Positions 1-64,000 of a DNA stretch of 64,000 nt are shown one piece after another. The position numbers were made by a program, and so were the translations under genes. The stretch comes from an uncultured Ruminococcus sp. (GTDB taxonomy: Bacteria > Bacillota > Clostridia > Lachnospirales > Lachnospiraceae). The stretch is from the NCBI GenBank assembly GCA_904418845.1, contig CAJFQC010000015.1:1-64000 (forward strand), given 5' to 3'. Every line of letters starts with the position of its first letter. Position 1 is the first letter of the stretch. The notes beneath the pieces are model-generated. The model was not told where the DNA came from and made no database searches. It was given only the letters and a program-made list of their open reading frames with translations.

Positions 1-95
1 AGAATACGCTCTGTCAGCGTTGTCTTACCCGCATCGATATGCGCCATGATACCGATATTTCTGGTTCTCTCTAATGGATATTCTCTTCCAGCCAA
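1..95 (-). CDS. fusA: Elongation factor G, N-terminal fragment
   Basis: This is the first 31 codons of the translocation GTPase EF-G; the gene continues past the left edge. The translation reads [20 protein letters not shown] and then [10 protein letters not shown], which is the EF-G N-terminus with its G1 loop. The start is a TTG codon at 95-93, preceded by a GGAGGAAA-type ribosome binding site at about 101-108. It lies 17 nt after the rpsG stop, so it is the third gene of the str operon. Only the fragment is visible, but the identity is unambiguous. Confidence 0.95.
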
Positions 96-112
96 GGTTA
101 TTTCCTCCTAAT

Positions 113-832
<720 letters not shown>

Positions 833-1252
833 CTACTTAGCGTCTTTCGGTCTCTTCGCGCCATATTTGGAGCGGGCCTGTCTTCTCTTCGCAACACCTG
901 CTGTATCGAGTGTACCACGGATGATGTGGTATCTTGTACCCGGCAGATCCTTAACTCTTCCTCCACGGATCATAACAACGCTATGCTCCTGAAGGTTGTG
1001 TCCTTCGCCCGGAATGTAGCTTGTTACTTCGATACCGTTAGAGAGACGGACTCTGGCGATCTTTCTCAGAGCTGAGTTAGGCTTCTTCGGAGTTGCTGTC
1101 TTCACTGCTGTGCACACACCTCTCTTCTGCGGTGCAGATGTGTTAGTCGCACGCTTCTTCAGGGAATTGTATCCTTTCTGGAGTGCCGGTGCAGTAGACT
1201 TTTTCTCAGAAGTCTGGCGTCCTTTTCTAACTAACTGGTTAAATGTTGGCAT
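833..1252 (-). CDS. rpsL: 30S ribosomal protein S12
   Basis: S12 is the decoding-centre protein of the 30S subunit. The 139-aa product starts [13 protein letters not shown] and carries the conserved [11 protein letters not shown] and [13 protein letters not shown] segments. The lysines at the two classical streptomycin-resistance positions (in PKKPNS and RVKDLPG) are both present, so the allele looks like the sensitive wild type; that is inferred from known E. coli mutations. It is the first gene of the str operon and has its own promoter and a leader of about 120 nt. Confidence 0.97.
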
Positions 1253-1370
1253 TCTTTTTCACCTCCTATGAATTATTCGTTTCCTCACGGGTTATTCCGC
1301 AAGGGGCTGCGGATAATCTTGTCATTATCCATTTGAGCGCACGAAAAGAACAATGCCTTTTCATGCACGC
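1253..1370 (-). promoter_or_regulatory. Structured 5' leader of rpsL
   Basis: The rpsL mRNA leader is about 118 nt. Its 5' end can fold into a 10-bp stem (1339-1348 with 1357-1366, loop of 8). Next comes a stem GGATAAT/ATTATCC (1311-1330), and then a CCGCA/TGCGG stem (1297-1312) that overlaps it by two bases, so these two compete. The ribosome binding site AGGAGGTG follows at about 1260-1266. I know no named leader family for Clostridia rpsL, so an autoregulatory role is only a possibility. Confidence 0.5.
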
Positions 1371-1376
1371 TAAATT

Positions 1377-1405
1377 AGTGTATTACGTTTATTTTGGAAA
1401 GTCAA
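1377..1405 (-). promoter_or_regulatory. str operon promoter
   Basis: On the minus strand TTGACT (1405-1400) is followed by a 17-bp spacer and TACACT (1382-1377), a close match to a housekeeping sigma-A promoter. The predicted start is near 1370, giving a leader of about 118 nt before rpsL. Confidence 0.8.
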
Positions 1406-1509
1406 GGGTTTTTTTTGTTTTTTACCGCTTTATAAACCGTCTCAGCTTCGGAGATACGGCCGCGTCTTCATTGCACCCACGAGCCCCGCTCTGATCCCTC
1501 ATTCAATGA

Positions 1510-2952
1510 TCAATATGCTCTTCCCCAGTACACCATGTGTTTCGCCGGTTTGCCGCAGCATACGCACACGTCGGAAAGGTGCTCCTCTTCCATCGGGATA
1601 CATCTGGATGTCACGCCGCCCGTCTGGGCTTTGATCTCATCCTCACACTCTTCCTCGCCGCACCACATTGCCTTCACAAAGCCTTTCTTCTCCGTGACTG
1701 CAGCCTTCATCTCATCCATGGTTACAGCTGCGCTGATGTGATCCTCAAGGAATGCCTTTGCCTTCGCGTAAAGGTCTTTCTGGACTGTCTCCAGAATCTC
1801 TCCCAGCTTTGTCTCAATCTCGTCAAGTTTAACGACAATCTTCTCCCTCGTGTCACGACGCACGATCACCGCCTGACCGCTCTCGATATCTTTCGGTCCG
1901 ATCTCGATACGGGTCGGGATACCAAGCATCTCCTGCTCACTGAACTTCCATCCCGGACTCTTCTCGGAATCATCAATCGCGGCCCGGTAGCCTGCCGCCT
2001 TCAGAGCTGCAAGGACCTCGTTCGCTTTGCCGAGCACACCTTCCTTGTGCTGCGCAATCGGGATAACCCTGGTCTGCACCGGAGCAATCCTCGGCGGAAG
2101 TACAAGTCCACTGTCGTCACCATGTACCATGATGATAGCGCCCATGATCCTCGTTGACATTCCCCATGAAGTTTCATATACACTGTGAAGCTCGTTGTTC
2201 TTATCCGCATATTTGATGTTGAACGCATCCGGAAACGCATTTCCGAAGAAATGGCTCGTGCCGGACTGAAGAGCCTGTCCGTCATGCATCAGCGCCTCAA
2301 TCGTGTAAGTATCCTGCGCGCCTGCAAACTTCTCACTCTCTGTCTTGCGTCCCGCGACAACCGGGATCGCAAGGTCTTCTTCTACAAAATCTTTATACAC
2401 TTTCCACATTTGTTTTGTACGCTCTTCTGCTTCTTCGCAGGTCGCATGGATCGTGTGTCCTTCCTGCCAGAGGAACTCTCTCGAACGCAGGAACGGTCTT
2501 GTCGTCTTCTCCCATCTGAGCACAGAGCACCACTGGTTCCATACTTTCGGAAGATCGCGGTAAGACTGCACTGTCTTGCTCCACACATCGCAGAAAAGTG
2601 TCTCAGATGTCGGACGGATGCAGAAACGTTCCTGAAGAGGCTCTGTTCCGCCGTGTGTCACCCATGCCACTTCCGGCGCAAAACCTTCGATATGATCCTT
2701 CTCCTTCTGGAGCAGATTCTCCGGAATCAACATCGGAAGATAGACGTTCTCAACGCCCGTCTCTTTAAAACGCGCGTCCAGATCCGCCTGGATATTTTCC
2801 CAGATCGCATAGCCGTTCGGCAGGTAGTTTAAGCAGCCCTTTACGCCTGAATAATCACACAGCTTCGCCTCGCGTACAACGTCTGTGTACCACTGCGCGA
2901 AATCTTCATCTCTGGAAGTGATCGACTGTACCAGTTTCTTTTCCTTTGCCAT
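1510..2952 (-). CDS. proS: Proline--tRNA ligase, archaeal/eukaryote-like short type
   Basis: This class II synthetase charges tRNA-Pro in the cytoplasm. The 480-aa length and the lack of the bacterial editing insertion mark the short archaeal-like ProRS. The class II region [15 protein letters not shown] is visible. The C-terminus has a cysteine-rich zinc segment (CGEEEC and CVCCGK) and ends in tyrosine, as in this subclass. The start is the ATG at 2952 with AAAGGAGAG before it. The frame stays open upstream to 3156, but that stretch is the T-box leader and is not coding. It is transcribed alone, with regulation by uncharged tRNA-Pro indicated by the leader. Confidence 0.95.
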
Positions 2953-3257
2953 TGTTCTCTCTCCTTTAACAATATTGTATAAAAATACGAAACGCCGCGA
3001 CACCCTGGTCCCCGAATAACAAGGGACCGGATCTCCCGGCGGTACCACCCTAATTAACCTCCTGCGTATGTTTTTCCTGCATATCTGCTGATATACAGGT
3101 GATCCACAGGCTGTTCTCTCTTTTGCTTTTAACGCAAGCCTACGCCGCATTTTCATGTGGATGCTCCCGGGCCGGTTCTATACGCTCCTGCAGGGGCTCT
3201 CACCAGCCGCCCCCTCTCTGTGGCATTCCTTCATATATACTATTCCCGTTCATTGCA
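2953..3257 (-). promoter_or_regulatory. T-box riboswitch, proline-specific (CCG specifier)
   Basis: The proS leader has the hallmarks of a T-box that senses uncharged tRNA. The core AGGGTGGTACCGCC lies at 3051-3038. A stem I region carries AGAGAG and a GGCTGGTGAGAGCC apical part (about 3220-3190). The specifier loop reads GAA-CCG-GCCCGGGAGC, with the proline codon CCG at 3175-3173. After the T-box sequence a GC-rich terminator can form from CCGCCG and CGGCG arms, followed by a U-rich run near 2990-2980. The specifier agrees with the downstream gene. Confidence 0.92.
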
Positions 3258-3263
3258 ATTGTG

Positions 3264-3292
3264 ATTCTAGCGGAAAATACCGGCGGTGTCAA
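3264..3292 (-). promoter_or_regulatory. proS T-box promoter
   Basis: TTGACA (3292-3287), a 17-bp spacer and TAGAAT (3269-3264) on the minus strand form a near-consensus sigma-A promoter. Transcription should start near 3257, just at the base of T-box stem I. Confidence 0.85.
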
Positions 3293-3327
3293 GGAAGGAT
3301 TATTCCATTCATCAAGACCACGGCTGT

Positions 3328-4464
3328 TTATCCCTGTATAGCCAGCAGTTTATTTTTAAGCTCTGCCTCCATATTACGAAGCTCTGCCTCCGCTGCCTGC
3401 CGTTTCTCCCTTCCTTCTCGCTGGATGGTCATAACCTCGTCCAGAGTAGAGATAAGAGTGGCATTGGTTGTCTTAAGCGTCTCCAGATCCACGATGCCCC
3501 TCTCTGATTCTCTCGCCGTCTCAACAGTCGCTGTCTTTAGTTTCTCCGCGTTCCTTTTAAGAAGCTCGTTTGTCATGTCTGTCACCTGACGCTGAGCCTC
3601 CGCCGCCTGGGCGGAATGTTCCACGCCAAGGGCAAGTACCATCTGGCTTTTCCACAGTGGGATCGTATTGACAATGGTAGACTGGATCTTCTCCACCATC
3701 ACCGTATCATTGTTCTGCACGAGCCGAATCTGCGGAGCTGTCTGAATGGAAATCATCCTTGTCAGCTCAAGATCATGGATCTTCTTTTCAAACCTGCCGC
3801 ACATCGCGTCCAGGTCCTTCGCCGCCTGTGCGTCCTCTGGAAGACCGCTTATCTGAGCCCGCTCATGGAGCGCCCGCAGTTCTGTATCCCTTACCTGCGC
3901 CAGTTTCTTCTTGCCGGCAAGTATATACATGGACAGTTCTTTGAAATAAGTAAGATTCAGCTCATACATCTTATCGAGAAGAGCAGAATCTTTTAAGAGC
4001 TGTACTTGATGAGATTCCAGCACCTTGACAATCTCGTTGACATTCGTCTCCGCTTTGGCATATTTTGCTTTCATAGACTCAATCTTATTGGAGGCCTTCT
4101 TAAAGATACCGAAGAAGCCTTTTTCCTCTTCTTCGTCAAAGTTCTTGAGCTCCTTGACCACATCTGTCAGCAGCCCCCCTATCTCTCCCAGATCCTTGGA
4201 CTTCACATTTTCCAGGGCGGACTCGGAGAAGTCTGCCATCTTTTTCTGCGTACCCGCTCCGTACTGGAGCACCATAGTGGAGTCCGTCAGGTCGATCTGC
4301 TGTGCGAATGCATCCACAGTCCGCCGTTCTTCTTCGGTCAGGATGCTCTCGTCCATCGCCGGCTCTTCCGGTTGTGCCGCAGGCGGCTTCTTCTCCTCCT
4401 GCGCCGCAAAAGGGTTCAGTGTCAGTGTAGGCGCTGTGCCCATGTCTTTAAACTCATTGCTCAT
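3328..4464 (-). CDS. Toxic anion resistance protein, TelA/KlaA family
   Basis: The 378-aa protein belongs by sequence style to the TelA/KlaA family, named for tellurite resistance; the biochemical role of the family is not settled. It is largely alpha-helical and charged, with no signal peptide or membrane segment. Family-like stretches include LTRMISIQTAPQIRLVQNND and the following segment VEKIQSTIVNTIPLWKSQMV. It starts 30 nt after the XpaC-like gene, so the two are co-transcribed; this pairing is common in Firmicutes. A role in envelope stress is inferred from the pairing only. Confidence 0.88.
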   Translation of the reverse strand: MSNEFKDMGTAPTLTLNPFAAQEEKKPPAAQPEEPAMDESILTEEERRTVDAFAQQIDLTDSTMVLQYGAGTQKKMADFSESALENVKSKDLGEIGGLLTDVVKELKNFDEEEEKGFFGIFKKASNKIESMKAKYAKAETNVNEIVKVLESHQVQLLKDSALLDKMYELNLTYFKELSMYILAGKKKLAQVRDTELRALHERAQISGLPEDAQAAKDLDAMCGRFEKKIHDLELTRMISIQTAPQIRLVQNNDTVMVEKIQSTIVNTIPLWKSQMVLALGVEHSAQAAEAQRQVTDMTNELLKRNAEKLKTATVETARESERGIVDLETLKTTNATLISTLDEVMTIQREGREKRQAAEAELRNMEAELKNKLLAIQG

Positions 4465-4494
4465 CTTTTTGTCCTCCCTGTTTATTAAATCGTC

Positions 4495-5733
4495 TTACTT
4501 TTTGTTTCTTTTCAGTCCGTCCTCTGTCAGCCCCTCCTGGGCCAGCATGGTGTGCAGCACGGAGATGTCTGTGGATACATCCCACGCCGTATCCTGAAAA
4601 AGGTCGTCCAGAAGCTTCTCGAATGCGACGTTCAGCGTATCGATTGTCTTCTCAATCTCCTTCTTTGAGGACAGGATATTCTCTCCCTGGACAGGCTGAG
4701 CGTCCAGTTTCTCATATGCCTCAAGAAGTTTAATCGTAGTAGGAAGATAGTATTGCATCAGCTTTCCGATATCGTCCACACTTCCGGGATTTTGCTCCAC
4801 CCGGTCAAAGATCCGGTCAACCAGCATTTCCATGCGGGCGATTTTCGCTGAAATCTCTTCACCGGGTATAGCGTCATTCGCCTCGCGTATCTTCCTCACA
4901 TAATCGTCCCCCGCCTTAACAATGCTCTGCACTTCCGGCGAAAGCTTCTCGTACTCCTGGCGCGCTCTTGTCTCTGCGGCTTCCCTCTCTGCTTTCTCCC
5001 GGCTCATGCGTTCCATAAGCGCGTTGTACTGCGCATACGCCTCATTGCTCGTCATCAGGCATGTGCCCTTATCATCCAAATGCCCCTGAAGGAACCAGCC
5101 CTTTCGTATCATTTTTTTCAGATCTTTCACGACAGCCTTTACCGTACGGCCGGTTCTCTGCGCCAGCTCTGCCGTATCGCAGTATTCCCGCGCGCCCAGC
5201 GCTTTCACGTAATTGCGGAAACGCCCTACACTGCACACCATACTTGTCCCTGTAAATGCCATGCCTGCGAATATAACCGCCGAGGCCCCCAGCAGCCCTC
5301 CCGCGATCCTGATTCCCAATCCCCAGCCGTTTTTCAGCCCGATCAGGCAGAGTATAAACAGCACAACAAGGGAAGCGAGGCCGAATGTATAGCCTGTTGC
5401 CGCCAGAAATATCCCCCCTGCTTTCGGCGCCGTGCCTTTCAGATACAGCATCTTTTTCCGAGGCTGTACCGTTCCTCCCCGGGAGCCGCCATGCATATTT
5501 GCACCCGGCGCGCCCCCTCCGTTCTGCTGTTCGAAACCTGCTTTGTTCTGGCCCCCGGCGCCCGGCTCCCGATACCAGCCGCCATGGCGAAGCCCGTCAG
5601 ACACAGCGCCCATAGCCCTGCCGATCGTATCTGTAACTGTCTGATTCAGTCTGCGAAAGTCCTGGTTATCGACTGCATCCTGTATAGTCCTGCGAATCTC
5701 ATCTCCAAACCGTTCCCAGTCATTATTTATCAT
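4495..5733 (-). CDS. XpaC-like membrane-associated protein (5-bromo-4-chloroindolyl phosphate hydrolysis family)
   Basis: The 412-aa product resembles the XpaC family that is usually encoded next to TelA. Residues near 100-170 form two hydrophobic segments (around FGLASLVVLFILCLIGL and GLLGASAVIFAGMAF). They are followed by a winged-helix-like stretch and a long charged coiled-coil C-terminus. I chose the ATG at 5733, with GAGGAGG upstream; the TTG at 5748 overlaps that ribosome binding site and is unlikely. It is the promoter-proximal gene of the xpaC-telA pair. The enzymatic name reflects a historical phenotype, not a proven reaction. Confidence 0.85.
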   Translation of the reverse strand: MINNDWERFGDEIRRTIQDAVDNQDFRRLNQTVTDTIGRAMGAVSDGLRHGGWYREPGAGGQNKAGFEQQNGGGAPGANMHGGSRGGTVQPRKKMLYLKGTAPKAGGIFLAATGYTFGLASLVVLFILCLIGLKNGWGLGIRIAGGLLGASAVIFAGMAFTGTSMVCSVGRFRNYVKALGAREYCDTAELAQRTGRTVKAVVKDLKKMIRKGWFLQGHLDDKGTCLMTSNEAYAQYNALMERMSREKAEREAAETRARQEYEKLSPEVQSIVKAGDDYVRKIREANDAIPGEEISAKIARMEMLVDRIFDRVEQNPGSVDDIGKLMQYYLPTTIKLLEAYEKLDAQPVQGENILSSKKEIEKTIDTLNVAFEKLLDDLFQDTAWDVSTDISVLHTMLAQEGLTEDGLKRNKK

Positions 5734-5752
5734 GGAATTCCTCCTCAAATGC

Positions 5753-5811
5753 TTGACCTTAAAAATCTTTTATATGATAATCAGTTTAGTCGTAACAGGC
5801 CGAAAAGTCAA
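5753..5811. promoter_or_regulatory. Face-to-face overlapping promoters (xpaC-like minus, rluA-like plus)
   Basis: Plus strand: TTGACC (5753-5758), 17 bp, GATAAT (5776-5781), driving the pseudouridine synthase gene. Minus strand: TTGACT (5811-5806), 17 bp, TAAACT (5788-5783), driving the xpaC-telA pair. The two -10 boxes are one base apart, so each polymerase must open DNA inside the other promoter and start across it. Confidence 0.7.
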
Positions 5812-5825
5812 GAAAGGTGCACTAC

Positions 5826-6539
5826 ATGAAAAAAGATTTAAACAGCCTTATTATATATGAAGACGCACAGATTATTGTCTGCCACAAGCCTGCGGGAATC
5901 GCTGTGCAGAGCGCGCGCCTCGGAGAGAAAGATATAGAGAGTCTTTTGAAGAACTATCTGGCCACGTCACAGTCGCACGGCAGCCAGGGCCGCAGCACCC
6001 GGTCGGCGCAGATACGCCGGGCCCGCGGCTCCAGTTCTTCCGGCCCTTATCTGGCCGTCCTCCACCGCCTCGACCAGCCCGTAGAAGGGCTTCTTGTATT
6101 TGCCAAAACACCAGAAGCCGCCAGGGAGCTGAACCGTCAGCTTACTTCCCTGGAATTTGAAAAATATTACCGCGCCGTTGTATCCGGCATACCTGACCCC
6201 TCTGAGGGAACACTTAAGGACTATTTGGTAAAAGACGCGCGAACAAACTCCTCCCGCGTCTGCAAAAAGGATACACCGGGCGCTAAAACAGCCCGTCTTT
6301 ACTATAAAACGATCGAAACGTATCCCGGCAGCGGCACCTCTCTCGTGGAGATAAAGCTGGACACCGGGCGACACCATCAGATCCGCGTACAGATGTCTCA
6401 TCTGGGATGTCCTCTCGTCGGCGACCGGAAATACGGATATGAAAGCAGAAAAAGCGCAGAGCCGCTTCGGCTCTGCGCGTATAAACTTTGTTTTAAACAT
6501 CCTTTGGACGGAAGAAAACTGGTATTTGAGCTGCCATAA
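5826..6539 (+). CDS. RluA-family RNA pseudouridine synthase
   Basis: The 237-aa protein isomerises uridine to pseudouridine in rRNA or tRNA; the target cannot be read from sequence. The catalytic-loop segment HRLDQPVEGLLVFAKT is present with the active-site aspartate, followed by the family motifs KYYRAVVSG and DTGRHHQIRVQMSHLGCPLVGD. No S4 domain is evident. The ATG at 5826, with AGAAAGG 8 nt upstream, is preferred over a GTG at 5817 that lies in the ribosome binding site. It is convergent with the antiporter gene 6 bp away, and its 3' end carries that gene's terminator on the opposite strand. Confidence 0.93.
   Translation: MKKDLNSLIIYEDAQIIVCHKPAGIAVQSARLGEKDIESLLKNYLATSQSHGSQGRSTRSAQIRRARGSSSSGPYLAVLHRLDQPVEGLLVFAKTPEAARELNRQLTSLEFEKYYRAVVSGIPDPSEGTLKDYLVKDARTNSSRVCKKDTPGAKTARLYYKTIETYPGSGTSLVEIKLDTGRHHQIRVQMSHLGCPLVGDRKYGYESRKSAEPLRLCAYKLCFKHPLDGRKLVFELP
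6443..6478 (-). terminator. Antiporter terminator embedded in the opposing coding sequence
   Basis: A perfect 11-bp stem (6454-6464 with 6468-6478, 3-nt loop) is followed on the minus strand by TTTTTCTGCTTT. It lies about 70 nt past the antiporter stop, inside the last codons of the convergent pseudouridine synthase gene. Confidence 0.85.
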
Positions 6540-6545
6540 AAAACT

Positions 6546-8141
6546 TCACCCTGCCTGTCGTCTGAGCACCAGCACATCGTCCCTGCATATCTTTGTTTCT
6601 CCATTAGGGATGAGTATGTTTTCCCCCCTCTTTACCATAATGATCAGAAGCCCGGCATCTAAGGGCAGATCCTTGATCATCCTGTCTCTCCATCTGTGGT
6701 TCTTCCCGATGCTGATCTCGTGAAGTGTCAGGTTCTCCCTGTCTTCAAAGGCAGGGGCCGCGCAGACGATCACATCCCCGCTGTAAACCCGGGTGTCGCC
6801 GTTGGGCGTGACAGATGTCTCTCCCCGGAACACGAGCACCGCGAGGAAGCCCGGCGGCATGACCACTTCTTTTAACTTCTTATCTGCAAAGGGATGATCC
6901 GGCGTCACTTTGATCTTAATGAAGGCAATCTCGCTCTCCTCCTGATAATCATTGAAGGTGCGGAGCACATTGGCATTTTTATCGATCATCTTAAGCTTTT
7001 CTGCCACAGCGGGGAGGAGCGTTCCCTGCCCTGCAAGCGAGAGCAGGACAATCACGAACACAAGGTTGAACAGATTATATGTCATCGGAATATCTGCCAG
7101 CACCACATAGATAGAGAACACGATAGATGCCACACCCCTCAGGCCCGCCCACGATACGAGTCCGATCTGGGACATAGACGCGCCGAAGGGTTTCAGCACG
7201 AGGAATACTGCGGCTGGGCGCCCGATAAATGTCATGAACAGGCACACAACCAGCGCCGGAAGAAATACTGCCGGCAGTTCTACCGGCGTGACCAAAAGCC
7301 CCAGCAAAAAGAAGATGACCATCTGGGCGATCTCGGTTACGATGTCGAAGAAACGCACCATATCTTTCTTGTCTTCGATAAATCCATTCCCCATAAAGAT
7401 CCCGCACAAATACACACTCAGATATCCGTTGCCGCCGATGATCGACGCCAGGGCATATCCTGCGATAACGATAGCAAATACGAACACGGTTCTTCCCTGT
7501 CTCATACGGAAATCGATATTATCCATGATATAGAACGCCACTTTTCCGATGAGCAGTCCGCACATGATGCCGAATATGATCTGCTTCGCCAGCATGGCCG
7601 GGACAAAGATCTCCTCTCCGGATATCAGCGATATCATAAGTATGGTCAACATGTAGGAGATGGGGTCATTGGAGCCCGACTCCAGCTCCAGCATGGAGTC
7701 CGTGTGGTCTTTCAAGGACAGCTTCTTCGAGCGCAGCACATTGAACACGGAAGCAGCGTCCGTGGAGGCGATCACAGAACCGATGAGAAGTCCCTCCTGC
7801 CAGCCAAGGCCGAGAAGATAATGGGCCGCGCCCCCGGTGAGAAGAGCGGTCACGACAACGCCTGCCGTTGAAAGCAAAAAGGATCTTGCCATGACAGGCC
7901 GGGCAGTTTTTAAGTTTGTTCCGAATCCTCCGTAGAACATGACAAAGATCAAGCTGATCGAGCAGATCGCTTCGGACATCTCATAGTCATTAAAGGGAAT
8001 CCTCAGGAAACCATTCTCCCCGAAACACATTCCCAGAGCAATAAACATAAGAAGCGAAGGTATGGGAAGTTTCGCGGCAATCCTGTTCATTAGGATGCAA
8101 AGTATGAGTACAATGGCTGCAAGCAGTAATAAATGGTTCAT
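6546..8141 (-). CDS. Potassium/proton antiporter (CPA1 family) with C-terminal RCK_C domains
   Basis: The 531-aa protein is a polytopic cation/proton antiporter. About twelve hydrophobic segments fill residues 1-385. They include the family motif GSVIASTDAASVFNVLRS and ELESGSNDPISYML, where the conserved Asp residues bind the cation. Residues 400-531 look like two tandem TrkA-C (RCK_C) units, around IAFIKIKVTPDHPFADKKL and LPLDAGLLIIMVKRGENILI. In other Firmicutes RCK_C domains of K+ exporters bind c-di-AMP; regulation by that messenger here is inference. The gene has its own promoter with an inverted repeat at the transcription start. Confidence 0.9.
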   Translation of the reverse strand: MNHLLLLAAIVLILCILMNRIAAKLPIPSLLMFIALGMCFGENGFLRIPFNDYEMSEAICSISLIFVMFYGGFGTNLKTARPVMARSFLLSTAGVVVTALLTGGAAHYLLGLGWQEGLLIGSVIASTDAASVFNVLRSKKLSLKDHTDSMLELESGSNDPISYMLTILMISLISGEEIFVPAMLAKQIIFGIMCGLLIGKVAFYIMDNIDFRMRQGRTVFVFAIVIAGYALASIIGGNGYLSVYLCGIFMGNGFIEDKKDMVRFFDIVTEIAQMVIFFLLGLLVTPVELPAVFLPALVVCLFMTFIGRPAAVFLVLKPFGASMSQIGLVSWAGLRGVASIVFSIYVVLADIPMTYNLFNLVFVIVLLSLAGQGTLLPAVAEKLKMIDKNANVLRTFNDYQEESEIAFIKIKVTPDHPFADKKLKEVVMPPGFLAVLVFRGETSVTPNGDTRVYSGDVIVCAAPAFEDRENLTLHEISIGKNHRWRDRMIKDLPLDAGLLIIMVKRGENILIPNGETKICRDDVLVLRRQAG

Positions 8142-8171
8142 CCGTTCCTCCTGTTATCTTTACGTACATCA

Positions 8172-8245
8172 GCGCCAGTGTAAACAAGCGATATCCGCCG
8201 TACACTGACGCTGTTAGTTTACCACAATATCTTTATATCGCGCAA
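8172..8245 (-). promoter_or_regulatory. Antiporter promoter with inverted repeat at +1
   Basis: TTGCGC (8245-8240), 18 bp, TAAACT (8221-8216) on the minus strand. The predicted start (about 8209) falls in an 11-bp inverted repeat, 8201-8211 with 8172-8182, which encloses an inner GCG/CGC stem. It could be a repressor operator or a 5'-terminal RNA hairpin. Confidence 0.65.
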
Positions 8246-8294
8246 GACGTACCCGCCCCGCACTTTTGAAACCTATCCCTTTCCGAAACCCAGC

Positions 8295-8582
8295 TTATGC
8301 CTCTTCTGCCGCCATCTCATCCTCTTCCGCAAGGGACTGCTCATATCTCTCAAGGATCGTAGACTGTATCCTTTCTCTTGTCCCCGAATTGATTGGATGT
8401 GCAATATCACGATACTCGCCGTCCAGTGATTTTTTGCTCGGCATCGCGATGAACAATCCTTTCTCGCCCTCTATCACCTTGATATCATGAACAACGAATT
8501 CTTCGTCAATGGTAATAGATACGACAGCTTTTAATTTCCCCTCTTTCGCAACTTTGCGTACGCGTACATCTGTGATCTGCAT
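8295..8582 (-). CDS. spoVG: Septation/regulatory protein SpoVG
   Basis: SpoVG is a small nucleic-acid-binding regulator involved in sporulation cortex formation and asymmetric septation in Bacillus. The 95-aa product begins [20 protein letters not shown] and has the family segments [20 protein letters not shown] and the [14 protein letters not shown] stretch. Length and start match the family. It follows glgD by 98 nt on the same strand. I saw no clear sigma-H-like promoter in that gap. Confidence 0.96.
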
Positions 8583-8680
8583 ATTCTCAGGTCTCCTTTC
8601 TCTGCCGCATTATCTCCGGCTCTGACATACCAGCATCCAGCCCTTATGACCTTGCCTCTTTCCCCGTTCTCCTCACAGGA

Positions 8681-9799
8681 TCATAATGCGTATCTTTCGT
8701 TTTTTTCGACTACTACTTTGACACCATTTTCCCCGACATGCCTTGTGTTCGCCCTGATCGTGTCACGGCTCTCGACAATACAGTTTTCAATGTACGTGTT
8801 GTCGCCAAGGTATACATCATTCAAGATAATGGAATTCTTGATCACACAGTTATTTCCGACGAAAACTTTCTTGAAGATCACGGAGTTCTCAACCATGCCG
8901 TTGATGATGCTTCCGCTTCCTACAAGACTGTTCTTGACAACTGCGCCCGGATTGTATTTCGCAGGCGGCTGGTCGCTCACCTTAGAAAATACTGCCGGCA
9001 GCTCCCGGAAGAAATAATTGCGCACTTCCGGTTTCAGAAAATCCATGTTCGTCTGATAATATGCGTCTACCGTTGAGATGTTGTTCCAGTAGCTGTTTAT
9101 CTTATAACCATATATCTTTTTCAGGTTCTTGTACCTGATGAGGATATCGGTTACAAAATCATGTCTCTCTTCCTCTGCACAGTGTTCTACGAGATCGATG
9201 AGCAGTCTCCTGCGGATCACGTAAATTCCTGTGGATATTGTCTGGGAGTGGGCAACCATGGGCTTCTCCTCAAACTCTTCGATCCGGGAATTCTCGTTCA
9301 TACGGATCGTGCCGAAGCGGGTCGCGTCGTCCTCCGGTCCCAGCTCCTTACACACCACAGTGATATCTGCTTTTTTTTCAATATGATATGCCAGCACATC
9401 ATTGTAATCCAGCTTGTACACCGCGTCGCCCGATGTGATGATCACATACGGCTCATGGCATTTTCTCAAGAAATCAAGATTCTGATAGATCGCGTCAGCG
9501 GTCCCTCTGTACCAGTAGCCGTTGTCCGCTGTGATCGTAGGTGTGAACACATACAGCCCTCCCTGTTTGCGTCCGAAGTCCCACCACTTGGAGGAGTTCA
9601 GATGCTCATTCAGCGATCTTGCGTTATACTGGGTTAGCACAGCAACCTTCTGAATATGAGAATTCGTCATATTGCTGAGCGCGAAGTCGATCGCCCGGTA
9701 ACTCCCTGCGATAGGCATTGCCGCCACAGCGCGCTTCGCTGTCAGCTCGTGCATCTTCCTGTTGTTACCGCCTGCCAAGATAATACCTACTGCTCTCAT
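8681..9799 (-). CDS. glgD: GlgD, glucose-1-phosphate adenylyltransferase subunit
   Basis: GlgD is the partner subunit of ADP-glucose pyrophosphorylase in Firmicutes, the first committed step of glycogen synthesis. The 372-aa protein has the nucleotidyltransferase N-domain and a C-terminal left-handed beta-helix (repeats such as [19 protein letters not shown]). The N-terminal loop reads [15 protein letters not shown] where GlgC has [15 protein letters not shown], so the phosphate-binding motif is degenerate. That fits a regulatory role in a GlgC/GlgD heteromer. The start overlaps the glgC stop by 4 nt, indicating translational coupling. Confidence 0.94.
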
Positions 9800-11070
9800 A
9801 TCCTGTCACCTGCCTTTATCAATGTCTCGCCGCTCTCAAGCACACCGTCACGATAATCTTCCGGCATCGTCACGCCGCTGATCGCGGTATTCTTTCCGAT
9901 CTGTACATTCGGCGGGATCACGGAATTCTCTCCGATAGTGGCCAGTCCGCCGCTGTATATATTCGGCTTCGTCTTGTTCTCCACCTCGGCTCCGACACCG
10001 ATGACAACATTATTCCCAATCTCTGTATCCTCCGCGATGATCGCTTTTTCGATCACGCAGTTCTCTCCTATCTTCACTCCCTGCATGATGATCGAATCGC
10101 GCACTACGCTGCCCTTGCCTACTGAAACGCCCCCGCCCAGGACGGAACTGTGTACTTCACCGTAGATCTCGGAGCCGTTGCTGATGATACAGCGGTCCAC
10201 CACTGCCTCCTCGGATATGTACTGGGGCGGAAGGCTCACACTATTCGTATAGATCTTCCAGAACTCCTCATACAGATTAAACTCCGGGATAATATCAATC
10301 AGCTCCATGTTTGCTTCCCAATAGGAACTGAGCGTGCCCACATCCTTCCAGTACCCATTGTATTCATAGGCAAACAGCCTGTCCCCTTTGCCGTGGCAGT
10401 GGGGAATGATATGTTTTCCGAAATCACAGTTCGGCTGGTCTTTCAGCTTGATCAGCGCTTCTCTAAGCACCGGCCAGCTAAAGATATAGATACCCATTGA
10501 CGCGAGATTACTGCTCGGCTTCTCCGGCTTCTCCTCAAACTCTCTAATCCTGCTGTCACCGTCTGTCACCACGATACCGAAGCGGCTTGCCTCCTCGATC
10601 GGCACCGGCATGGCCGCGATGGTCACGTCAGCATTATTTGCCTTGTGGAAATCAAGCATGACTTCATAATCCATTTTGTAGATATGGTCTCCGGAAAGGA
10701 TCAAAACGTAGTCCGGATTGTATGTTTCCATATAATTCAGATTTTGATAGATCGCATTTGCCGTCCCCGTATACCACTCGCTGTTCGAGCTCTTCTCATA
10801 GGGCGGCAGGATAGATACCCCACCGACGTTTCTGTCCAGATCCCACGGGATCCCGATTCCGATATGCGTGTTCAGACGTAAAGGCTGATACTGTGTCAGC
10901 ACGCCCACTGTATCAATACCTGAGTTGATACAGTTACTCAGCGGAAAATCGATGATCCGGTACTTACCTCCAAAAGCAACCGCGGGTTTAGCGACTTTCG
11001 CCGTAAGAACACCGAGCCTGCTGCCTTGTCCTCCCGCCAGCAGCATGGCGATCATTTCTTTTTTGAACAT
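9796..11070 (-). CDS. glgC: Glucose-1-phosphate adenylyltransferase, catalytic subunit
   Basis: GlgC makes ADP-glucose from ATP and glucose-1-phosphate for glycogen synthesis. The 424-aa product has the intact loop [20 protein letters not shown], the FEEKPEKP substrate segment and a beta-helix C-terminus. It is followed by glgD with a 4-nt overlap. No glgA, glgB or glgP lies in the window, so the rest of the pathway is elsewhere. A promoter with a perfect TATAAT lies upstream. Confidence 0.95.
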
Positions 11071-11101
11071 TGCGTCACCTCATTTCTAGTTAGATGTAAT
11101 C

Positions 11102-11129
11102 ATTATACCATATATTTATCTTTAGCCAA
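11102..11129 (-). promoter_or_regulatory. glgCD promoter
   Basis: Minus strand TTGGCT (11129-11124), 16-bp spacer, TATAAT (11107-11102), about 32 nt before glgC. The region upstream is very AT-rich (runs of A and T around 11130-11160), as in UP elements. Confidence 0.65.
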
Positions 11130-11215
11130 TAATTTTTACAATTTTTTTTTACAATTCGCTTACTTTTTGTTAATTTCCCACAAAAAGAACTTCTTTTATT
11201 TTTTATCATATATAG

Positions 11216-11221
11216 TATAAT
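11216..11221 (+). promoter_or_regulatory. Probable murC -10 element
   Basis: A perfect TATAAT stands 67 nt before murC on the plus strand, but no good -35 is seen 16-18 bp upstream. The call rests on the -10 box and the AT-rich context only. Confidence 0.4.
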
Positions 11222-11288
11222 ATAGTAGGCTAAGACAATTTATTACTAAAAATTAAGAAAATAAAAATAAAAGGGAAGAGGCATTTAC

Positions 11289-12665
11289 ATGTATAAGATC
11301 GATTTTGAACACCCGATCCACATCCATTTCATCGGCATCGGAGGCATCAGCATGAGCGGGCTGGCGGAGATCCTTCTCAGAGAAGGCTTTACTGTATCCG
11401 GCTCTGACACAAAGGAATCCCCTCTGGCAAAGAAGCTGGAATCCGAAGGCGCGCACATTATATACGGACAAAAAGCCGAGAACATCACGCCCGGCATCGG
11501 ATGCGTTGTGTATACAGCGGCCATCAGCCGCAGCAATCCCGAACTGATCGAGGCAGTAGCGAAGAAGATCCCTATGCTGACAAGGGCAGAGCTCTTAGGG
11601 CAGCTCATGAAGAACTATGACACACCGATCGCCGTATCCGGAACCCACGGCAAAACGACAACTACTTCCATGATCTCACACATCCTTCTGGAGGCGGATT
11701 TAGACCCCACCATCTCCGTGGGCGGCATACTCAAAGCCATCAAGGGAAATATCCGCGTGGGAAGCTCCGGCACATTCATCACGGAAGCCTGCGAGTACAC
11801 GAACAGCTTCCTGAACTTTTTCCCGAAGATCAGCGTTATCTTGAATATAGAGGAAGATCATCTGGATTTCTTTAAAGACCTGGAAGATATCCGCCACTCT
11901 TTCCGCCAGTTTACCGCTCTTCTTCCCGAAGACGGCACTCTGGTCATCAATGGCGAGATTTCGGACCATCAGGAGATATACGAGGGGCTTCCCTGTAAGG
12001 TCGTCACCTATGGCACGGGAGCCGGTCATGACTACAGTGCATCCAACATTTCTTATGACAAGAATGGACATGTCTCTTTCGACTTATTCCGCCACGGAGA
12101 ATACACGGACCATATCGTTCTCTCTGTCACCGGAGACCATAACGTATCCAATGCGTTGTCAGCCATCGCTGTGGCAGACCTGCTGGACATTCCCATGGAC
12201 ATCACGAAAAAAGGGCTTCTCTCCTTCACAGGAACAGACCGCCGCTTTGAGTACAAAGGAGAGTGGAACGGCGTTACCATCGTGGACGATTACGCCCACC
12301 ATCCGACAGAGATCGAAGCGACGTTAAAAGCGGCGCAGCATTCCCCGCACAACGCAGTGTGGTGTGTATTCCAGCCTCATACCTACACCCGTACAAAAGC
12401 ATTTTTCCGCGAGTTTGCCGAGGCGCTCTCGCATGCGGACCATCTTGTACTGGCTGATATCTATGCGGCACGGGAGACAGATACACTCGGGATCTCCTCA
12501 AAAGATCTTGCCGGGGAGACAGCAAAGTTTGGGACGGATACCTATTATTTCCCAAGTTTTGAACAGATCGAAGCGTTCTTAAAAGAGAACTGCCAGCCGG
12601 GCGACCTGCTTATCACGATGGGAGCGGGTGACGTCGTGACTATCGGCGAGGACCTGCTCAGATAG
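11289..12665 (+). CDS. murC: UDP-N-acetylmuramate--L-alanine ligase
   Basis: MurC adds the first residue (L-Ala) to UDP-MurNAc in peptidoglycan precursor synthesis. The 458-aa protein has the N-terminal Rossmann segment HFIGIGGISMSGLAEIL, the Mur ligase ATP loop GTHGKTTTTSMISHIL and the central EACEYTNSFL segment, and the C-domain motif DDYAHHPTEIEATL. Length and order fit MurC rather than MurD/E/F. It opens the plus-strand block and precedes the DNA-replication genes by 210 nt. Confidence 0.97.
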   Translation: MYKIDFEHPIHIHFIGIGGISMSGLAEILLREGFTVSGSDTKESPLAKKLESEGAHIIYGQKAENITPGIGCVVYTAAISRSNPELIEAVAKKIPMLTRAELLGQLMKNYDTPIAVSGTHGKTTTTSMISHILLEADLDPTISVGGILKAIKGNIRVGSSGTFITEACEYTNSFLNFFPKISVILNIEEDHLDFFKDLEDIRHSFRQFTALLPEDGTLVINGEISDHQEIYEGLPCKVVTYGTGAGHDYSASNISYDKNGHVSFDLFRHGEYTDHIVLSVTGDHNVSNALSAIAVADLLDIPMDITKKGLLSFTGTDRRFEYKGEWNGVTIVDDYAHHPTEIEATLKAAQHSPHNAVWCVFQPHTYTRTKAFFREFAEALSHADHLVLADIYAARETDTLGISSKDLAGETAKFGTDTYYFPSFEQIEAFLKENCQPGDLLITMGAGDVVTIGEDLLR

Positions 12666-12735
12666 TCCCCCGCCTCTATATTGCCCGACTCTCCATACAC
12701 ATCGAGAACGCCTGAAAACACAAGGGCTGCGGGAG

Positions 12736-12788
12736 TTATCCACATGTTCTGCACAGAGTTATCTACAAAAAACCCGGAGTTACCCACG
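12736..12788 (+). promoter_or_regulatory. Three spaced DnaA boxes upstream of the dnaD-like gene
   Basis: TTATCCACA (12736-12744, perfect consensus), TTATCTACA (12759-12767) and TTACCCACG (12780-12788) lie in the same orientation with start-to-start steps of 23 and 21 bp, about two helical turns. They sit just upstream of a possible promoter (TATATT at 12821-12826, poor -35) for the dnaD-dnaI genes. Confidence 0.7.
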
Positions 12789-12875
12789 AAAAAATGCTTT
12801 TTAACCGGGAGAGAAAATGATATATTAGTCTTACACTTCACAGAAGACAACTAGAGAGGGTAGGACGGGATAGCT

Positions 12876-13937
12876 ATGAAGACATTGACACTTAAAAATA
12901 AATTTCAGACGAACGCAACACTGCTGCCGAATGATTTTATCGACAACTATATGATTGATGCCAACGGTGAGTTTGTGAAGGTATATCTGTTCCTTCTGCG
13001 TCACCTTGACGATCCGTGTTCGTCCCTGACGCTCACAACCATCGCAGACTGCTTAAACAACACAGAGAAGGACATTCTCCGTGCCTTCCGCTATTGGGAG
13101 AAAAAAGGGCTTCTGCGCATGGAGCGCGACAGCGAGGGCAGGATCACTGCGCTCGAGCTGCAGAAGACAGCGCTCCTGCGCAGTGCAGAAAGCGTTTCCG
13201 CGCCCGCTGCAGTAACAGAGCCTGCAGAAAGCACGTCCGAGCGCAGGCAGGCAGGCGGTGCGTCTGCCCGGACAGGGAAAGCTGTATCCATTGACACTCT
13301 GCGCGCCCAGAAGGAGATCAAGTCACTTCTTTTCATTGCGGAGCAGTATCTCGGCAAGACCCTGACCCACTCTGATATGGAGACAATCACTTATTTTTAT
13401 GATACGCTCCATATGTCTGCAGATCTGATCGAGTATCTGATTGAGTCCTGTGTGGAGAACGGTCATAAGAGTATGCACTATATCCGCAAAGTGGCCTTCT
13501 CTTGGGCAGAGGCAGGAATTGTGACGGTGGCTCAGGCAAAGGAACATTCTGCCCTCTATAACAAAAACTGTTACACCGTACTGAATGCATTTGGCATCAA
13601 AAACCGCGCTCCGGCGACATCGGAGCTTACATATATCCGCAAATGGAATGAAGACTACGCGTTTTCCTCCGATATTATACAGGAGGCCTGCCGCCGCACT
13701 ATTGCCGCGACACACCAGCCCAGTTTTGAATATGCGGATTCCATCCTCACCAAATGGCATGACAAGGGCATCCGCCATCTGAAGGATATTGAAACACTCG
13801 ATGAAGAATACCAGAAAGAGCGGGCTTTGGGGAGATCTTCTACACGGACAAAAGCTGTCACAAAGAATTTGAATAATTTCGAGCGGCGCAGCTATGATAT
13901 GGACTCTCTGGAAGAACAGTTATTGAACAGCAATTAG
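12876..13937 (+). CDS. DnaD-domain replication/primosome protein
   Basis: The 353-aa protein resembles DnaD/DnaB-type primosomal proteins of Firmicutes, which remodel DNA at the origin and help load the replicative helicase. Residues 1-90 look like a winged helix (FVKVYLFLLRHL and LNNTEKDILRAFRYWEKKGL). After a low-complexity linker (100-140), residues 145-225 match a DnaD domain (SLLFIAEQYLGKTLTHSDME and YIRKVAFSWAEAGI). A second, weaker copy may follow at 245-300. The next gene, a DnaI-like ATPase, starts 13 nt later. DnaA boxes lie upstream. Confidence 0.88.
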   Translation: MKTLTLKNKFQTNATLLPNDFIDNYMIDANGEFVKVYLFLLRHLDDPCSSLTLTTIADCLNNTEKDILRAFRYWEKKGLLRMERDSEGRITALELQKTALLRSAESVSAPAAVTEPAESTSERRQAGGASARTGKAVSIDTLRAQKEIKSLLFIAEQYLGKTLTHSDMETITYFYDTLHMSADLIEYLIESCVENGHKSMHYIRKVAFSWAEAGIVTVAQAKEHSALYNKNCYTVLNAFGIKNRAPATSELTYIRKWNEDYAFSSDIIQEACRRTIAATHQPSFEYADSILTKWHDKGIRHLKDIETLDEEYQKERALGRSSTRTKAVTKNLNNFERRSYDMDSLEEQLLNSN

Positions 13938-13950
13938 AAGGAGTACATCA

Positions 13951-14952
13951 ATGGCACTCAAAAATGCACAATACTACGCGATCATGCGGGAATATGAACA
14001 GAAGCAGCTCAAAAACCGCGACATACAGGCCGCCCGCTATGAAGAAGTATATGAAAAGCTCCCGGAGTTTAAATCGCTGGATGAGTCCATATCCATTCTC
14101 TCCGTTCAGTATGGCAAGAAACTGCTGGGCGGTGACAAACGAGCGCTGGATTCTTTAAAGGAAGAGCTCGAGATCCTGCGCAGCAGCAAAAAGAATCTGC
14201 TCATCTCGGCAGGATTTCCTGCAGATTATCTGGAGCCGGTCTATGAATGTCCGGACTGTAAGGACACCGGCTATATCGGCAATGAGAAATGCCGCTGTTT
14301 CAAACAGGCAGTTATTCGGTTGCTGTATGAACAGTCCAATATTAAAGAATTTCCGACAGAGGCTTCTTTTGACAATTTCGTCCTTGATTTTTATTCACCT
14401 TCACATTATGATAAAACAACCGGGCGCTCTGCCCGCGCGATGATGGCGGATACTCTTAAGCTCTGCCGACAGTTTATCGACAAATTCGGAGAAGAGTTCC
14501 GGAATCTCTTCCTCTATGGCGATGTAGGGGTGGGGAAAACATTTCTTTCCGTCTGTATTGCAAAGGAGATCATGGATCGAGAATATTCCGTGCTCTATCT
14601 CTCCGCTCCACGACTCTTTGTTACACTCTCGCAGTCGAAGTTCGACCGAAACGATGCGGACGCGAAGAATATGAGTGATTATATCTTCAACTGCGATCTC
14701 CTGATTATCGATGATCTGGGGAGCGAATACACGAACGCCTTCATTACATCACAATTTTTCACCTGCATCAACGAACGGCTCATACACAAAAAGTCAACGG
14801 TCATCTCAACAAACCTTTCTCTGGATTCGATCGCTAATCTTTATACGGAGCGCTCATTTTCCAGAATCACCAGCAACTATACGATGTTGAAGATCATCGG
14901 TGATGATATACGAATCAAGAAAAGGATAGAACACAGGGAGGAACATAAATGA
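13951..14952 (+). CDS. DnaC/DnaI-like helicase-loader ATPase
   Basis: This 333-aa AAA+ ATPase is likely the loader that places the replicative helicase on DNA. Residues 1-90 are a helical N-terminal domain. C100, C103, C114 and C116 form a probable zinc knuckle. The Walker A motif GDVGVGKT is at 190-197 and a Walker B-like LLIIDDLGSEY near 245. A DnaI-type role is supported by the DnaD-like gene directly before it. The last four bases overlap the PRPP synthetase start (ATGA). Confidence 0.9.
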   Translation: MALKNAQYYAIMREYEQKQLKNRDIQAARYEEVYEKLPEFKSLDESISILSVQYGKKLLGGDKRALDSLKEELEILRSSKKNLLISAGFPADYLEPVYECPDCKDTGYIGNEKCRCFKQAVIRLLYEQSNIKEFPTEASFDNFVLDFYSPSHYDKTTGRSARAMMADTLKLCRQFIDKFGEEFRNLFLYGDVGVGKTFLSVCIAKEIMDREYSVLYLSAPRLFVTLSQSKFDRNDADAKNMSDYIFNCDLLIIDDLGSEYTNAFITSQFFTCINERLIHKKSTVISTNLSLDSIANLYTERSFSRITSNYTMLKIIGDDIRIKKRIEHREEHK

Positions 14953-16133
14953 TACGCCGAACAGAACGGATTCTGGAGAACATACCAGTCGGAAGCCTTG
15001 GGCTTATAGCTTTGGAAGGCTGCGAAGGACTGGGACAAAAAGTGAATGAATATCTCGTCAAATGGCGCCACGAGAACACCAATGAGTACAGAGATGACAT
15101 CGCTTTCCCAGGATATGAAAAGGACACCTATCTTGTCAAAGCACGCGTACCCCGTTTCGGCTCCGGCGAAGCAAAAGGAATCCTCGGAGAATCCGTGCGC
15201 GGAAAAGACCTGTACCTGATAGTAGATGTATGTAATTACAGCGTGACTTACTCGCTCACCGGAAGAATAAACCATATGTCCCCGGACGATCATTTCCAGA
15301 ATCTTAAAAGAATCATCGCCGCTATCGGCGGAAAGGGACGCCGCATCAATGTCATCATGCCTTTCCTCTATGAAAGCAGACAGCACAAGAGAAACTCCCG
15401 CGAATCTTTGGACTGCGCACTGGCGCTTCAGGAGCTGGTACGCATGGGTGTTGACAATATTATTACCTTTGACGCGCATGACCCTCGGGTACAGAACGCT
15501 ATCCCCTTAAGCGGTTTTGAAACAGTGTCCCCGACCTATCAGTTTATCAAAGGACTTTTGCGCACTGTAAAGGACCTGCAGATTGACAGCGAGCACATGA
15601 TGGCCATCAGCCCGGATGAAGGAGGCACGAATCGTGCTGTCTATCTTGCCAATGTGCTGGGACTTGACATGGGTATGTTCTACAAACGCCGCAACTACAC
15701 AAAGATTGTAAACGGCCGCAACCCTATAGTAGCTCATGAGTTCCTGGGAAGCTCCGTTGAGGGCAAAGACGTCATTATCATTGATGACATGATCTCCTCC
15801 GGCGACAGTATCATTGACGTTGCCACTGAGCTAAAACGCAGGAAGGCAAAACGAATTTTTGCCGCCGCGACTTTCGGCCTGTTTACAAACGGCATGGAAA
15901 AGTTTGACAAAGCCTACAATGAAGGCATTCTCCATGGCATCCTCACGACCAATCTGATCTACCAGACGCCGGAGCTTCTGTCCAGATCGTACTATATCAA
16001 CTGCGACATGAGCAAATACATCGCGCTCATCGTAGACACGCTGAATCATGACGGCTCAATCAGCACGTTTTTAAACCCGAACGAGAGAATTCAGCACATC
16101 ATTCAGAAATACAAAAACGGAGAGCCTATTTAA
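14949..16133 (+). CDS. Ribose-phosphate pyrophosphokinase, long form
   Basis: PRPP synthetase makes the activated ribose for nucleotide, His and Trp synthesis. At 394 aa it is about 75 residues longer than the usual Prs of about 317 aa, with extra N-terminal sequence and spacer insertions. Core motifs are visible: the catalytic loop region YESRQHKRNSRES, DAHDPRVQNAIP, and the PRPP loop VIIIDDMISSGDSI. It overlaps the DnaI-like gene by 4 nt, so translation is coupled to a replication gene. A second, canonical prs may exist elsewhere; that cannot be seen here. Confidence 0.9.
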   Translation: MIRRTERILENIPVGSLGLIALEGCEGLGQKVNEYLVKWRHENTNEYRDDIAFPGYEKDTYLVKARVPRFGSGEAKGILGESVRGKDLYLIVDVCNYSVTYSLTGRINHMSPDDHFQNLKRIIAAIGGKGRRINVIMPFLYESRQHKRNSRESLDCALALQELVRMGVDNIITFDAHDPRVQNAIPLSGFETVSPTYQFIKGLLRTVKDLQIDSEHMMAISPDEGGTNRAVYLANVLGLDMGMFYKRRNYTKIVNGRNPIVAHEFLGSSVEGKDVIIIDDMISSGDSIIDVATELKRRKAKRIFAAATFGLFTNGMEKFDKAYNEGILHGILTTNLIYQTPELLSRSYYINCDMSKYIALIVDTLNHDGSISTFLNPNERIQHIIQKYKNGEPI

Positions 16134-16153
16134 CGGCTCTCCTAAATTGTTTT
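16119..16153 (+). terminator. Terminator after the PRPP synthetase gene
   Basis: GGAGAGCC (16119-16126) pairs perfectly with GGCTCTCC (16135-16142). The 8-nt loop contains the stop codon. The following TAAATTGTTTTA is only moderately U-rich, so some read-through into the kinase gene is likely. Confidence 0.65.
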
Positions 16154-16176
16154 ACAAAGACTTACAGGGAAGGCTT

Positions 16177-17253
16177 ATGAAGAAAACATTTTTTTACGAC
16201 ACTGCATTTACCATATTTATGCTCGTTGCCGCCACCGCGGTCTCCTTTTGCTTCTTTCAGTTGGGCAATAAGAATGTGGCGAACACTACCGTTGTCTATA
16301 CGCTCGCCCTGATCCTGACCGCGCTCCGCACCTCGGGCTATGTCTACGGGATCGCCGCGGCGCTGTTCTGTGTGTTTGCAGTAAATTACTTCTTTACCTA
16401 CCCGTATTTTAAATTCAATTTCTTTCTGGACGGCTACCCGGTCACTTTCATCGGTATGCTTATCATCTCTGTCATTACCAGCGCCACTACCACTGCCCTG
16501 AAAAGACAGCGGCGCGCCATCGCGGACAGGGAGAAAGCACTTGTGGAAGCAGACAGGGAAAAGCTGCGGGCGAACCTGCTGCGCGCTGTGTCCCATGATT
16601 TGAGAACTCCTCTGACCAGCATCATCAGCGCCTCCTCTTATCTGGAAAATTCCGCGGAACTCTCCGACGCCGAGCGCACAGAGCTTCTTTCCAACATCAG
16701 GGAGGATTCCCAGTGGCTGCTCAACATGGTGGAAAATCTGCTCACAGTCACCCGCATCAACAATGATGCCACCGACAAGGTCAAAAAATCTCCGGAGGTC
16801 GTGGAAGAAGTCGTCTCCGAGGCAATCCAGCGGCTCCGAAAACGTCTGCCTGATATCCGCATCCGGGTGAACATGCCGAATGATTTCCTCATGCTGTCCA
16901 TGGATCCCACACTGATCGAACAGGTGCTCATCAACCTTCTGGAAAATGCATTTGTCCACTCCGGGAGCGCTGATCCCATTGATCTTGTCATCCGCGACAA
17001 AGATGAGTGCATCACCTTCTCGGTCCGCGATCACGGCAGGGGTATAAAAGAGTCCCAGCTTCCCTATATCTTCGAGGGACAGCAGGGCGCGTCAGAGAAC
17101 TCAGACAGCCGCAAAGGGATGGGAATTGGACTTTCTATCTGCAAGACCATCATCCAGGCGCACGGGGGACAGATCACGGCTTCTAATCACCAGAACGGAG
17201 CAGAATTTACTTTCACACTTCCGAAAGAAAAGGAGAACACCGCCAATGCCTAA
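16177..17253 (+). CDS. KdpD-like sensor histidine kinase, short form
   Basis: The 358-aa membrane kinase has a DUF4118-type region of four hydrophobic segments (residues 10-105, including NYFFTYPYFKF). It continues with a HisKA box AVSHDLRTPLTSI with the phospho-acceptor at H140, and a HATPase domain (LLENAFVHSG, GRGIKESQLPYIF, GMGIGLSICK). The cytoplasmic N-terminal KdpD/UspA sensor domain of full-length KdpD (about 890 aa) is absent. I chose the ATG at 16177; the TTG at 16147 lies beside the upstream terminator. It overlaps the regulator gene by 8 nt. No kdpFABC genes are in the window. Confidence 0.9.
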   Translation: MKKTFFYDTAFTIFMLVAATAVSFCFFQLGNKNVANTTVVYTLALILTALRTSGYVYGIAAALFCVFAVNYFFTYPYFKFNFFLDGYPVTFIGMLIISVITSATTTALKRQRRAIADREKALVEADREKLRANLLRAVSHDLRTPLTSIISASSYLENSAELSDAERTELLSNIREDSQWLLNMVENLLTVTRINNDATDKVKKSPEVVEEVVSEAIQRLRKRLPDIRIRVNMPNDFLMLSMDPTLIEQVLINLLENAFVHSGSADPIDLVIRDKDECITFSVRDHGRGIKESQLPYIFEGQQGASENSDSRKGMGIGLSICKTIIQAHGGQITASNHQNGAEFTFTLPKEKENTANA

Positions 17254-17953
17254 ATTCACAGTACTTATCATTGAAGATGAAAAGAACATACAGACCTTCA
17301 TGGGAAAAGTGTTAAAAAGACATGAATATCGTGTCCTCTGCGCAGATACAGGCACGCAGGGACTGGAGATCATCCGTTCCCAGTGTCCGGATATCATCCT
17401 TCTGGATCTGGGACTTCCCGACATGGATGGCGGCAGGATCATCCAAGAGGTACGCACATGGACAAGCACGCCCATCATCGTGATCTCTGCCCGCACTGCA
17501 GAACACGAGAAAGTATCCTCCCTTGACCTAGGTGCGGACGACTACATCACCAAACCTTTCGGTACTTCCGAACTGCTGGCAAGGATTCGCGCCTCCCTGC
17601 GCCACAGCAACCGTCTGCACACAGACAGCGCCCTGTATATCCGCCCGTACCGCCACGGGGAAATGACGCTGGACTTCTCGAAACGTCTGCTGACGATCAA
17701 GGACGCTGTCATTCATCTGACGCCCATCGAATACAAGATCGTCGCCTATCTCGCTCAGAACTCGGGAAAAGTCATCACTTATGCCTCTATCCTGTCAAAT
17801 GTCTGGGGTCCCTACGCGGACAGCGACAACAAGATCCTGCGCGTCAATATGGCGAATATCCGCCGAAAGATTGAGGAGGACCCGGCGCAGCCGAAATATA
17901 TCTTTACAGAGGTAGGCGTAGGATACCGTATGGTGGAGGATGAGGATGAGTGA
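17246..17953 (+). CDS. KdpE-like OmpR-family response regulator
   Basis: The 235-aa regulator has a receiver domain with the acidic pair E10/D11, the phospho-acceptor D54 (LLDLGLPDMDGG) and the lysine in DDYITKPFG. A winged-helix DNA-binding domain follows (HLTPIEYKIVAYLAQNSGKV, then LRVNMANIRRKIEEDP). The ATG at 17246 lies inside the kinase gene end, with AAAGGAGAA upstream; the longer upstream frame is not used. It is the partner of the preceding kinase and probably acts on K+ or turgor genes, by family analogy. Confidence 0.93.
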   Translation: MPKFTVLIIEDEKNIQTFMGKVLKRHEYRVLCADTGTQGLEIIRSQCPDIILLDLGLPDMDGGRIIQEVRTWTSTPIIVISARTAEHEKVSSLDLGADDYITKPFGTSELLARIRASLRHSNRLHTDSALYIRPYRHGEMTLDFSKRLLTIKDAVIHLTPIEYKIVAYLAQNSGKVITYASILSNVWGPYADSDNKILRVNMANIRRKIEEDPAQPKYIFTEVGVGYRMVEDEDE

Positions 17954-18059
17954 CTCTCTCGCTAAGAATCTGCTAAAGACTTTTCCGGTTCATTCCCTTG
18001 CACACCCATCTGTTATAAAATGGAACTTGTATACAGTATGAAAAGGAGTGTGCAGCATT

Positions 18060-18203
18060 ATGAATATTGGTCTTATCCTGCTTATGATTATCGGAGGTTC
18101 CGTAGGTATTTTCGCAACGCTTTACATCTTGATCAGCCTTCCGGCGACGATCGTTCAGAAGATCTACCGGAAAGCGCGTTTCGGAATATCCCTTTTTAAG
18201 TAG
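18060..18203 (+). CDS. 47-aa single-span membrane protein
   Basis: A short gene with a strong ribosome binding site AAAAGGAGTG (18041-18050) starts 107 nt after the KdpE-like regulator. The product begins MNIGLILLMIIGGSVGIFA, one hydrophobic helix of about 25 residues. It continues through LPATIVQKIYRKARFGI to a basic C-terminus, which predicts a membrane peptide with the tail in the cytoplasm. I do not recognise a family. Position after a KdpDE pair recalls KdpF, but the sequence is not clearly KdpF-like. A transcription terminator follows at 18276. Confidence 0.7.
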   Translation: MNIGLILLMIIGGSVGIFATLYILISLPATIVQKIYRKARFGISLFK

Positions 18204-18275
18204 GTTTCATTTTATCGCTCTTTCTTTTTCTGTCGGCTGTAACTTAAATGGTTGCAGCCATATCTATGATATTAA

Positions 18276-18320
18276 AAATCCCGGACTGCATATAATGCAG
18301 ACCGGGATTTGCTTTATTTT
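18276..18320. terminator. Bidirectional terminator between the 47-aa gene and rpoC
   Basis: Outer arms AAATCCCGG (18276-18284) and CCGGGATTT (18302-18310) pair perfectly, with an inner CTGCAT/ATGCAG stem. U-rich tails occur both ways: GCTTTATTTTT on plus and TTTTTAATAT on minus. It serves the plus-strand block and the rpoBC operon, whose stop is at 18357. Confidence 0.88.
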
Positions 18321-18356
18321 TATCACTGTTCTTTGGAAGTGAGTATTCCTTCTGTC

Positions 18357-21300
18357 TTACTCTTCCACAGTTTGATCGCCTGCAAGGACAAGATCCTCCT
18401 CTGTGTCTGTGTTCTCCTCTGCTGCGGAGTCAACATCCTCCGGCATTTCCCCGGACAGTTCGATCTCGTCGTCCATGCCCAGCCCGATCTCTTCATCGAG
18501 ATCGATATCTGTGTTGAGCGACACGTCGCGGTATTTCTTCATACCCGTACCGGCCGGGATATGTTTACCGATGATAACGTTTTCTTTCAGACCTACAAGA
18601 TGATCCACCTTACCCTTGATTGCCGCCTCAGTGAGCACCTTTGTCGTCTCCTGGAAGGATGCCGCTGACAGGAAGGAATCTGTGGCAAGCGAAGCCTTTG
18701 TAATACCGAGCATGATCTGCTCTCCCGTAGCCGGGTCTTTGCCTTCTGCTTCCATCTGCTCGTTGACCTCGTTAAACAGCAGGACGTCTACCATTGTTCC
18801 CGGAAGGAACTCTGTGTCGCCCTTCTCTTCGATGCGGACTTTTTTCAGCATCTGGCGGACAATGACCTCGATATGCTTGTCGTTGATATCAACACCCTGC
18901 AGACGGTATACACGTTGTACTTCCTGCAGCATATAATCCTGTACGGCACGAAGACCTTTGATCTTCAGGATATCGTGCGGGTTTACGCTGCCTTCTGTGA
19001 GCTCGTCGCCAGCCTCAAGCTCTGCGCCGTCCTGCACCTTGATGCGGGAACCGTACGGGATGAGGTAAGCCTTGGATTCGCCTGTCTCGTCGTTTGTGAC
19101 GATGACTTCACGCTTCTTCTTCGTATCGGAGATCGTCGCTTTTCCGGCAAACTCCGTAATGATCGCAAGTCCCTTCGGTTTTCTTGCCTCAAAGAGTTCC
19201 TCGACACGGGGAAGACCCTGTGTGATATCGTCTCCGGCAACACCGCCTGTATGGAAGGTACGCATAGTAAGCTGTGTACCCGGTTCACCAATGGACTGTG
19301 CCGCCACGATACCGACTGCTTCACCGACCTGAACCGCCTCGCCTGTCGCCATGTTTGCGCCGTAGCACTTCGCGCACACGCCGTTCTTGCATTTACATGT
19401 GAGAATAGTACGGATCTTCACCTTCTCAAGCGGTTCGCCGTTCTCGTCAACTCCCCTCTTCATCACGCGCTCAGCGCGGTGCGGTGTGATCATATGGTTC
19501 GCTTTCACAAGCACATTTCCATCTTTGTCCTTGATATCCTCGCATGAGAAACGTCCTGTGATACGCTCCTGAAGGCTCTCGATCTCCTCGTTTCCGTCCA
19601 CAAACGCATGCACATACATGCCCGGTATCTCCTGTCCCGGCTCTACACAGTCAGCGTCATGGATGATCAGTTCCTGGGATACATCGACAAGACGTCTTGT
19701 CAGGTATCCCGAGTCGGCTGTACGAAGCGCCGTATCGGACAGACCTTTACGAGCTCCATGAGCGGACATAAAGTATTCCAGTACGTCCAGACCTTCACGG
19801 AAGTTGGACTTGATCGGAAGTTCGATGGTACGTCCGGTCGTATCCGCCATAAGTCCGCGCATACCTGCAAGCTGTTTGATCTGCTTGTCAGAACCACGGG
19901 CTCCTGAGTCTGCCATCATGAAGATATTGTTGTATTTATCAAGACCTGAAAGCAGCGCGTCCGTCAGCTTGTCATCGGTTGCCTTCCATGTCTCTACGAC
20001 TTCTTTATAACGCTCTTCCTCTGTGATAAGGCCGCGCTTGTAGTTCTTTGTGATGCGGTCCACAGTGTTCTGCGCTTCCTCGATCATCTGCGGCTTCTCC
20101 GGCGGCACCGTCATATCCGAGATGGATACGGTCATAGCTGCCCTTGTGGAGAACTTGTAACCGATAGATTTTACATCATCAAGCACTTCCGCTGTCTGTG
20201 TCGCACCGTGCGTGTTGATGACTTTCTCAAGGATCTGCTTTAACTGTTTCTTTCCCACATGGAAATCCACCTCAAGCATCAGTTCGTTGCCCTCAATCTC
20301 TCTGTCCACGAAACCAAGATCCTGCGGAATGATCTCATTAAACAGGAGACGTCCCAGTGTGGCATCGATCACGCCTGTCTTCTCTGTGCCGTCCGGCATT
20401 ACCTTGGAGACACGCACCTTGATCTGGGAATGGAGAGTGATATATCCGTTCTCATAAGCAAGGATCGCCTCGCTCACACTCTTGAAGAACATACCCTCGC
20501 CCTTTGCTCCCGGCCGAAGCTGTGTCAGATAGTAGATACCAAGGACCATATCCTGAGAAGGAACGGCTACCGGACCGCCGTCGGACGGTTTCAGCAAGTT
20601 GTTAGGTGAGAGCAGAAGGAAACGGCACTCAGCCTGTGCTTCCTGTGACAGCGGCACATGGACTGCCATCTGGTCGCCGTCGAAGTCTGCATTGTACGCT
20701 GTACACACGAGCGGGTGCAGCTTGATCGCTTTACCCTCTACGAGAATCGGCTCAAATGCCTGGATGCCCAGCCTGTGGAGCGTGGGGGCACGGTTTAACA
20801 TGACCGGATGCTCTTTGATGACTTCCTCGAGCACATCCCATACCTCCGGCTGGAGTCTCTCTACCATCTTCTTTGCATTCTTAATATTGTGGGCTGTTCC
20901 GTTTGCTACAAGCTCTTTCATAACGAACGGTTTGAACAGCTCGATGGCCATCTCTTTCGGAAGACCGCACTGATAGATCTTAAGTTCCGGTCCCACGACG
21001 ATAACGGAACGTCCTGAGTAGTCAACACGCTTTCCAAGCAGGTTCTGACGGAAACGTCCGGACTTTCCCTTAAGCATGTCAGACAGTGACTTAAGCGCGC
21101 GGTTACCCGGACCTGTGACCGGCCTGCCGCGGCGTCCGTTGTCAATCAGGGCGTCTACCGCCTCCTGGAGCATACGCTTCTCGTTGCGCACGATGATATC
21201 CGGCGCGCCAAGCTCTAACAGTCTCTTGAGACGGTTGTTTCTGTTGATGATTCTTCTGTATAGGTCGTTTAAGTCAGACGTAGCGAAACGTCCGCCGTCA

Positions 21301-22055
21301 AGCTGTACCATCGGACGAAGATCCGGCGGGATCACCGGGATTGCGGAGAGGATCATCCACTCCGGGCGGTTTCCGGACTCGCGGAACGCCTCTACCACTT
21401 CCAGACGCTTCACGATCCTTGCTCTCTTCTGGCCTGTGGCATTTTCAAGGGAGGCCTGAAGCTCTGCGTACTCTTTCTCAAGGTCAATGCTCTCGAGAAG
21501 TTCTTTGATCGCCTCAGCTCCCATTCCTACGCGGAAAGAACCGCCGCCCCATTTTTCTCTCTGCTCCTGATACTCTGCTTCGGAAAGAATCTGCTTGTTT
21601 TGCAGATCCGTCTCTCCCTTATCGAGAACAATGTAGGATGCAAAGTACAGTACCCTCTCCAGTGTTCTCGGAGAGATATCCAGAACCAGTCCCATACGGC
21701 TTGGAATTCCCTTAAAATACCATATATGTGATACCGGAGCCGCAAGGGCGATGTGCCCCATACGCTCACGGCGCACGCTCGCCTTTGTAACCTCTACTCC
21801 GCACCGGTCGCAGACAACGCCTTTGTAGCGGATCTTCTTGTATTTCCCGCAGTGACACTCCCAGTCTTTGCTCGGCCCGAAGATCTTCTCACAGAACAGA
21901 CCGTCCTTCTCCGGCTTTAATGTCCTGTAATTGATCGTCTCCGGTTTCGTGACCTCGCCTCTGGACCACTCCATAATTTTTTCAGGTGAAGCCAGCCCGA
22001 TCCTGATCGCATCAAATGTTAACGGTTGATATTGTTGTTCATTGTTATTTGGCAT
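18357..22055 (-). CDS. rpoC: DNA-directed RNA polymerase subunit beta'
   Basis: The 1232-aa clamp and catalytic subunit. The N-terminal zinc site is [20 protein letters not shown]. The catalytic Mg2+ loop is [14 protein letters not shown]. The second zinc cluster is visible as [13 protein letters not shown], and the trigger-loop region as [19 protein letters not shown]. The C-terminus is acidic. It starts 17 nt after rpoB and ends just before the bidirectional terminator. Length is typical for Clostridia, which lack the large insertions found in proteobacteria. Confidence 0.98.
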
Positions 22056-22072
22056 AGATATGGCTCCTCCTG

Positions 22073-25000
22073 TTATTCTTCATCATAATCGGAATACTCG
22101 TCGAAATCGATGACGTCCAGATCTACATCATCCGGCTCTTCCTCTTCCGGCTCCACGTCCTCAAGTTCCTCGCCTACGAACTCCTGCTCGGTAAATCCAT
22201 GCTCACCAAAGGACTCGTTCTCATCGCGGTACTTTCTGTCTCCCTCGATAATATGGCGCAGGTCTGTCTCGCCGTAATCCACGTTCTCCATGATCTCAAC
22301 CTCTGTATTGTCGTCACGCAGCACGCGCACATCCAGAGCCAGTGACTGGAGCTCTTTTAAAAGCACCTTGAAGGATTCCGGAATACCCGGTTCCGGGATG
22401 TTCTCTCCCTTGATAATCGCCTCGTACGTCTTAACACGTCCTACCACATCGTCAGATTTCACTGTCAGGATCTCCTGCAGCGTGTAGGACGCACCGTAAG
22501 CCTCAAGCGCCCACACCTCCATCTCACCGAAACGCTGTCCGCCGAACTGTGCTTTACCGCCCAGTGGCTGCTGTGTGACAAGTGAGTACGGGCCGGTAGA
22601 ACGCGCGTGAATCTTGTCGTCTACCAGATGGTGGAGCTTCAGATAGTGCATGTGTCCGATCGTAACCGGGCTGTCAAAGAACTCTCCGGTACGTCCGTCA
22701 CGCAGACGAACCTTACCGTCTCTTGAGAGAGGCACACCCTTCCAAAGCTTCCTGTGCTCTCTGTTCTCAGAGAGATACTCAAGCACCTCAGGAAGCAGTT
22801 CCTGTCCATGCTTCTTCTTAAACTCTTCCCACTCAAGGTTTACATAGTCATTGGCCAGATCGAGGGTATCCATAATGTCAATCTCATTCGCACCGTCGAA
22901 TACCGGCGTGGAGATGTTAAATCCAAGTGCTTTTGCCGCAAGGCTCAAGTGGATCTCGAGCACCTGTCCGATATTCATACGGGAAGGCACGCCCAGCGGG
23001 TTGAGTACAATATCCAGCGGACGTCCATTCGGAAGGAACGGCATATCCTCCACCGGAAGCACGCGGGAAACAACACCCTTGTTGCCGTGGCGTCCCGCCA
23101 TCTTATCTCCAACGGAGATCTTTCTCTTCTGCGCAATGTAGATACGCACTGCCTGGTTCACACCCGGAGACAGTTCGTCGCCGTTCTCCCGTGTGAATAC
23201 CTTGGCGTCCACAACGATACCATACTCGCCGTGTGGAACTTTTAGGGAAGTATCCCTTACCTCACGGGCTTTCTCGCCAAAGATCGCGCGGAGCAGTCTC
23301 TCCTCTGCCGTCAGCTCAGTCTCACCCTTGGGGGTTACTTTTCCGACAAGGATATCTCCCGCACGCACTTCCGCACCAATGCGGATGATGCCTCGTTCAT
23401 CCAGATCTTTGAGTGCGTCGTCACCCACACCAGGGATATCTCTTGTGATCTCCTCAGGTCCGAGTTTTGTATCTCTTGCCTCTGCCTCATATTCTTCGAT
23501 ATGGACAGAAGTATAAACGTCATCCTGCACCAGTCGCTCGCTTAAGAGAACGGCATCCTCATAGTTGTAACCTTCCCATGTCATGAATCCGATGAGCGGG
23601 TTCTTTCCGAGAGCCATCTCGCCGCCGGATGTGGACGGACCGTCCGCAATGACCTGCCCGGCCTCTACCATATCGCCCTTATTGACGATCGGCCTCTGGT
23701 TGTAGCAGTTGCTCTGATTGCTTCGCTGGAACTTCGTCAGCTTATAAGCTGCCTTCGTTCCATCCCGGTGACGGATCACGATCTCCTTGGATGTGGAACT
23801 CTCCACCTCGCCTGCCTGCTCTGCGACCACACACACGCCGGAGTCCACTGCTGCTTTTACTTCCATACCCGTTCCGACTACCGGAGCTTCCGTGGTTAGG
23901 AGCGGCACTGCCTGACGCTGCATGTTCGATCCCATAAGGGCGCGGTTGGCGTCATCGTTCTCAAGGAACGGAATAAGTGCCGTAGCGACAGAGAATACCA
24001 TCTTCGGAGAAACGTCCATGTAATCGAACTTACTTCTCTCGTACTCCTGTGTCTCCTCACGGTAACGACCGGATACATTCTTATGGATAAAGTGGCCCTC
24101 CTCGTCAAGCGGTGTGTTAGCCTGCGCCACATGATAGTTATCCTCTTCATCGGCAGTCATGTATACGACTTCTTCTGTAACGACCGGGTTCTCCGGATCT
24201 GTCTTATCGATCTTTCTGTACGGAGCCTCAACGAAACCGTACTGATTGATCCTTGCGTATGTCGCAAGGGAGTTGATCAGGCCGATATTCGGGCCCTCAG
24301 GAGTCTCGATCGGGCACATTCTTCCGTAATGGGAGTAGTGTACGTCGCGGACCTCGAACCCTGCGCGGTCTCTGGAAAGACCACCCGGTCCCAGCGCGGA
24401 AAGACGTCTCTTGTGAGTCAGCTCGCCCAGCGGGTTGTTCTGGTCCATGAACTGCGAAAGCTGTGAGGAACCGAAGAACTCTTTCACCGCTGCCGTCACC
24501 GGCTTGATATTGATCAGCGACTGCGGAGAAATTCCTTCCTGATCCTGTGTCGTCATACGCTCGCGCACAACTCTCTCCAGTCTGGACAGACCGATCCTGT
24601 ACTGGTTCTGAAGCAGCTCACCTACCGCGCGGATACGGCGGTTGCCCAGATGGTCGATGTCGTCGTCATTTCCCATGTCATACTCAAGGTGCATGTTATA
24701 ATTAATAGAAGCTAAAATATCTTCCTTTGTGATATGCTTCGGGATCAGATCGTGAAGATCGCGGCGGATCATGCTCTTCATCTCCTCCACATCCCCTGCG
24801 GACTCCTCAATGATGCCTGCCAGCACCGGGTAAAATACCTGCTCTGTCACGCCCACTTCCCTGGGATCAATGTCAACCACCGCCTGAAGATCTACCATCA
24901 TATTGGAAAGGATCTTGATATTTCTTGACTCGTCCTCTCCTTCTACCCAGATAAACGGAACGGCGCTGTTCTGGATCGCATCCGCCAGTTCACGGGTAAT

Positions 25001-25942
25001 CTTTGTCCCTTTTTCAGCCACAATGTCTCCTGTCAGCGGACTTACTACATCCTCTGCAAGAATCTGGCCGTTCACACGGTTTCTGAACATAAGCTTCTTA
25101 TTGAACTTATAACGTCCGACCTTCGCCAGATCGTAACGTCTCGGATCAAAGAACATGCTGTTGATCAGGCTCTCCGCGCTGTCCACAGCCAGCGGCTCTC
25201 CCGGACGGATCTTTTTGTATAACTCTAACAGACCCTCCTGATAGTTCTCAGCAGTGTCCTTTCCAAAGCTCGCGAGGATCTTGGGCTCCTCACCGAACAA
25301 ATCTATAATCTCTGCGTTCGTACCGATACCAAGAGCACGGATCAGGACTGTGATCGGCACCTTCCTTGTACGGTCCACGCGCACATAAAAAACGTCGTTG
25401 GAGTCAGTCTCATACTCAAGCCATGCGCCTCTGTTCGGGATCACGGTCGCCGAATAGAGCTTCTTACCAAGCTTATCGTGGGCGATGCCATAATAGATAC
25501 CCGGAGAACGCACGAGCTGGCTGACGATAACACGCTCTGCCCCGTTGATGACAAAGGTTCCGGTCTTGGTCATCAGCGGAAGGTCTCCCATGAAGATCTC
25601 ATGCTCATTGATCTCATCTGTCTCTTTATTGTGGAGCCTTACCCTGACTTTCAGGGGTGCCGCATAAGTCGCGTCGCGCTCTTTGCACTCGTCGATCGTG
25701 TATTTCACATCATCTTCGTCGCAAAGTGTGAAATCCACAAATTCCAGACTTAAGTGTCCGCTGTAATCAGCGATTGGGGAAATATCGCCGAACACTTCTT
25801 TGAGTCCTTCATCCAGAAACCACTGGTAGGAATCCTTCTGAACTTCAATGAGGTTCGGCATCTCCAATACTTCCTTTTGCCTGGAATAGCTCATGCGGAA
25901 GCTTTTTCCGGTTTTAATGGGACGGATCCTGTTTTTCTCCAT
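22073..25942 (-). CDS. rpoB: DNA-directed RNA polymerase subunit beta
   Basis: The 1289-aa beta subunit forms the catalytic cleft with beta'. The rifampicin region reads [20 protein letters not shown] and then [20 protein letters not shown]; the residues at the classical resistance positions (Asp, His, Ser) are wild type, implying rifampicin sensitivity by analogy with E. coli. The ATG at 25942 is preferred because the GTG at 25954 touches the GAGGAG ribosome binding site. It has its own strong promoter, separate from rplJL. Confidence 0.98.
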
Positions 25943-26104
25943 TGACGTTTTCACTCCTCTGTTTTATTTTCAATCACCCGTAAGACTGTTCACACACTGA
26001 TGTATCCCGCCGGATGATCTAAACCCCTATAATATGAAAAGAGCCGTGTAACAGTAATGTCTGTCTGCTAATATGGCATAGCTTTCCATAATAGTGCATT
26101 TTTT

Positions 26105-26134
26105 ACTATAACACACAGCTCTTTTTATTGTCAA
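26105..26134 (-). promoter_or_regulatory. rpoBC promoter
   Basis: TTGACA (26134-26129), 18-bp spacer, TATAGT (26110-26105) on the minus strand. The start is predicted near 26098, giving a leader of about 155 nt before rpoB. Confidence 0.82.
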
Positions 26135-26154
26135 CAACATTTTTTCGATTTTTC

Positions 26155-26183
26155 TTGACATTTTTCCCTGATTATGGTATAGC
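26155..26183 (+). promoter_or_regulatory. Divergent plus-strand promoter-like sequence facing rplL
   Basis: TTGACA (26155-26160), 17 bp, TATAGC (26178-26183) on the plus strand, back to back with the rpoB promoter. A transcript from here would run antisense into rplL. No plus-strand gene lies downstream. Confidence 0.45.
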
Positions 26184-26216
26184 GCATCCGGACATATACC
26201 GGATGCCATTCAGGGA
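26165..26216. other. Large stem-loop between rplL and rpoB
   Basis: TCCCTGA (26165-26171) pairs with TCAGGGA (26210-26216). Inside, GCATCCGG (26184-26191) pairs perfectly with CCGGATGC (26199-26206). It lies between the rplL terminator and the rpoB promoter. Role unknown; it could be a read-through processing site. Confidence 0.5.
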
Positions 26217-26252
26217 AGAAAGAGCCGCAGAAGGACTTATCCCCTGCGGCTC
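26214..26252 (-). terminator. Terminator after rplL
   Basis: GAGCCGCAG and CTGCGGCTC (26222-26230, 26244-26252) form a perfect 9-bp stem, followed on the minus strand by TTTCTTCC. It should end much of the rplJL transcript before rpoB, in line with a separate rpoB promoter. Confidence 0.75.
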
Positions 26253-26272
26253 ACACCTCTTTATCAACTGTA

Positions 26273-26647
26273 TTATTTCATGTTAACTTCAGCGCCCTCA
26301 GCCTCAAGTTTAGTCTTGATCTCCTCAGCCTCTGCCTTAGAAACGCCCTCTTTAAGTACCTTCGGCGCTCCATCTACAAGCTCTTTCGCCTCTTTCAGTC
26401 CAAGGCCTGTGATCTCACGTACAACTTTGATAACCTTAACCTTAGAAGCACCTGCGGATACAAGTTCTACATCAAACTCATCCTTCTCCTCTGCTGCCGC
26501 AGCCTCTCCGCCTGCTGCCGCAACTACAACGCCTGCTGCCGCAGATACGCCGAACTCTTCTTCACAAGCCTTAACAAGCTCGTTTAACTCTAATACTGAT
26601 AACTCTTTGATCGCTTCGATCATTTCAGCTGTTGTCATCTTAGCCAT
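26273..26647 (-). CDS. rplL: 50S ribosomal protein L7/L12
   Basis: The 124-aa stalk protein recruits translation factors. It shows the N-terminal dimerisation helices ([20 protein letters not shown]), an Ala/Glu-rich hinge ([16 protein letters not shown]) and the C-terminal factor-binding domain ([20 protein letters not shown]). It follows rplJ by 84 nt and ends at a strong terminator. Confidence 0.98.
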
Positions 26648-26731
26648 TTTACATATCCTCCATTTTCATGTTTTATTTTCAGATTATTACTTACCCTTTA
26701 CAGGCGATATTTCCGGGAAATACCCCCGCTG

Positions 26732-27289
26732 TTATGAGTCTGCTTCCGGTGTTTCGGCCGGAGCTTCTGTCGTCTCGGCCGCAGCCTCCGCCGCCTCTGC
26801 CGATTCGCCGCCCTGCTCCGCAATCTGCTTCATAACACGGGCAAAATTCGTAATCGGTGACTGTAAGCTTCCGAGAAGTTTGGAAAGAAGTTCTTCTCTT
26901 GACGGGATCTTGGAGAGCTCTGTAAGCCCGGCAACGTCATAGACTGTTCCTTCCACGACACCGCCCTTAAGTTCAAGTGCCTGAGCATCCTTGGCAAACT
27001 TGCACAGAATTCTTGCCGGTGCTGTCGCGTCATCCTTGGATATCGCGATCGCACTCGGTCCTTCCAGACAGTTATCAAGACCTGCGAATTCAGTTCCTTC
27101 GAAAGCTCTCTTCATCATCGTGTTCTTGTATACCTTGTAGATGATTCCCGCTTCTCTGAGCTGCTTACGCAGTTCTGTGTCCTGAGCAACAGTAAGTCCG
27201 CGGTAGTCAACAAGAACAACTGACTGAGCGCCTTTGATCTCTTCTGCGATTGCCTGTACGATCGGCTGTTTTAATTCAACTTTTGCCAC
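26732..27289 (-). CDS. rplJ: 50S ribosomal protein L10
   Basis: L10 anchors the L7/L12 stalk. The 185-aa product from the GTG at 27289 begins AKVELKQPIVQAIAEEIKGA, the family-typical N-terminus, with GGAGGTG 9 nt upstream; the in-frame ORF can be extended to 27301 but runs into that site. The C-terminus is an Ala/Glu-rich tail (ESAEAAEAAAETTEAPAETP), longer than usual. Expression is governed by an L10 leader with an attenuator-like hairpin. Confidence 0.96.
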   Translation of the reverse strand: MAKVELKQPIVQAIAEEIKGAQSVVLVDYRGLTVAQDTELRKQLREAGIIYKVYKNTMMKRAFEGTEFAGLDNCLEGPSAIAISKDDATAPARILCKFAKDAQALELKGGVVEGTVYDVAGLTELSKIPSREELLSKLLGSLQSPITNFARVMKQIAEQGGESAEAAEAAAETTEAPAETPEADS

Positions 27290-27477
27290 TTTCTGGTACA
27301 CCTCCTTATATTATTCGCGTGTACTGCCAAAGTTTTCCGCATTGCAGCGGTATAAAAAACCTCTGTGCCAAAAGACACAGAGGTTTGTAAATTCATACTT
27401 ACGTAATAAATCTAACTTTCCTCGGCAGGCGGGAACACCCTTACGCTTTACAGCGCCTGCTGTCTTCGGCAGTTGCT
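27290..27477 (-). promoter_or_regulatory. L10 leader RNA with attenuator hairpin
   Basis: The rplJ leader carries the L10 leader signature GCCGAAGACAGCAGGCGC, with CCTGCCGAGG as partner strand (region 27420-27474). Downstream, AAACCTCTGTG and CACAGAGGTTT (27357-27386) form a perfect 11-bp stem followed on the minus strand by TTTTTTATA, an intrinsic terminator. Binding of the L10(L12)4 complex controls this operon in Bacillus and E. coli; attenuation at this hairpin is inference. Confidence 0.88.
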
Positions 27478-27482
27478 GATAT

Positions 27483-27511
27483 AGCATATCACAGTATGTT
27501 TTACCTGTCAA
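27483..27511 (-). promoter_or_regulatory. rplJL promoter
   Basis: TTGACA (27511-27506), 17 bp, TATGCT (27488-27483) on the minus strand, with the start near 27476 at the head of the L10 leader. Confidence 0.8.
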
Positions 27512-27594
27512 GCATTTTCTGAATTTGTTTTTTCATATTTTTCAAAATATTCCATAACATTACAATCAATGCTGCCCGCTTTCTCCCATTATAA

Positions 27595-27644
27595 CATAAA
27601 AGGACATTTTTCGAATCTTATAACCGATCCAAAAAAATGTCCTT
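27595..27644 (-). terminator. Terminator after rplA
   Basis: AAGGACATTTTT and AAAAATGTCCTT (27633-27644 with 27600-27611) pair around a loop of about 21 nt, followed on the minus strand by TTATG. It lies about 30 nt past the rplA stop. The tail is weak, so the call is moderate. Confidence 0.6.
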
Positions 27645-27673
27645 CTCCTCTGATAAATCTATATCTTTTTCAA

Positions 27674-28366
27674 TTACGCGAGTTTCATCGGATTGACCTT
27701 CACGCCTGGACCCATTGTAGATGTAAGAGTCACGCTTTTAAGGAACTGGCCCTTAACCGCTGCCGGTCTCGCCTTGTTAACCGCGTCGATAAGCGTCTGG
27801 AAGTTGTCCGCTAACTGCTCCTCAGTAAAGGATGCTTTACCGATCGGCACATGAATAATATTTGTCTTGTCGAGTCTGTACTCGATCTTACCGGCCTTGA
27901 TGTCGTTGACAGCCTTTGTCACGTCCATAGTAACTGTTCCGGCCTTCGGGTTCGGCATGAGACCCTTCGGTCCAAGAACACGTCCGAGGCGTCCTACAAC
28001 GCCCATCATGTCCGGTGTGGCAACAACTACGTCAAAGTCAAGCCAGCCCTCGTTCTGGATCTTCGGGATCAGCTCGTCTCCGCCTACAAAATCAGCGCCT
28101 GCCGCTTTTGCTTCCTCAGCCTTTGCGTCCTTAGCGAACACAAGGATACGGACTTTCTTACCTGTTCCGTGCGGAAGCACAACCGCACCGCGGATCTGCT
28201 GATCAGCATGACGTCCGTCGCATCCCGTTCTGATGTGAGCCTCGATCGTCTCGTCAAACTTTGCTGTTGCCGCTTTCTTTACTAATGCTACTGCTTCTTC
28301 CTTGTCGTAGAGGTTTCCTCTTTCGATCAGTTTCGCAGCTTCGATATATTTCTTTCCTCGTTTCAT
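27674..28366 (-). CDS. rplA: 50S ribosomal protein L1
   Basis: L1 forms the mobile L1 stalk of 23S rRNA and is a known translational repressor of the L11-L1 operon. The 230-aa product begins [20 protein letters not shown] and has the family segments [20 protein letters not shown] and the [12 protein letters not shown] motif. It is separated from rplK by an unusually long 161-nt spacer, which contains one copy of a putative L1-binding element and a 70-nt direct-repeat unit. Confidence 0.98.
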
Positions 28367-28376
28367 TTTACAATAA

Positions 28377-28414
28377 CCTCCTTGTGGTGTTTGCGGGATC
28401 TTGCCCCTCCCACT
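28377..28414 (-). promoter_or_regulatory. Putative L1-binding element, copy A (before rplA)
   Basis: On the minus strand the element reads GTGGGAGGGGC, a short hairpin, then ACACCACAAGGAGG, so it includes the rplA ribosome binding site. GTGG pairs with CCAC and GGG with CCC around an asymmetric internal loop. It is 32/38 identical to the element before rplK, at the same distance from the start codon. It resembles the L1 site of 23S rRNA (GGUGGGAGGCUU with AAUACCACCC). Confidence 0.7.
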
Positions 28415-28445
28415 TCTGTTTCATAGCTTCTAACAATCAGATCCA

Positions 28446-28527
28446 TCGCCAAATGCTAAGGTACTTCCCTTCGCTAAGCTCGCGGAACGGAATTCGCACT
28501 AGGCTCAAAAAGACCTCGCCAAGTGCT
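28446..28527. repeat. 70-bp direct-repeat unit between rplK and rplA
   Basis: TCGCCAAATGCT (28446-28457) and TCGCCAAGTGCT (28516-28527) are 11/12 identical and 70 bp apart. The second copy abuts the rplK stop codon. Between them are GC-rich, partly self-complementary stretches. It could be a small inserted element or structured spacer; no coding potential is seen. Confidence 0.45.
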
Positions 28528-28953
28528 CTATTCCTCTACAACGACACCCATGGAACGGCATGTTCCGGCCACCATGCTCATCGCCGCCTCAACGCTTGCC
28601 GCGTTAAGATCCGGCATCTTCATCTCAGCAATCTCCTGAAGCTGAGCCTTTGTGATCGTTGCAACCTTATTCTTGTTCGGTACGCCTGATCCGGACTGGA
28701 TCTTGCACGCCTTCTTGATCAGGACTGCAGCCGGCGGTGTCTTTGTGATGAAGCTGAAGCTTCTGTCATTGTATACCGTGATGACAACCGGGATGATCAG
28801 GTCCCCCTGGTCTGCTGTTCTTGCGTTGAACTGCTTTGTAAACTCAACGATGTTTACTCCGTGCTGTCCGAGCGCAGGACCAACCGGCGGCGCCGGAGTT
28901 GCCTTGCCGGCAGGAATCTGTAATTTGATATAACCTTCTACTTTTTTTGCCAT
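28528..28953 (-). CDS. rplK: 50S ribosomal protein L11
   Basis: L11 binds the GTPase-centre rRNA and is needed for stringent-response sensing. The 141-aa product from the ATG at 28953 begins [20 protein letters not shown] and contains [20 protein letters not shown]; a TTG six bases upstream is in frame but less likely. The preceding leader holds copy B of the putative L1-binding element. It follows nusG by 52 nt. Confidence 0.97.
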
Positions 28954-28962
28954 TTTCAATTA

Positions 28963-29000
28963 CCTCCTTGTGGTATTGGCGGGGACACGCCCCTCCCACT
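28963..29000 (-). promoter_or_regulatory. Putative L1-binding element, copy B (before rplK)
   Basis: The minus strand reads GTGGGAGGGGCGTG, then CCCCGCCAATACCACAAGG. The halves GGUGGGAGG and AAUACCAC match the L1-stalk sequence of 23S rRNA as I recall it from E. coli. The ribosome binding site lies in the 3' arm, so bound L1 would block rplK translation. Autoregulation by L1 at this operon is established in E. coli; this site is inferred. Confidence 0.72.
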
Positions 29001-29005
29001 CATCT

Positions 29006-29524
29006 TTAATCCATTTTCTTCACTTCTGAAAAACTAAGCTCGACCGGAGTCTCCCGGCCAAACAGCTCAACATTGATAGACAGGCTCTTCTTCTGCTCGT
29101 TCATGCTCTGCACAGCTCCCACAGTGCCTTCCCACGCGCCGCCCGTGACAACAACCATGTCGCCCACTCCGAAGTTTACGATGATGTTGTCCCTCTTGAT
29201 ACCGAGATTTTCCATCTCGTTCTCCTCAAGCGGCACCGGCTTGGACCCCGGACCTACGAAGCCTGTGACTCCGCGGGTATTTCTGACGACGTACCATGTG
29301 TCGTCATTCATGATCATATGGATCATGACATATCCCGGGAACATCTTGCGCTGTACGGCTTTCTGGACGCCATTCTTAAGTTCCGTCACTTCCTCCATGG
29401 GAACGCGGACCTCAAGGATCTGGTCTTCCAGATGGCGGTTCTCGATCGTCTTATCAATATTCGCCTTCACCTTGTTTTCATACCCTGAATAAGTATGAAC
29501 TACATACCATTTCGCCTCTGACAT
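29006..29524 (-). CDS. nusG: Transcription termination/antitermination factor NusG
   Basis: NusG binds RNA polymerase and modulates pausing and coupling. The 172-aa protein has an NGN domain (WYVVHTYSGYENKVKANIDK, FPGYVMIHMIMNDDTWYVVR) and a C-terminal KOW domain (GDMVVVTGGAWEGTVGAVQS). The ATG at 29524, with AAAGGTGATTTT upstream, gives the family-typical start; the frame remains open to 29545 but begins in the intergenic region. It follows secE by 25 nt. Confidence 0.97.
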   Translation of the reverse strand: MSEAKWYVVHTYSGYENKVKANIDKTIENRHLEDQILEVRVPMEEVTELKNGVQKAVQRKMFPGYVMIHMIMNDDTWYVVRNTRGVTGFVGPGSKPVPLEENEMENLGIKRDNIIVNFGVGDMVVVTGGAWEGTVGAVQSMNEQKKSLSINVELFGRETPVELSFSEVKKMD

Positions 29525-29549
29525 AAAATCACCTTTCTGCTGCACTCAA

Positions 29550-29747
29550 CTATCGTACCAGTAATTCGAGTCCGAACTGCAGGATCGCGTCGATAATCGC
29601 GATCAACGCCCCGAGAATTAAAGATACCGCAACAACTGCCGTGGTCTGTCTTGCAAGTGTCTTCTTGTCCGGCCAAATGACTTTCTTAAACTCTGCCTGA
29701 AGCCCTTTGAACCAGCTCTTCTTCTGAGTCTTTGTGTTTTCACTCAT
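29550..29747 (-). CDS. secE: Preprotein translocase subunit SecE
   Basis: SecE clamps the SecY channel. The 65-aa product is the minimal single-span Gram-positive form. It has a cytoplasmic amphipathic stretch with the conserved AEFKKVIWPDKKTL motif, then one transmembrane helix (AVVAVSLILGALIAIIDAIL). It lies between rpmG and nusG, the standard order. Confidence 0.97.
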   Translation of the reverse strand: MSENTKTQKKSWFKGLQAEFKKVIWPDKKTLARQTTAVVAVSLILGALIAIIDAILQFGLELLVR

Positions 29748-29768
29748 AATGCCACTTCCTTCCGACGA

Positions 29769-29918
29769 CTACTTTGTCTCTTTATGCAGTGTGTGTGATT
29801 TGCAGAACCTGCAGTACTTCTTAGTCTCCATGCGGTCTGGATGAGCTTTCTTGTCCTTTGTCATGTTGTAGTTACGGTTTTTGCATTCCGTACACTCCAG
29901 TGTAATTCTTGTGCGCAC
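29769..29918 (-). CDS. rpmG: 50S ribosomal protein L33
   Basis: This 49-aa gene starts with GTG at 29918 and a GAGGTGG ribosome binding site. The product begins [20 protein letters not shown] and ends with [14 protein letters not shown]. Four cysteines in two CxxC pairs (9, 12, 36, 39) make it the zinc-binding C+ form. It heads the rpmG-secE-nusG operon, typical for Firmicutes, and is driven by a promoter at 30025-30054. Confidence 0.95.
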
Positions 29919-29990
29919 AACTTCCACCTCGCTTTTTTAATATTCACCTGCGTGTTCCTTTGATGGCTGCGACCCCATCGATTTTTAGGC

Positions 29991-30060
29991 ATAAAAAAAA
30001 GACCTAACTTCCATTCGCCGTAATATTGTACCACGCCCGGCGAATAGAAGTCAAGGTCTT
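29991..30060 (-). terminator. Terminator of the AI-2E gene with the rpmG promoter inside it
   Basis: Arms at 29999-30020 and 30038-30060 pair over about 21 positions with one bulge and one mismatch, followed on the minus strand by eight T (29992-29999). This is a strong intrinsic terminator 87 nt past the AI-2E stop. The same DNA holds TTGACT (30054-30049), 18 bp and TACAAT (30030-30025), the rpmG-secE-nusG promoter. Its start near 30018 lies in the descending arm, so the new RNA cannot form the hairpin. Confidence 0.8.
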
Positions 30061-30146
30061 AAGGGGATTTTTTACGGCCGGTTCCAGATGTATGATAAAC
30101 TGGGGATCATTTTTCAGACAAAGCGCTACTTTGCGCTTTAACGCGG

Positions 30147-31322
30147 TTAATCGCCTTCCTCCTGTTCTGCTGTCCTGATATCCCTGTGCTTACTCTTAAG
30201 CTTCTTATACACACTCGCCCTGAACAATGTATAGACCACGGATGTAATAGGAATGAAGATCAGCATTCCCACGACGCCCATCAGGCTGCCGCCAATGGTC
30301 ACTGCCGCCAGCACCCAGATAGACGGCAGCCCTACGGAGCTTCCCACTACCTTGGGATAGATCAGGTTTCCTTCAATCTGCTGAAGCACAAGGAACATGA
30401 TCACAAAGATGAGCGCCTTTACCGGGGCTACCATCAGGATCAGAAAAGCTCCCACGATGCATCCGATAAATGCCCCGAATATAGGGATCAGTGCAGTAAA
30501 CGCAATGAGCACGCCCACCAGCAGAGCATATGGCATACTAAAGATACTCATTGCAATAAAGAACATCATTCCTAAAATCAATGCCTCCACGCACTGCCCT
30601 GTCAGAAAGCTGGAGAACGACTTCGCCGCCAGCGAGCACACTTCGAGGCACCATTCCACTTTCTTTTCCGGAAGAAAAGCGTACATTACTTTCCGCACCT
30701 GCACACTGAGTTTTTCTTTCTGCAAAAGTACATAGCACGCAAATACAAAGGCGATCACGAACGTCGCCACTCCGCTTACGATAGACCCGATGGCAGACAT
30801 TGTGGAATTGAGCACATTGCCGGCCCCGTTCTGGAAAAACGCCACCGCGCTGTCCATCAGCTTCCCCACGTCCAGATTCAGACTGTCAAGCCATGCCCGC
30901 ACCTCACTGTTGTCCACAAATAATTGTTCCAATGCACGCTGCGCTTCCGGGATGAAGGTCTGAATATTCTTCCCCAGGGAGAGGATGGTCTGTGTCAGTT
31001 CCGGTATGACTACAAACATTACAAGAACGACCACGCCGATGACGATCGTGATTGTCAGCACAAGACTCACCGGGCGGGCGATCTTCTGAGTGATCTTTTT
31101 GTCCCGCAGGCGGCGGTGTCCGAATATCTTTTTCTCCAGAAATTTCATCGGTACGTTGAGAACAAACGCAATCCCGCCGCCGAGCAGGAAGGGAAATATA
31201 ATGCCGAACGCAAATCCCGCCCACTCAAAAAGGATATTGTAGTTCCACAGTGCGATCAAAAGGATGACCGTAAAAAGAATCAGTTCTTTCATTTTCCGCA
31301 TATTTTCTTTATCAAGTTTCAT
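30147..31322 (-). CDS. AI-2E family (PerM/YdbO-type) transporter
   Basis: The 391-aa polytopic membrane protein has the AI-2E family pattern. Two N-terminal hydrophobic segments come first (LILFTVILLIALWNYNILF; GIIFPFLLGGGIAFVLNVPM). A large soluble region follows (about 100-200). Five or six C-terminal segments include FIAMSIFSMPYALLVGVLIA and the EGNLIYPKVVGSSVGLPSIW motif. Family members export autoinducer-2 or act as Na+/H+ antiporters; the substrate cannot be told. It is a single gene with its own promoter and terminator, next to the V-ATPase operon. Confidence 0.88.
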   Translation of the reverse strand: MKLDKENMRKMKELILFTVILLIALWNYNILFEWAGFAFGIIFPFLLGGGIAFVLNVPMKFLEKKIFGHRRLRDKKITQKIARPVSLVLTITIVIGVVVLVMFVVIPELTQTILSLGKNIQTFIPEAQRALEQLFVDNSEVRAWLDSLNLDVGKLMDSAVAFFQNGAGNVLNSTMSAIGSIVSGVATFVIAFVFACYVLLQKEKLSVQVRKVMYAFLPEKKVEWCLEVCSLAAKSFSSFLTGQCVEALILGMMFFIAMSIFSMPYALLVGVLIAFTALIPIFGAFIGCIVGAFLILMVAPVKALIFVIMFLVLQQIEGNLIYPKVVGSSVGLPSIWVLAAVTIGGSLMGVVGMLIFIPITSVVYTLFRASVYKKLKSKHRDIRTAEQEEGD

Positions 31323-31372
31323 AGCTTCTCCTGCCTCATTTTTTTATTTTCCAGTTTCTGTATTCGAAGAAT

Positions 31373-31400
31373 ATTGTACCATATTGTTCTGTTATGTAAA
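31373..31400 (-). promoter_or_regulatory. Promoter of the AI-2E family gene
   Basis: TTTACA (31400-31395), 16 bp, TACAAT (31378-31373) on the minus strand, about 45 nt before the start codon. Confidence 0.65.
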
Positions 31401-31455
31401 GGGTAAACCTGAACAGCACACGATTATTACCGGACAGCCTGTCGGACAATAAGCT

Positions 31456-31497
31456 GCCCCTGCCGTCTTGTTTTTCAAGATTGCAGGGGCTTTTTTA
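31456..31497 (+). terminator. Hairpin with plus-strand U-tract downstream of ntpD
   Basis: Arms 31456-31470 and 31476-31490 match at 13 of 15 positions around a TTTTT loop, and TTTTTTAT follows on the plus strand. It lies 10 nt past the ntpD stop and may end the minus-strand V-ATPase transcript, but the U-tract is on the wrong side for that. No plus-strand gene precedes it. Confidence 0.55.
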
Positions 31498-31505
31498 TCC
31501 GTTTT

Positions 31506-32162
31506 TTATTTCTCACTGTAATGATGAGCTTCTTCAAGCATCATATCCTTCACCTTCATCAGTCGGATCTGGGTACTCCTCTCGTTCTCATCCAGCTTCA
31601 TTGTAATATATTTGATGCTTTCCTCCGTCTCCGGGATGATCACATGCTCCAGCGCATTGACGCGCCTTCTCGTCTTCTCTATCTCCGCTGCCATGAGCTG
31701 GCATGCCTTCTCACACTCAGCAAGACGGATCATGTCCGGCAAGACATCTGCCAGGGATTTCACCGCCCCGTCCAGGTCACTGGATGTAAAGGCAAAACCG
31801 TAAGAATAGATGTCATTCTCATCAGCAGTCCTTGTCTTGTACTCAAAGGTCGGGATGTCAACACTCATGACATTTTTCTCGCCGGCCTCTAAGTTTACTT
31901 CCTGCTTGGGCGCCATCAAAGCCGTGTTAAGGGCAGCCTCTGACATTCCCGCCTTGGCAATGACAAAGTTCCGGTTCGCGGATTTAATTCCCGCTTCCAC
32001 CTTCTTGCGCACTTCCATATTCTCACGGACAAGGTCAAGATACTGACGCATGAGCTCATCGCGTTTATCCTTTAAGAGCTTGTGACCGCGTATCGCAGTG
32101 ATCCGTTTCTTCTTCAAACGGGTCAGCTCCATACGGGTAGGATTCACCTGCTTTGCCGCCAA
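31506..32162 (-). CDS. ntpD: V-type ATPase subunit D (central stalk)
   Basis: Subunit D is the rotor axle of the V-type ATPase and plays the role gamma has in F-type enzymes. The 218-aa protein starts with the conserved VNPTRMELTRLKKKRITAIR and is two long helices with a short central domain, ending RRVNALEHVIIPETEESIKY and a helical tail. It is the last gene of the nine-gene operon, 50 nt after ntpB. Confidence 0.95.
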   Translation of the reverse strand: MAAKQVNPTRMELTRLKKKRITAIRGHKLLKDKRDELMRQYLDLVRENMEVRKKVEAGIKSANRNFVIAKAGMSEAALNTALMAPKQEVNLEAGEKNVMSVDIPTFEYKTRTADENDIYSYGFAFTSSDLDGAVKSLADVLPDMIRLAECEKACQLMAAEIEKTRRRVNALEHVIIPETEESIKYITMKLDENERSTQIRLMKVKDMMLEEAHHYSEK

Positions 32163-32212
32163 AACGCCACCTCCTTAAATATTCTTCCGTTCAGCCGCAC
32201 CTGTCTGCGGAC

Positions 32213-33583
32213 CTATGCGTCATAGTACATATCCAGATATTTGTCGTCGATACGTTTCAGCTCAGTTCTCGGCAGCATCCTTAAGAGCTTCCAGCCGATA
32301 TCCAGTGTTTCTTCGATCCCGCGGTCCGCGTTGTATCCCTGGGATACGTACTCCTGCTCAAAGGCGTCCGCGAACTTCGCGTACATAAGGTCGATCTCGG
32401 TCAGCGCCGCTTCTCCGAGGATGACCATAAGCTCCTTCGCGTCTTTTCCGCGTGCATAAGCGGCAAAGAGCTGGTTCATGGTGTTGGAATGATCCGCACG
32501 AGTCTTGCCTTCACCGATACCCTTATCCTTCAGACGGGACAGGGATGGGAGCACGTCAATCGGCGGCGTCACACCTTTTCTGTAAAGCTCACGGCTCAGG
32601 ATGATCTGCCCCTCTGTGATATAGCCTGTCAGGTCAGGGATCGGATGGGTCTTGTCGTCCTCAGGCATAGTCAGGATGGGAATCATGGTGATACTTCCCT
32701 TCTTCCCGTTCTGTCTTCCCGCTCTCTCATAGATCGTCGCAAGATCCGTATACATATATCCCGGATATCCACGGCGTCCCGGCACTTCCTTGCGGGCTGC
32801 GGATACCTCGCGGAGCGCGTCTGCGTAGTTGGTGATGTCTGTCAGGATAACGAGAACGTGCATCTCCTTTTCAAATGCAAGATACTCCGCCGCTGTCAGT
32901 GCCATCTTCGGTGTCGCAATACGTTCAATCGCCGGGTCGTTCGCCAGGTTGATAAAGAGAACGGTACGGTCAAGGGCTCCTGTCTGGCGGAAACTCTCTA
33001 TGAAGAAGTTAGATTCTTCGAAAGTGATACCCATTGCCGCGAATACTACGGCGAAATTCTCATCTGTCCCGAGCACCTTTGCCTGTCTCGCGATCTGCGC
33101 GGCAAGCTGTGCGTGCGGAAGTCCTGATGCGGAGAAAATCGGAAGCTTCTGACCGCGGACCAGTGTGTTCAGTCCGTCGATGGCAGACACACCAGTCTGG
33201 ATGAACTCCTCCGGGTAGCTTCTTGCAGCCGGATTCATAGGCAGACCGTTGATGTCCATTCTCGCGTCCGGAAGTATCTCCGGGCCGTCGTCGATGGGGC
33301 GTCCCAGTCCGTCAAAGACACGTCCCAGCATATCCTCGGATACGCCCAGCTCCATGCTCCGTCCGAGGAAACGCACCTTGCTGTTGGATAAGTTAATTCC
33401 TGTGGAACTCTCAAAGAGCTGTACGAGCACATCGTTCCCGTTTACCTCGAGCACCTTGCAGCGCCTTGTTTCGCCGTCCGCCAGCTCGATCTCTCCCAGC
33501 TCATCGTATGTCACGCCTTCCACGCCGCGCACAAGCATCAGCGGTCCGGCGACTTCCTGAATGGTTCTGTACTCTTTAGGCAT
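32213..33583 (-). CDS. ntpB: V-type ATPase subunit B (non-catalytic)
   Basis: The 456-aa regulatory subunit alternates with A in the hexamer. It starts [20 protein letters not shown] and has the typical [18 protein letters not shown] and [20 protein letters not shown] segments. The P-loop position reads [14 protein letters not shown], without the GxxxxGKT motif, so it does not hydrolyse ATP. It abuts ntpA with no gap. Confidence 0.97.
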
Positions 33584-35350
33584 TTACCGTTCCTCCTTTA
33601 CAAATGCGTTGGCAATCTGAACGCTCAGATCTTCATCTACTTTCTTATACTCCTCATCTAATACGTCCTCGTGAACGTATTTAAAACGTCCGATCTGCTC
33701 CCTCACCGGCATGGAGATCAGCTTCTGCAGGGAAGCACCCTGGGAAAGCGCCTCTGTTGCCCGGTCATAAAATGCGTTTACAAGGAGCATCATCATGTGC
33801 TGCTTTTTAAGTGATGTATAAGTGTCGATCTCATGGAACGAGTTCTGGTGCAGGAAGTCCTCGCGGATGGAGCGCGCCGCTTCCATCTTCAGGCGGTCAC
33901 CCGGTGAAAGTGCGTCCATACCGACCATCTTCACGATCTCTTCCAGCTCTGCCTCTTCCTGTAGGAGCGTCATCATCTTCTGGCGTCCGCTCATCCAGTC
34001 CTCAGCCACCTGGCTGTTGAACCATTTCTCCATATCATCCAGATACAGGGAGTAGCTGTTCAGCCAGTTGATGGCAGGGAAATGTCTCTTGTACGCCAAC
34101 GCGGAATCCAGTCCCCAGAACACCTTGACAATACGAAGTGTCGCCTGAGATACCGGCTCGGATGTATCACCACCCGGAGGAGATACGGCCCCGATAACGG
34201 AGAGCGCACCCTCGCGGCCTTCTTTTCCAAGTGACGTCACGCGGCCCGCTCGCTCGTAGAACTGAGCCAGACGGCTTCCCAGATATGCCGGGTAGCCTTC
34301 CTCACCCGGCATCTCTTCCAGACGTCCGGACATCTCACGCAGAGCCTCTGCCCAGCGGGAGGTAGAATCTGCCATCAGCGCTACCGAATATCCCATGTCA
34401 CGGAAATACTCTGCAATGGTAATGCCCGTGTAAATGGATGCCTCACGGGCTGCCACAGGCATATCAGATGTATTTGCGATGAGAACGGTCCTCTGCATGA
34501 GAGGCTGTCCTGTCTTGGGGTCTTTCAGCTCCGGGAACTCATTTAAAACGTCCGTCATCTCGTTCCCACGCTCGCCGCACCCGATGTAGACGACGATATC
34601 TGCTTCCGCCCATTTCGCAAGCTGGTGCTGGATGACCGTCTTACCGCTTCCGAACGGCCCCGGCACTGCCGCCACACCGCCCTTTGCGATGGGGAAGAAG
34701 GTGTCCACCACACGCTGTCCTGTAACAAGCGGCATCTCCGGCGGCAGCTTCTTCTGATACGGGCGTCCCCGGCGTACCGGCCACTTCTGCATAAGAGTAA
34801 GCTCTCTGCTGCCCTTCTCTGTCTCAACGATGGCAACGACTTCTTCTACCGTAAATTCTCCTGCTTTGATCTCTTTGATCGTTCCTTTTACTCCGTAGGG
34901 CACCATGATCTTCTGCTGTACGAGTACCGTCTCCTGTACTGTACCAATCACATCTCCTGCCTCTACCTCATCTCCGACTTTCGCTGTAGGAACAAACTCC
35001 CACTTCAGGTCACGCTTTAAGGACGGCACCTCTACACCGCGCTTCAAATTGTTGCCTGATACTTTCATAATGTCGTCCAGCGGTCTCTGTATCCCGTCGT
35101 AAATGCTGGTGATCAGTCCCGGTCCCAGCTCAACGGACATGGGCACTTCCATGGATTCCACCGGCTCGCCCGGTCCCAGTCCCGAAGTCTCCTCATAGAC
35201 CTGAATGGACGCTTCATCGCCGTGCATCTCAATGATCTCACCGATGAGACGCTGATCTGAAACACGGACCACGTCAAACATATTTGCATCCCGCATACCT
35301 TCCGCGATAACGAGAGGTCCTGCGACTTTCTTGATAACTCCTGTGCTCAT
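33584..35350 (-). CDS. ntpA: V-type ATPase subunit A (catalytic)
   Basis: The 588-aa catalytic subunit hydrolyses or makes ATP. The P-loop [20 protein letters not shown] is present, with the Glu switch region [20 protein letters not shown] and [20 protein letters not shown]. The A-subunit-specific nonhomologous insert lies at about residues 90-190. The start overlaps the ntpG stop by one base. Confidence 0.97.
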
Positions 35351-35673
35351 TAGCTTACTCCTCCAAACAGAATATCTGATCCGACCGCCTGCTCCACGGT
35401 CTTCTTCACACCTTCCACTCCGGCTCCGGTATTTCCCGATACACCCGGGATCTGAATGATCGCCGGAAGCACCCTCTCGCGATACTCGTCAAGCGCACTG
35501 CCAAGCTCCGCCGCCGCTTTCTCGGTGATGTAGATGATGCCGTACTCACCTTCCGCAAGCTGCCTTAACTTGTCGCGCGTCTCCTCCCGGGTCTTCACAG
35601 GGCAGATGCTAAGGCCCAATGTGGCGAACCCATAGATACTGTCGTAGTCGCCGATCACTGCAATCTTATACAT
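35350..35673 (-). CDS. ntpG: V-type ATPase subunit F (central stalk; NtpG of E. hirae)
   Basis: The 107-aa subunit (F in archaeal naming, NtpG in E. hirae) binds D in the rotor. It begins [20 protein letters not shown] and has the Rossmann-like pattern with [15 protein letters not shown] and [10 protein letters not shown]. It overlaps ntpC by 8 nt and ntpA by 1 nt, which indicates translational coupling for stoichiometry. Confidence 0.94.
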
Positions 35674-36637
35674 ACATCTCCCTTATCCTTTCCCGGATCG
35701 CATCGTCGGGGAAACCGTTCTGTTTCCCGGTCAGGATGATCCGAACTGTCTTGATCTCATTCTCCCGCGCAATCAGGTACCCAAGCAGGGGACCTACGGA
35801 AAATGTCTCATATTTCTGTGGTTTCAATGTCTCTATCATACGGTTGTCGCACCAGCGCTCAAACGCTGACGGTGACTCTCTTAAGGCATCAGCCCCTCCC
35901 GCGTAGGAAGTGCCCTCCAGATACTGGGCGATCTCGTCCGCTCCGGCGAGGGCCGCCCGTATAAGCTGCTCAATATTAAGTCCCGCGCACTCTGCCATGG
36001 CGCTTCTCATGAAATCCGCGCTTTTCCCCGTCTTCTGGGAACGCACTGCAATCTTAATATCCGCAATGGCTACCGTGGTGTCTGCGTAATCTTCTATGAT
36101 CGGCTCGCCCGAACGTCTGCCCGCTTCGTAAATAGCTTCCAGCGCCGCCTTGTCAACCATGATATCGCAGAGCTGTCCGTCTCTCGTGTGCAGGAGCGTC
36201 TCAAACGCTTCCTCCGCCACCCGGCTCATGCTTCCCGGAAGTCTTGAGAACTCTCTGCTCTCAATGATCCGGAGCATTTCTTTGCCCGGGATCTGGCAGT
36301 CATCATAGAAAATGCCCGGATTCTGTGTCTCCGTGCACACATCCTTGATCGCTGCCTTTAAGTTATGGTACAGCTTCGGATAGGAGAGGACATCGAACAC
36401 GCTCATATCCGGAGCAACGTCACGGATGACTTCCCATGTCTTCTCTTCCTCACGCTTTAAGACCGCATCCATGTCCCCGTCAGAGGACACATCACCCCAG
36501 CCCTTTTCCATCACGAGCTGGAGCGTCTGCTCCGCTGTCCTGCACGCCAACAGCTGCTCGATGACAGCGTCGGAAAACAAGGATACTTCCAGCGCACGGA
36601 TACGCGCAACCGCATACGTATATTTTGTATTACCCAA
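35666..36637 (-). CDS. ntpC: V-type ATPase subunit C
   Basis: The 323-aa subunit connects the central stalk to the membrane rotor ring. It starts MGNTKYTYAVARIRALEVSL, the family-typical N-terminus, and is almost entirely helical. It shows MLRIIESREFSRLPGSMSRV and the C-terminal ENEIKTVRIILTGKQNGFPD motif shared by C subunits. It lies 24 nt after ntpE. Confidence 0.94.
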   Translation of the reverse strand: MGNTKYTYAVARIRALEVSLFSDAVIEQLLACRTAEQTLQLVMEKGWGDVSSDGDMDAVLKREEEKTWEVIRDVAPDMSVFDVLSYPKLYHNLKAAIKDVCTETQNPGIFYDDCQIPGKEMLRIIESREFSRLPGSMSRVAEEAFETLLHTRDGQLCDIMVDKAALEAIYEAGRRSGEPIIEDYADTTVAIADIKIAVRSQKTGKSADFMRSAMAECAGLNIEQLIRAALAGADEIAQYLEGTSYAGGADALRESPSAFERWCDNRMIETLKPQKYETFSVGPLLGYLIARENEIKTVRIILTGKQNGFPDDAIRERIREMYV

Positions 36638-36661
36638 GTTAAACCCTCCTTACGGCTGCGT

Positions 36662-37255
36662 TTATCCGAACAGAAGCCTGTTCACCTGATCTGACAGTTC
36701 CTCGCGCTTTGCGTCAAACACTGCCTTTATCGTACAGTTCTCTTCGATGCCGCCATACACGAGAAGGAATCCTCCGTCGATGTCCCTCGCTTCGTCACTC
36801 AACGTCAGGCTTCCGCCTTTATTCGCGGCAATCGTCTTAACCTTCCCGGAAAACCCTTCCGGCATACGCCCGAGATCCTTAGCTGAGAAACAGATCTCCC
36901 CTTCTTCGGGAAGTACATATCTCTCAAGCAGCTTCTCGAGCATATCAAAATACTCTTTTACTTCCAGATTCATAACCGTGTCGTACGCACTTTTAAGAAC
37001 ATGCGAGATCACTTCCTGCTTCGCGGCAAGATGAGCCTGCTTCCTGCGCATGTCCATCGAGGACGCCACGCGCTTCGCGTAGTCGGCCGCATCACGTTCC
37101 GCCTTTGAAGAGATCTTCTCGGCCTCGGCTCTTGCTTCTTCTTCCGCCGCCTTTATGACAGCCTCGGCTTCCGCATTCGCCTTGTCGATAATCTCCTTCG
37201 CAGAGTGGTCCGCTTCCTCGAGAATCCGGGATTTCATTTTATCCAGTCCACTCAT
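36662..37255 (-). CDS. ntpE: V-type ATPase subunit E (peripheral stalk)
   Basis: The 197-aa peripheral-stalk subunit has a long charged N-terminal coiled coil (ILEEADHSAKEIIDKANAEA onward) and a globular C-terminal domain ending in GFLLVYGGIEENCTIKAVFD. It pairs with the small helical subunit encoded at the head of the operon. Gap to ntpK is 59 nt. Confidence 0.92.
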   Translation of the reverse strand: MSGLDKMKSRILEEADHSAKEIIDKANAEAEAVIKAAEEEARAEAEKISSKAERDAADYAKRVASSMDMRRKQAHLAAKQEVISHVLKSAYDTVMNLEVKEYFDMLEKLLERYVLPEEGEICFSAKDLGRMPEGFSGKVKTIAANKGGSLTLSDEARDIDGGFLLVYGGIEENCTIKAVFDAKREELSDQVNRLLFG

Positions 37256-37314
37256 GTCTTGTTCTCCTTTTTATTTCTTTCCTTTTATTTTGCTCAGTTC
37301 AGCACGGCTGAATA

Positions 37315-39815
<2,501 letters not shown>

Positions 39816-39895
39816 TTACTTATCCCTCCTATCTTTTTCGCACTGCTGTATGCTTTATACTGTTTCCGCGCTTACACACACCGCTTCAGACGGGT

Positions 39896-40204
39896 TCATG
39901 CAAGCAGCGAAATGACCAGATCCACCGCTTCTTTCTCCCGCCCAAGCGCGGAAAATTTGAGGGTCTCTACCTCTTTTTCCAGTTCGGCAAGCGCTTTCGC
40001 CTCCGCGCGGTCCCCTGCCAACCTTGCATGTTCAGACACTTCCGCAGCCTGCTCGCGGGCACTTTTAATGATCTGGTCCGCAGCGCTTAAAGCCTGCTCT
40101 TTCGCGGCCTCTGCTGTTTCTCTTCCTCTTTCTTCTGCCGATCTTACCATCTCATCCGCTTTCTTCTCTGTCTCACGGATCGATCGGATCGTCTCTTCCA
40201 CCAT
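39896..40204 (-). CDS. ntpF: V-type ATPase peripheral-stalk coiled-coil subunit (NtpF type)
   Basis: The 102-aa protein is one continuous charged helix (for example ETEKKADEMVRSAEERGRET) with no membrane segment, ending LGREKEAVDLVISLLA. This is the pattern of the small stalk subunit, called G/H in archaea and F in E. hirae, that zips with subunit E. It is the first gene of the operon, 80 nt before ntpI. Sequence conservation in this class is weak, so the call rests on shape and position. Confidence 0.85.
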   Translation of the reverse strand: MVEETIRSIRETEKKADEMVRSAEERGRETAEAAKEQALSAADQIIKSAREQAAEVSEHARLAGDRAEAKALAELEKEVETLKFSALGREKEAVDLVISLLA

Positions 40205-40319
40205 GCTTTATGCACCACCTTTCCACCTTAATTTTTCCTGTTTTATTTTCTTAGCTTTTCCATTGCCCCTCTTTTCATACGACTTCTATTTTAATGTTTT
40301 TTGCATACAGACTAATGCT

Positions 40320-40348
40320 ATTATATACTAAATTTTCGAAGTATTCAA
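40320..40348 (-). promoter_or_regulatory. V-ATPase operon promoter
   Basis: TTGAAT (40348-40343), 17 bp, TATAAT (40325-40320) on the minus strand, with the start near 40313 and a leader of about 109 nt before ntpF. Confidence 0.75.
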
Positions 40349-40353
40349 AACAT

Positions 40354-40413
40354 TTATTAATTCTTTTTATTAAAAATTATTTATTAATCATTTGAATCTT
40401 ATTAATCACTTGA
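40354..40413. repeat. Iterated TTATTAAT boxes upstream of the V-ATPase promoter
   Basis: TTATTAATCATTTGA (40381-40395) and TTATTAATCACTTGA (40399-40413) are direct repeats with 14/15 identity and an 18-bp period. A third TTATTAAT is at 40354-40361, next to the -35. They could be operators or UP-type elements. Confidence 0.5.
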
Positions 40414-40431
40414 CTCCTTTATAAAATCTTG

Positions 40432-40923
40432 TCACCATTCCAGCCGGTGCAGGTTCCCCGCCGTCTCCATCCCTGCAAACCCATTCTGCCGCAGAGCTTC
40501 ATACAACACGATGGCGGCAGAATTTCCCAGATTCAGTGAACGGATGTCTCCCATCATGGGGATGCGCACGCAATTTTCTCTGTTGTTGACCAGAATCTCC
40601 TCGGGAATCCCCGCACTTTCCTTTCCGAACATAATATAGCAGTCCGGCTCATATGAAACTTCCGTATACACCTTGCGCGCTTTTGTGGTCGCCATATAGA
40701 TCTTTGCCCCTGGATTCTTCTCAAAGAACTCCCTATAATCAATATAGGTCGACACATCCAGATCCTTCCAGTAATCCATCCCGGCACGTTTCAATGCTTT
40801 TTCGGAAAGACTGAATCCCAGCGGTTCGATCAGGTGGAGCTTTGCTCCCGCCGCCACACAGGTTCTCCCGATGTTTCCTGTGTTCGCCGGGATCTCCGGC
40901 TCAAGAAGCACAATATTTATCAT
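40432..40923 (-). CDS. trmL: tRNA (cytidine(34)-2'-O)-methyltransferase
   Basis: TrmL methylates the wobble 2'-OH of some tRNA-Leu species. The 163-aa SPOUT protein is the minimal family length. Three knot motifs are clear: PEIPANTGNIGRTCVAAGAK, CYIMFGKESAGIPEEIL and MGDIRSLNLGNSAAIVLYEA. It lies 3 nt after the aminotransferase stop, so it is the last gene of the lrp-aminotransferase-trmL unit. Confidence 0.94.
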   Translation of the reverse strand: MINIVLLEPEIPANTGNIGRTCVAAGAKLHLIEPLGFSLSEKALKRAGMDYWKDLDVSTYIDYREFFEKNPGAKIYMATTKARKVYTEVSYEPDCYIMFGKESAGIPEEILVNNRENCVRIPMMGDIRSLNLGNSAAIVLYEALRQNGFAGMETAGNLHRLEW

Positions 40924-40926
40924 GGC

Positions 40927-42099
40927 TTAAACTCTCTCATTTCTAAGTTTTCGGATAAAGTTTCCAACACGGCCCAGAGCCTCTTTTAAGTCCTCCAGAG
41001 AATACGCGTAAGAAATACGCAGAAATCCCTCCCCGCACTCTCCGAACGCGGTGCCCGGAACGACTGCCACTTTCTCCTCATTGAGGAGACGCGTCGCAAA
41101 CTCTTCGGAGGTCATGTTAAATTCCTGAATGCTCGGGAAAACATAAAACGCGCCGAAAGGCTCAAAGCATTCCAGTCCCATGCGGGCGAATTCGTGCATA
41201 AGGAACCGTCTTCTCTGGTCATAGGATTTCCTCATTTCCTCGACCTCTGCCCCGCAGTTTCTCAAACCTTCCACCGCCGCATACTGGCTGTTCGTAGGAG
41301 CGCACATAATGGCAAACTGATGAAGCTTGGTCATCTGCTCAATAAGAGGTTCCGGACCGCAGCAGTACCCTAAGCGCCAGCCCGTCATGGCAAATCCTTT
41401 GGAGAAACCATTGATGACAAGCGTTCGCTCCCTCATTCCCGGAAAGGAAGCAATGGACACGTGCTCCGTCTTATATGTAAGTTCTGAGTAGATCTCATCT
41501 GACATCACGTACAGGTCATGCTCTTTCACAAACTCCGCCACAGGCTCCAGATCTTCCTTCGTCATGATAGAGCCTGTCGGGTTATTCGGGAAAGGCATAA
41601 TAAGGATCTTTGTCCTGGGCGTCGTATATTTTTCAAGATCCTGTACGGTCAGCTTGAATTCATTCTCATATTGAAGCGGCACGACCACCGGAACTCCGTC
41701 CGCCATGACCGTACATGGCAGGTAGGAGACATAGCTTGGCTGGGGAATCAGCACTTCGTCGCCCGGATCGAGCATACAGCGCAGTCCCACGTCTATCGCC
41801 TCGCTGCCGCCCACTGTGATCAATGTCTCGTCAATGGGATCATAGGCCACATGAATCTTTCTCTCCAGATAGCTGCAGATCTCCTGCCGCAGTTCTTTTA
41901 ATCCTGCGTTGGAAGTATAAAATGTCTTTCCTCTCTCAAGCGAGAAGATACCCTCCTCACGGATGCGCCACGGTGTATCAAAGTCCGGCTCCCCGACTCC
42001 CAGGGAGATGACGTCCTCCATCTCATTTGCCACATCAAAGAATTTACGGATTCCTGAGGGCTGTATATCAATGATCTTTTTTGCTAACAAATTCCTCAT
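40927..42099 (-). CDS. PLP-dependent aminotransferase, class I/II
   Basis: The 390-aa fold-type I enzyme transfers amino groups between amino and 2-oxo acids. The Schiff-base lysine is in NGFSKGFAMTGWRLGYCCGP. Other motifs are GVGEPDFDTP, NNPTGSIMTKEDL and DEIYSELTYK. It resembles the aspartate/aromatic (PatA, AraT) group; the substrate cannot be fixed from sequence. Its start overlaps the Lrp-type regulator stop by one base, so the regulator probably responds to a substrate or product. Confidence 0.93.
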   Translation of the reverse strand: MRNLLAKKIIDIQPSGIRKFFDVANEMEDVISLGVGEPDFDTPWRIREEGIFSLERGKTFYTSNAGLKELRQEICSYLERKIHVAYDPIDETLITVGGSEAIDVGLRCMLDPGDEVLIPQPSYVSYLPCTVMADGVPVVVPLQYENEFKLTVQDLEKYTTPRTKILIMPFPNNPTGSIMTKEDLEPVAEFVKEHDLYVMSDEIYSELTYKTEHVSIASFPGMRERTLVINGFSKGFAMTGWRLGYCCGPEPLIEQMTKLHQFAIMCAPTNSQYAAVEGLRNCGAEVEEMRKSYDQRRRFLMHEFARMGLECFEPFGAFYVFPSIQEFNMTSEEFATRLLNEEKVAVVPGTAFGECGEGFLRISYAYSLEDLKEALGRVGNFIRKLRNERV

Positions 42100-42602
42100 T
42101 ACAGTGTCACCGGTATCCTTTCCGACTCTTTCTTCGAAACCATGATCGTTCCGTGGTCTTTGTATTTCTTAAGAATGAAATGTGTCGCCGTACTCAAGAC
42201 CCCGTCGATGGGAGAGAGCTTCTCAGACACAAACCGGGACACTTCTTTGAGCGTCTTTCCTTCCAGCGTCACAAGCAGATCGTAGCTGCCTGAGATCAGA
42301 TATACCGCATATACTTCGGGATAATTGTAGAGCCTCTCGGCGATACGGTCAAACCCTCTGTCTCTCTGCGGTGTCACGCGCACCTCAATGAGCGCTGTCA
42401 CCATCTCCATCCCGGTCTTATCCCAGTCGATGAGAGTGTGGTATCCACAGATGATCTTCTCTTTCTCCATCTCTGCGATCTCATTTGCCACCTCTGCCTC
42501 TTCTGCTCCCATAAGCACCCCGAGTTCTCCTAAATCCACTCTGCTGTGTTTTTCGATATATTTCAATATCTCGATCCTTAAAGCTTCTTTCTTCTCATTC
42601 AT
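42099..42602 (-). CDS. Lrp/AsnC-family transcriptional regulator
   Basis: The 167-aa protein has an N-terminal winged helix-turn-helix (residues 5-55, around ILKYIEKHSRVDLGELGVLM) and a C-terminal RAM ligand domain (MVTALIEVRVTPQRDRGFDR, VYAVYLISGSYDLLVTLEG). Such regulators bind amino acids and often control neighbouring amino acid genes. The one-base overlap with the aminotransferase gene supports a functional pair and probable autoregulation. Confidence 0.93.
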   Translation of the reverse strand: MNEKKEALRIEILKYIEKHSRVDLGELGVLMGAEEAEVANEIAEMEKEKIICGYHTLIDWDKTGMEMVTALIEVRVTPQRDRGFDRIAERLYNYPEVYAVYLISGSYDLLVTLEGKTLKEVSRFVSEKLSPIDGVLSTATHFILKKYKDHGTIMVSKKESERIPVTL

Positions 42603-42672
42603 AATATCTGTCTCCTCATCTCTTATTCATTCCGATTCGTAATATTAGTGTTCCTGCCTTTGTGATAATCTG

Positions 42673-43875
42673 TCATTCGCCGCGCCCTGCATTATTATCA
42701 GAGGCTCTCCTCCTGTCCGCCATCCAGCTTACCAGTTCGTCCGGCGCAGGCCTGTCCAGATATCTCACTTCTTCTCCACTTGTGATCACCCGCATGTTCT
42801 GCGCTTTTGTGACCCCAAGCCTGACAGCTCGTGCCCCGGCCTTCTCAAGGAAGTCTATAGCCTCCTGCGCGTCCTTTGTCACGATCAGAAAGCTCCCTGC
42901 TGAAGTCATCTGATACGGATTGAGACGATAGAACTCACAGATCTCCACAGTCTCCTGCTTTAAGGAGATTGCAGACATCTCTATTTCAAAGCCTGTCCCC
43001 AGTGTTTCCGACAGTTCCCACAGGGCCGCCAGGATACCGCCGCCTGTAATCTGCCGCATCACTGTTATGCGGGGCGCCGCTGTCCTGCCGGCAGAATCCT
43101 TACCGCCGACACTGGCATGCCGGCCGCTGTCCCTGTGCAAGGCAAGGATCTGCGGCGGCGTCACAAGGTCTTTTGAAAGTTCTTTCACCTGTTCGAGGAA
43201 GGTAGACACAAACCTCGTCCCCAGTTCTTCCTCAGCCTCATCTAAAATGCGCAGCGTCCCTTCCAACCCTGCATAGCCGCAGAGCAAGATCTCCTGTTCA
43301 CCGCTTTTTTGCCCGGACATTCCCGGGCTTGGGGCGGCGGCGATATCCCCGACCGTACCTGTCTCTTCAGCGGATATCAGCCGACTCTTCTCTGCCACGC
43401 CTGCGGCGGTGACGAATACCGTGACGCCCGCTGCCGCGAAAGTCGTCTCTCCCTGAAAAGAATCCACAGTAAGTCCAAGTCTGCTACATGCCGATACTAT
43501 TCCTGCAGTGAGAGCTTTAAGCTGTACTTCCTCTGCCTCCGGCGGAAAAAGGATACGGACAGATATCTCCGCCGGAGACACCCCCTTTGCCGCAAGTTCT
43601 CCGGCTGCCTGCAACACAGCATAGTACCCGGTCTGCGGGGACGTGCCTGATGCATGCGCGTCTGCCCACAAAAAACATTTTTCACCGTCCGCCCCTGCGC
43701 CCTTCACCGCATCTCCCGGAAGAGCTTCATTGCCCGCCGGATCTCCACTGCCGCATAAAAGCCCGGAACACGTCTCAAAAGGAGACGGCCGGAACAAAGT
43801 TTTTTGTCCTTCTATATGTAATTGTCGCCTGACAGAGCGCATCCATGCGGTCTGTGTCAGCTTCCCATATTTCAT
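42673..43875 (-). CDS. AIR synthase (PurM/HypE)-like protein, divergent
   Basis: The 400-aa protein looks like a divergent PurM-fold ATP-binding protein. The C-terminal half matches the HypE/PurM pattern (QITGGGILAALWELSETLGT, FEIEMSAISLKQETVEICEF, NPYQMTSAGSFLIV). The N-terminal half has AAGELAAKGVSPAEISVRIL in place of the usual substrate loop. The HypE Asp-rich N-terminal motif and the C-terminal carrier cysteine are missing. Residues 190-225 and 255-270 are low-complexity inserts. The function is unknown. It starts 2 nt after the VanW gene and is translationally coupled to it. Confidence 0.7.
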   Translation of the reverse strand: MKYGKLTQTAWMRSVRRQLHIEGQKTLFRPSPFETCSGLLCGSGDPAGNEALPGDAVKGAGADGEKCFLWADAHASGTSPQTGYYAVLQAAGELAAKGVSPAEISVRILFPPEAEEVQLKALTAGIVSACSRLGLTVDSFQGETTFAAAGVTVFVTAAGVAEKSRLISAEETGTVGDIAAAPSPGMSGQKSGEQEILLCGYAGLEGTLRILDEAEEELGTRFVSTFLEQVKELSKDLVTPPQILALHRDSGRHASVGGKDSAGRTAAPRITVMRQITGGGILAALWELSETLGTGFEIEMSAISLKQETVEICEFYRLNPYQMTSAGSFLIVTKDAQEAIDFLEKAGARAVRLGVTKAQNMRVITSGEEVRYLDRPAPDELVSWMADRRRASDNNAGRGE

Positions 43876-43877
43876 CT

Positions 43878-45422
43878 CTACTCTCCGTCCGCGCCGCTGC
43901 CTTCACTGCCGCTCTGCGCGTTTTGGATCTCCGCAATCACTGCTTTGATCGTCTCTTCGTTCTGCGATTCTATAGCGGCGTTGATCTTCGCCGAATCTTC
44001 TGCATTATCCGTAAACGTCCCAACGGCCACCGTCTTTCCCGAAGCCATGTAATAACTGTAATTAACTGTATCGCGGCTTACTTCCTCACCGTTCTCATAG
44101 ACGACCTTCCAAAGCTGCGCTTCCAGCCCGGTCCTGCCGTTGTTCTGCGTATACATCGTGCCGATGGCTTCCTCTGTCGCCACATACAGTGTCTCGTCGG
44201 ATTCTACTGTGCTGAGTTCCTCACTGATATACTCTATAGTACGATTTTCCGATCTCGTCTCTTTCCCATAGATATTAAAAGTAATATACCCGTCAGCACA
44301 CACAGATTCTATGTAGACCGCAGCCTCCATATTATTTTTGAATTTCAGATCTTTGACATCATCCGCGATGGCTGCGTCCATGGAAGGCTCCACATAGGAG
44401 ACCAGCATGGAATGTGCATGCCGCTCTGTAATCTCCAGTTCTGACAGCAGGAGCGCGTTATAAAGGGTCGTCGATACCTGACAGATTCCGCCGCCCATGG
44501 ACTCCACAACCTGACGGTTTTCATAGGAAGCTGCCATCGCATAACCGTTTTCCTCTGTATACGGCGCCATAAGCGCATCCGCTGACACCTCTTCCCCAGG
44601 CTCCATCAGAGTCCCGCCGATATGGGCAGACCCGGATTCCACATTCATCTTCCTGCCGCTGTCACTGTCTCCATAGTATGTCGTATAAGTTCCCAGCAGA
44701 TCCGTAATGCCTTCAAGATCCGACGCCGTGATATCCGCCTTATACTCTTCTGTATCCACAGACACCGTGTCACCGTCCGATGTCCTGCCGTCCGCGATCA
44801 CTTCATTGATATTCGCCACGGTCTTTTTTACATCCACCTTCTTGCCCGATATATCCTCCGTGACAATGCCCGCCCCGTTGCTCTGTGTTAATTTCGCGTT
44901 CTCGGGCTGAGGGAGAAGTCCTCCCAGCCTTTCCTTCAATACATTTCCTGCTGTCTCTGCATCCACTGCAAACGTGATAGGGAAAACCTTGTTATTCTCT
45001 CCCTTCTCCGCACTCTTCAATATTTTATAGCACGTAGCTTTACTGCCTTCTTTTCCGTAAACAACCGCTTTTTTGACCGCAGATTCCAGATCGGGCACTG
45101 ACAGTCCCAGTTCTGCCAGCGTTGCCTCTGCCTGCTGGCCGTCCGCCAGCCTGAGAACAAGCCTGCGCCCGGAATATTCCTGCGCCGCCTGCATCACTGC
45201 TTCTTTTGCCTGAGCCGCATCCATCCCGGACACGTCTGTATTCCCGATCTTCACGCCGGAGATAATGATATCCGGATCATATTCCTTGATTGTTCTATAG
45301 AACATTACATTAATCCCGACAATGACCGCACAGGCACACAGTGCCAGCCCTGCGATCAACAGGGCTGCTTTTTTGCTATATATTGGCTTTTTCTGTCTTT
45401 TTATTGTTCCGGGTTTTGTCAC
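43878..45422 (-). CDS. VanW family protein, membrane-anchored
   Basis: The 514-aa protein has an N-terminal anchor (ALLIAGLALCACAVIVGINV) and a peptidoglycan-binding-4-like region (70-230). The VanW domain at about 245-390 has the hallmark GGGICQVSTTLYNALLLSEL and ERHAHSMLVSYVEPSMDAAI. A G5-like segment follows (430-480) and then an acidic tail. The VanW domain has no proven reaction; many are cell-wall proteins outside vancomycin clusters. I chose the GTG at 45422, nine bases after AGGAG; the GTG at 45428 is too close to it. Confidence 0.9.
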   Translation of the reverse strand: MTKPGTIKRQKKPIYSKKAALLIAGLALCACAVIVGINVMFYRTIKEYDPDIIISGVKIGNTDVSGMDAAQAKEAVMQAAQEYSGRRLVLRLADGQQAEATLAELGLSVPDLESAVKKAVVYGKEGSKATCYKILKSAEKGENNKVFPITFAVDAETAGNVLKERLGGLLPQPENAKLTQSNGAGIVTEDISGKKVDVKKTVANINEVIADGRTSDGDTVSVDTEEYKADITASDLEGITDLLGTYTTYYGDSDSGRKMNVESGSAHIGGTLMEPGEEVSADALMAPYTEENGYAMAASYENRQVVESMGGGICQVSTTLYNALLLSELEITERHAHSMLVSYVEPSMDAAIADDVKDLKFKNNMEAAVYIESVCADGYITFNIYGKETRSENRTIEYISEELSTVESDETLYVATEEAIGTMYTQNNGRTGLEAQLWKVVYENGEEVSRDTVNYSYYMASGKTVAVGTFTDNAEDSAKINAAIESQNEETIKAVIAEIQNAQSGSEGSGADGE

Positions 45423-45465
45423 TCTCACTCTCTCCTGTCAGAAATTCGGCATTTGCCCGCGATCA

Positions 45466-45570
45466 TCACACATTGATATATGGCAGTACCATCGTCAGCA
45501 CCATTGCTACAATAATAAGGATAATCACAACAGATAGTATCCGGCTGACCCTTTTATTAAAAAAATTCAT
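45466..45570 (-). CDS. 34-aa single-span membrane peptide
   Basis: A short ATG gene with GGAAAGGA upstream encodes MNFFNKRVSRILSVVIILII followed by VAMVLTMVLPYINV. It has a basic N-terminus and one transmembrane helix, predicting N-in topology. It lies between the radical SAM gene and VanW on the same strand. I do not recognise a family, though size and layout recall small DUF4044-type peptides of Firmicutes. Confidence 0.55.
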   Translation of the reverse strand: MNFFNKRVSRILSVVIILIIVAMVLTMVLPYINV

Positions 45571-45614
45571 CCTGCATTTTCCTTTCCCACTATCAGCCCC
45601 GGTACACACCGCCG

Positions 45615-47339
45615 CTAAATATTATCTATGATACATATCCCCGCATTTCCTGTCAGGATGTCTCTCCGCCTGTAATCAAACAAGATCACCTGTCCATGTA
45701 TCCGCTCCAGATGTGTCATCTTCCTCATCTGTCTGCCGTCATATCCCTCATATTCTTTCAGATAACGGAGCTCCTGCGCCTCTGTTTTGTAAAATGCCGC
45801 CGCCTCTTCCTTTGTCACTTTGTTCTCACCTAAGAATGACGGGCGGTTTTTCACATTATCCCTCAAATACAGGTCTAATGTCAACCACTCTAAATATTCT
45901 TCCCTCTTTTCAGCGGGAATAAAGCGGTTTAAGATCTCATATCTGGCAACGCGGGAGTGATGCACACCAAAGAGCCCGCTCTCTCTATAATATGACGCCA
46001 GAGCCTCATACATGGCAAAAGGTGAAGAAAACTCCTGCTCAAGATGCTCCATCGTATTTCGGAACTGTCCGCTGTTATAATACACTTCCACCATCTCTTC
46101 AATCTGCTTAAGACAGCGGATATCCGCGTAGGTCATCCATTTCGTAGAAAGCACTTCATAGGGCGGGCGCTCCTGATACAGCAGGCCGTATTTTTCTGCC
46201 TTCTCATACATAAGAGAGCCCTTTAATACTTTCAGGAATCCAAGCTGGAGCTGTTCCGGCCTCATGCCATATACAATATCAAAGGAACGGGCAAAACTAT
46301 GATAATCTTCATAGGGAAGCCCCGCGATTAAGTCCAGATGCTGATGCACATTTTTGCTCTCCTTTATGCGCGACACCTTATCTTTAACCTGCTCTAATTT
46401 CATCGTTCTCTGTATTTCTTTGATCGTGCGCTCATTTGCCGACTGCACGCCAATCTCAAGCTGGATCAGTCCCGGACGCATGGAGCAGATCAGGGCAGTC
46501 TCGTCATCATTTAACAGATCCGCCGCCACTTCAAAGTGAAAGTTCGTGATACCCTTATCATGCTCCTTGATATAAGTCCACACTGCCATGGCATGATCAT
46601 GGCGGCAGTTGAATGTCCGGTCTACGAATTTCACCTGCGGCACTTCATGGTCGATAAAAAACTGTAACTCTTTCTTCACAAGGCTCATATCCCGGAACCT
46701 GAGACATTTGTCGATGGAGGACAGACAGTAACTGCACGAAAAGGGACATCCCCGGCTTGATTCATAATAAATGATCCGATTTTGAAAATCCTCAATATGT
46801 TCATACATAAAGGGGAGCCTGCTCAGATCCATGACAGGCCGGGGGGCTGTTTCTACAATGGAGCCGCTCTCATCCCGGCAGGCGAGGCCCTTTATCCTGA
46901 GAAATTCATTCCCGCCTGTCTGTCCTGCGCCAAATTGTCCCCGGTAAACGTCCATCAATTCTGAGAATGTCTCCTCACCCTCTCCGCATATGACGCCTGT
47001 CACATCAGAATATTTTTCGAGCGTCTCCCCCGCGTTATATGATACCTCCGGGCCGCCCAGCCATATCTTTATCCCCGGCAGGATCTTCGGTATCTCCCTG
47101 ACAAGACATTCTACATAAGAAATATTCCACAGATAACAGGAGAAACAAAGAACATCCGGCCCGCGGTCATAAATATCCATCATGATCTCATCCATAGGCT
47201 GATTGATCGTATATTCCGCAATCTCGATCTCCTCTGGCCGGATCTCCCCACTATGCTGCAGGGCATATGCACGCAGACTGTATACTGCAAGGTTCGAGTG
47301 GATATATTTGGCGTTCACCGCCGCTAAAAGCACCTTCAT
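45615..47339 (-). CDS. B12-binding-domain radical SAM protein
   Basis: The 574-aa protein has an N-terminal cobalamin-binding-like Rossmann domain (VLLAAVNAKYIHSNLAVYSL to about 140). A radical SAM core follows with the CxxxCxxC cluster CPFSCSYC, and then a C-terminal DUF4080-like region. Such enzymes often methylate or rearrange unactivated carbons; the substrate is unknown. The ATG at 47339 has GGAG 8 nt upstream; the frame remains open to 47369. The promoter at 47373-47401 is divergent from that of the SRP RNA. Confidence 0.9.
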   Translation of the reverse strand: MKVLLAAVNAKYIHSNLAVYSLRAYALQHSGEIRPEEIEIAEYTINQPMDEIMMDIYDRGPDVLCFSCYLWNISYVECLVREIPKILPGIKIWLGGPEVSYNAGETLEKYSDVTGVICGEGEETFSELMDVYRGQFGAGQTGGNEFLRIKGLACRDESGSIVETAPRPVMDLSRLPFMYEHIEDFQNRIIYYESSRGCPFSCSYCLSSIDKCLRFRDMSLVKKELQFFIDHEVPQVKFVDRTFNCRHDHAMAVWTYIKEHDKGITNFHFEVAADLLNDDETALICSMRPGLIQLEIGVQSANERTIKEIQRTMKLEQVKDKVSRIKESKNVHQHLDLIAGLPYEDYHSFARSFDIVYGMRPEQLQLGFLKVLKGSLMYEKAEKYGLLYQERPPYEVLSTKWMTYADIRCLKQIEEMVEVYYNSGQFRNTMEHLEQEFSSPFAMYEALASYYRESGLFGVHHSRVARYEILNRFIPAEKREEYLEWLTLDLYLRDNVKNRPSFLGENKVTKEEAAAFYKTEAQELRYLKEYEGYDGRQMRKMTHLERIHGQVILFDYRRRDILTGNAGICIIDNI

Positions 47340-47372
47340 CATCAACGCTCCGTTCCCTTTGTCATACAAGAG

Positions 47373-47401
47373 ATTTTACCATTAATCGGAATATGGAGCA
47401 A
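47373..47401 (-). promoter_or_regulatory. Promoter of the radical SAM gene
   Basis: TTGCTC (47401-47396), 17 bp, TAAAAT (47378-47373) on the minus strand. Confidence 0.65.
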
Positions 47402-47417
47402 GTGGCGCGCCGCCATC

Positions 47418-47446
47418 TTGACATTTCTGAAAAACCCGTGTAAAAT
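47418..47446 (+). promoter_or_regulatory. SRP RNA promoter
   Basis: TTGACA (47418-47423), 17 bp, TAAAAT (47441-47446) on the plus strand. Predicted start near 47453, exactly where the RNA helix begins. Confidence 0.85.
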
Positions 47447-47452
47447 TAAGAC

Positions 47453-47715
47453 TCGTGCAGCCGGGGTGTTAGCGGTACCTTGTACCTGCAATCCGCTATA
47501 GCAGGGGTGATATTGCGCAGAGGGCGGCAGCCGGCAGGGCTGCCCCCGGTAAGTGATGTTGATGTCTGGGTCTCACGCGACGGGAACCTGTGAACCGTGT
47601 CAGGCCGGGAACGGAGCAGCACTAAGCAGGAGCTCCCGGGTGCCGTGAGGGCGCCTGGGCTGAGTTAACTGCCGGGGTAACGCCTGTTGGCCATGCTCGA
47701 AGCGCAATGCACGAA
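47453..47715 (+). ncRNA. ffs: Signal recognition particle RNA, large bacterial type
   Basis: The conserved SRP domain is clear: GTCAGGCCGGGAACGGAGCA, then GCACTAAGCAGG (about 47600-47630), which binds Ffh. The molecule is about 263 nt, long enough for the Alu domain found in Bacillus and Clostridia. The 5' end CGTGCA (47454-47459) pairs with TGCACG (47708-47713) at the 3' end. The exact ends are predicted from the promoter and this closing helix. Confidence 0.95.
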
Positions 47716-47750
47716 AAGAAATAAAGTCTTTCTGATTAGAAACAGACAGG

Positions 47751-47802
47751 CACGCTGTCCTGAGATCTTTATCAATCCAGGGAAAGCGTGTTTTCTTTTT
47801 TT
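47751..47802 (+). terminator. SRP RNA terminator overlapping the tadA 3' end
   Basis: CACGCT (47751-47756) pairs with AGCGTG (47785-47790) and inner CCTG with CAGG, followed by TTTTCTTTTTTT (47791-47802). It overlaps the last codons of the convergent tadA gene. Confidence 0.7.
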
Positions 47803-48308
47803 ATCTTTTTCATCTTCTGTTTCTCTCTCAGCTCCCGGAAAAACTCTTTCATAAAAGAGCTGCACTCCTCCTCAAGCACTCCTGTAGTAAGCTGCACCTG
47901 ATGGTTGAACTCTTTTACATCCAGCAGATTAAGGATGGAGCCGGCACATCCTGCTTTCGGATTCATACAGCCTACCACCACTCTTGTAAGCCGGGACTGG
48001 ACAATCGCCCCGGCGCACATCTGGCAGGGTTCCAGCGTCACATACATAGTACATTCTTCCAGACGCCAGTCTCCCATCTTTCTGCTTGCCTTTTTGATCG
48101 CCGCAATCTCCGCGTGGGCGAGAGGATTTTTGTCTGTATTTCTGCGGTTATAGCCTCTGCCGATAATCTTCCCGTCATGTACGATCACGCAGCCGATGGG
48201 CGTCTCGTTAAGTTCATAGGCTTTCGCCGCCTGTTTAAGCGCTGCCCTCATATATTTCTCATCAATCTTTCTCTGCTTTTCAAAAAGCTCTTCTATTCTC
48301 TCAGACAT
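47772..48308 (-). CDS. tadA: tRNA adenosine(34) deaminase
   Basis: TadA makes inosine at the wobble base of tRNA-Arg(ACG). The 178-aa protein has the zinc-deaminase motifs HAEIAAIKKA (catalytic Glu) and PCQMCAGAIVQSRL, and GCMNPKAGCAGSILNLL. The C-terminal tail is lysine-rich (KQKMKKIKKE). It is convergent with the SRP RNA gene. Confidence 0.95.
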   Translation of the reverse strand: MSERIEELFEKQRKIDEKYMRAALKQAAKAYELNETPIGCVIVHDGKIIGRGYNRRNTDKNPLAHAEIAAIKKASRKMGDWRLEECTMYVTLEPCQMCAGAIVQSRLTRVVVGCMNPKAGCAGSILNLLDVKEFNHQVQLTTGVLEEECSSFMKEFFRELREKQKMKKIKKENTLSLD

Positions 48309-48461
48309 CCTCTTCTTTCCCTTTGTCTTTCTCCATTTCTTTTTCTTTCACTTTTGCCGCCTCGAACGCTCCGCGTCGGCCCCCCTTAAAGTACGCGGTG
48401 TTCTTTTTTCCCCGATCCTCGAATACACTAGATTGAAACAAGACAAGATCAGAGGTAATCT

Positions 48462-49478
48462 ATGAATCCCGGTACATTTTATCTATATGAATATGAAAAC
48501 GGCAGACGCACTCGTAATGTCGGCTTTATCAAGGTAAGCCGACACTATCGCTCCTGCATCCTTCAGCTCCATGCGCGGGGCGTCCCCGTGGGAAACGGAG
48601 CTTCTGTGCAGCTGTGGGCATTTTTCCGTGACGACGGCGACAGCCTTATAGCTGAGCAGATCGCTGTGATTAACTGCTTTGGACGAAGCATCTCAGCACG
48701 CCTTCCCGTCTCAGAAACACGTTTCCCGGAAGGCCGGCCTCTGTCCCAGATCGACGGGTTTATCATCAAACTCCCCGGAAGAAGTTCTTCTATGTTCTGG
48801 ATGGCCTCCGCATTTTTCTTCGATGTGGATATCCGGAAAATGAAAACCGCCTCTTCCATTCAAAAAGATCAAAACACCGAAACAGTCGCCGCCGAAACAA
48901 ATGCTGCCGAACCGGATATTATCGAGGCAGATGCCGCTGAACCAGACGTTACCGAGACAGATGCTTCTCAGATAAACACTGCTGAGGCAGATGTTGACAG
49001 GGATGAGACCGAAAAAACAAATACCGCTGAAGCGGATGCTGCAGAAACAGTCGCCGCCGGATCGGAATCGGTCCAAATTTCCGCAGAAACAAATACAGCT
49101 GGGCAGGACAGCGGCAGAGATGAAGATGTAGCGCTTTCTGAAACTGCCCCTCCATCTGCGCGGCCCTCCGCCAGAAAAATCCAACGCGCAGATATGTCTC
49201 AGCTTCCACGAAAGTTCTGGCCTCTTGCCAACAACAGCTTTCTCCTGCACGGATATCACAACTACGGCCATCTCATGCTCATTGAAGAGGACGGCCGTCT
49301 GTGGCTCGGAGTTCCCGGGACTTATGCCCCACAGGAAGCCCGCGCGGCAGACCTTTTCGGATTCCCCCGCTTTACACGCTCCTATGCCGAATCTCCGGAG
49401 CTGACAGCGGAAGAACGCACTGACGATGCTGACTTCGGCCATTGGTGCCGCTGTGTGGGCAGTATTCCCCCGCGCTGA
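48462..49478 (+). CDS. Uncharacterised two-domain protein with decapeptide-repeat linker
   Basis: The 338-aa protein has a conserved-looking N-terminal domain (1-125, MNPGTFYLYEYENGRRTRNV to the FWMASAFFFDVDI strand) and a C-terminal domain (240-338, LPRKFWPLANNSFLLHGYHN to FGHWCRCVG). They are joined by an acidic Ala/Glu/Asp linker (130-235). The linker has ten-residue repeats such as EADAAEPDVT. No signal peptide or catalytic motif is seen. It may be a DUF6128-type protein of Lachnospiraceae; I am not sure. The ribosome binding site is GAGG before the ATG. It is a single gene, convergent with dgt. Confidence 0.85.
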   Translation: MNPGTFYLYEYENGRRTRNVGFIKVSRHYRSCILQLHARGVPVGNGASVQLWAFFRDDGDSLIAEQIAVINCFGRSISARLPVSETRFPEGRPLSQIDGFIIKLPGRSSSMFWMASAFFFDVDIRKMKTASSIQKDQNTETVAAETNAAEPDIIEADAAEPDVTETDASQINTAEADVDRDETEKTNTAEADAAETVAAGSESVQISAETNTAGQDSGRDEDVALSETAPPSARPSARKIQRADMSQLPRKFWPLANNSFLLHGYHNYGHLMLIEEDGRLWLGVPGTYAPQEARAADLFGFPRFTRSYAESPELTAEERTDDADFGHWCRCVGSIPPR

Positions 49479-49517
49479 CGCCCGGCCTGTTGTAATTGCA
49501 AACATTTTGTCGCGCTC

Positions 49518-50918
49518 TTACAGCATCCCGTTCATTTCCTGATACAACCTTTTGGCATAGCTGTCTGTCATGCCGCACACATAGTCGGTCACAAGGAGGA
49601 GACGCAGATAGAGCTTCTCCTCCTCGCTCTTTCCTTCCGCCTGCCGCTTATACGCATTCTTATAATTATCTGATATGAAGGATACGACTCGGCTGTCGAT
49701 AGTGTCCTGCGGCTCATCTGTGTCATAGTACAAAGCAGCGTGGACCAGCTTGTCCATAAGATAATTTAAAATCGACGATTCCGACACTTCCATCTTGTAA
49801 ATCGCCATGGAGGAGAATACGCGCCGGTGCGCCATATCTCCCAGCAGATCCATAAGTTTTTGTCCAAATGTCCCATAAAACAGATCCTGCTTAAACGTAC
49901 CTTCCATGATGCTGTCATAGTTCGACGTAAATCCATATGTGGCACAGTTTATGAGAAAGCCCTGCACGCTCACGATCCAGTTTTTTACCGCATAGGATGC
50001 CGGATCGCTCACACCCTTGTCGGCCCCTCTCTCATAGAGCTGTCTTAATTTCTCCAGCGGACGAAACTTTGTAAACTCTCTGTCCAGAGGAGCAAGTTCC
50101 TGCGCCAGCATATCATAAGTGATAAAGCCTTTGATAAAAGCATCCTCTATATCTGCTGTCTTGTAGGCAAGATCATCCGCCGCCTCAAGGATATAGGTGA
50201 GAGGATGCCTGTTGCTGCCCGCGCCCGTTGCTTCGGTCACGCTTCGGAATATCTTCTCCTCCGCAAGATAATAGCCCATTTTCTTATCCTTGATGTTCCC
50301 GCTGTTCTCATCTATGTCAGTAGAGGCTCCCGGATATTTAATGATTGTATTAAGAAGGGCATAGGTCAGGTTCATCCCATGCTCATCCACCAGATAATGA
50401 AGCCTTGTCACAAGGCGCAGCGCCTGCGCGTTGCCCTCAAAATGCAAAAGATCCTGCCGCATCTGTTCTGTAAGCATTTCCATGACACATTTTCCTTTAA
50501 AAGAAAGCTTCGGCAGCCAGCGCGCAAACCACTCTCTAATCGCCACCTCTCCGAAATGTCCGAAAGGCGGATTCCCTATATCATGGATCAGTCCCGCACA
50601 TTCAAGGATGTGGGAAATATCCTCTTTCATCTGAGGGGTAAAACCGGAATTTCTCCGGTATGTAAGTATATTCTCTCCGATATTCTGCCCCAGGGATTTG
50701 CCCAGAGAAGAAACTTCCAGTGAATGGGTCAGCCTCGTGCGGATAAAATCACTCTTATCAAGGGGGAACACCTGCGTCTTATCCTGGAGTCTCCGAAATG
50801 AAGCACTTCCGATAATCCTATGATAATCCTTCTCAAATTCACTTCTTAAGTCCGACGACCGCTGTCTTTGCGAACTCTCGCGCTCCCGCCGCGTGGATAA
50901 CAGTGTTTTCCATTCCAT
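49518..50918 (-). CDS. dgt: Deoxyguanosinetriphosphate triphosphohydrolase (HD superfamily)
   Basis: dGTPases hydrolyse dGTP to deoxyguanosine and tripolyphosphate and help set dNTP pools; some act against phage. The 466-aa protein has the HD metal motif with H in TRLTHSLEVSS and the pair in AGLIHDIGNPPFGHFGE, then a later EAADDLAYKTADIEDAF. Length fits the Dgt type rather than short HD proteins. The ATG at 50918 has AGGAAAGGA upstream. Confidence 0.92.
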   Translation of the reverse strand: MEWKTLLSTRRERESSQRQRSSDLRSEFEKDYHRIIGSASFRRLQDKTQVFPLDKSDFIRTRLTHSLEVSSLGKSLGQNIGENILTYRRNSGFTPQMKEDISHILECAGLIHDIGNPPFGHFGEVAIREWFARWLPKLSFKGKCVMEMLTEQMRQDLLHFEGNAQALRLVTRLHYLVDEHGMNLTYALLNTIIKYPGASTDIDENSGNIKDKKMGYYLAEEKIFRSVTEATGAGSNRHPLTYILEAADDLAYKTADIEDAFIKGFITYDMLAQELAPLDREFTKFRPLEKLRQLYERGADKGVSDPASYAVKNWIVSVQGFLINCATYGFTSNYDSIMEGTFKQDLFYGTFGQKLMDLLGDMAHRRVFSSMAIYKMEVSESSILNYLMDKLVHAALYYDTDEPQDTIDSRVVSFISDNYKNAYKRQAEGKSEEEKLYLRLLLVTDYVCGMTDSYAKRLYQEMNGML

Positions 50919-50973
50919 AGCTTTGATCCTTTCCTGTCCCGGTCTGCCGGGCTTCTTTTCGCCGGATACATCT

Positions 50974-51000
50974 CACCCCGCAGACTTTCGCTGCGGGGTG
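50974..51000 (-). other. Perfect 10-bp hairpin upstream of dgt
   Basis: CACCCCGCAG (50974-50983) and CTGCGGGGTG (50991-51000) pair around a 7-nt loop. There is no U-tract on either strand, so it is either a weak terminator of the preceding gene or a leader structure of dgt. A TATAAT on the minus strand just upstream (about 51030) would place it in the dgt leader. Confidence 0.5.
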
Positions 51001-51040
51001 TCATATCACTTTATTGGTTATATAAATTATACGCTGTTCC

Positions 51041-51883
51041 TTAATCCAGATAAATCGGCGGCTCATAAGCTTTTCCAAGGAGCGCTTTCTTTCGCTCCTG
51101 AAGTCCTAAAAACGCCCACTCTGTCATATCTGTCCATTTGTGAATAGTGCGGTCATATACCTGAACATATCCGATACGTGCCGGATGCATACGTACACTG
51201 TTGGACTGGTACTCTCGCCCTGTATACGGATTAATCTCTCCCGCCTGCGTATCTTCCTCCACATCGTCATACGCGATGACAGGTTCGAAATCTTTTTCCC
51301 CCTGCTGCGGAGACTTTACTTCTTTGCCGATATCTGCCGCCACTCCCGTTTCTGCAGCGCCGATCGCTTCCGCCGCTCTGGACAGTTCGGTCACTCTGCC
51401 AGTCTTTACATTCTCCTCAAGCTCAGAGAGATCCTTGTGCATGTCGTAGAGTTCTCCAATAGTCAAATCCCTCTCGTCCGGTCCCGGCTCGTCTGCAGAC
51501 TGCTCTGCTTCTTCCACAGGCTGTACCGGCTCTTCTTCCACAGGCTGTGTCGGTTCTTCTTCCACAGCCGGCGCCTGTTGTTCCTCCATGATCTTCGCTT
51601 TTTCTGTGTGCTCTGCTGCCGCCCTCTCCAGAGTTTCCGTGCTGCGGTCCTGTGTCTGCGCGTCGCCGCCCATAATACTCAGATGGAACGGACATCCCAG
51701 AATCTCTGCAATCATGCGCATATCCTGTTCCTGAAAATTATCCCTTCCAAGCCTCTGTGTCAGGTTCTGACGCGACATCTTTTTCCTGGTCTTTTCCTCG
51801 ATTATCTCTGCGAGCTGCTTGATACTCATCCCTTTTCTCCCAAGGATGATCTTGACCTGTTCCCCAAACGTTAAATCTTCCAT
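51041..51883 (-). CDS. XRE-type helix-turn-helix protein with acidic repeat linker
   Basis: The 280-aa protein has an N-terminal HTH of the XRE kind (residues 5-65: QVKIILGRKGMSIKQLAEII, then the RQNLTQRLGRDNFQEQDM segment). A Glu/Pro/Val-rich linker follows at 95-135 (EEEPTQPVEEEPVQPVEEAE). The C-terminal module of about 75 residues begins YTGREYQSNSVRMHPARIGY. That module may act in dimerisation or ligand sensing; no family is recognised. It has a strong promoter upstream and lies on the same strand as dgt. Confidence 0.82.
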   Translation of the reverse strand: MEDLTFGEQVKIILGRKGMSIKQLAEIIEEKTRKKMSRQNLTQRLGRDNFQEQDMRMIAEILGCPFHLSIMGGDAQTQDRSTETLERAAAEHTEKAKIMEEQQAPAVEEEPTQPVEEEPVQPVEEAEQSADEPGPDERDLTIGELYDMHKDLSELEENVKTGRVTELSRAAEAIGAAETGVAADIGKEVKSPQQGEKDFEPVIAYDDVEEDTQAGEINPYTGREYQSNSVRMHPARIGYVQVYDRTIHKWTDMTEWAFLGLQERKKALLGKAYEPPIYLD

Positions 51884-51979
51884 GGTGGTTTTCCTCCTTA
51901 TCGTATGTATTTATACCCTCTCATCAACCAATGTAGAAACAATATAATTGCTTCATAAATCTATTATTTTACTTTTTTC

Positions 51980-52008
51980 ATTCTAACAAATCCTGTATAG
52001 AACGTCAA
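51980..52008 (-). promoter_or_regulatory. Promoter of the XRE-type gene
   Basis: TTGACG (52008-52003), 17 bp, TAGAAT (51985-51980) on the minus strand, leaving a leader of about 90 nt. Confidence 0.75.
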
Positions 52009-52035
52009 TCACTGTTGAAAACCATAACGCAGATA

Positions 52036-52830
52036 TCATTGCTGCAGATATTCCTCCAGTGTCAGTCCCTGCTCATGAATCTCTTTCGCTGCCTCTTCCC
52101 CTACATAACGATAGTGCCAAGGTTCATATATGATCCCCGTAATCTCCGCCTTATCCTGTGGATAACGCAGGATAAATCCGTATTCCCAGCAATGCTCCAT
52201 AAGCCATTTCTGTTCTTCGGTATCTCCCTGTCTGTCATCCAGCGCAGAGTAATCTGACGATATAATATCCACTGCCAGCCCTGTCGCATGTTCGCTTGTC
52301 CCGGGAACTGCCACTGATTTTTTCGTCTCGTCATAGGCATCCAGCGGCTTGTATCCCTGGCTGATCCAGTCATTCATCGTAGCGTTGAACACCGTCCTCT
52401 GATATTCATAGTCCCGGTACGCGGATGTAACATACATACTCAGTCCTGCTGCCGCCCCGTCGTCCAACATATTCTGGAGAGACTCTGCGATTCTTGTATC
52501 CACCGAGCGTTCACTCTCAATCTCCACAAGCTCCGCCGGGACATAAGAGGTGTCCAGGGGATGTTCTTCATTCACCAGCGCAAGAGCCCACCCGGCATCG
52601 TTTCCCATCAGGACAGCCGCATTGTTATGAGCGGCTTCATTTTTACTGACCTGCAGAGAAAGCTCTTCATTCTTTTCTGTCAGGCTGGCATTCTCTTTCT
52701 CATACTGCGCTTCCCTTTTTGAAATTACCATATTTGCGACAGGCACTGTGAACAGGATTCCGGCCAGAACACCGATAACCACGCCAACAAGAAATACCTG
52801 TTTTATCTTCTGGATTTTCATCTTTCTCAT
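52036..52830 (-). CDS. M15-family D-Ala-D-Ala carboxypeptidase (VanY/DacB-like), membrane-anchored
   Basis: The 264-aa protein has an N-terminal anchor (VFLVGVVIGVLAGILFTVPV), a short coiled coil (40-65) and a zinc peptidase domain. Metal and catalytic motifs are GTSEHATGLAVDI (SxHxxGxAxD) and EPWHYRYVG (ExWHxR). It trims peptidoglycan stem peptides outside the cell. Its start overlaps the Sfp-type gene by 4 nt, so it is the last gene of a three-gene operon. Confidence 0.92.
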   Translation of the reverse strand: MRKMKIQKIKQVFLVGVVIGVLAGILFTVPVANMVISKREAQYEKENASLTEKNEELSLQVSKNEAAHNNAAVLMGNDAGWALALVNEEHPLDTSYVPAELVEIESERSVDTRIAESLQNMLDDGAAAGLSMYVTSAYRDYEYQRTVFNATMNDWISQGYKPLDAYDETKKSVAVPGTSEHATGLAVDIISSDYSALDDRQGDTEEQKWLMEHCWEYGFILRYPQDKAEITGIIYEPWHYRYVGEEAAKEIHEQGLTLEEYLQQ

Positions 52831-53450
52831 AGCTTCAACTCCATATGCAGCTTCACGTCGATCTCTTTATCCGTAGAGCATACCGCCATTTTATATGGCG
52901 CTGCATCAATTTTATATTCCATGTAATAATGTTCCTGCGAAAACTCTGCCGGCTGTCTGATCAGAACCGGCGGTTCTCCAAGACGAATACAGAAGGCATT
53001 GGCCGGGAGAGCCATCCCTCTTCCAGTGGCTTTCATAAAACTTTCTTTGAGCACCCAGTACCGGTAAAAGAGTTGTGCCCTGCCATCTTCTGTTTTCTCC
53101 TTCATGATCGTCTCATATTCTTCCGGACAAAAAAATCTCTTTGCCACATTTTCTCTGAATACACCGATCTTCTCCAGATCGCATCCCACACACACTTTTT
53201 TGCTGTCCGCCGCCGCGCACATCACATATTTCCCGGAATGTGAGAAATTGACCGCTGAACCCTCCGGCAGTCCGTATTCTTCGCATATTTTCGCCCACAG
53301 CGCCCAGACACCGACACTTTGCGCTTTCTTCTCCACAGAACGCAGCGCGTCCGCCTTCTTCCTGCGAAAATCGGGCAGCGCGCGGTAATATCTCTCATAA
53401 CATTCTCTTTCATACAGCGGAGTCGACTCCGCAATCCATGCCCTGACCAT
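52827..53450 (-). CDS. 4'-phosphopantetheinyl transferase, Sfp superfamily
   Basis: The 207-aa enzyme loads the phosphopantetheine arm of CoA onto carrier proteins. The motifs GCDLEKIGVFRENVAKRFFC and FYRYWVLKESFMKATGRGMA hold the Mg2+-binding acids and the catalytic Lys. Length is near that of Sfp (about 224 aa), larger than AcpS. No NRPS, PKS or carrier protein is in the window. It lies 2 nt after the GGDEF/EAL gene and overlaps the M15 peptidase gene. Confidence 0.92.
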   Translation of the reverse strand: MVRAWIAESTPLYERECYERYYRALPDFRRKKADALRSVEKKAQSVGVWALWAKICEEYGLPEGSAVNFSHSGKYVMCAAADSKKVCVGCDLEKIGVFRENVAKRFFCPEEYETIMKEKTEDGRAQLFYRYWVLKESFMKATGRGMALPANAFCIRLGEPPVLIRQPAEFSQEHYYMEYKIDAAPYKMAVCSTDKEIDVKLHMELKL

Positions 53451-53452
53451 CT

Positions 53453-55072
53453 CTAATCTTTCAGATAGCGAACCTCAAAAGTCTCGATCGTGATCGGTTT
53501 ATTAAAGAGGACGCCCTGCGCGTGATCGCAGCCAAGTTCGCCCAGCACATTGAGCTGATCCTGTGTCTCCACACCGGCAGCTTCCACAGAAGCGCCGAGC
53601 TGCCGGCAGATATCAATGACTGCCTGTGCAACGATGCGGCTTCTGCTGTTGCCGACAAGATTGGTGATCAGACTCTTATCCAGCTTCAGGGCATCGAACT
53701 CCATAAGTGATAAGATCGAAAAACTGGAATCTTTCGCACCGAAATGGTCTAATATCACTCTGACATTTGCCTTTCTGATCCTACCGCTCGTCTCAGCCAG
53801 CATTTCCTGATTCATGTCATTTCCGGCCTCGGAGACTTCCACCTCAAGATACTCGCAGCGCACATGGTATTTGTCAATGATCTTCATCATTTTCTCAGCC
53901 ACACTCTCCTGCTTTAATGTTGCGCCCGCGAAATTCACCGCCACCGGAATCATCGGGATATCTTGCAGCTCCCAGCGGTGAAGAGTTTTGCACACTTCCT
54001 CAAATACATACAGATCAAGATAGTGTGACAGCTTTGTCTCCTCAAGGAGATTGATATATTTCCCCGGATCCACAATACCCAGATCTTTGTGGTGATAGCG
54101 CACGACGGCCTCTGCCCCCGCGACCGCCTCCGTCTGCACATCCATCTTCGGTACGAGACAGACAATAAAATTCCCATGCTTGATATCTTCCAAAAGATCC
54201 TGTTTGATAATCGGCTCGTGGTGTCCTCTTTTGAGATTCTTATAATATTTTTTCTTTTCCTCGCGCATCATGACTTCTGCGTTGGTCACAAGCTTGTCCA
54301 CATCAATGTCAAGCTTTTCCCACGCATATCCCATGGACACAAGACCCAGGCTGATGTTGTCCAGCTTTGTATGCGCCGCATAGACCTGTTTTGTAAAATT
54401 TTCATAGGTGCTGTCTTCTACAAGAACAAGATACTCGTCTCCGGTCAGGCGATACACCTCCGCGCTGCGGAAAAACTCCTCAAGAACTTCTCCTACGCGG
54501 GTGACAACCTCGTCGCCGTACTCCCGGCCGAACTCTTTGTTAAAATTCTTCAGGCCATTGATATCAATGGAGAGAGCGCCCAGCGATTTCAGCTTCCTCT
54601 CCTTTACTTTATCCAGATAATCCACAAGGCTGTTACGGTTCAAAAGCCCTGTCAGATCATCATGATAACTCAGATATTCCTGCTGCTTCTGTATCTTTTG
54701 CAGAGCGATAGCCTGCGGAATATACGGAAGGAGCGCGCGCATCAGGTCAAGTGTGCATCCCCCACGGTGAACTCCCGCCACGGCGAGGATTGCAGTCGTA
54801 TCCTCACTGATCTGGCGGAACACACTGTAACTGTCAGACGTAGTATCCGTGATCTCCTCTTTCATCCACTTCGGCTGCTGATCCTCCGGAAGCAGCTTTA
54901 AACGGTCACGCTGCCACTCTACATTCTCAGCGCACCACTCGTAAATTGTCTCGATATCCCCCTGTTCTTTTTCTATATAATAAGCATACTCTGCGTCATA
55001 ATAATCGCGTACCGTACTTAGTACATCATTCATGATCTCCACGATTGAACGTGGTGTATAATTATCGCTCAT
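53453..55072 (-). CDS. Degenerate GGDEF-EAL protein with N-terminal GAF-like region
   Basis: The 539-aa protein has a GAF-like N-terminus (1-125), a GGDEF domain (130-285) and an EAL domain (290-539). No membrane segment is seen. The GGDEF motif reads LTGDEY. The EAL motif reads GAEAVVRY, and the usual DDFG metal site reads LDHFG. Several c-di-GMP residues are therefore changed, and one or both domains may be inactive or act as a nucleotide sensor. It is the first gene of an operon with Sfp-type and M15 genes. A TTTACT-16-TACAAT promoter may lie at about 55100-55127. Confidence 0.9.
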   Translation of the reverse strand: MSDNYTPRSIVEIMNDVLSTVRDYYDAEYAYYIEKEQGDIETIYEWCAENVEWQRDRLKLLPEDQQPKWMKEEITDTTSDSYSVFRQISEDTTAILAVAGVHRGGCTLDLMRALLPYIPQAIALQKIQKQQEYLSYHDDLTGLLNRNSLVDYLDKVKERKLKSLGALSIDINGLKNFNKEFGREYGDEVVTRVGEVLEEFFRSAEVYRLTGDEYLVLVEDSTYENFTKQVYAAHTKLDNISLGLVSMGYAWEKLDIDVDKLVTNAEVMMREEKKKYYKNLKRGHHEPIIKQDLLEDIKHGNFIVCLVPKMDVQTEAVAGAEAVVRYHHKDLGIVDPGKYINLLEETKLSHYLDLYVFEEVCKTLHRWELQDIPMIPVAVNFAGATLKQESVAEKMMKIIDKYHVRCEYLEVEVSEAGNDMNQEMLAETSGRIRKANVRVILDHFGAKDSSFSILSLMEFDALKLDKSLITNLVGNSRSRIVAQAVIDICRQLGASVEAAGVETQDQLNVLGELGCDHAQGVLFNKPITIETFEVRYLKD

Positions 55073-55168
55073 TCTATTTTCTCCCCTATGATATATTGTA
55101 AAAAAATCATTAATTCAGTAAAAGTCAAGACATAGTTATTGTAGTATACATACTGCTGAAATGCAAGA

Positions 55169-55203
55169 TAAAAAGAACGCATCCCGCTTACATGGATACG
55201 TTC
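55169..55203 (-). terminator. F-ATPase operon terminator
   Basis: GAACGTATCC and GGATGCGTTC (minus strand; 55203-55194 and 55184-55175) form a 10-bp stem with one GU pair, followed by TTTTTATC. It lies about 50 nt past atpC. Confidence 0.85.
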
Positions 55204-55255
55204 CCTCTATATACACTTGATTAAGTTGGCGGCCTCTGCGGCTGCGGGTCCGGCG

Positions 55256-55672
55256 CTATAAGTTCCACTTCTTATTCTGCGCAAGCCTCAATCTGTTCAT
55301 TGCTCTTGCGAGAGACGCCTGTGTATGGTAATACTGCTGGATACTCTGTTTCTGGCGCATCTGTTCTTCCGCGCGCTCCCGCTGCTCCTGGGCGTGGCGC
55401 ACATCGATGTCCTCCGGGCGCTCTGCCGTGTCCACGATCAACGTCACACGGTTGTTGACAACCTCCGCGAATCCCTGCCCGAGGGCAATCTCCTGCTGAT
55501 GGTCTTCTTCAGCTTCCATGCGGGCGATACCCACTGTGATAGCGATGACCATGTTCTCATGGTTCGGAAGCAGTCCCATCTCGCCATCCGGGGCGGGAAT
55601 AGTAAGTTTCCGGCAGCGTCCTTCATAAAACACTTTATCGCTTGCTATTATTTTCAGACCAAATGTGTCCAT
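55256..55672 (-). CDS. atpC: F-type ATP synthase subunit epsilon
   Basis: The 138-aa epsilon subunit has the N-terminal beta-sandwich (FGLKIIASDKVFYEGRCRKL, GEMGLLPNHENMVIAITVGI) and the two-helix C-terminal domain that can inhibit hydrolysis. It is the last gene of the operon, 43 nt after atpD. Confidence 0.95.
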   Translation of the reverse strand: MDTFGLKIIASDKVFYEGRCRKLTIPAPDGEMGLLPNHENMVIAITVGIARMEAEEDHQQEIALGQGFAEVVNNRVTLIVDTAERPEDIDVRHAQEQRERAEEQMRQKQSIQQYYHTQASLARAMNRLRLAQNKKWNL

Positions 55673-55715
55673 ACGTTACACACTCCTGTTTCTTCTTCCA
55701 CTCGTGCCGCGCAGA

Positions 55716-57128
<1,413 letters not shown>

Positions 57129-58013
57129 CTATTTCTGCTGTGCTTTCGCGCCGCTGCACACCTCTGTGATCTCCTGCGTGATCGCTGCCTGTCTCGCCCT
57201 GTTATAGAGGATGGACAGGTCGTGAATCAGATCTTTCGCGCTGTCTGTAGCCGCCTTCATCGCCATCATGCGGGCATTGTGCTCGCTGGCGTAAGCCTCC
57301 ACAAGACATCCGTAGATCATTCCGGTCACATAGTTCGGCACGATGCTGTCCATCACTGCCTCCGCAGACGGATACAGATCAATGGCCTCCCTGTAAATAT
57401 TAAGAGGCATCTTCATCTCATTGAACGATCTGCTCTCCAGAGGAAGAAGCTTTAACACCTCTGCCTCGGACTGAACCGAATTTTCCATGCGTGTGTAGAC
57501 AATGTATATCTCATCTAACTCTCCGGAAATGAACTGGTCTAAGAGCACTCCCGATATCTCCCTCGCCCGGTGCATGGTCGGTTTCTGTACGGTGTAACGG
57601 AAGTTCGTGTCGATCTCCACACCCCGCTTGGCGAAATAATGCCTTCCCAGCTCTCCTACCACGAACAGTTTGTGGATGCCGGGCCGGGCAAGGATCTCTT
57701 CCTCAAGCTTCTCGATATTGTGATTGTACGCGCCTGCAAGCCCTTTGTCCGCAGTCACAACGATGGACGCGATCTTGCGCTCCTCTTCCGGTATCTTCGC
57801 TCTCTGATCAAAGAAATGGTGCTCCAGCTCCGGAATATGCCTTAATATCCTTGATATCTCGCCCTGCAGCGCATAGAAATAAGGCTCTGTATCCGCCAGC
57901 TTTTTCTTCGCCTGTGTCATCTTAGAGGAGGAGATCATATACATGGCATTCGTGATCTTCATAGTGTCCTTTACACTGTTGATGCGGCTCTGTATCTCTC
58001 TGATATTTGCCAT
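57129..58013 (-). CDS. atpG: F-type ATP synthase subunit gamma
   Basis: The 294-aa rotor shaft has the typical coiled-coil ends: N-terminal NIREIQSRINSVKDTMKITN and C-terminal MMAMKAATDSAKDLIHDLSI followed by YNRARQAAITQEI. It lies between alpha and beta in standard order. Confidence 0.97.
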   Translation of the reverse strand: MANIREIQSRINSVKDTMKITNAMYMISSSKMTQAKKKLADTEPYFYALQGEISRILRHIPELEHHFFDQRAKIPEEERKIASIVVTADKGLAGAYNHNIEKLEEEILARPGIHKLFVVGELGRHYFAKRGVEIDTNFRYTVQKPTMHRAREISGVLLDQFISGELDEIYIVYTRMENSVQSEAEVLKLLPLESRSFNEMKMPLNIYREAIDLYPSAEAVMDSIVPNYVTGMIYGCLVEAYASEHNARMMAMKAATDSAKDLIHDLSILYNRARQAAITQEITEVCSGAKAQQK

Positions 58014-58075
58014 ATTATCACCTGCTTTTTTAACTATAACAGTCTGGTCCGCACTATTCGCAAAGCCGCGCAGCC

Positions 58076-59587
58076 CTATGACTGAACTGTTGTCTTAAAT
58101 TCCTTCGCAATCTCTACGATCTTCCCGGTCAGCTCCTCGGACAGCGCTTTCGTCTCCTCGATCTCCCGAGCGATCTCTGGATGATTCGATGTAAAATACG
58201 TCAGCATATCCGCCTGGAACTGCTTGATCTGCTTCTTCCCGATGCCAAGCATTACTTTATGGGTAGCCGCGCACAAGGTAATGACCTTCTCAGGAAGAGA
58301 AAGAGGATGGCAAAGGGGCTGTTTTAGCAGCTCCATAAGCCCGCTTCCGTATTCAAGCTGCTCCTTGGTAGCGGCGTCCAGATCTGAACTGAACTGGGTG
58401 AACACTTCCATCTCCCTGTACTGTGCCAGGTCGATACGGATGCTTCCCGAAGCTTTCTTCATCGCCTTAGTCTGCGCCGCGCCTCCCACACGGGATACAG
58501 AAAGACCCACATTCACGGCAGGTCTCATGCCGGACGCGAACAGGCCGCTCTCAAGGAATATCTGTCCGTCTGTGATGGAGATAACATTGGTCGGAATATA
58601 TGCGGATACATCTCCTGCCTGTGTCTCGATAATCGGAAGAGCCGTGATCGAACCGCCGCCTTTCTCATCACTTAAGCGGCTGGATCTCTCCAGCAGTCTT
58701 GAGTGGAGATAGAATACATCTCCCGGATATGCCTCACGCCCCGGAGAACGTCCCAGAAGAAGAGACAGCGCGCGGTATGCCACCGCATGCTTGGATAGAT
58801 CATCGTACACGATGAGCACGTCTTTCCCCTGATACATAAAATGCTCTGCCATTGCAGTTCCCGCGTACGGCGCGATATATTGAAGCGGCGCGCAGTCACT
58901 CGCCGTAGAAGATACAACAATGGTATAGTCAAGCGCACCGTGTGTCTTTAATGTATTGACTACCTTTGCCACTGTGGACGCCTTCTGTCCGACAGCCACA
59001 TAGATGCAGATCACGTCCTTGCCCTTTTGGTTGAGAATCGTATCCATGGCGATGGATGTCTTGCCGGTCTGGCGGTCTCCGATAATAAGCTCACGCTGTC
59101 CCCGCCCGATGGGGAACATGGCGTCAATAGAAAGGATTCCTGTCTCCATGGGCTGGCTCACAGACTTACGGTCAATGATACCCGGGGCCTCCTGCTCGAT
59201 TGGCCGGTAATCGTCTGCCTTGATCGTTCCTTTGCCGTCAATGGGCTCTCCAAGGGCATTGACCACCCTGCCGATATAAGCGTCGCCCACCGGAACGCCT
59301 GCTCTCCTGCCCGTGCGGGACACTTTCGTACCCTCACGGATCTCTGCATCGCTTCCGAAGAGGATGCAGCCGATCTCATCCTTACGGATATCCTGCACCA
59401 TTCCTTTCAGACCGTTTTCAAAGGTGATGACCTCACCGTACATGGCGCGGTCGATCCCGTAGATTGTGGCGATCCCGTCGCCTACCGCAACGACAGTACC
59501 GACTTCCCTGTCCTTGCTCATCTCATCAAAATTCTCTATTTCTTCCCGTAAGATCGAAATGATCTCGTCCGAGTTAATTGAACCCAC
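58076..59587 (-). CDS. atpA: F-type ATP synthase subunit alpha
   Basis: The 503-aa non-catalytic nucleotide-binding subunit has the P-loop [20 protein letters not shown] and the [20 protein letters not shown] segment. The start [20 protein letters not shown] is family typical. It follows atpH by one base and precedes atpG by 62 nt, the longest gap inside the operon. Confidence 0.98.
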
Positions 59588-59588
59588 C

Positions 59589-60119
59589 TTATCTACCTCC
59601 TGCTATTTTCTGCGCAAGCCTGTCCATGCCGCCTTTCACGCTTCTGTCATACTCGTCGCTTCCCACACGGAGAATGAATCCTCCTATCAGCGAGTCCTCC
59701 CTGCGCACCTCGATATGCGCCGTTTTCGCCCGGTATTTCCTGCAGAGGAAATCTTCCAGCCCCTTCATCTGTTCCTCTCCGGGAACTGTGGTACATATCA
59801 AAACGGCATGTACGAGATCTGCTTCTTCATCCCGCAGTCTGTCGTAGGAAACGAAAATCTCCTCCAACAGCGCGGTCCTTTTACGTGCGCACACTGTCTT
59901 TAAGAAATTCCTCATTTCCTCAGGAAACACCTTGTTGATCACACTCTGCTTCTTGCGCATGGCAACCGTCGGGTTCTGCAGGATCTCTGTAAGCCGGGGT
60001 GCCTCCGCAAGTATCTGCCTCGTCTTGCTGACCGCTTCTTCCGAAACTTTCATCTCGAAGAGCACCTTCCCGTATATGACCGCCGGTGAAGAGCAGCGTA
60101 TCTCCTTATCTGTCTTCAT
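59589..60119 (-). CDS. atpH: F-type ATP synthase subunit delta
   Basis: The 176-aa peripheral-stalk cap has the helical N-domain and the C-terminal segment [20 protein letters not shown] typical of delta. It overlaps atpF by 14 nt. Confidence 0.94.
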
Positions 60120-60594
60120 CTTGATTCTCCCTTAAGAACTCCTCATACAACGCCTGATCCTGCTGTTCTCTTGTTCCACTTTTTATAAGTTTTCTTGCAG
60201 AAGCCGCCGCCAGACCCGCGATCTCTGACTTCATCTCCTGCATCGCTTTCTCGCGCTCCATGCGGACAGTCTCCTTTGCAGACATGATGATATTTCCCGC
60301 TTCATCGCCCGCCTCGTTCACGATACGGTCATACTCTGCTTTCGCGGATCTGCGCGCGTTCTCCACGATCTGCACAGCCTCCTGCTTTGCTCCGTTTAAG
60401 GACGCCTCATACTCCTGCTTCATCTGGAGGGCATCCTCCTGCGCGGACTGTGCGTTTTGGAATCCCTCCTCGATCATCTTCCTGCGTTTCTCCATAACTT
60501 CTGTCACCGGGCGGATGAGGAAATGTCTCAGCAGAAGATAAAGAACAATAAGATTTATAATGGTATAGACAATATTCATGTCTAGCTTGATCAT
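60106..60594 (-). CDS. atpF: F-type ATP synthase subunit b
   Basis: The 162-aa stalk subunit has one N-terminal membrane helix (NIVYTIINLIVLYLLLRHFL) and a long charged coiled coil (EKRRKMIEEGFQNAQSAQED onward). It follows atpE by 55 nt. A second start at 60579 (MNIVYTI) is possible, but the AGAGAAG site favours 60594. Confidence 0.94.
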   Translation of the reverse strand: MIKLDMNIVYTIINLIVLYLLLRHFLIRPVTEVMEKRRKMIEEGFQNAQSAQEDALQMKQEYEASLNGAKQEAVQIVENARRSAKAEYDRIVNEAGDEAGNIIMSAKETVRMEREKAMQEMKSEIAGLAAASARKLIKSGTREQQDQALYEEFLRENQDEDR

Positions 60595-60649
60595 CTTCTC
60601 TACCTGCCTTTTCTTATCAATATCGTCTTACTGTCGCTTCCCGGCATAC

Positions 60650-60874
60650 TTACTGGAGAAGAAGAATGATCAGAAGACCGATGATGAATCCGTAAATGGC
60701 AGTAGCCTCTGCAAGCGCACATCCAAGGATCAGGTTCTTGAAGATCTTGCCCTCTGCCTCCGGCTGTCTTGCGATCGCCTCTGTCGCCTTACCTGTAGCG
60801 ATACCGATGCCTACGCCTGCTCCGATACCTGTCAATACTGCAATACCTGCTCCGATAGCTATAATTGTTCCCAT
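60650..60874 (-). CDS. atpE: F-type ATP synthase subunit c
   Basis: The 74-aa proteolipid is a two-helix hairpin with the RQPEA loop and the ion-binding acid E56 ([11 protein letters not shown]). In Na+-type c rings a Gln sits in helix 1 and Ser follows the Glu. Here these positions are Ile23 and Ala57, so H+ coupling is inferred. It differs in length and topology from the four-helix V-type K subunit. Confidence 0.97.
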
Positions 60875-60913
60875 GTTGTTAATCTCCTTTTCTTTATGAT
60901 AAATTATGTAACT

Positions 60914-61588
60914 TTACTCCATCTCCTCGGTCATAAAGATTGCCGTCAGGAATACGAACACGTACGCCTGAAGCAGACCGTCGAAAATGTCAAAATAAAA
61001 ACTCACCGGGATGGGAATGATAAGCGGTACGAAGAACTTCAAGAGCTCCAGCACCACAAACCCCGCCAGCATATTTCCGAATAACCGCATACAAAGCGAC
61101 AGCGGACGGATCACGATCTCCAGCACCATGATCGGCGCCACGACCGGAACTGGTTTTGCAAAATGCTTTACCCAGTATATAACTCCGTTTTTGCGGATAC
61201 CGGAAAATTCGATCACGACCATACTCATGATCGCCAGCGCCGCGGTCACATTTAAGTCTTTGGTCGGCGGCTTAAAGCCAAACAGAGGCGCGATCGTATT
61301 CGCTGCCGCCAGATAGATGATCACTGTGGTCAGATACGCTGTATATCTGCTGTTTTCCCGGCCTATGATCCCCTCGAAGAAATCTTTCGCCCAGCTGATC
61401 CCTGTCTCGAGAGCAAGCTGGACCTTTCCGGGGTTTTCCACCCGCAGGTTCCGCGTAAGGATGATGGACAGAACAACGAGCACTGCCATGATGATCCAAG
61501 TGACGACGACGGATTCTGATATCCCGCCTAATACCGGAAGAGTAAAGACTGTTTCGCAGTTTAATTCTTCCATTAGTTTCTCTGTCAA
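60914..61588 (-). CDS. atpB: F-type ATP synthase subunit a
   Basis: The 224-aa membrane stator forms the ion half-channels. It has about five to six helices, with the conserved arginine helix PLSLCMRLFGNMLAGFVVLE and a C-terminal YVFVFLTAIFMTEEME. The start is probably the TTG at 61588, about 15 nt after GGAGGG; the ATG at 61573 is an alternative with poorer spacing. No atpI precedes it. It is the first gene of the operon. Confidence 0.94.
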   Translation of the reverse strand: MTEKLMEELNCETVFTLPVLGGISESVVVTWIIMAVLVVLSIILTRNLRVENPGKVQLALETGISWAKDFFEGIIGRENSRYTAYLTTVIIYLAAANTIAPLFGFKPPTKDLNVTAALAIMSMVVIEFSGIRKNGVIYWVKHFAKPVPVVAPIMVLEIVIRPLSLCMRLFGNMLAGFVVLELLKFFVPLIIPIPVSFYFDIFDGLLQAYVFVFLTAIFMTEEME

Positions 61589-61648
61589 ATTCCCCGTATT
61601 ACTCCCTCCTTTGCCTATTAAAATATGGCTTTTCCAAAAGCTTTATCA

Positions 61649-61677
61649 ATCTTACGCCTGGGTAAAATTTTTGTCAA
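61649..61677 (-). promoter_or_regulatory. F-ATPase operon promoter
   Basis: TTGACA (61677-61672), 17 bp, TAAGAT (61654-61649) on the minus strand, with the start near 61642. The rest of the 383-bp gap 61589-61971 is AT-rich and has no gene. Confidence 0.8.
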
Positions 61678-61900
61678 TATAAGACACTGCGTGGTATCTC
61701 TGAACGCGTTTTCTGTTTTTTTCTTTCACTTTGCCCTTTTTCCGACATTAATTTGCCGTATTTTTATCCATTTTTCATCTTAATTTTAAAGAAAGTACAC
61801 GCGCACAGTGTTATTTAGATTTATTTGACAATAAAACCTTTGAATTTTTAAAGATTTTTGGTTATTCAGCATGCTTAAATGTCTATTTTTTAACAATTTC

Positions 61901-61928
61901 TTGTCAAAAAGAAAGAAATCCGTATAAG
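61901..61928 (+). promoter_or_regulatory. Possible promoter of the plus-strand membrane gene
   Basis: TTGTCA (61901-61906), 16 bp, TATAAG (61923-61928) on the plus strand, about 44 nt before the ATG at 61972. The match is moderate. Confidence 0.5.
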
Positions 61929-61971
61929 TTATCATGGGGATGAGGTATACTTTAAAAGAGAGGTAGTAGAT

Positions 61972-62694
61972 ATGGATAGAAAATTATCGCTGATTGAAAA
62001 ATATTTTCCGAAGATATCGGACAGAGTATTCTTTCTGTGCGGAATTCTTATGCTGTGCAGCGAGATCTGGAAGCAGCTTGTCCTGACATTCGTGGTGGGA
62101 AATGGTGTCTATGACTGGTGGTATCTGCCCTTCCAGCTTTGCAGCATTCCCATGTATGTACTGCTCGCCTATCCCTGGCTGCGCCGGGAGAGCCTCCGCA
62201 GGACACTCCTGGCATTTCTCATGAGCTACTGCCTCATGAGCGGAATCATCGTGTTCGCGGACACCAGCGGGCTTAAGTATGCCCTGCCGGAACTCACTGC
62301 GCACTCCTACATCTGGCATCTGCTTCTTATCCTGATCGGGATCGGAGCCGGCGTCACATACTGTCACGGGCTTTGTTCTGACGCGAAGAACATCCTGTTC
62401 TCCCGCTCTCTTTCCCGTGTCTACCCACTGCGCCCGTTCCTTTACGCCACACTTTTGTACCTGTCCTGCTGTGTCATCGCAGAAACGCTCAACCTGACGC
62501 TGGATAAGTATGGGCTGATCAATATGTTTTACATCAACATCCACTATCCCATGCAGCAGGTCGTATTCCGTGAACTTGTCCCCGTCACAGGGAATCTTCC
62601 GGCTGTCCTTCTGTATATAGCAGTCACTGTGCTGGGCGCGTTTTCATTTTTCCTGCTCTGGCGCCCCGTCCGCCGCGTCCTCTGCCGCCGCTGA
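61972..62694 (+). CDS. Polytopic membrane protein, possibly YwaF/TMEM164-like
   Basis: The 240-aa protein has about six or seven hydrophobic segments and no soluble domain. The pattern WWYLPFQLCSIPMYVLLAYP and the later HSYIWHLLLILIGIGAG segment recall the YwaF/TMEM164 type, where His and Cys lie in membrane helices; the match is from memory and moderate. The ribosome binding site is AGAGAGG. Its last 51 bp overlap the convergent downstream gene. Confidence 0.8.
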   Translation: MDRKLSLIEKYFPKISDRVFFLCGILMLCSEIWKQLVLTFVVGNGVYDWWYLPFQLCSIPMYVLLAYPWLRRESLRRTLLAFLMSYCLMSGIIVFADTSGLKYALPELTAHSYIWHLLLILIGIGAGVTYCHGLCSDAKNILFSRSLSRVYPLRPFLYATLLYLSCCVIAETLNLTLDKYGLINMFYINIHYPMQQVVFRELVPVTGNLPAVLLYIAVTVLGAFSFFLLWRPVRRVLCRR

Positions 62695-63633
62695 CCGGAC
62701 GGGCTCTGACTGTACTCCCTGCCGATCGTCTTCTGCCCCGGACAGACCGGCAGCAGACGGCCCGGCCGTCTGCTGTGCTGAAATCTCCCGCGCGATCTTC
62801 AGAAAGTCCCTGTCTTTCGCTTTCCTGCGCGGAATGAAACTTCCCGCTACGCTTCCCTTTCCACGGTTCTTCACATAGAAGAATCCAATAATGGAGAATA
62901 CAAGCGCTCCAATGAAATTGACGATCAAATCCTGCATAGTGTCGATAAGCCCGATGTCAAGATAACCGCCAAGTCCTAACTCCTGTCCGTTTACCGCAGT
63001 GTCTGCTATGCCCTTTATCACATAAGGAATATTATGACCTGAGGGATCAAGAGTCACTGAACGGATAGCATGGATCACTGTGTCTTTCTGCATATCGTAA
63101 CCGAAAAACATATCCATCCCAAACTCAAAGAACTCCCATATCACACCAATGGTCATGGAGAAACAAAATGCCACAATAGCAGTAAACAGCGGGGATAGCT
63201 GAAACACCGCCTTTTCGCTGCGGTTTAAAAGATCTACCAGCGAGAACCCAATGGCCGCGGCAAGGAAGCCATTGAGCGTATGGAGCACTGTATCCCAGAA
63301 CGGAAACATGAGATAAAATTCGCTGATCTCTCCTAATATCTCCGCAGCAAAAATAAATACCAGAATAATAATCTCCAGCGTCGTCGGCAGCTCCACCTTG
63401 AACGTGATCTGCACAAGGCTGGGAATGACAAGCAAAAGCAACGTCAGCACACAGAGAAACACATTCTCATAATTCCTGTTCAAAAGCTGGAGGATGAGCA
63501 TAACAATGACAAGCGCCCGGAGCGTAAAGTATACGATAAAAGAACTCTTGTGCTCACGAAGCTCCATATGAAGAGCCGCGCCCAGATTACGGAACCATGT
63601 ATTTTTCTGACTGTCTTTTCTCTTTCTGTTCAT
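62644..63633 (-). CDS. Polytopic membrane protein, YjdF/DUF2238-like
   Basis: The 329-aa protein has about seven membrane segments in residues 30-260, with conserved-looking SEFYLMFPFWDTVLHTLNGF and GVIWEFFEFGMDMFFGYDMQ. These acidic and aromatic motifs resemble the YjdF/DUF2238 group, whose function is unknown. The last 70 residues form a charged Ala/Glu/Asp-rich cytoplasmic tail. The tail-coding DNA overlaps the end of the opposing gene by 51 bp. Confidence 0.82.
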   Translation of the reverse strand: MNRKRKDSQKNTWFRNLGAALHMELREHKSSFIVYFTLRALVIVMLILQLLNRNYENVFLCVLTLLLLVIPSLVQITFKVELPTTLEIIILVFIFAAEILGEISEFYLMFPFWDTVLHTLNGFLAAAIGFSLVDLLNRSEKAVFQLSPLFTAIVAFCFSMTIGVIWEFFEFGMDMFFGYDMQKDTVIHAIRSVTLDPSGHNIPYVIKGIADTAVNGQELGLGGYLDIGLIDTMQDLIVNFIGALVFSIIGFFYVKNRGKGSVAGSFIPRRKAKDRDFLKIAREISAQQTAGPSAAGLSGAEDDRQGVQSEPVRSAAAEDAADGAPEQEK

Positions 63634-63668
63634 TATTTTAATTTCCTTTTCTAAATGGTTGTCCGTTT

Positions 63669-63677
63669 ATTTTATCA
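63669..63677 (-). promoter_or_regulatory. Extended -10 promoter of the YjdF-like gene
   Basis: Minus strand TG-A-TAAAAT (63677-63669) is an extended -10 element about 36 nt before the start codon; no good -35 is present. Confidence 0.5.
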
Positions 63678-63740
63678 CACTCTTTTCGATATGTCTCTGT
63701 TTTTTGTCTCTCTGCCCTGTATTCCAAAGCCTTTCTTTTA

Positions 63741-64000
63741 TTATTCAAAGATCTTCATGATCTCTTCTGCGCCGCTGATCTCAAAATCAGGTTTCTGCGG
63801 CCATGTCCCGCTGCCTATGACCGCGCAGTCCATTCCTGCCGCTTTGGCCGCCTCCAGGCCTGACGGAGCGTCCTCTACCACAAGGCACTCTTCCGGTTCT
63901 AATCCCAGCCCCTCGGCCGCTTTTATAAACACCTCCGGATGGGGTTTGCTGTGCGTGATCATCGTTCCGTCGCACACCATGTCGAATTCTTTTTCCGCAT
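63741..64000 (-). CDS. HAD-superfamily phosphatase, beta-phosphoglucomutase-like, C-terminal part
   Basis: The visible 85 or so codons are the C-terminal part of a HAD hydrolase; the N-terminal catalytic Asp motif lies beyond the right edge. Motif III lysine (HSKPHPEVFIKAAEGLGLEP) and motif IV (CLVVEDAPSGLEAAKAAGMD) are intact and typical of the beta-PGM/GPH subgroup. The frame is open to the window edge (EKEFDMVCDGT), so the ATG at 63980 is internal. The substrate is unknown. Confidence 0.9.
   Translation of the reverse strand, partial: AEKEFDMVCDGTMITHSKPHPEVFIKAAEGLGLEPEECLVVEDAPSGLEAAKAAGMDCAVIGSGTWPQKPDFEISGAEEIMKIFE

What the first reader, a model, noticed from the sequence alone, without database searches (positions are those of the whole stretch)
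28377..29000. Two copies of a 23S L1-stalk mimic, before both rplK and rplA
A 38-nt element directly upstream of rplK is repeated (32/38 identical) directly upstream of rplA, at the same distance from the start codon and including each ribosome binding site. Both read GTGGGAGGGG, a short hairpin, then A(U/C)ACCAC. They thus copy the GGUGGGAGG / AAUACCAC pairing of the L1 site in 23S rRNA. L1 is a known repressor of the L11-L1 mRNA in E. coli through one site. Separate sites would let L1 control both cistrons independently across the long spacer.
Basis: partly seen in the sequence, partly recalled or inferred. Interest (0 to 1): 0.8.

Follow-up and report, generated by a model that had tools for sequence, protein, structure and literature searches.

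The report
Twin L1-protein switches before rplK, rplA
Two short RNA elements that imitate a piece of ribosomal RNA sit in front of two ribosomal-protein genes, very probably so that the L1 protein can shut down its own production; the arrangement is real and well conserved, but two-site control of this kind in these bacteria is already described.

Summary
On the minus strand of a Mediterraneibacter-like Lachnospiraceae genome, 28970-28999 (before rplK) and 28384-28413 (before rplA) carry the same element: GUGG-GA-GGGG-5-nt loop-(C/U)CCC-7 nt-CCAC, running directly into AAGGAGG. The copies match at 32 of 38 positions; the next best place in the window matches 21. The 23S rRNA of a same-genus genome has the same GUGGGAGG...AUACCAC core.

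In the 30 genus loci examined both sites are present wherever testable (rplA 30/30, rplK 29/29). In 120 family and 149 phylum genomes a covariance model gave 143 distinct hits, all just before rplA or at rplK-leader distance.

Additions here: in the phylum the rplA site is the common one, the rplK site patchy. Where the rplK-rplA spacer is at most 30 nt, the rplA site was never found and the rplK site usually was (family 14/15 with a loosened finder, 11/15 with the first). In Anaerocolumna the two sites share a 94-nt expanded form, pointing to copying. L1 binding was not tested.

The parts
28970..28999 (-). rplK-proximal L1-site mimic: GUGG/CCAC outer helix, GA and 7-nt internal-loop strands, GGGG/CCCC inner helix, 5-nt loop
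   Evidence: R1 cmsearch 49.5 bits, filters off, whole window; best hit outside the two sites 11.0 bits (this sequence is among the 20 used to build R1)
28963..28969 (-). AAGGAGG ribosome binding site of rplK, directly abutting the CCAC arm
28384..28413 (-). rplA-proximal L1-site mimic, same architecture (inner helix GGGG/UCCC)
   Evidence: R1 cmsearch 45.3 bits (also among the 20 used to build R1)
28377..28383 (-). AAGGAGG ribosome binding site of rplA, directly abutting the CCAC arm
28528..28953 (-). rplK (ribosomal protein L11), ATG start inside the listed TTG ORF 28528-28959
   Evidence: Pfam L11 domains
27674..28366 (-). rplA (ribosomal protein L1, the presumed repressor), 230 aa
   Evidence: Pfam Ribosomal_L1
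28367..28527 (-). 161-nt rplK-rplA spacer that holds the rplA site; its 113-nt part outside the site has no other full-length copy in the own genome
27345..27487 (-). L10 leader (RF00557) before rplJ, a separate r-protein leader in the same cluster

Best explanation
Each element is an autoregulatory operator for ribosomal protein L1. When L1 exceeds free 23S rRNA it binds the GUGGGAG/AxACCAC internal-loop motif in the mRNA as it would bind the L1 stalk of 23S rRNA. The bound structure ends at the base next to AAGGAGG, so it covers the ribosome binding site and blocks initiation. With one site before each gene, L1 can repress rplK and rplA separately, so repression need not rely on translational coupling across the 161-nt spacer. 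Shown here: the elements, their conservation, genomic location, the match to 23S and the placement against the ribosome binding site; the paired structure is supported mainly for the inner helix. Inferred: L1 binding, repression, and independence of the two sites.
For: 32/38 match against 21/38 for the next best place in the window. Genus: rplA site in 30/30 loci and rplK site in 29/29 with enough upstream DNA, while loop and spacer (53-271 nt) vary. In 68 distinct sequences 99.6% of cells pair, with double-sided changes in 3 of 4 inner-helix pairs, 9 cells in all (the alignment was fitted to the structure). Model search over genomes: 100 family hits in 64 of 120 genomes and 43 further phylum hits in 40 genomes; 90 of these 143 end within 40 nt before rplA and 53 lie 430-950 nt before it, the rplK leader by distance; none elsewhere. 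A same-genus 23S carries GGTGGGAGG...ATACCACC. Review PMC10931766, section 3.1, describes this mechanism and two-site layout.
Against: No binding or expression data. Single-sequence folding does not favour the structure (z -1.01 for the rplA copy, -0.44 for the rplK copy). The minimum-energy fold of the rplA copy is different, and that of the rplK copy forms the outer helix but another inner helix, GGCG/CGCC. In one search the outer helix hardly varies, the number of further pair types is not above shuffles (150 of 500 reach it), and sliding the 3' partners by -3 or -2 gives a higher covariation score, though fewer paired cells. At E<=0.05 the model finds a site in only 64/120 family and 41/149 phylum genomes. 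Those searches scored only 61 (family) or 49 (phylum) of the several hundred or more first-look candidates per listed genome, so 'none elsewhere' is not exhaustive; they also did not report the 23S site itself.
Confidence: 0.92

Rival explanations
1. Only one of the sites is the working operator (the rplA site, the common one in the phylum); the rplK site is weaker, accessory or a relic.
For: In the phylum sample the rplA site is found in 120 of 133 testable loci and the rplK site in 38 of 142. In the phylum set the rplK site sits further from the start codon (median 25 nt, against 18 nt for rplA).
Against: In the genus the rplK site is intact in 29 of 29 testable loci despite variable loops. 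In family loci with a spacer of at most 30 nt the rplK site is the only one found (14/15, rplA site 0/15).
Confidence: 0.15
2. The two copies are alike because of recent duplication or gene conversion, not because of separate selection for L1 binding.
For: In L115 (Anaerocolumna sedimenticola) the two sites share a 94-nt expanded form, 77 identities over 93 aligned positions. In the family set (48 genomes) same-genome copies are more alike than copies from different genomes (0.749 vs 0.690; none of 5000 GC-blocked permutations as high; the named set, 43 loci, likewise 0.717 vs 0.660).
Against: In the window's genus same-genome copies are no more alike than cross-genome copies (0.797 vs 0.796, permutation p 0.43). 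Against the nearest relative the family excess vanishes (0.749 vs 0.732, p 0.95), and each site resembles its own counterpart there more (rplK 0.771, rplA 0.785); in the named set the excess is modest (0.717 vs 0.678, p 0.018). Copying would also be compatible with L1 control.
Confidence: 0.08
3. The element is a strong-initiation or mRNA-stability feature (SD context, hairpin) without L1 control.
For: It abuts the SD in both copies.
Against: All 143 distinct model hits lie before rplA or at rplK-leader distance, none elsewhere; the core equals the 23S L1 site.
Confidence: 0.03

Closest known systems
Dual L1-binding sites before rplK and rplA in Firmicutes (Fu et al. 2013, doi 10.1093/nar/gkt055, as cited in PMC10931766)
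   Same: One site before each gene, an irregular stem-loop with internal bulge, mimicry of the 23S L1 site
   Different: No categorical difference seen. Whether this genus was in their alignments could not be checked; the paper is not held.
E. coli L11 operon L1 operator
   Same: L1-binding 23S mimic in the rplK leader
   Different: The review places the proteobacterial site before rplK only; a cited title names translational coupling. Here there is a second site and a 161-nt spacer.
Thermus thermophilus / Thermotoga maritima two-site rplK-rplA operons
   Same: A uL1 site before each gene
   Different: Thermophiles. The review suggests that two sites serve life at high temperature, which would not explain two sites in Lachnospiraceae (not known to me as thermophiles; recalled).
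L10 leader (RF00557)
   Same: r-protein leader in the same gene cluster
   Different: Different RNA family and, by family name, a different repressor

Membership tests
L1 autoregulatory mRNA site | Core sequence and internal-loop strands equal to the 23S L1 site (GUGGGAG ... AxACCAC) | tested here: met
   (both copies) against 23S of L366
L1 autoregulatory mRNA site | Irregular stem-loop with two helices around an internal loop, conserved | tested here: met
   support comes from the inner helix. Single-sequence MFE does not show the proposed fold in full for either copy
L1 autoregulatory mRNA site | Located before rplK and/or rplA | tested here: met
L1 autoregulatory mRNA site | Overlaps or abuts the translation initiation region | tested here: met
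   CCAC runs directly into AAGGAGG in 29/29 rplK and 30/30 rplA sites of the genus
L1 autoregulatory mRNA site | Bound by L1, less tightly than 23S rRNA | not testable with these tools
   needs gel shift
L1 autoregulatory mRNA site | L1-dependent translational repression in vivo | not testable with these tools
   needs reporters
Any Rfam 15 family | Match at or above gathering score, or any weak match on the two sites | tested here: not met
   No hit on either site at gathering; at E<=10 the four hits in 28300-29060 all lie off the two sites

The most novel reading that the evidence does not exclude
Number and place of L1 operators follow operon geometry: lineages with a tight, translationally coupled rplK-rplA junction keep only the rplK site, lineages with a long junction rely on an rplA site and keep or lose the rplK site, and in some lineages the two operators are homogenised by copying from one to the other. 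The window's genus would be a fixed two-operator state.
Probability: 0.38. Interest if true: 0.4.

Novelty: already known. Interest (0 to 1): 0.22.

Why it matters
It confirms, in a large bacterial family, that L1 feedback control is often built from two operators, and suggests a simple testable rule linking operator number to whether neighbouring genes are close enough for coupled translation. Rfam 15 matched neither site here, so the model made here could seed a family for it.

Tried and rejected
Rejected: chance repeat; a dispersed repeat in the spacer (its 113-nt part outside the site matches only itself plus two short pieces of 19 and 28 bases at E 0.13 and 0.44 in the own genome); recent gene conversion as the cause of likeness in this genus; a wider L1 regulon (no listed hit outside the rplK/rplA leaders, within the limits of a search that scored only part of its first-look candidates).

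Led nowhere: MAFFT alignment of elements of unequal length put gaps at the ends and broke the register, so R1 was built from 20 equal-length elements. A tree-based test of the spacer/site link had no power: on a tree of rplK DNA from 109 family loci only 2 independent pairs rest on supported branches, so the Fisher values are not corrected for relatedness. Single-sequence folding was not informative. Literature: one search listed 13 papers, none, one search listed 20 of 69, one. I opened only the review PMC10931766 (passages, section 3.1 whole); the other listed papers were seen as listings only.

Known weaknesses: the second site finder was loosened after looking at loci that the first had missed. 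The short-spacer result for rplK depends on it: 14 of 15 family loci with the second finder, 11 of 15 with the first (L344, L345, L354 and L358 missed), against 59 of 94 and, worked out from the tallies, 55 of 94 for longer spacers. Shuffled leaders scored 4 of 3525 with the first finder and 0 of 3525 with the second. Cutting all loci into tiles gave 328 of 19024 with the first finder, but those tiles include real sites. Of the 10 family loci called 'neither', by eye 7 show both arms and 3 only the 3' arm within the 95 nt examined (print-out); all stay misses in the counts. Genus: 30 of the 36 loci with a match were examined, the best by L1 score. Family: 110 loci out of 113 genomes with a match (120 searched); three with only fragments (G085, G103, G133) were left out. 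Phylum: 144 loci from 143 genomes with a match (149 searched); two extra fragments or weak matches were left out. In one search the window's own two hits were left out of the phylum count because they are in the family count. The genome-contig scan kept the best 80 of 589 relatives.

Full report
WHAT IS THERE. The gene order on the minus strand is nusG (29545-29006 as listed) - rplK (28953-28528) - 161-nt spacer - rplA (28366-27674) - L10 leader (27487-27345) - rplJ - rplL (proteins confirmed by Pfam). Directly before rplK and directly before rplA lies the same 30-nt element followed without a gap by AAGGAGG. rplK site: GUGGGAGGGGCGUGUCCCCGCCAAUACCAC. rplA site: GUGGGAGGGGCAAGAUCCCGCAAACACCAC. 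Both fit one layout: GUGG, GA, GGGG, a 5-nt loop, (C/U)CCC, a 7-nt strand ending in A, CCAC. The 38-mers match at 32 positions; the best other place in the window matches 21. CCAC-to-start distance is 16 nt for rplK and 17 nt for rplA.

WHOSE GENOME. The nearest named record kept in a scan with the rplA protein is an uncultured Mediterraneibacter (98% identity, L089); most other records listed are labelled Lachnospiraceae or genera that I place there from recall. The window's own assembly gave no 23S match, so the 23S comparison uses a single-contig genome of the same genus (G028, L366). Its L1 region reads GGTGGGAGGCTTTGAAGTGGTTACGCCAGTAGCCATGGAGCCGCTGTTGGGATACCACC, which shares GUGGGAGG and AUACCAC with the mRNA elements.

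CONSERVATION. In 30 genus loci (the best 30 of 36 with an L1 match among 41 genomes) the rplA site is present in 30 of 30 and the rplK site in 29 of 29 with enough upstream sequence; one locus is cut short. The loop, the 7-nt strand and the spacer (53-271 nt) vary, while GUGGGAGGG, ACCAC and AAGGAGG do not. A covariance model from 20 genus elements (R1) applied to 58 family and phylum loci gave 76 matches at E<=1. On the 68 distinct rows 99.6% of cells pair, three of the four inner-helix pairs have double-sided changes (9 cells), and the outer helix is almost invariant. Against the structure: further pair types are no more than in shuffles (150 of 500 reach the value), and sliding the partners by -3 or -2 gives higher covariation scores with fewer paired cells. 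The alignment was fitted to the structure, so the pairing percentage leans towards it. Folded alone, neither copy gives the full proposed structure: the rplK copy forms the outer helix with another inner helix, the rplA copy folds otherwise.

SPECIFICITY. The second model (R2) was run over genomes at E<=0.05. Family: 64 of 120 genomes match. Phylum: 41 of 149 match. Of the 100 family hits, 54 end within 40 nt before rplA and 46 lie 430-950 nt before it. Of the 43 phylum hits outside the window's genome the numbers are 36 and 7. None lies elsewhere. The second class is the rplK leader by distance; it was not checked hit by hit against the rplK start. These searches scored only part of the first-look candidates in each genome, so a rare site elsewhere could be missed, and they did not report the 23S site itself. 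The low genome counts most likely reflect a 28-position model searched in megabases with strict filters.

DISTRIBUTION, ANCHORED AT THE GENES. With the leaders cut out at each gene start and scanned by a structure-aware finder (first version, loosened version), the loosened version gives: family, 110 loci: both sites 53, rplA only 26, rplK only 20, neither 10, one locus with neither an rplA site nor a testable rplK leader. Phylum, 144 loci: rplA site in 120 of 133 testable, rplK site in 38 of 142 testable, both in 29. The first version gives for the family: both 48, rplA only 23, rplK only 18, neither 20, one not testable for rplK. So in the phylum the rplA site is the common one, the rplK site comes and goes, and the window's genus has both.

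SPACER RULE. In family loci with an rplK-rplA spacer of at most 30 nt, the rplA site is found in 0 of 15 and the rplK site in 14 of 15; with longer spacers the rplA site is in 79 of 94 and the rplK site in 59 of 94 (Fisher p 1.5e-10 and 0.019). With the first finder the short-spacer rplK count is 11 of 15, so that part of the result depends on the loosened finder. The phylum set has two short-spacer loci (rplK 2/2, rplA 0/2; longer spacers rplK 33/130, rplA 120/131; p 0.069 and 0.009). The named set has five (rplA 0/5; rplK 3/3 testable, against 50/73 with longer spacers, p 0.55); it may share species with the family set. The rplA result is partly forced, since a short spacer leaves no room. 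The rplK result is not forced, but its p-values are weak and ignore relatedness, and a tree-based test had too few supported pairs to decide. The pattern fits a simple idea: when the genes are close enough for coupled translation one operator before rplK suffices, and a long junction needs an operator before rplA.

ARE THE TWO COPIES RECENT DUPLICATES? In the window's genus there is no sign of it: same-genome rplK/rplA identity 0.797, cross-genome 0.796 (permutation p 0.43). Across genera of the family same-genome copies are more alike (0.749 vs 0.690; none of 5000 GC-blocked permutations reaches it), but compared with the nearest relative by L11 the excess disappears (0.732, p 0.95), and each site resembles its counterpart there more (0.771 and 0.785). 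In the named set the excess is modest (0.717 vs 0.678, p 0.018). One clear case of copying exists: Anaerocolumna sedimenticola (L115), whose two sites share a 94-nt expanded form with 77 identities over 93 aligned positions; its two model matches are weak (25.3 bits each, E 0.14). So the likeness in the window most simply reflects the same constraint (L1 motif plus SD) acting twice.

MECHANISM. Given the equality with the 23S L1 site, the location before rplK and rplA, and the abutting SD, L1 feedback repression of each gene is by far the best reading. Binding, repression and independence of the two sites are inferred, not shown.

WHAT IS KNOWN. Review PMC10931766, section 3.1 (read whole; passages of other sections): L1 represses rplK-rplA translation through mRNA sites that resemble the 23S site; sites lie before rplK (Proteobacteria), before rplA (Actinobacteria, Cyanobacteria) or before both (e.g. 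Firmicutes, citing Fu et al. 2013); T. thermophilus and T. maritima also have both. Fu et al. 2013 is not held; I recall from its abstract, not seen here, that dual L1 sites in many Firmicutes were confirmed biochemically. Rfam release 15 gave no match on either element. The finding is thus a good, correct reading of a known arrangement; the spacer rule and the Anaerocolumna case are modest additions whose novelty I could not check against the primary paper.

Noticed in passing
L115 1837-1930 and 2392-2485: Anaerocolumna sedimenticola carries two 94-nt expanded L1-site-like elements with a shared insert (77 identities over 93 aligned positions), suggesting copying between the two leaders.
   Followed up: partly
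window 27345-27487 (-): L10 leader (RF00557) before rplJ, so the rplK-rplA-rplJ stretch holds three r-protein leader elements within about 1.7 kb.
   Followed up: no
window 3019-3262 (-): T-box leader, RF00230.
   Followed up: no
window 47453-47714 (+): Bacterial large SRP RNA, RF01854.
   Followed up: no
G018 (same genus), contig C1: 23S matches come in many pieces with different model ranges, for example 1815030-1817677 and 2065138-2066352, which may mean intervening sequences, masked stretches or fragmented rRNA genes.
   Followed up: no
window 28367-28527 and the same spacer in L002-L030: The rplK-rplA spacer varies between 53 and 271 nt among close relatives, although the L1 site at its end is fixed.
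   Followed up: partly
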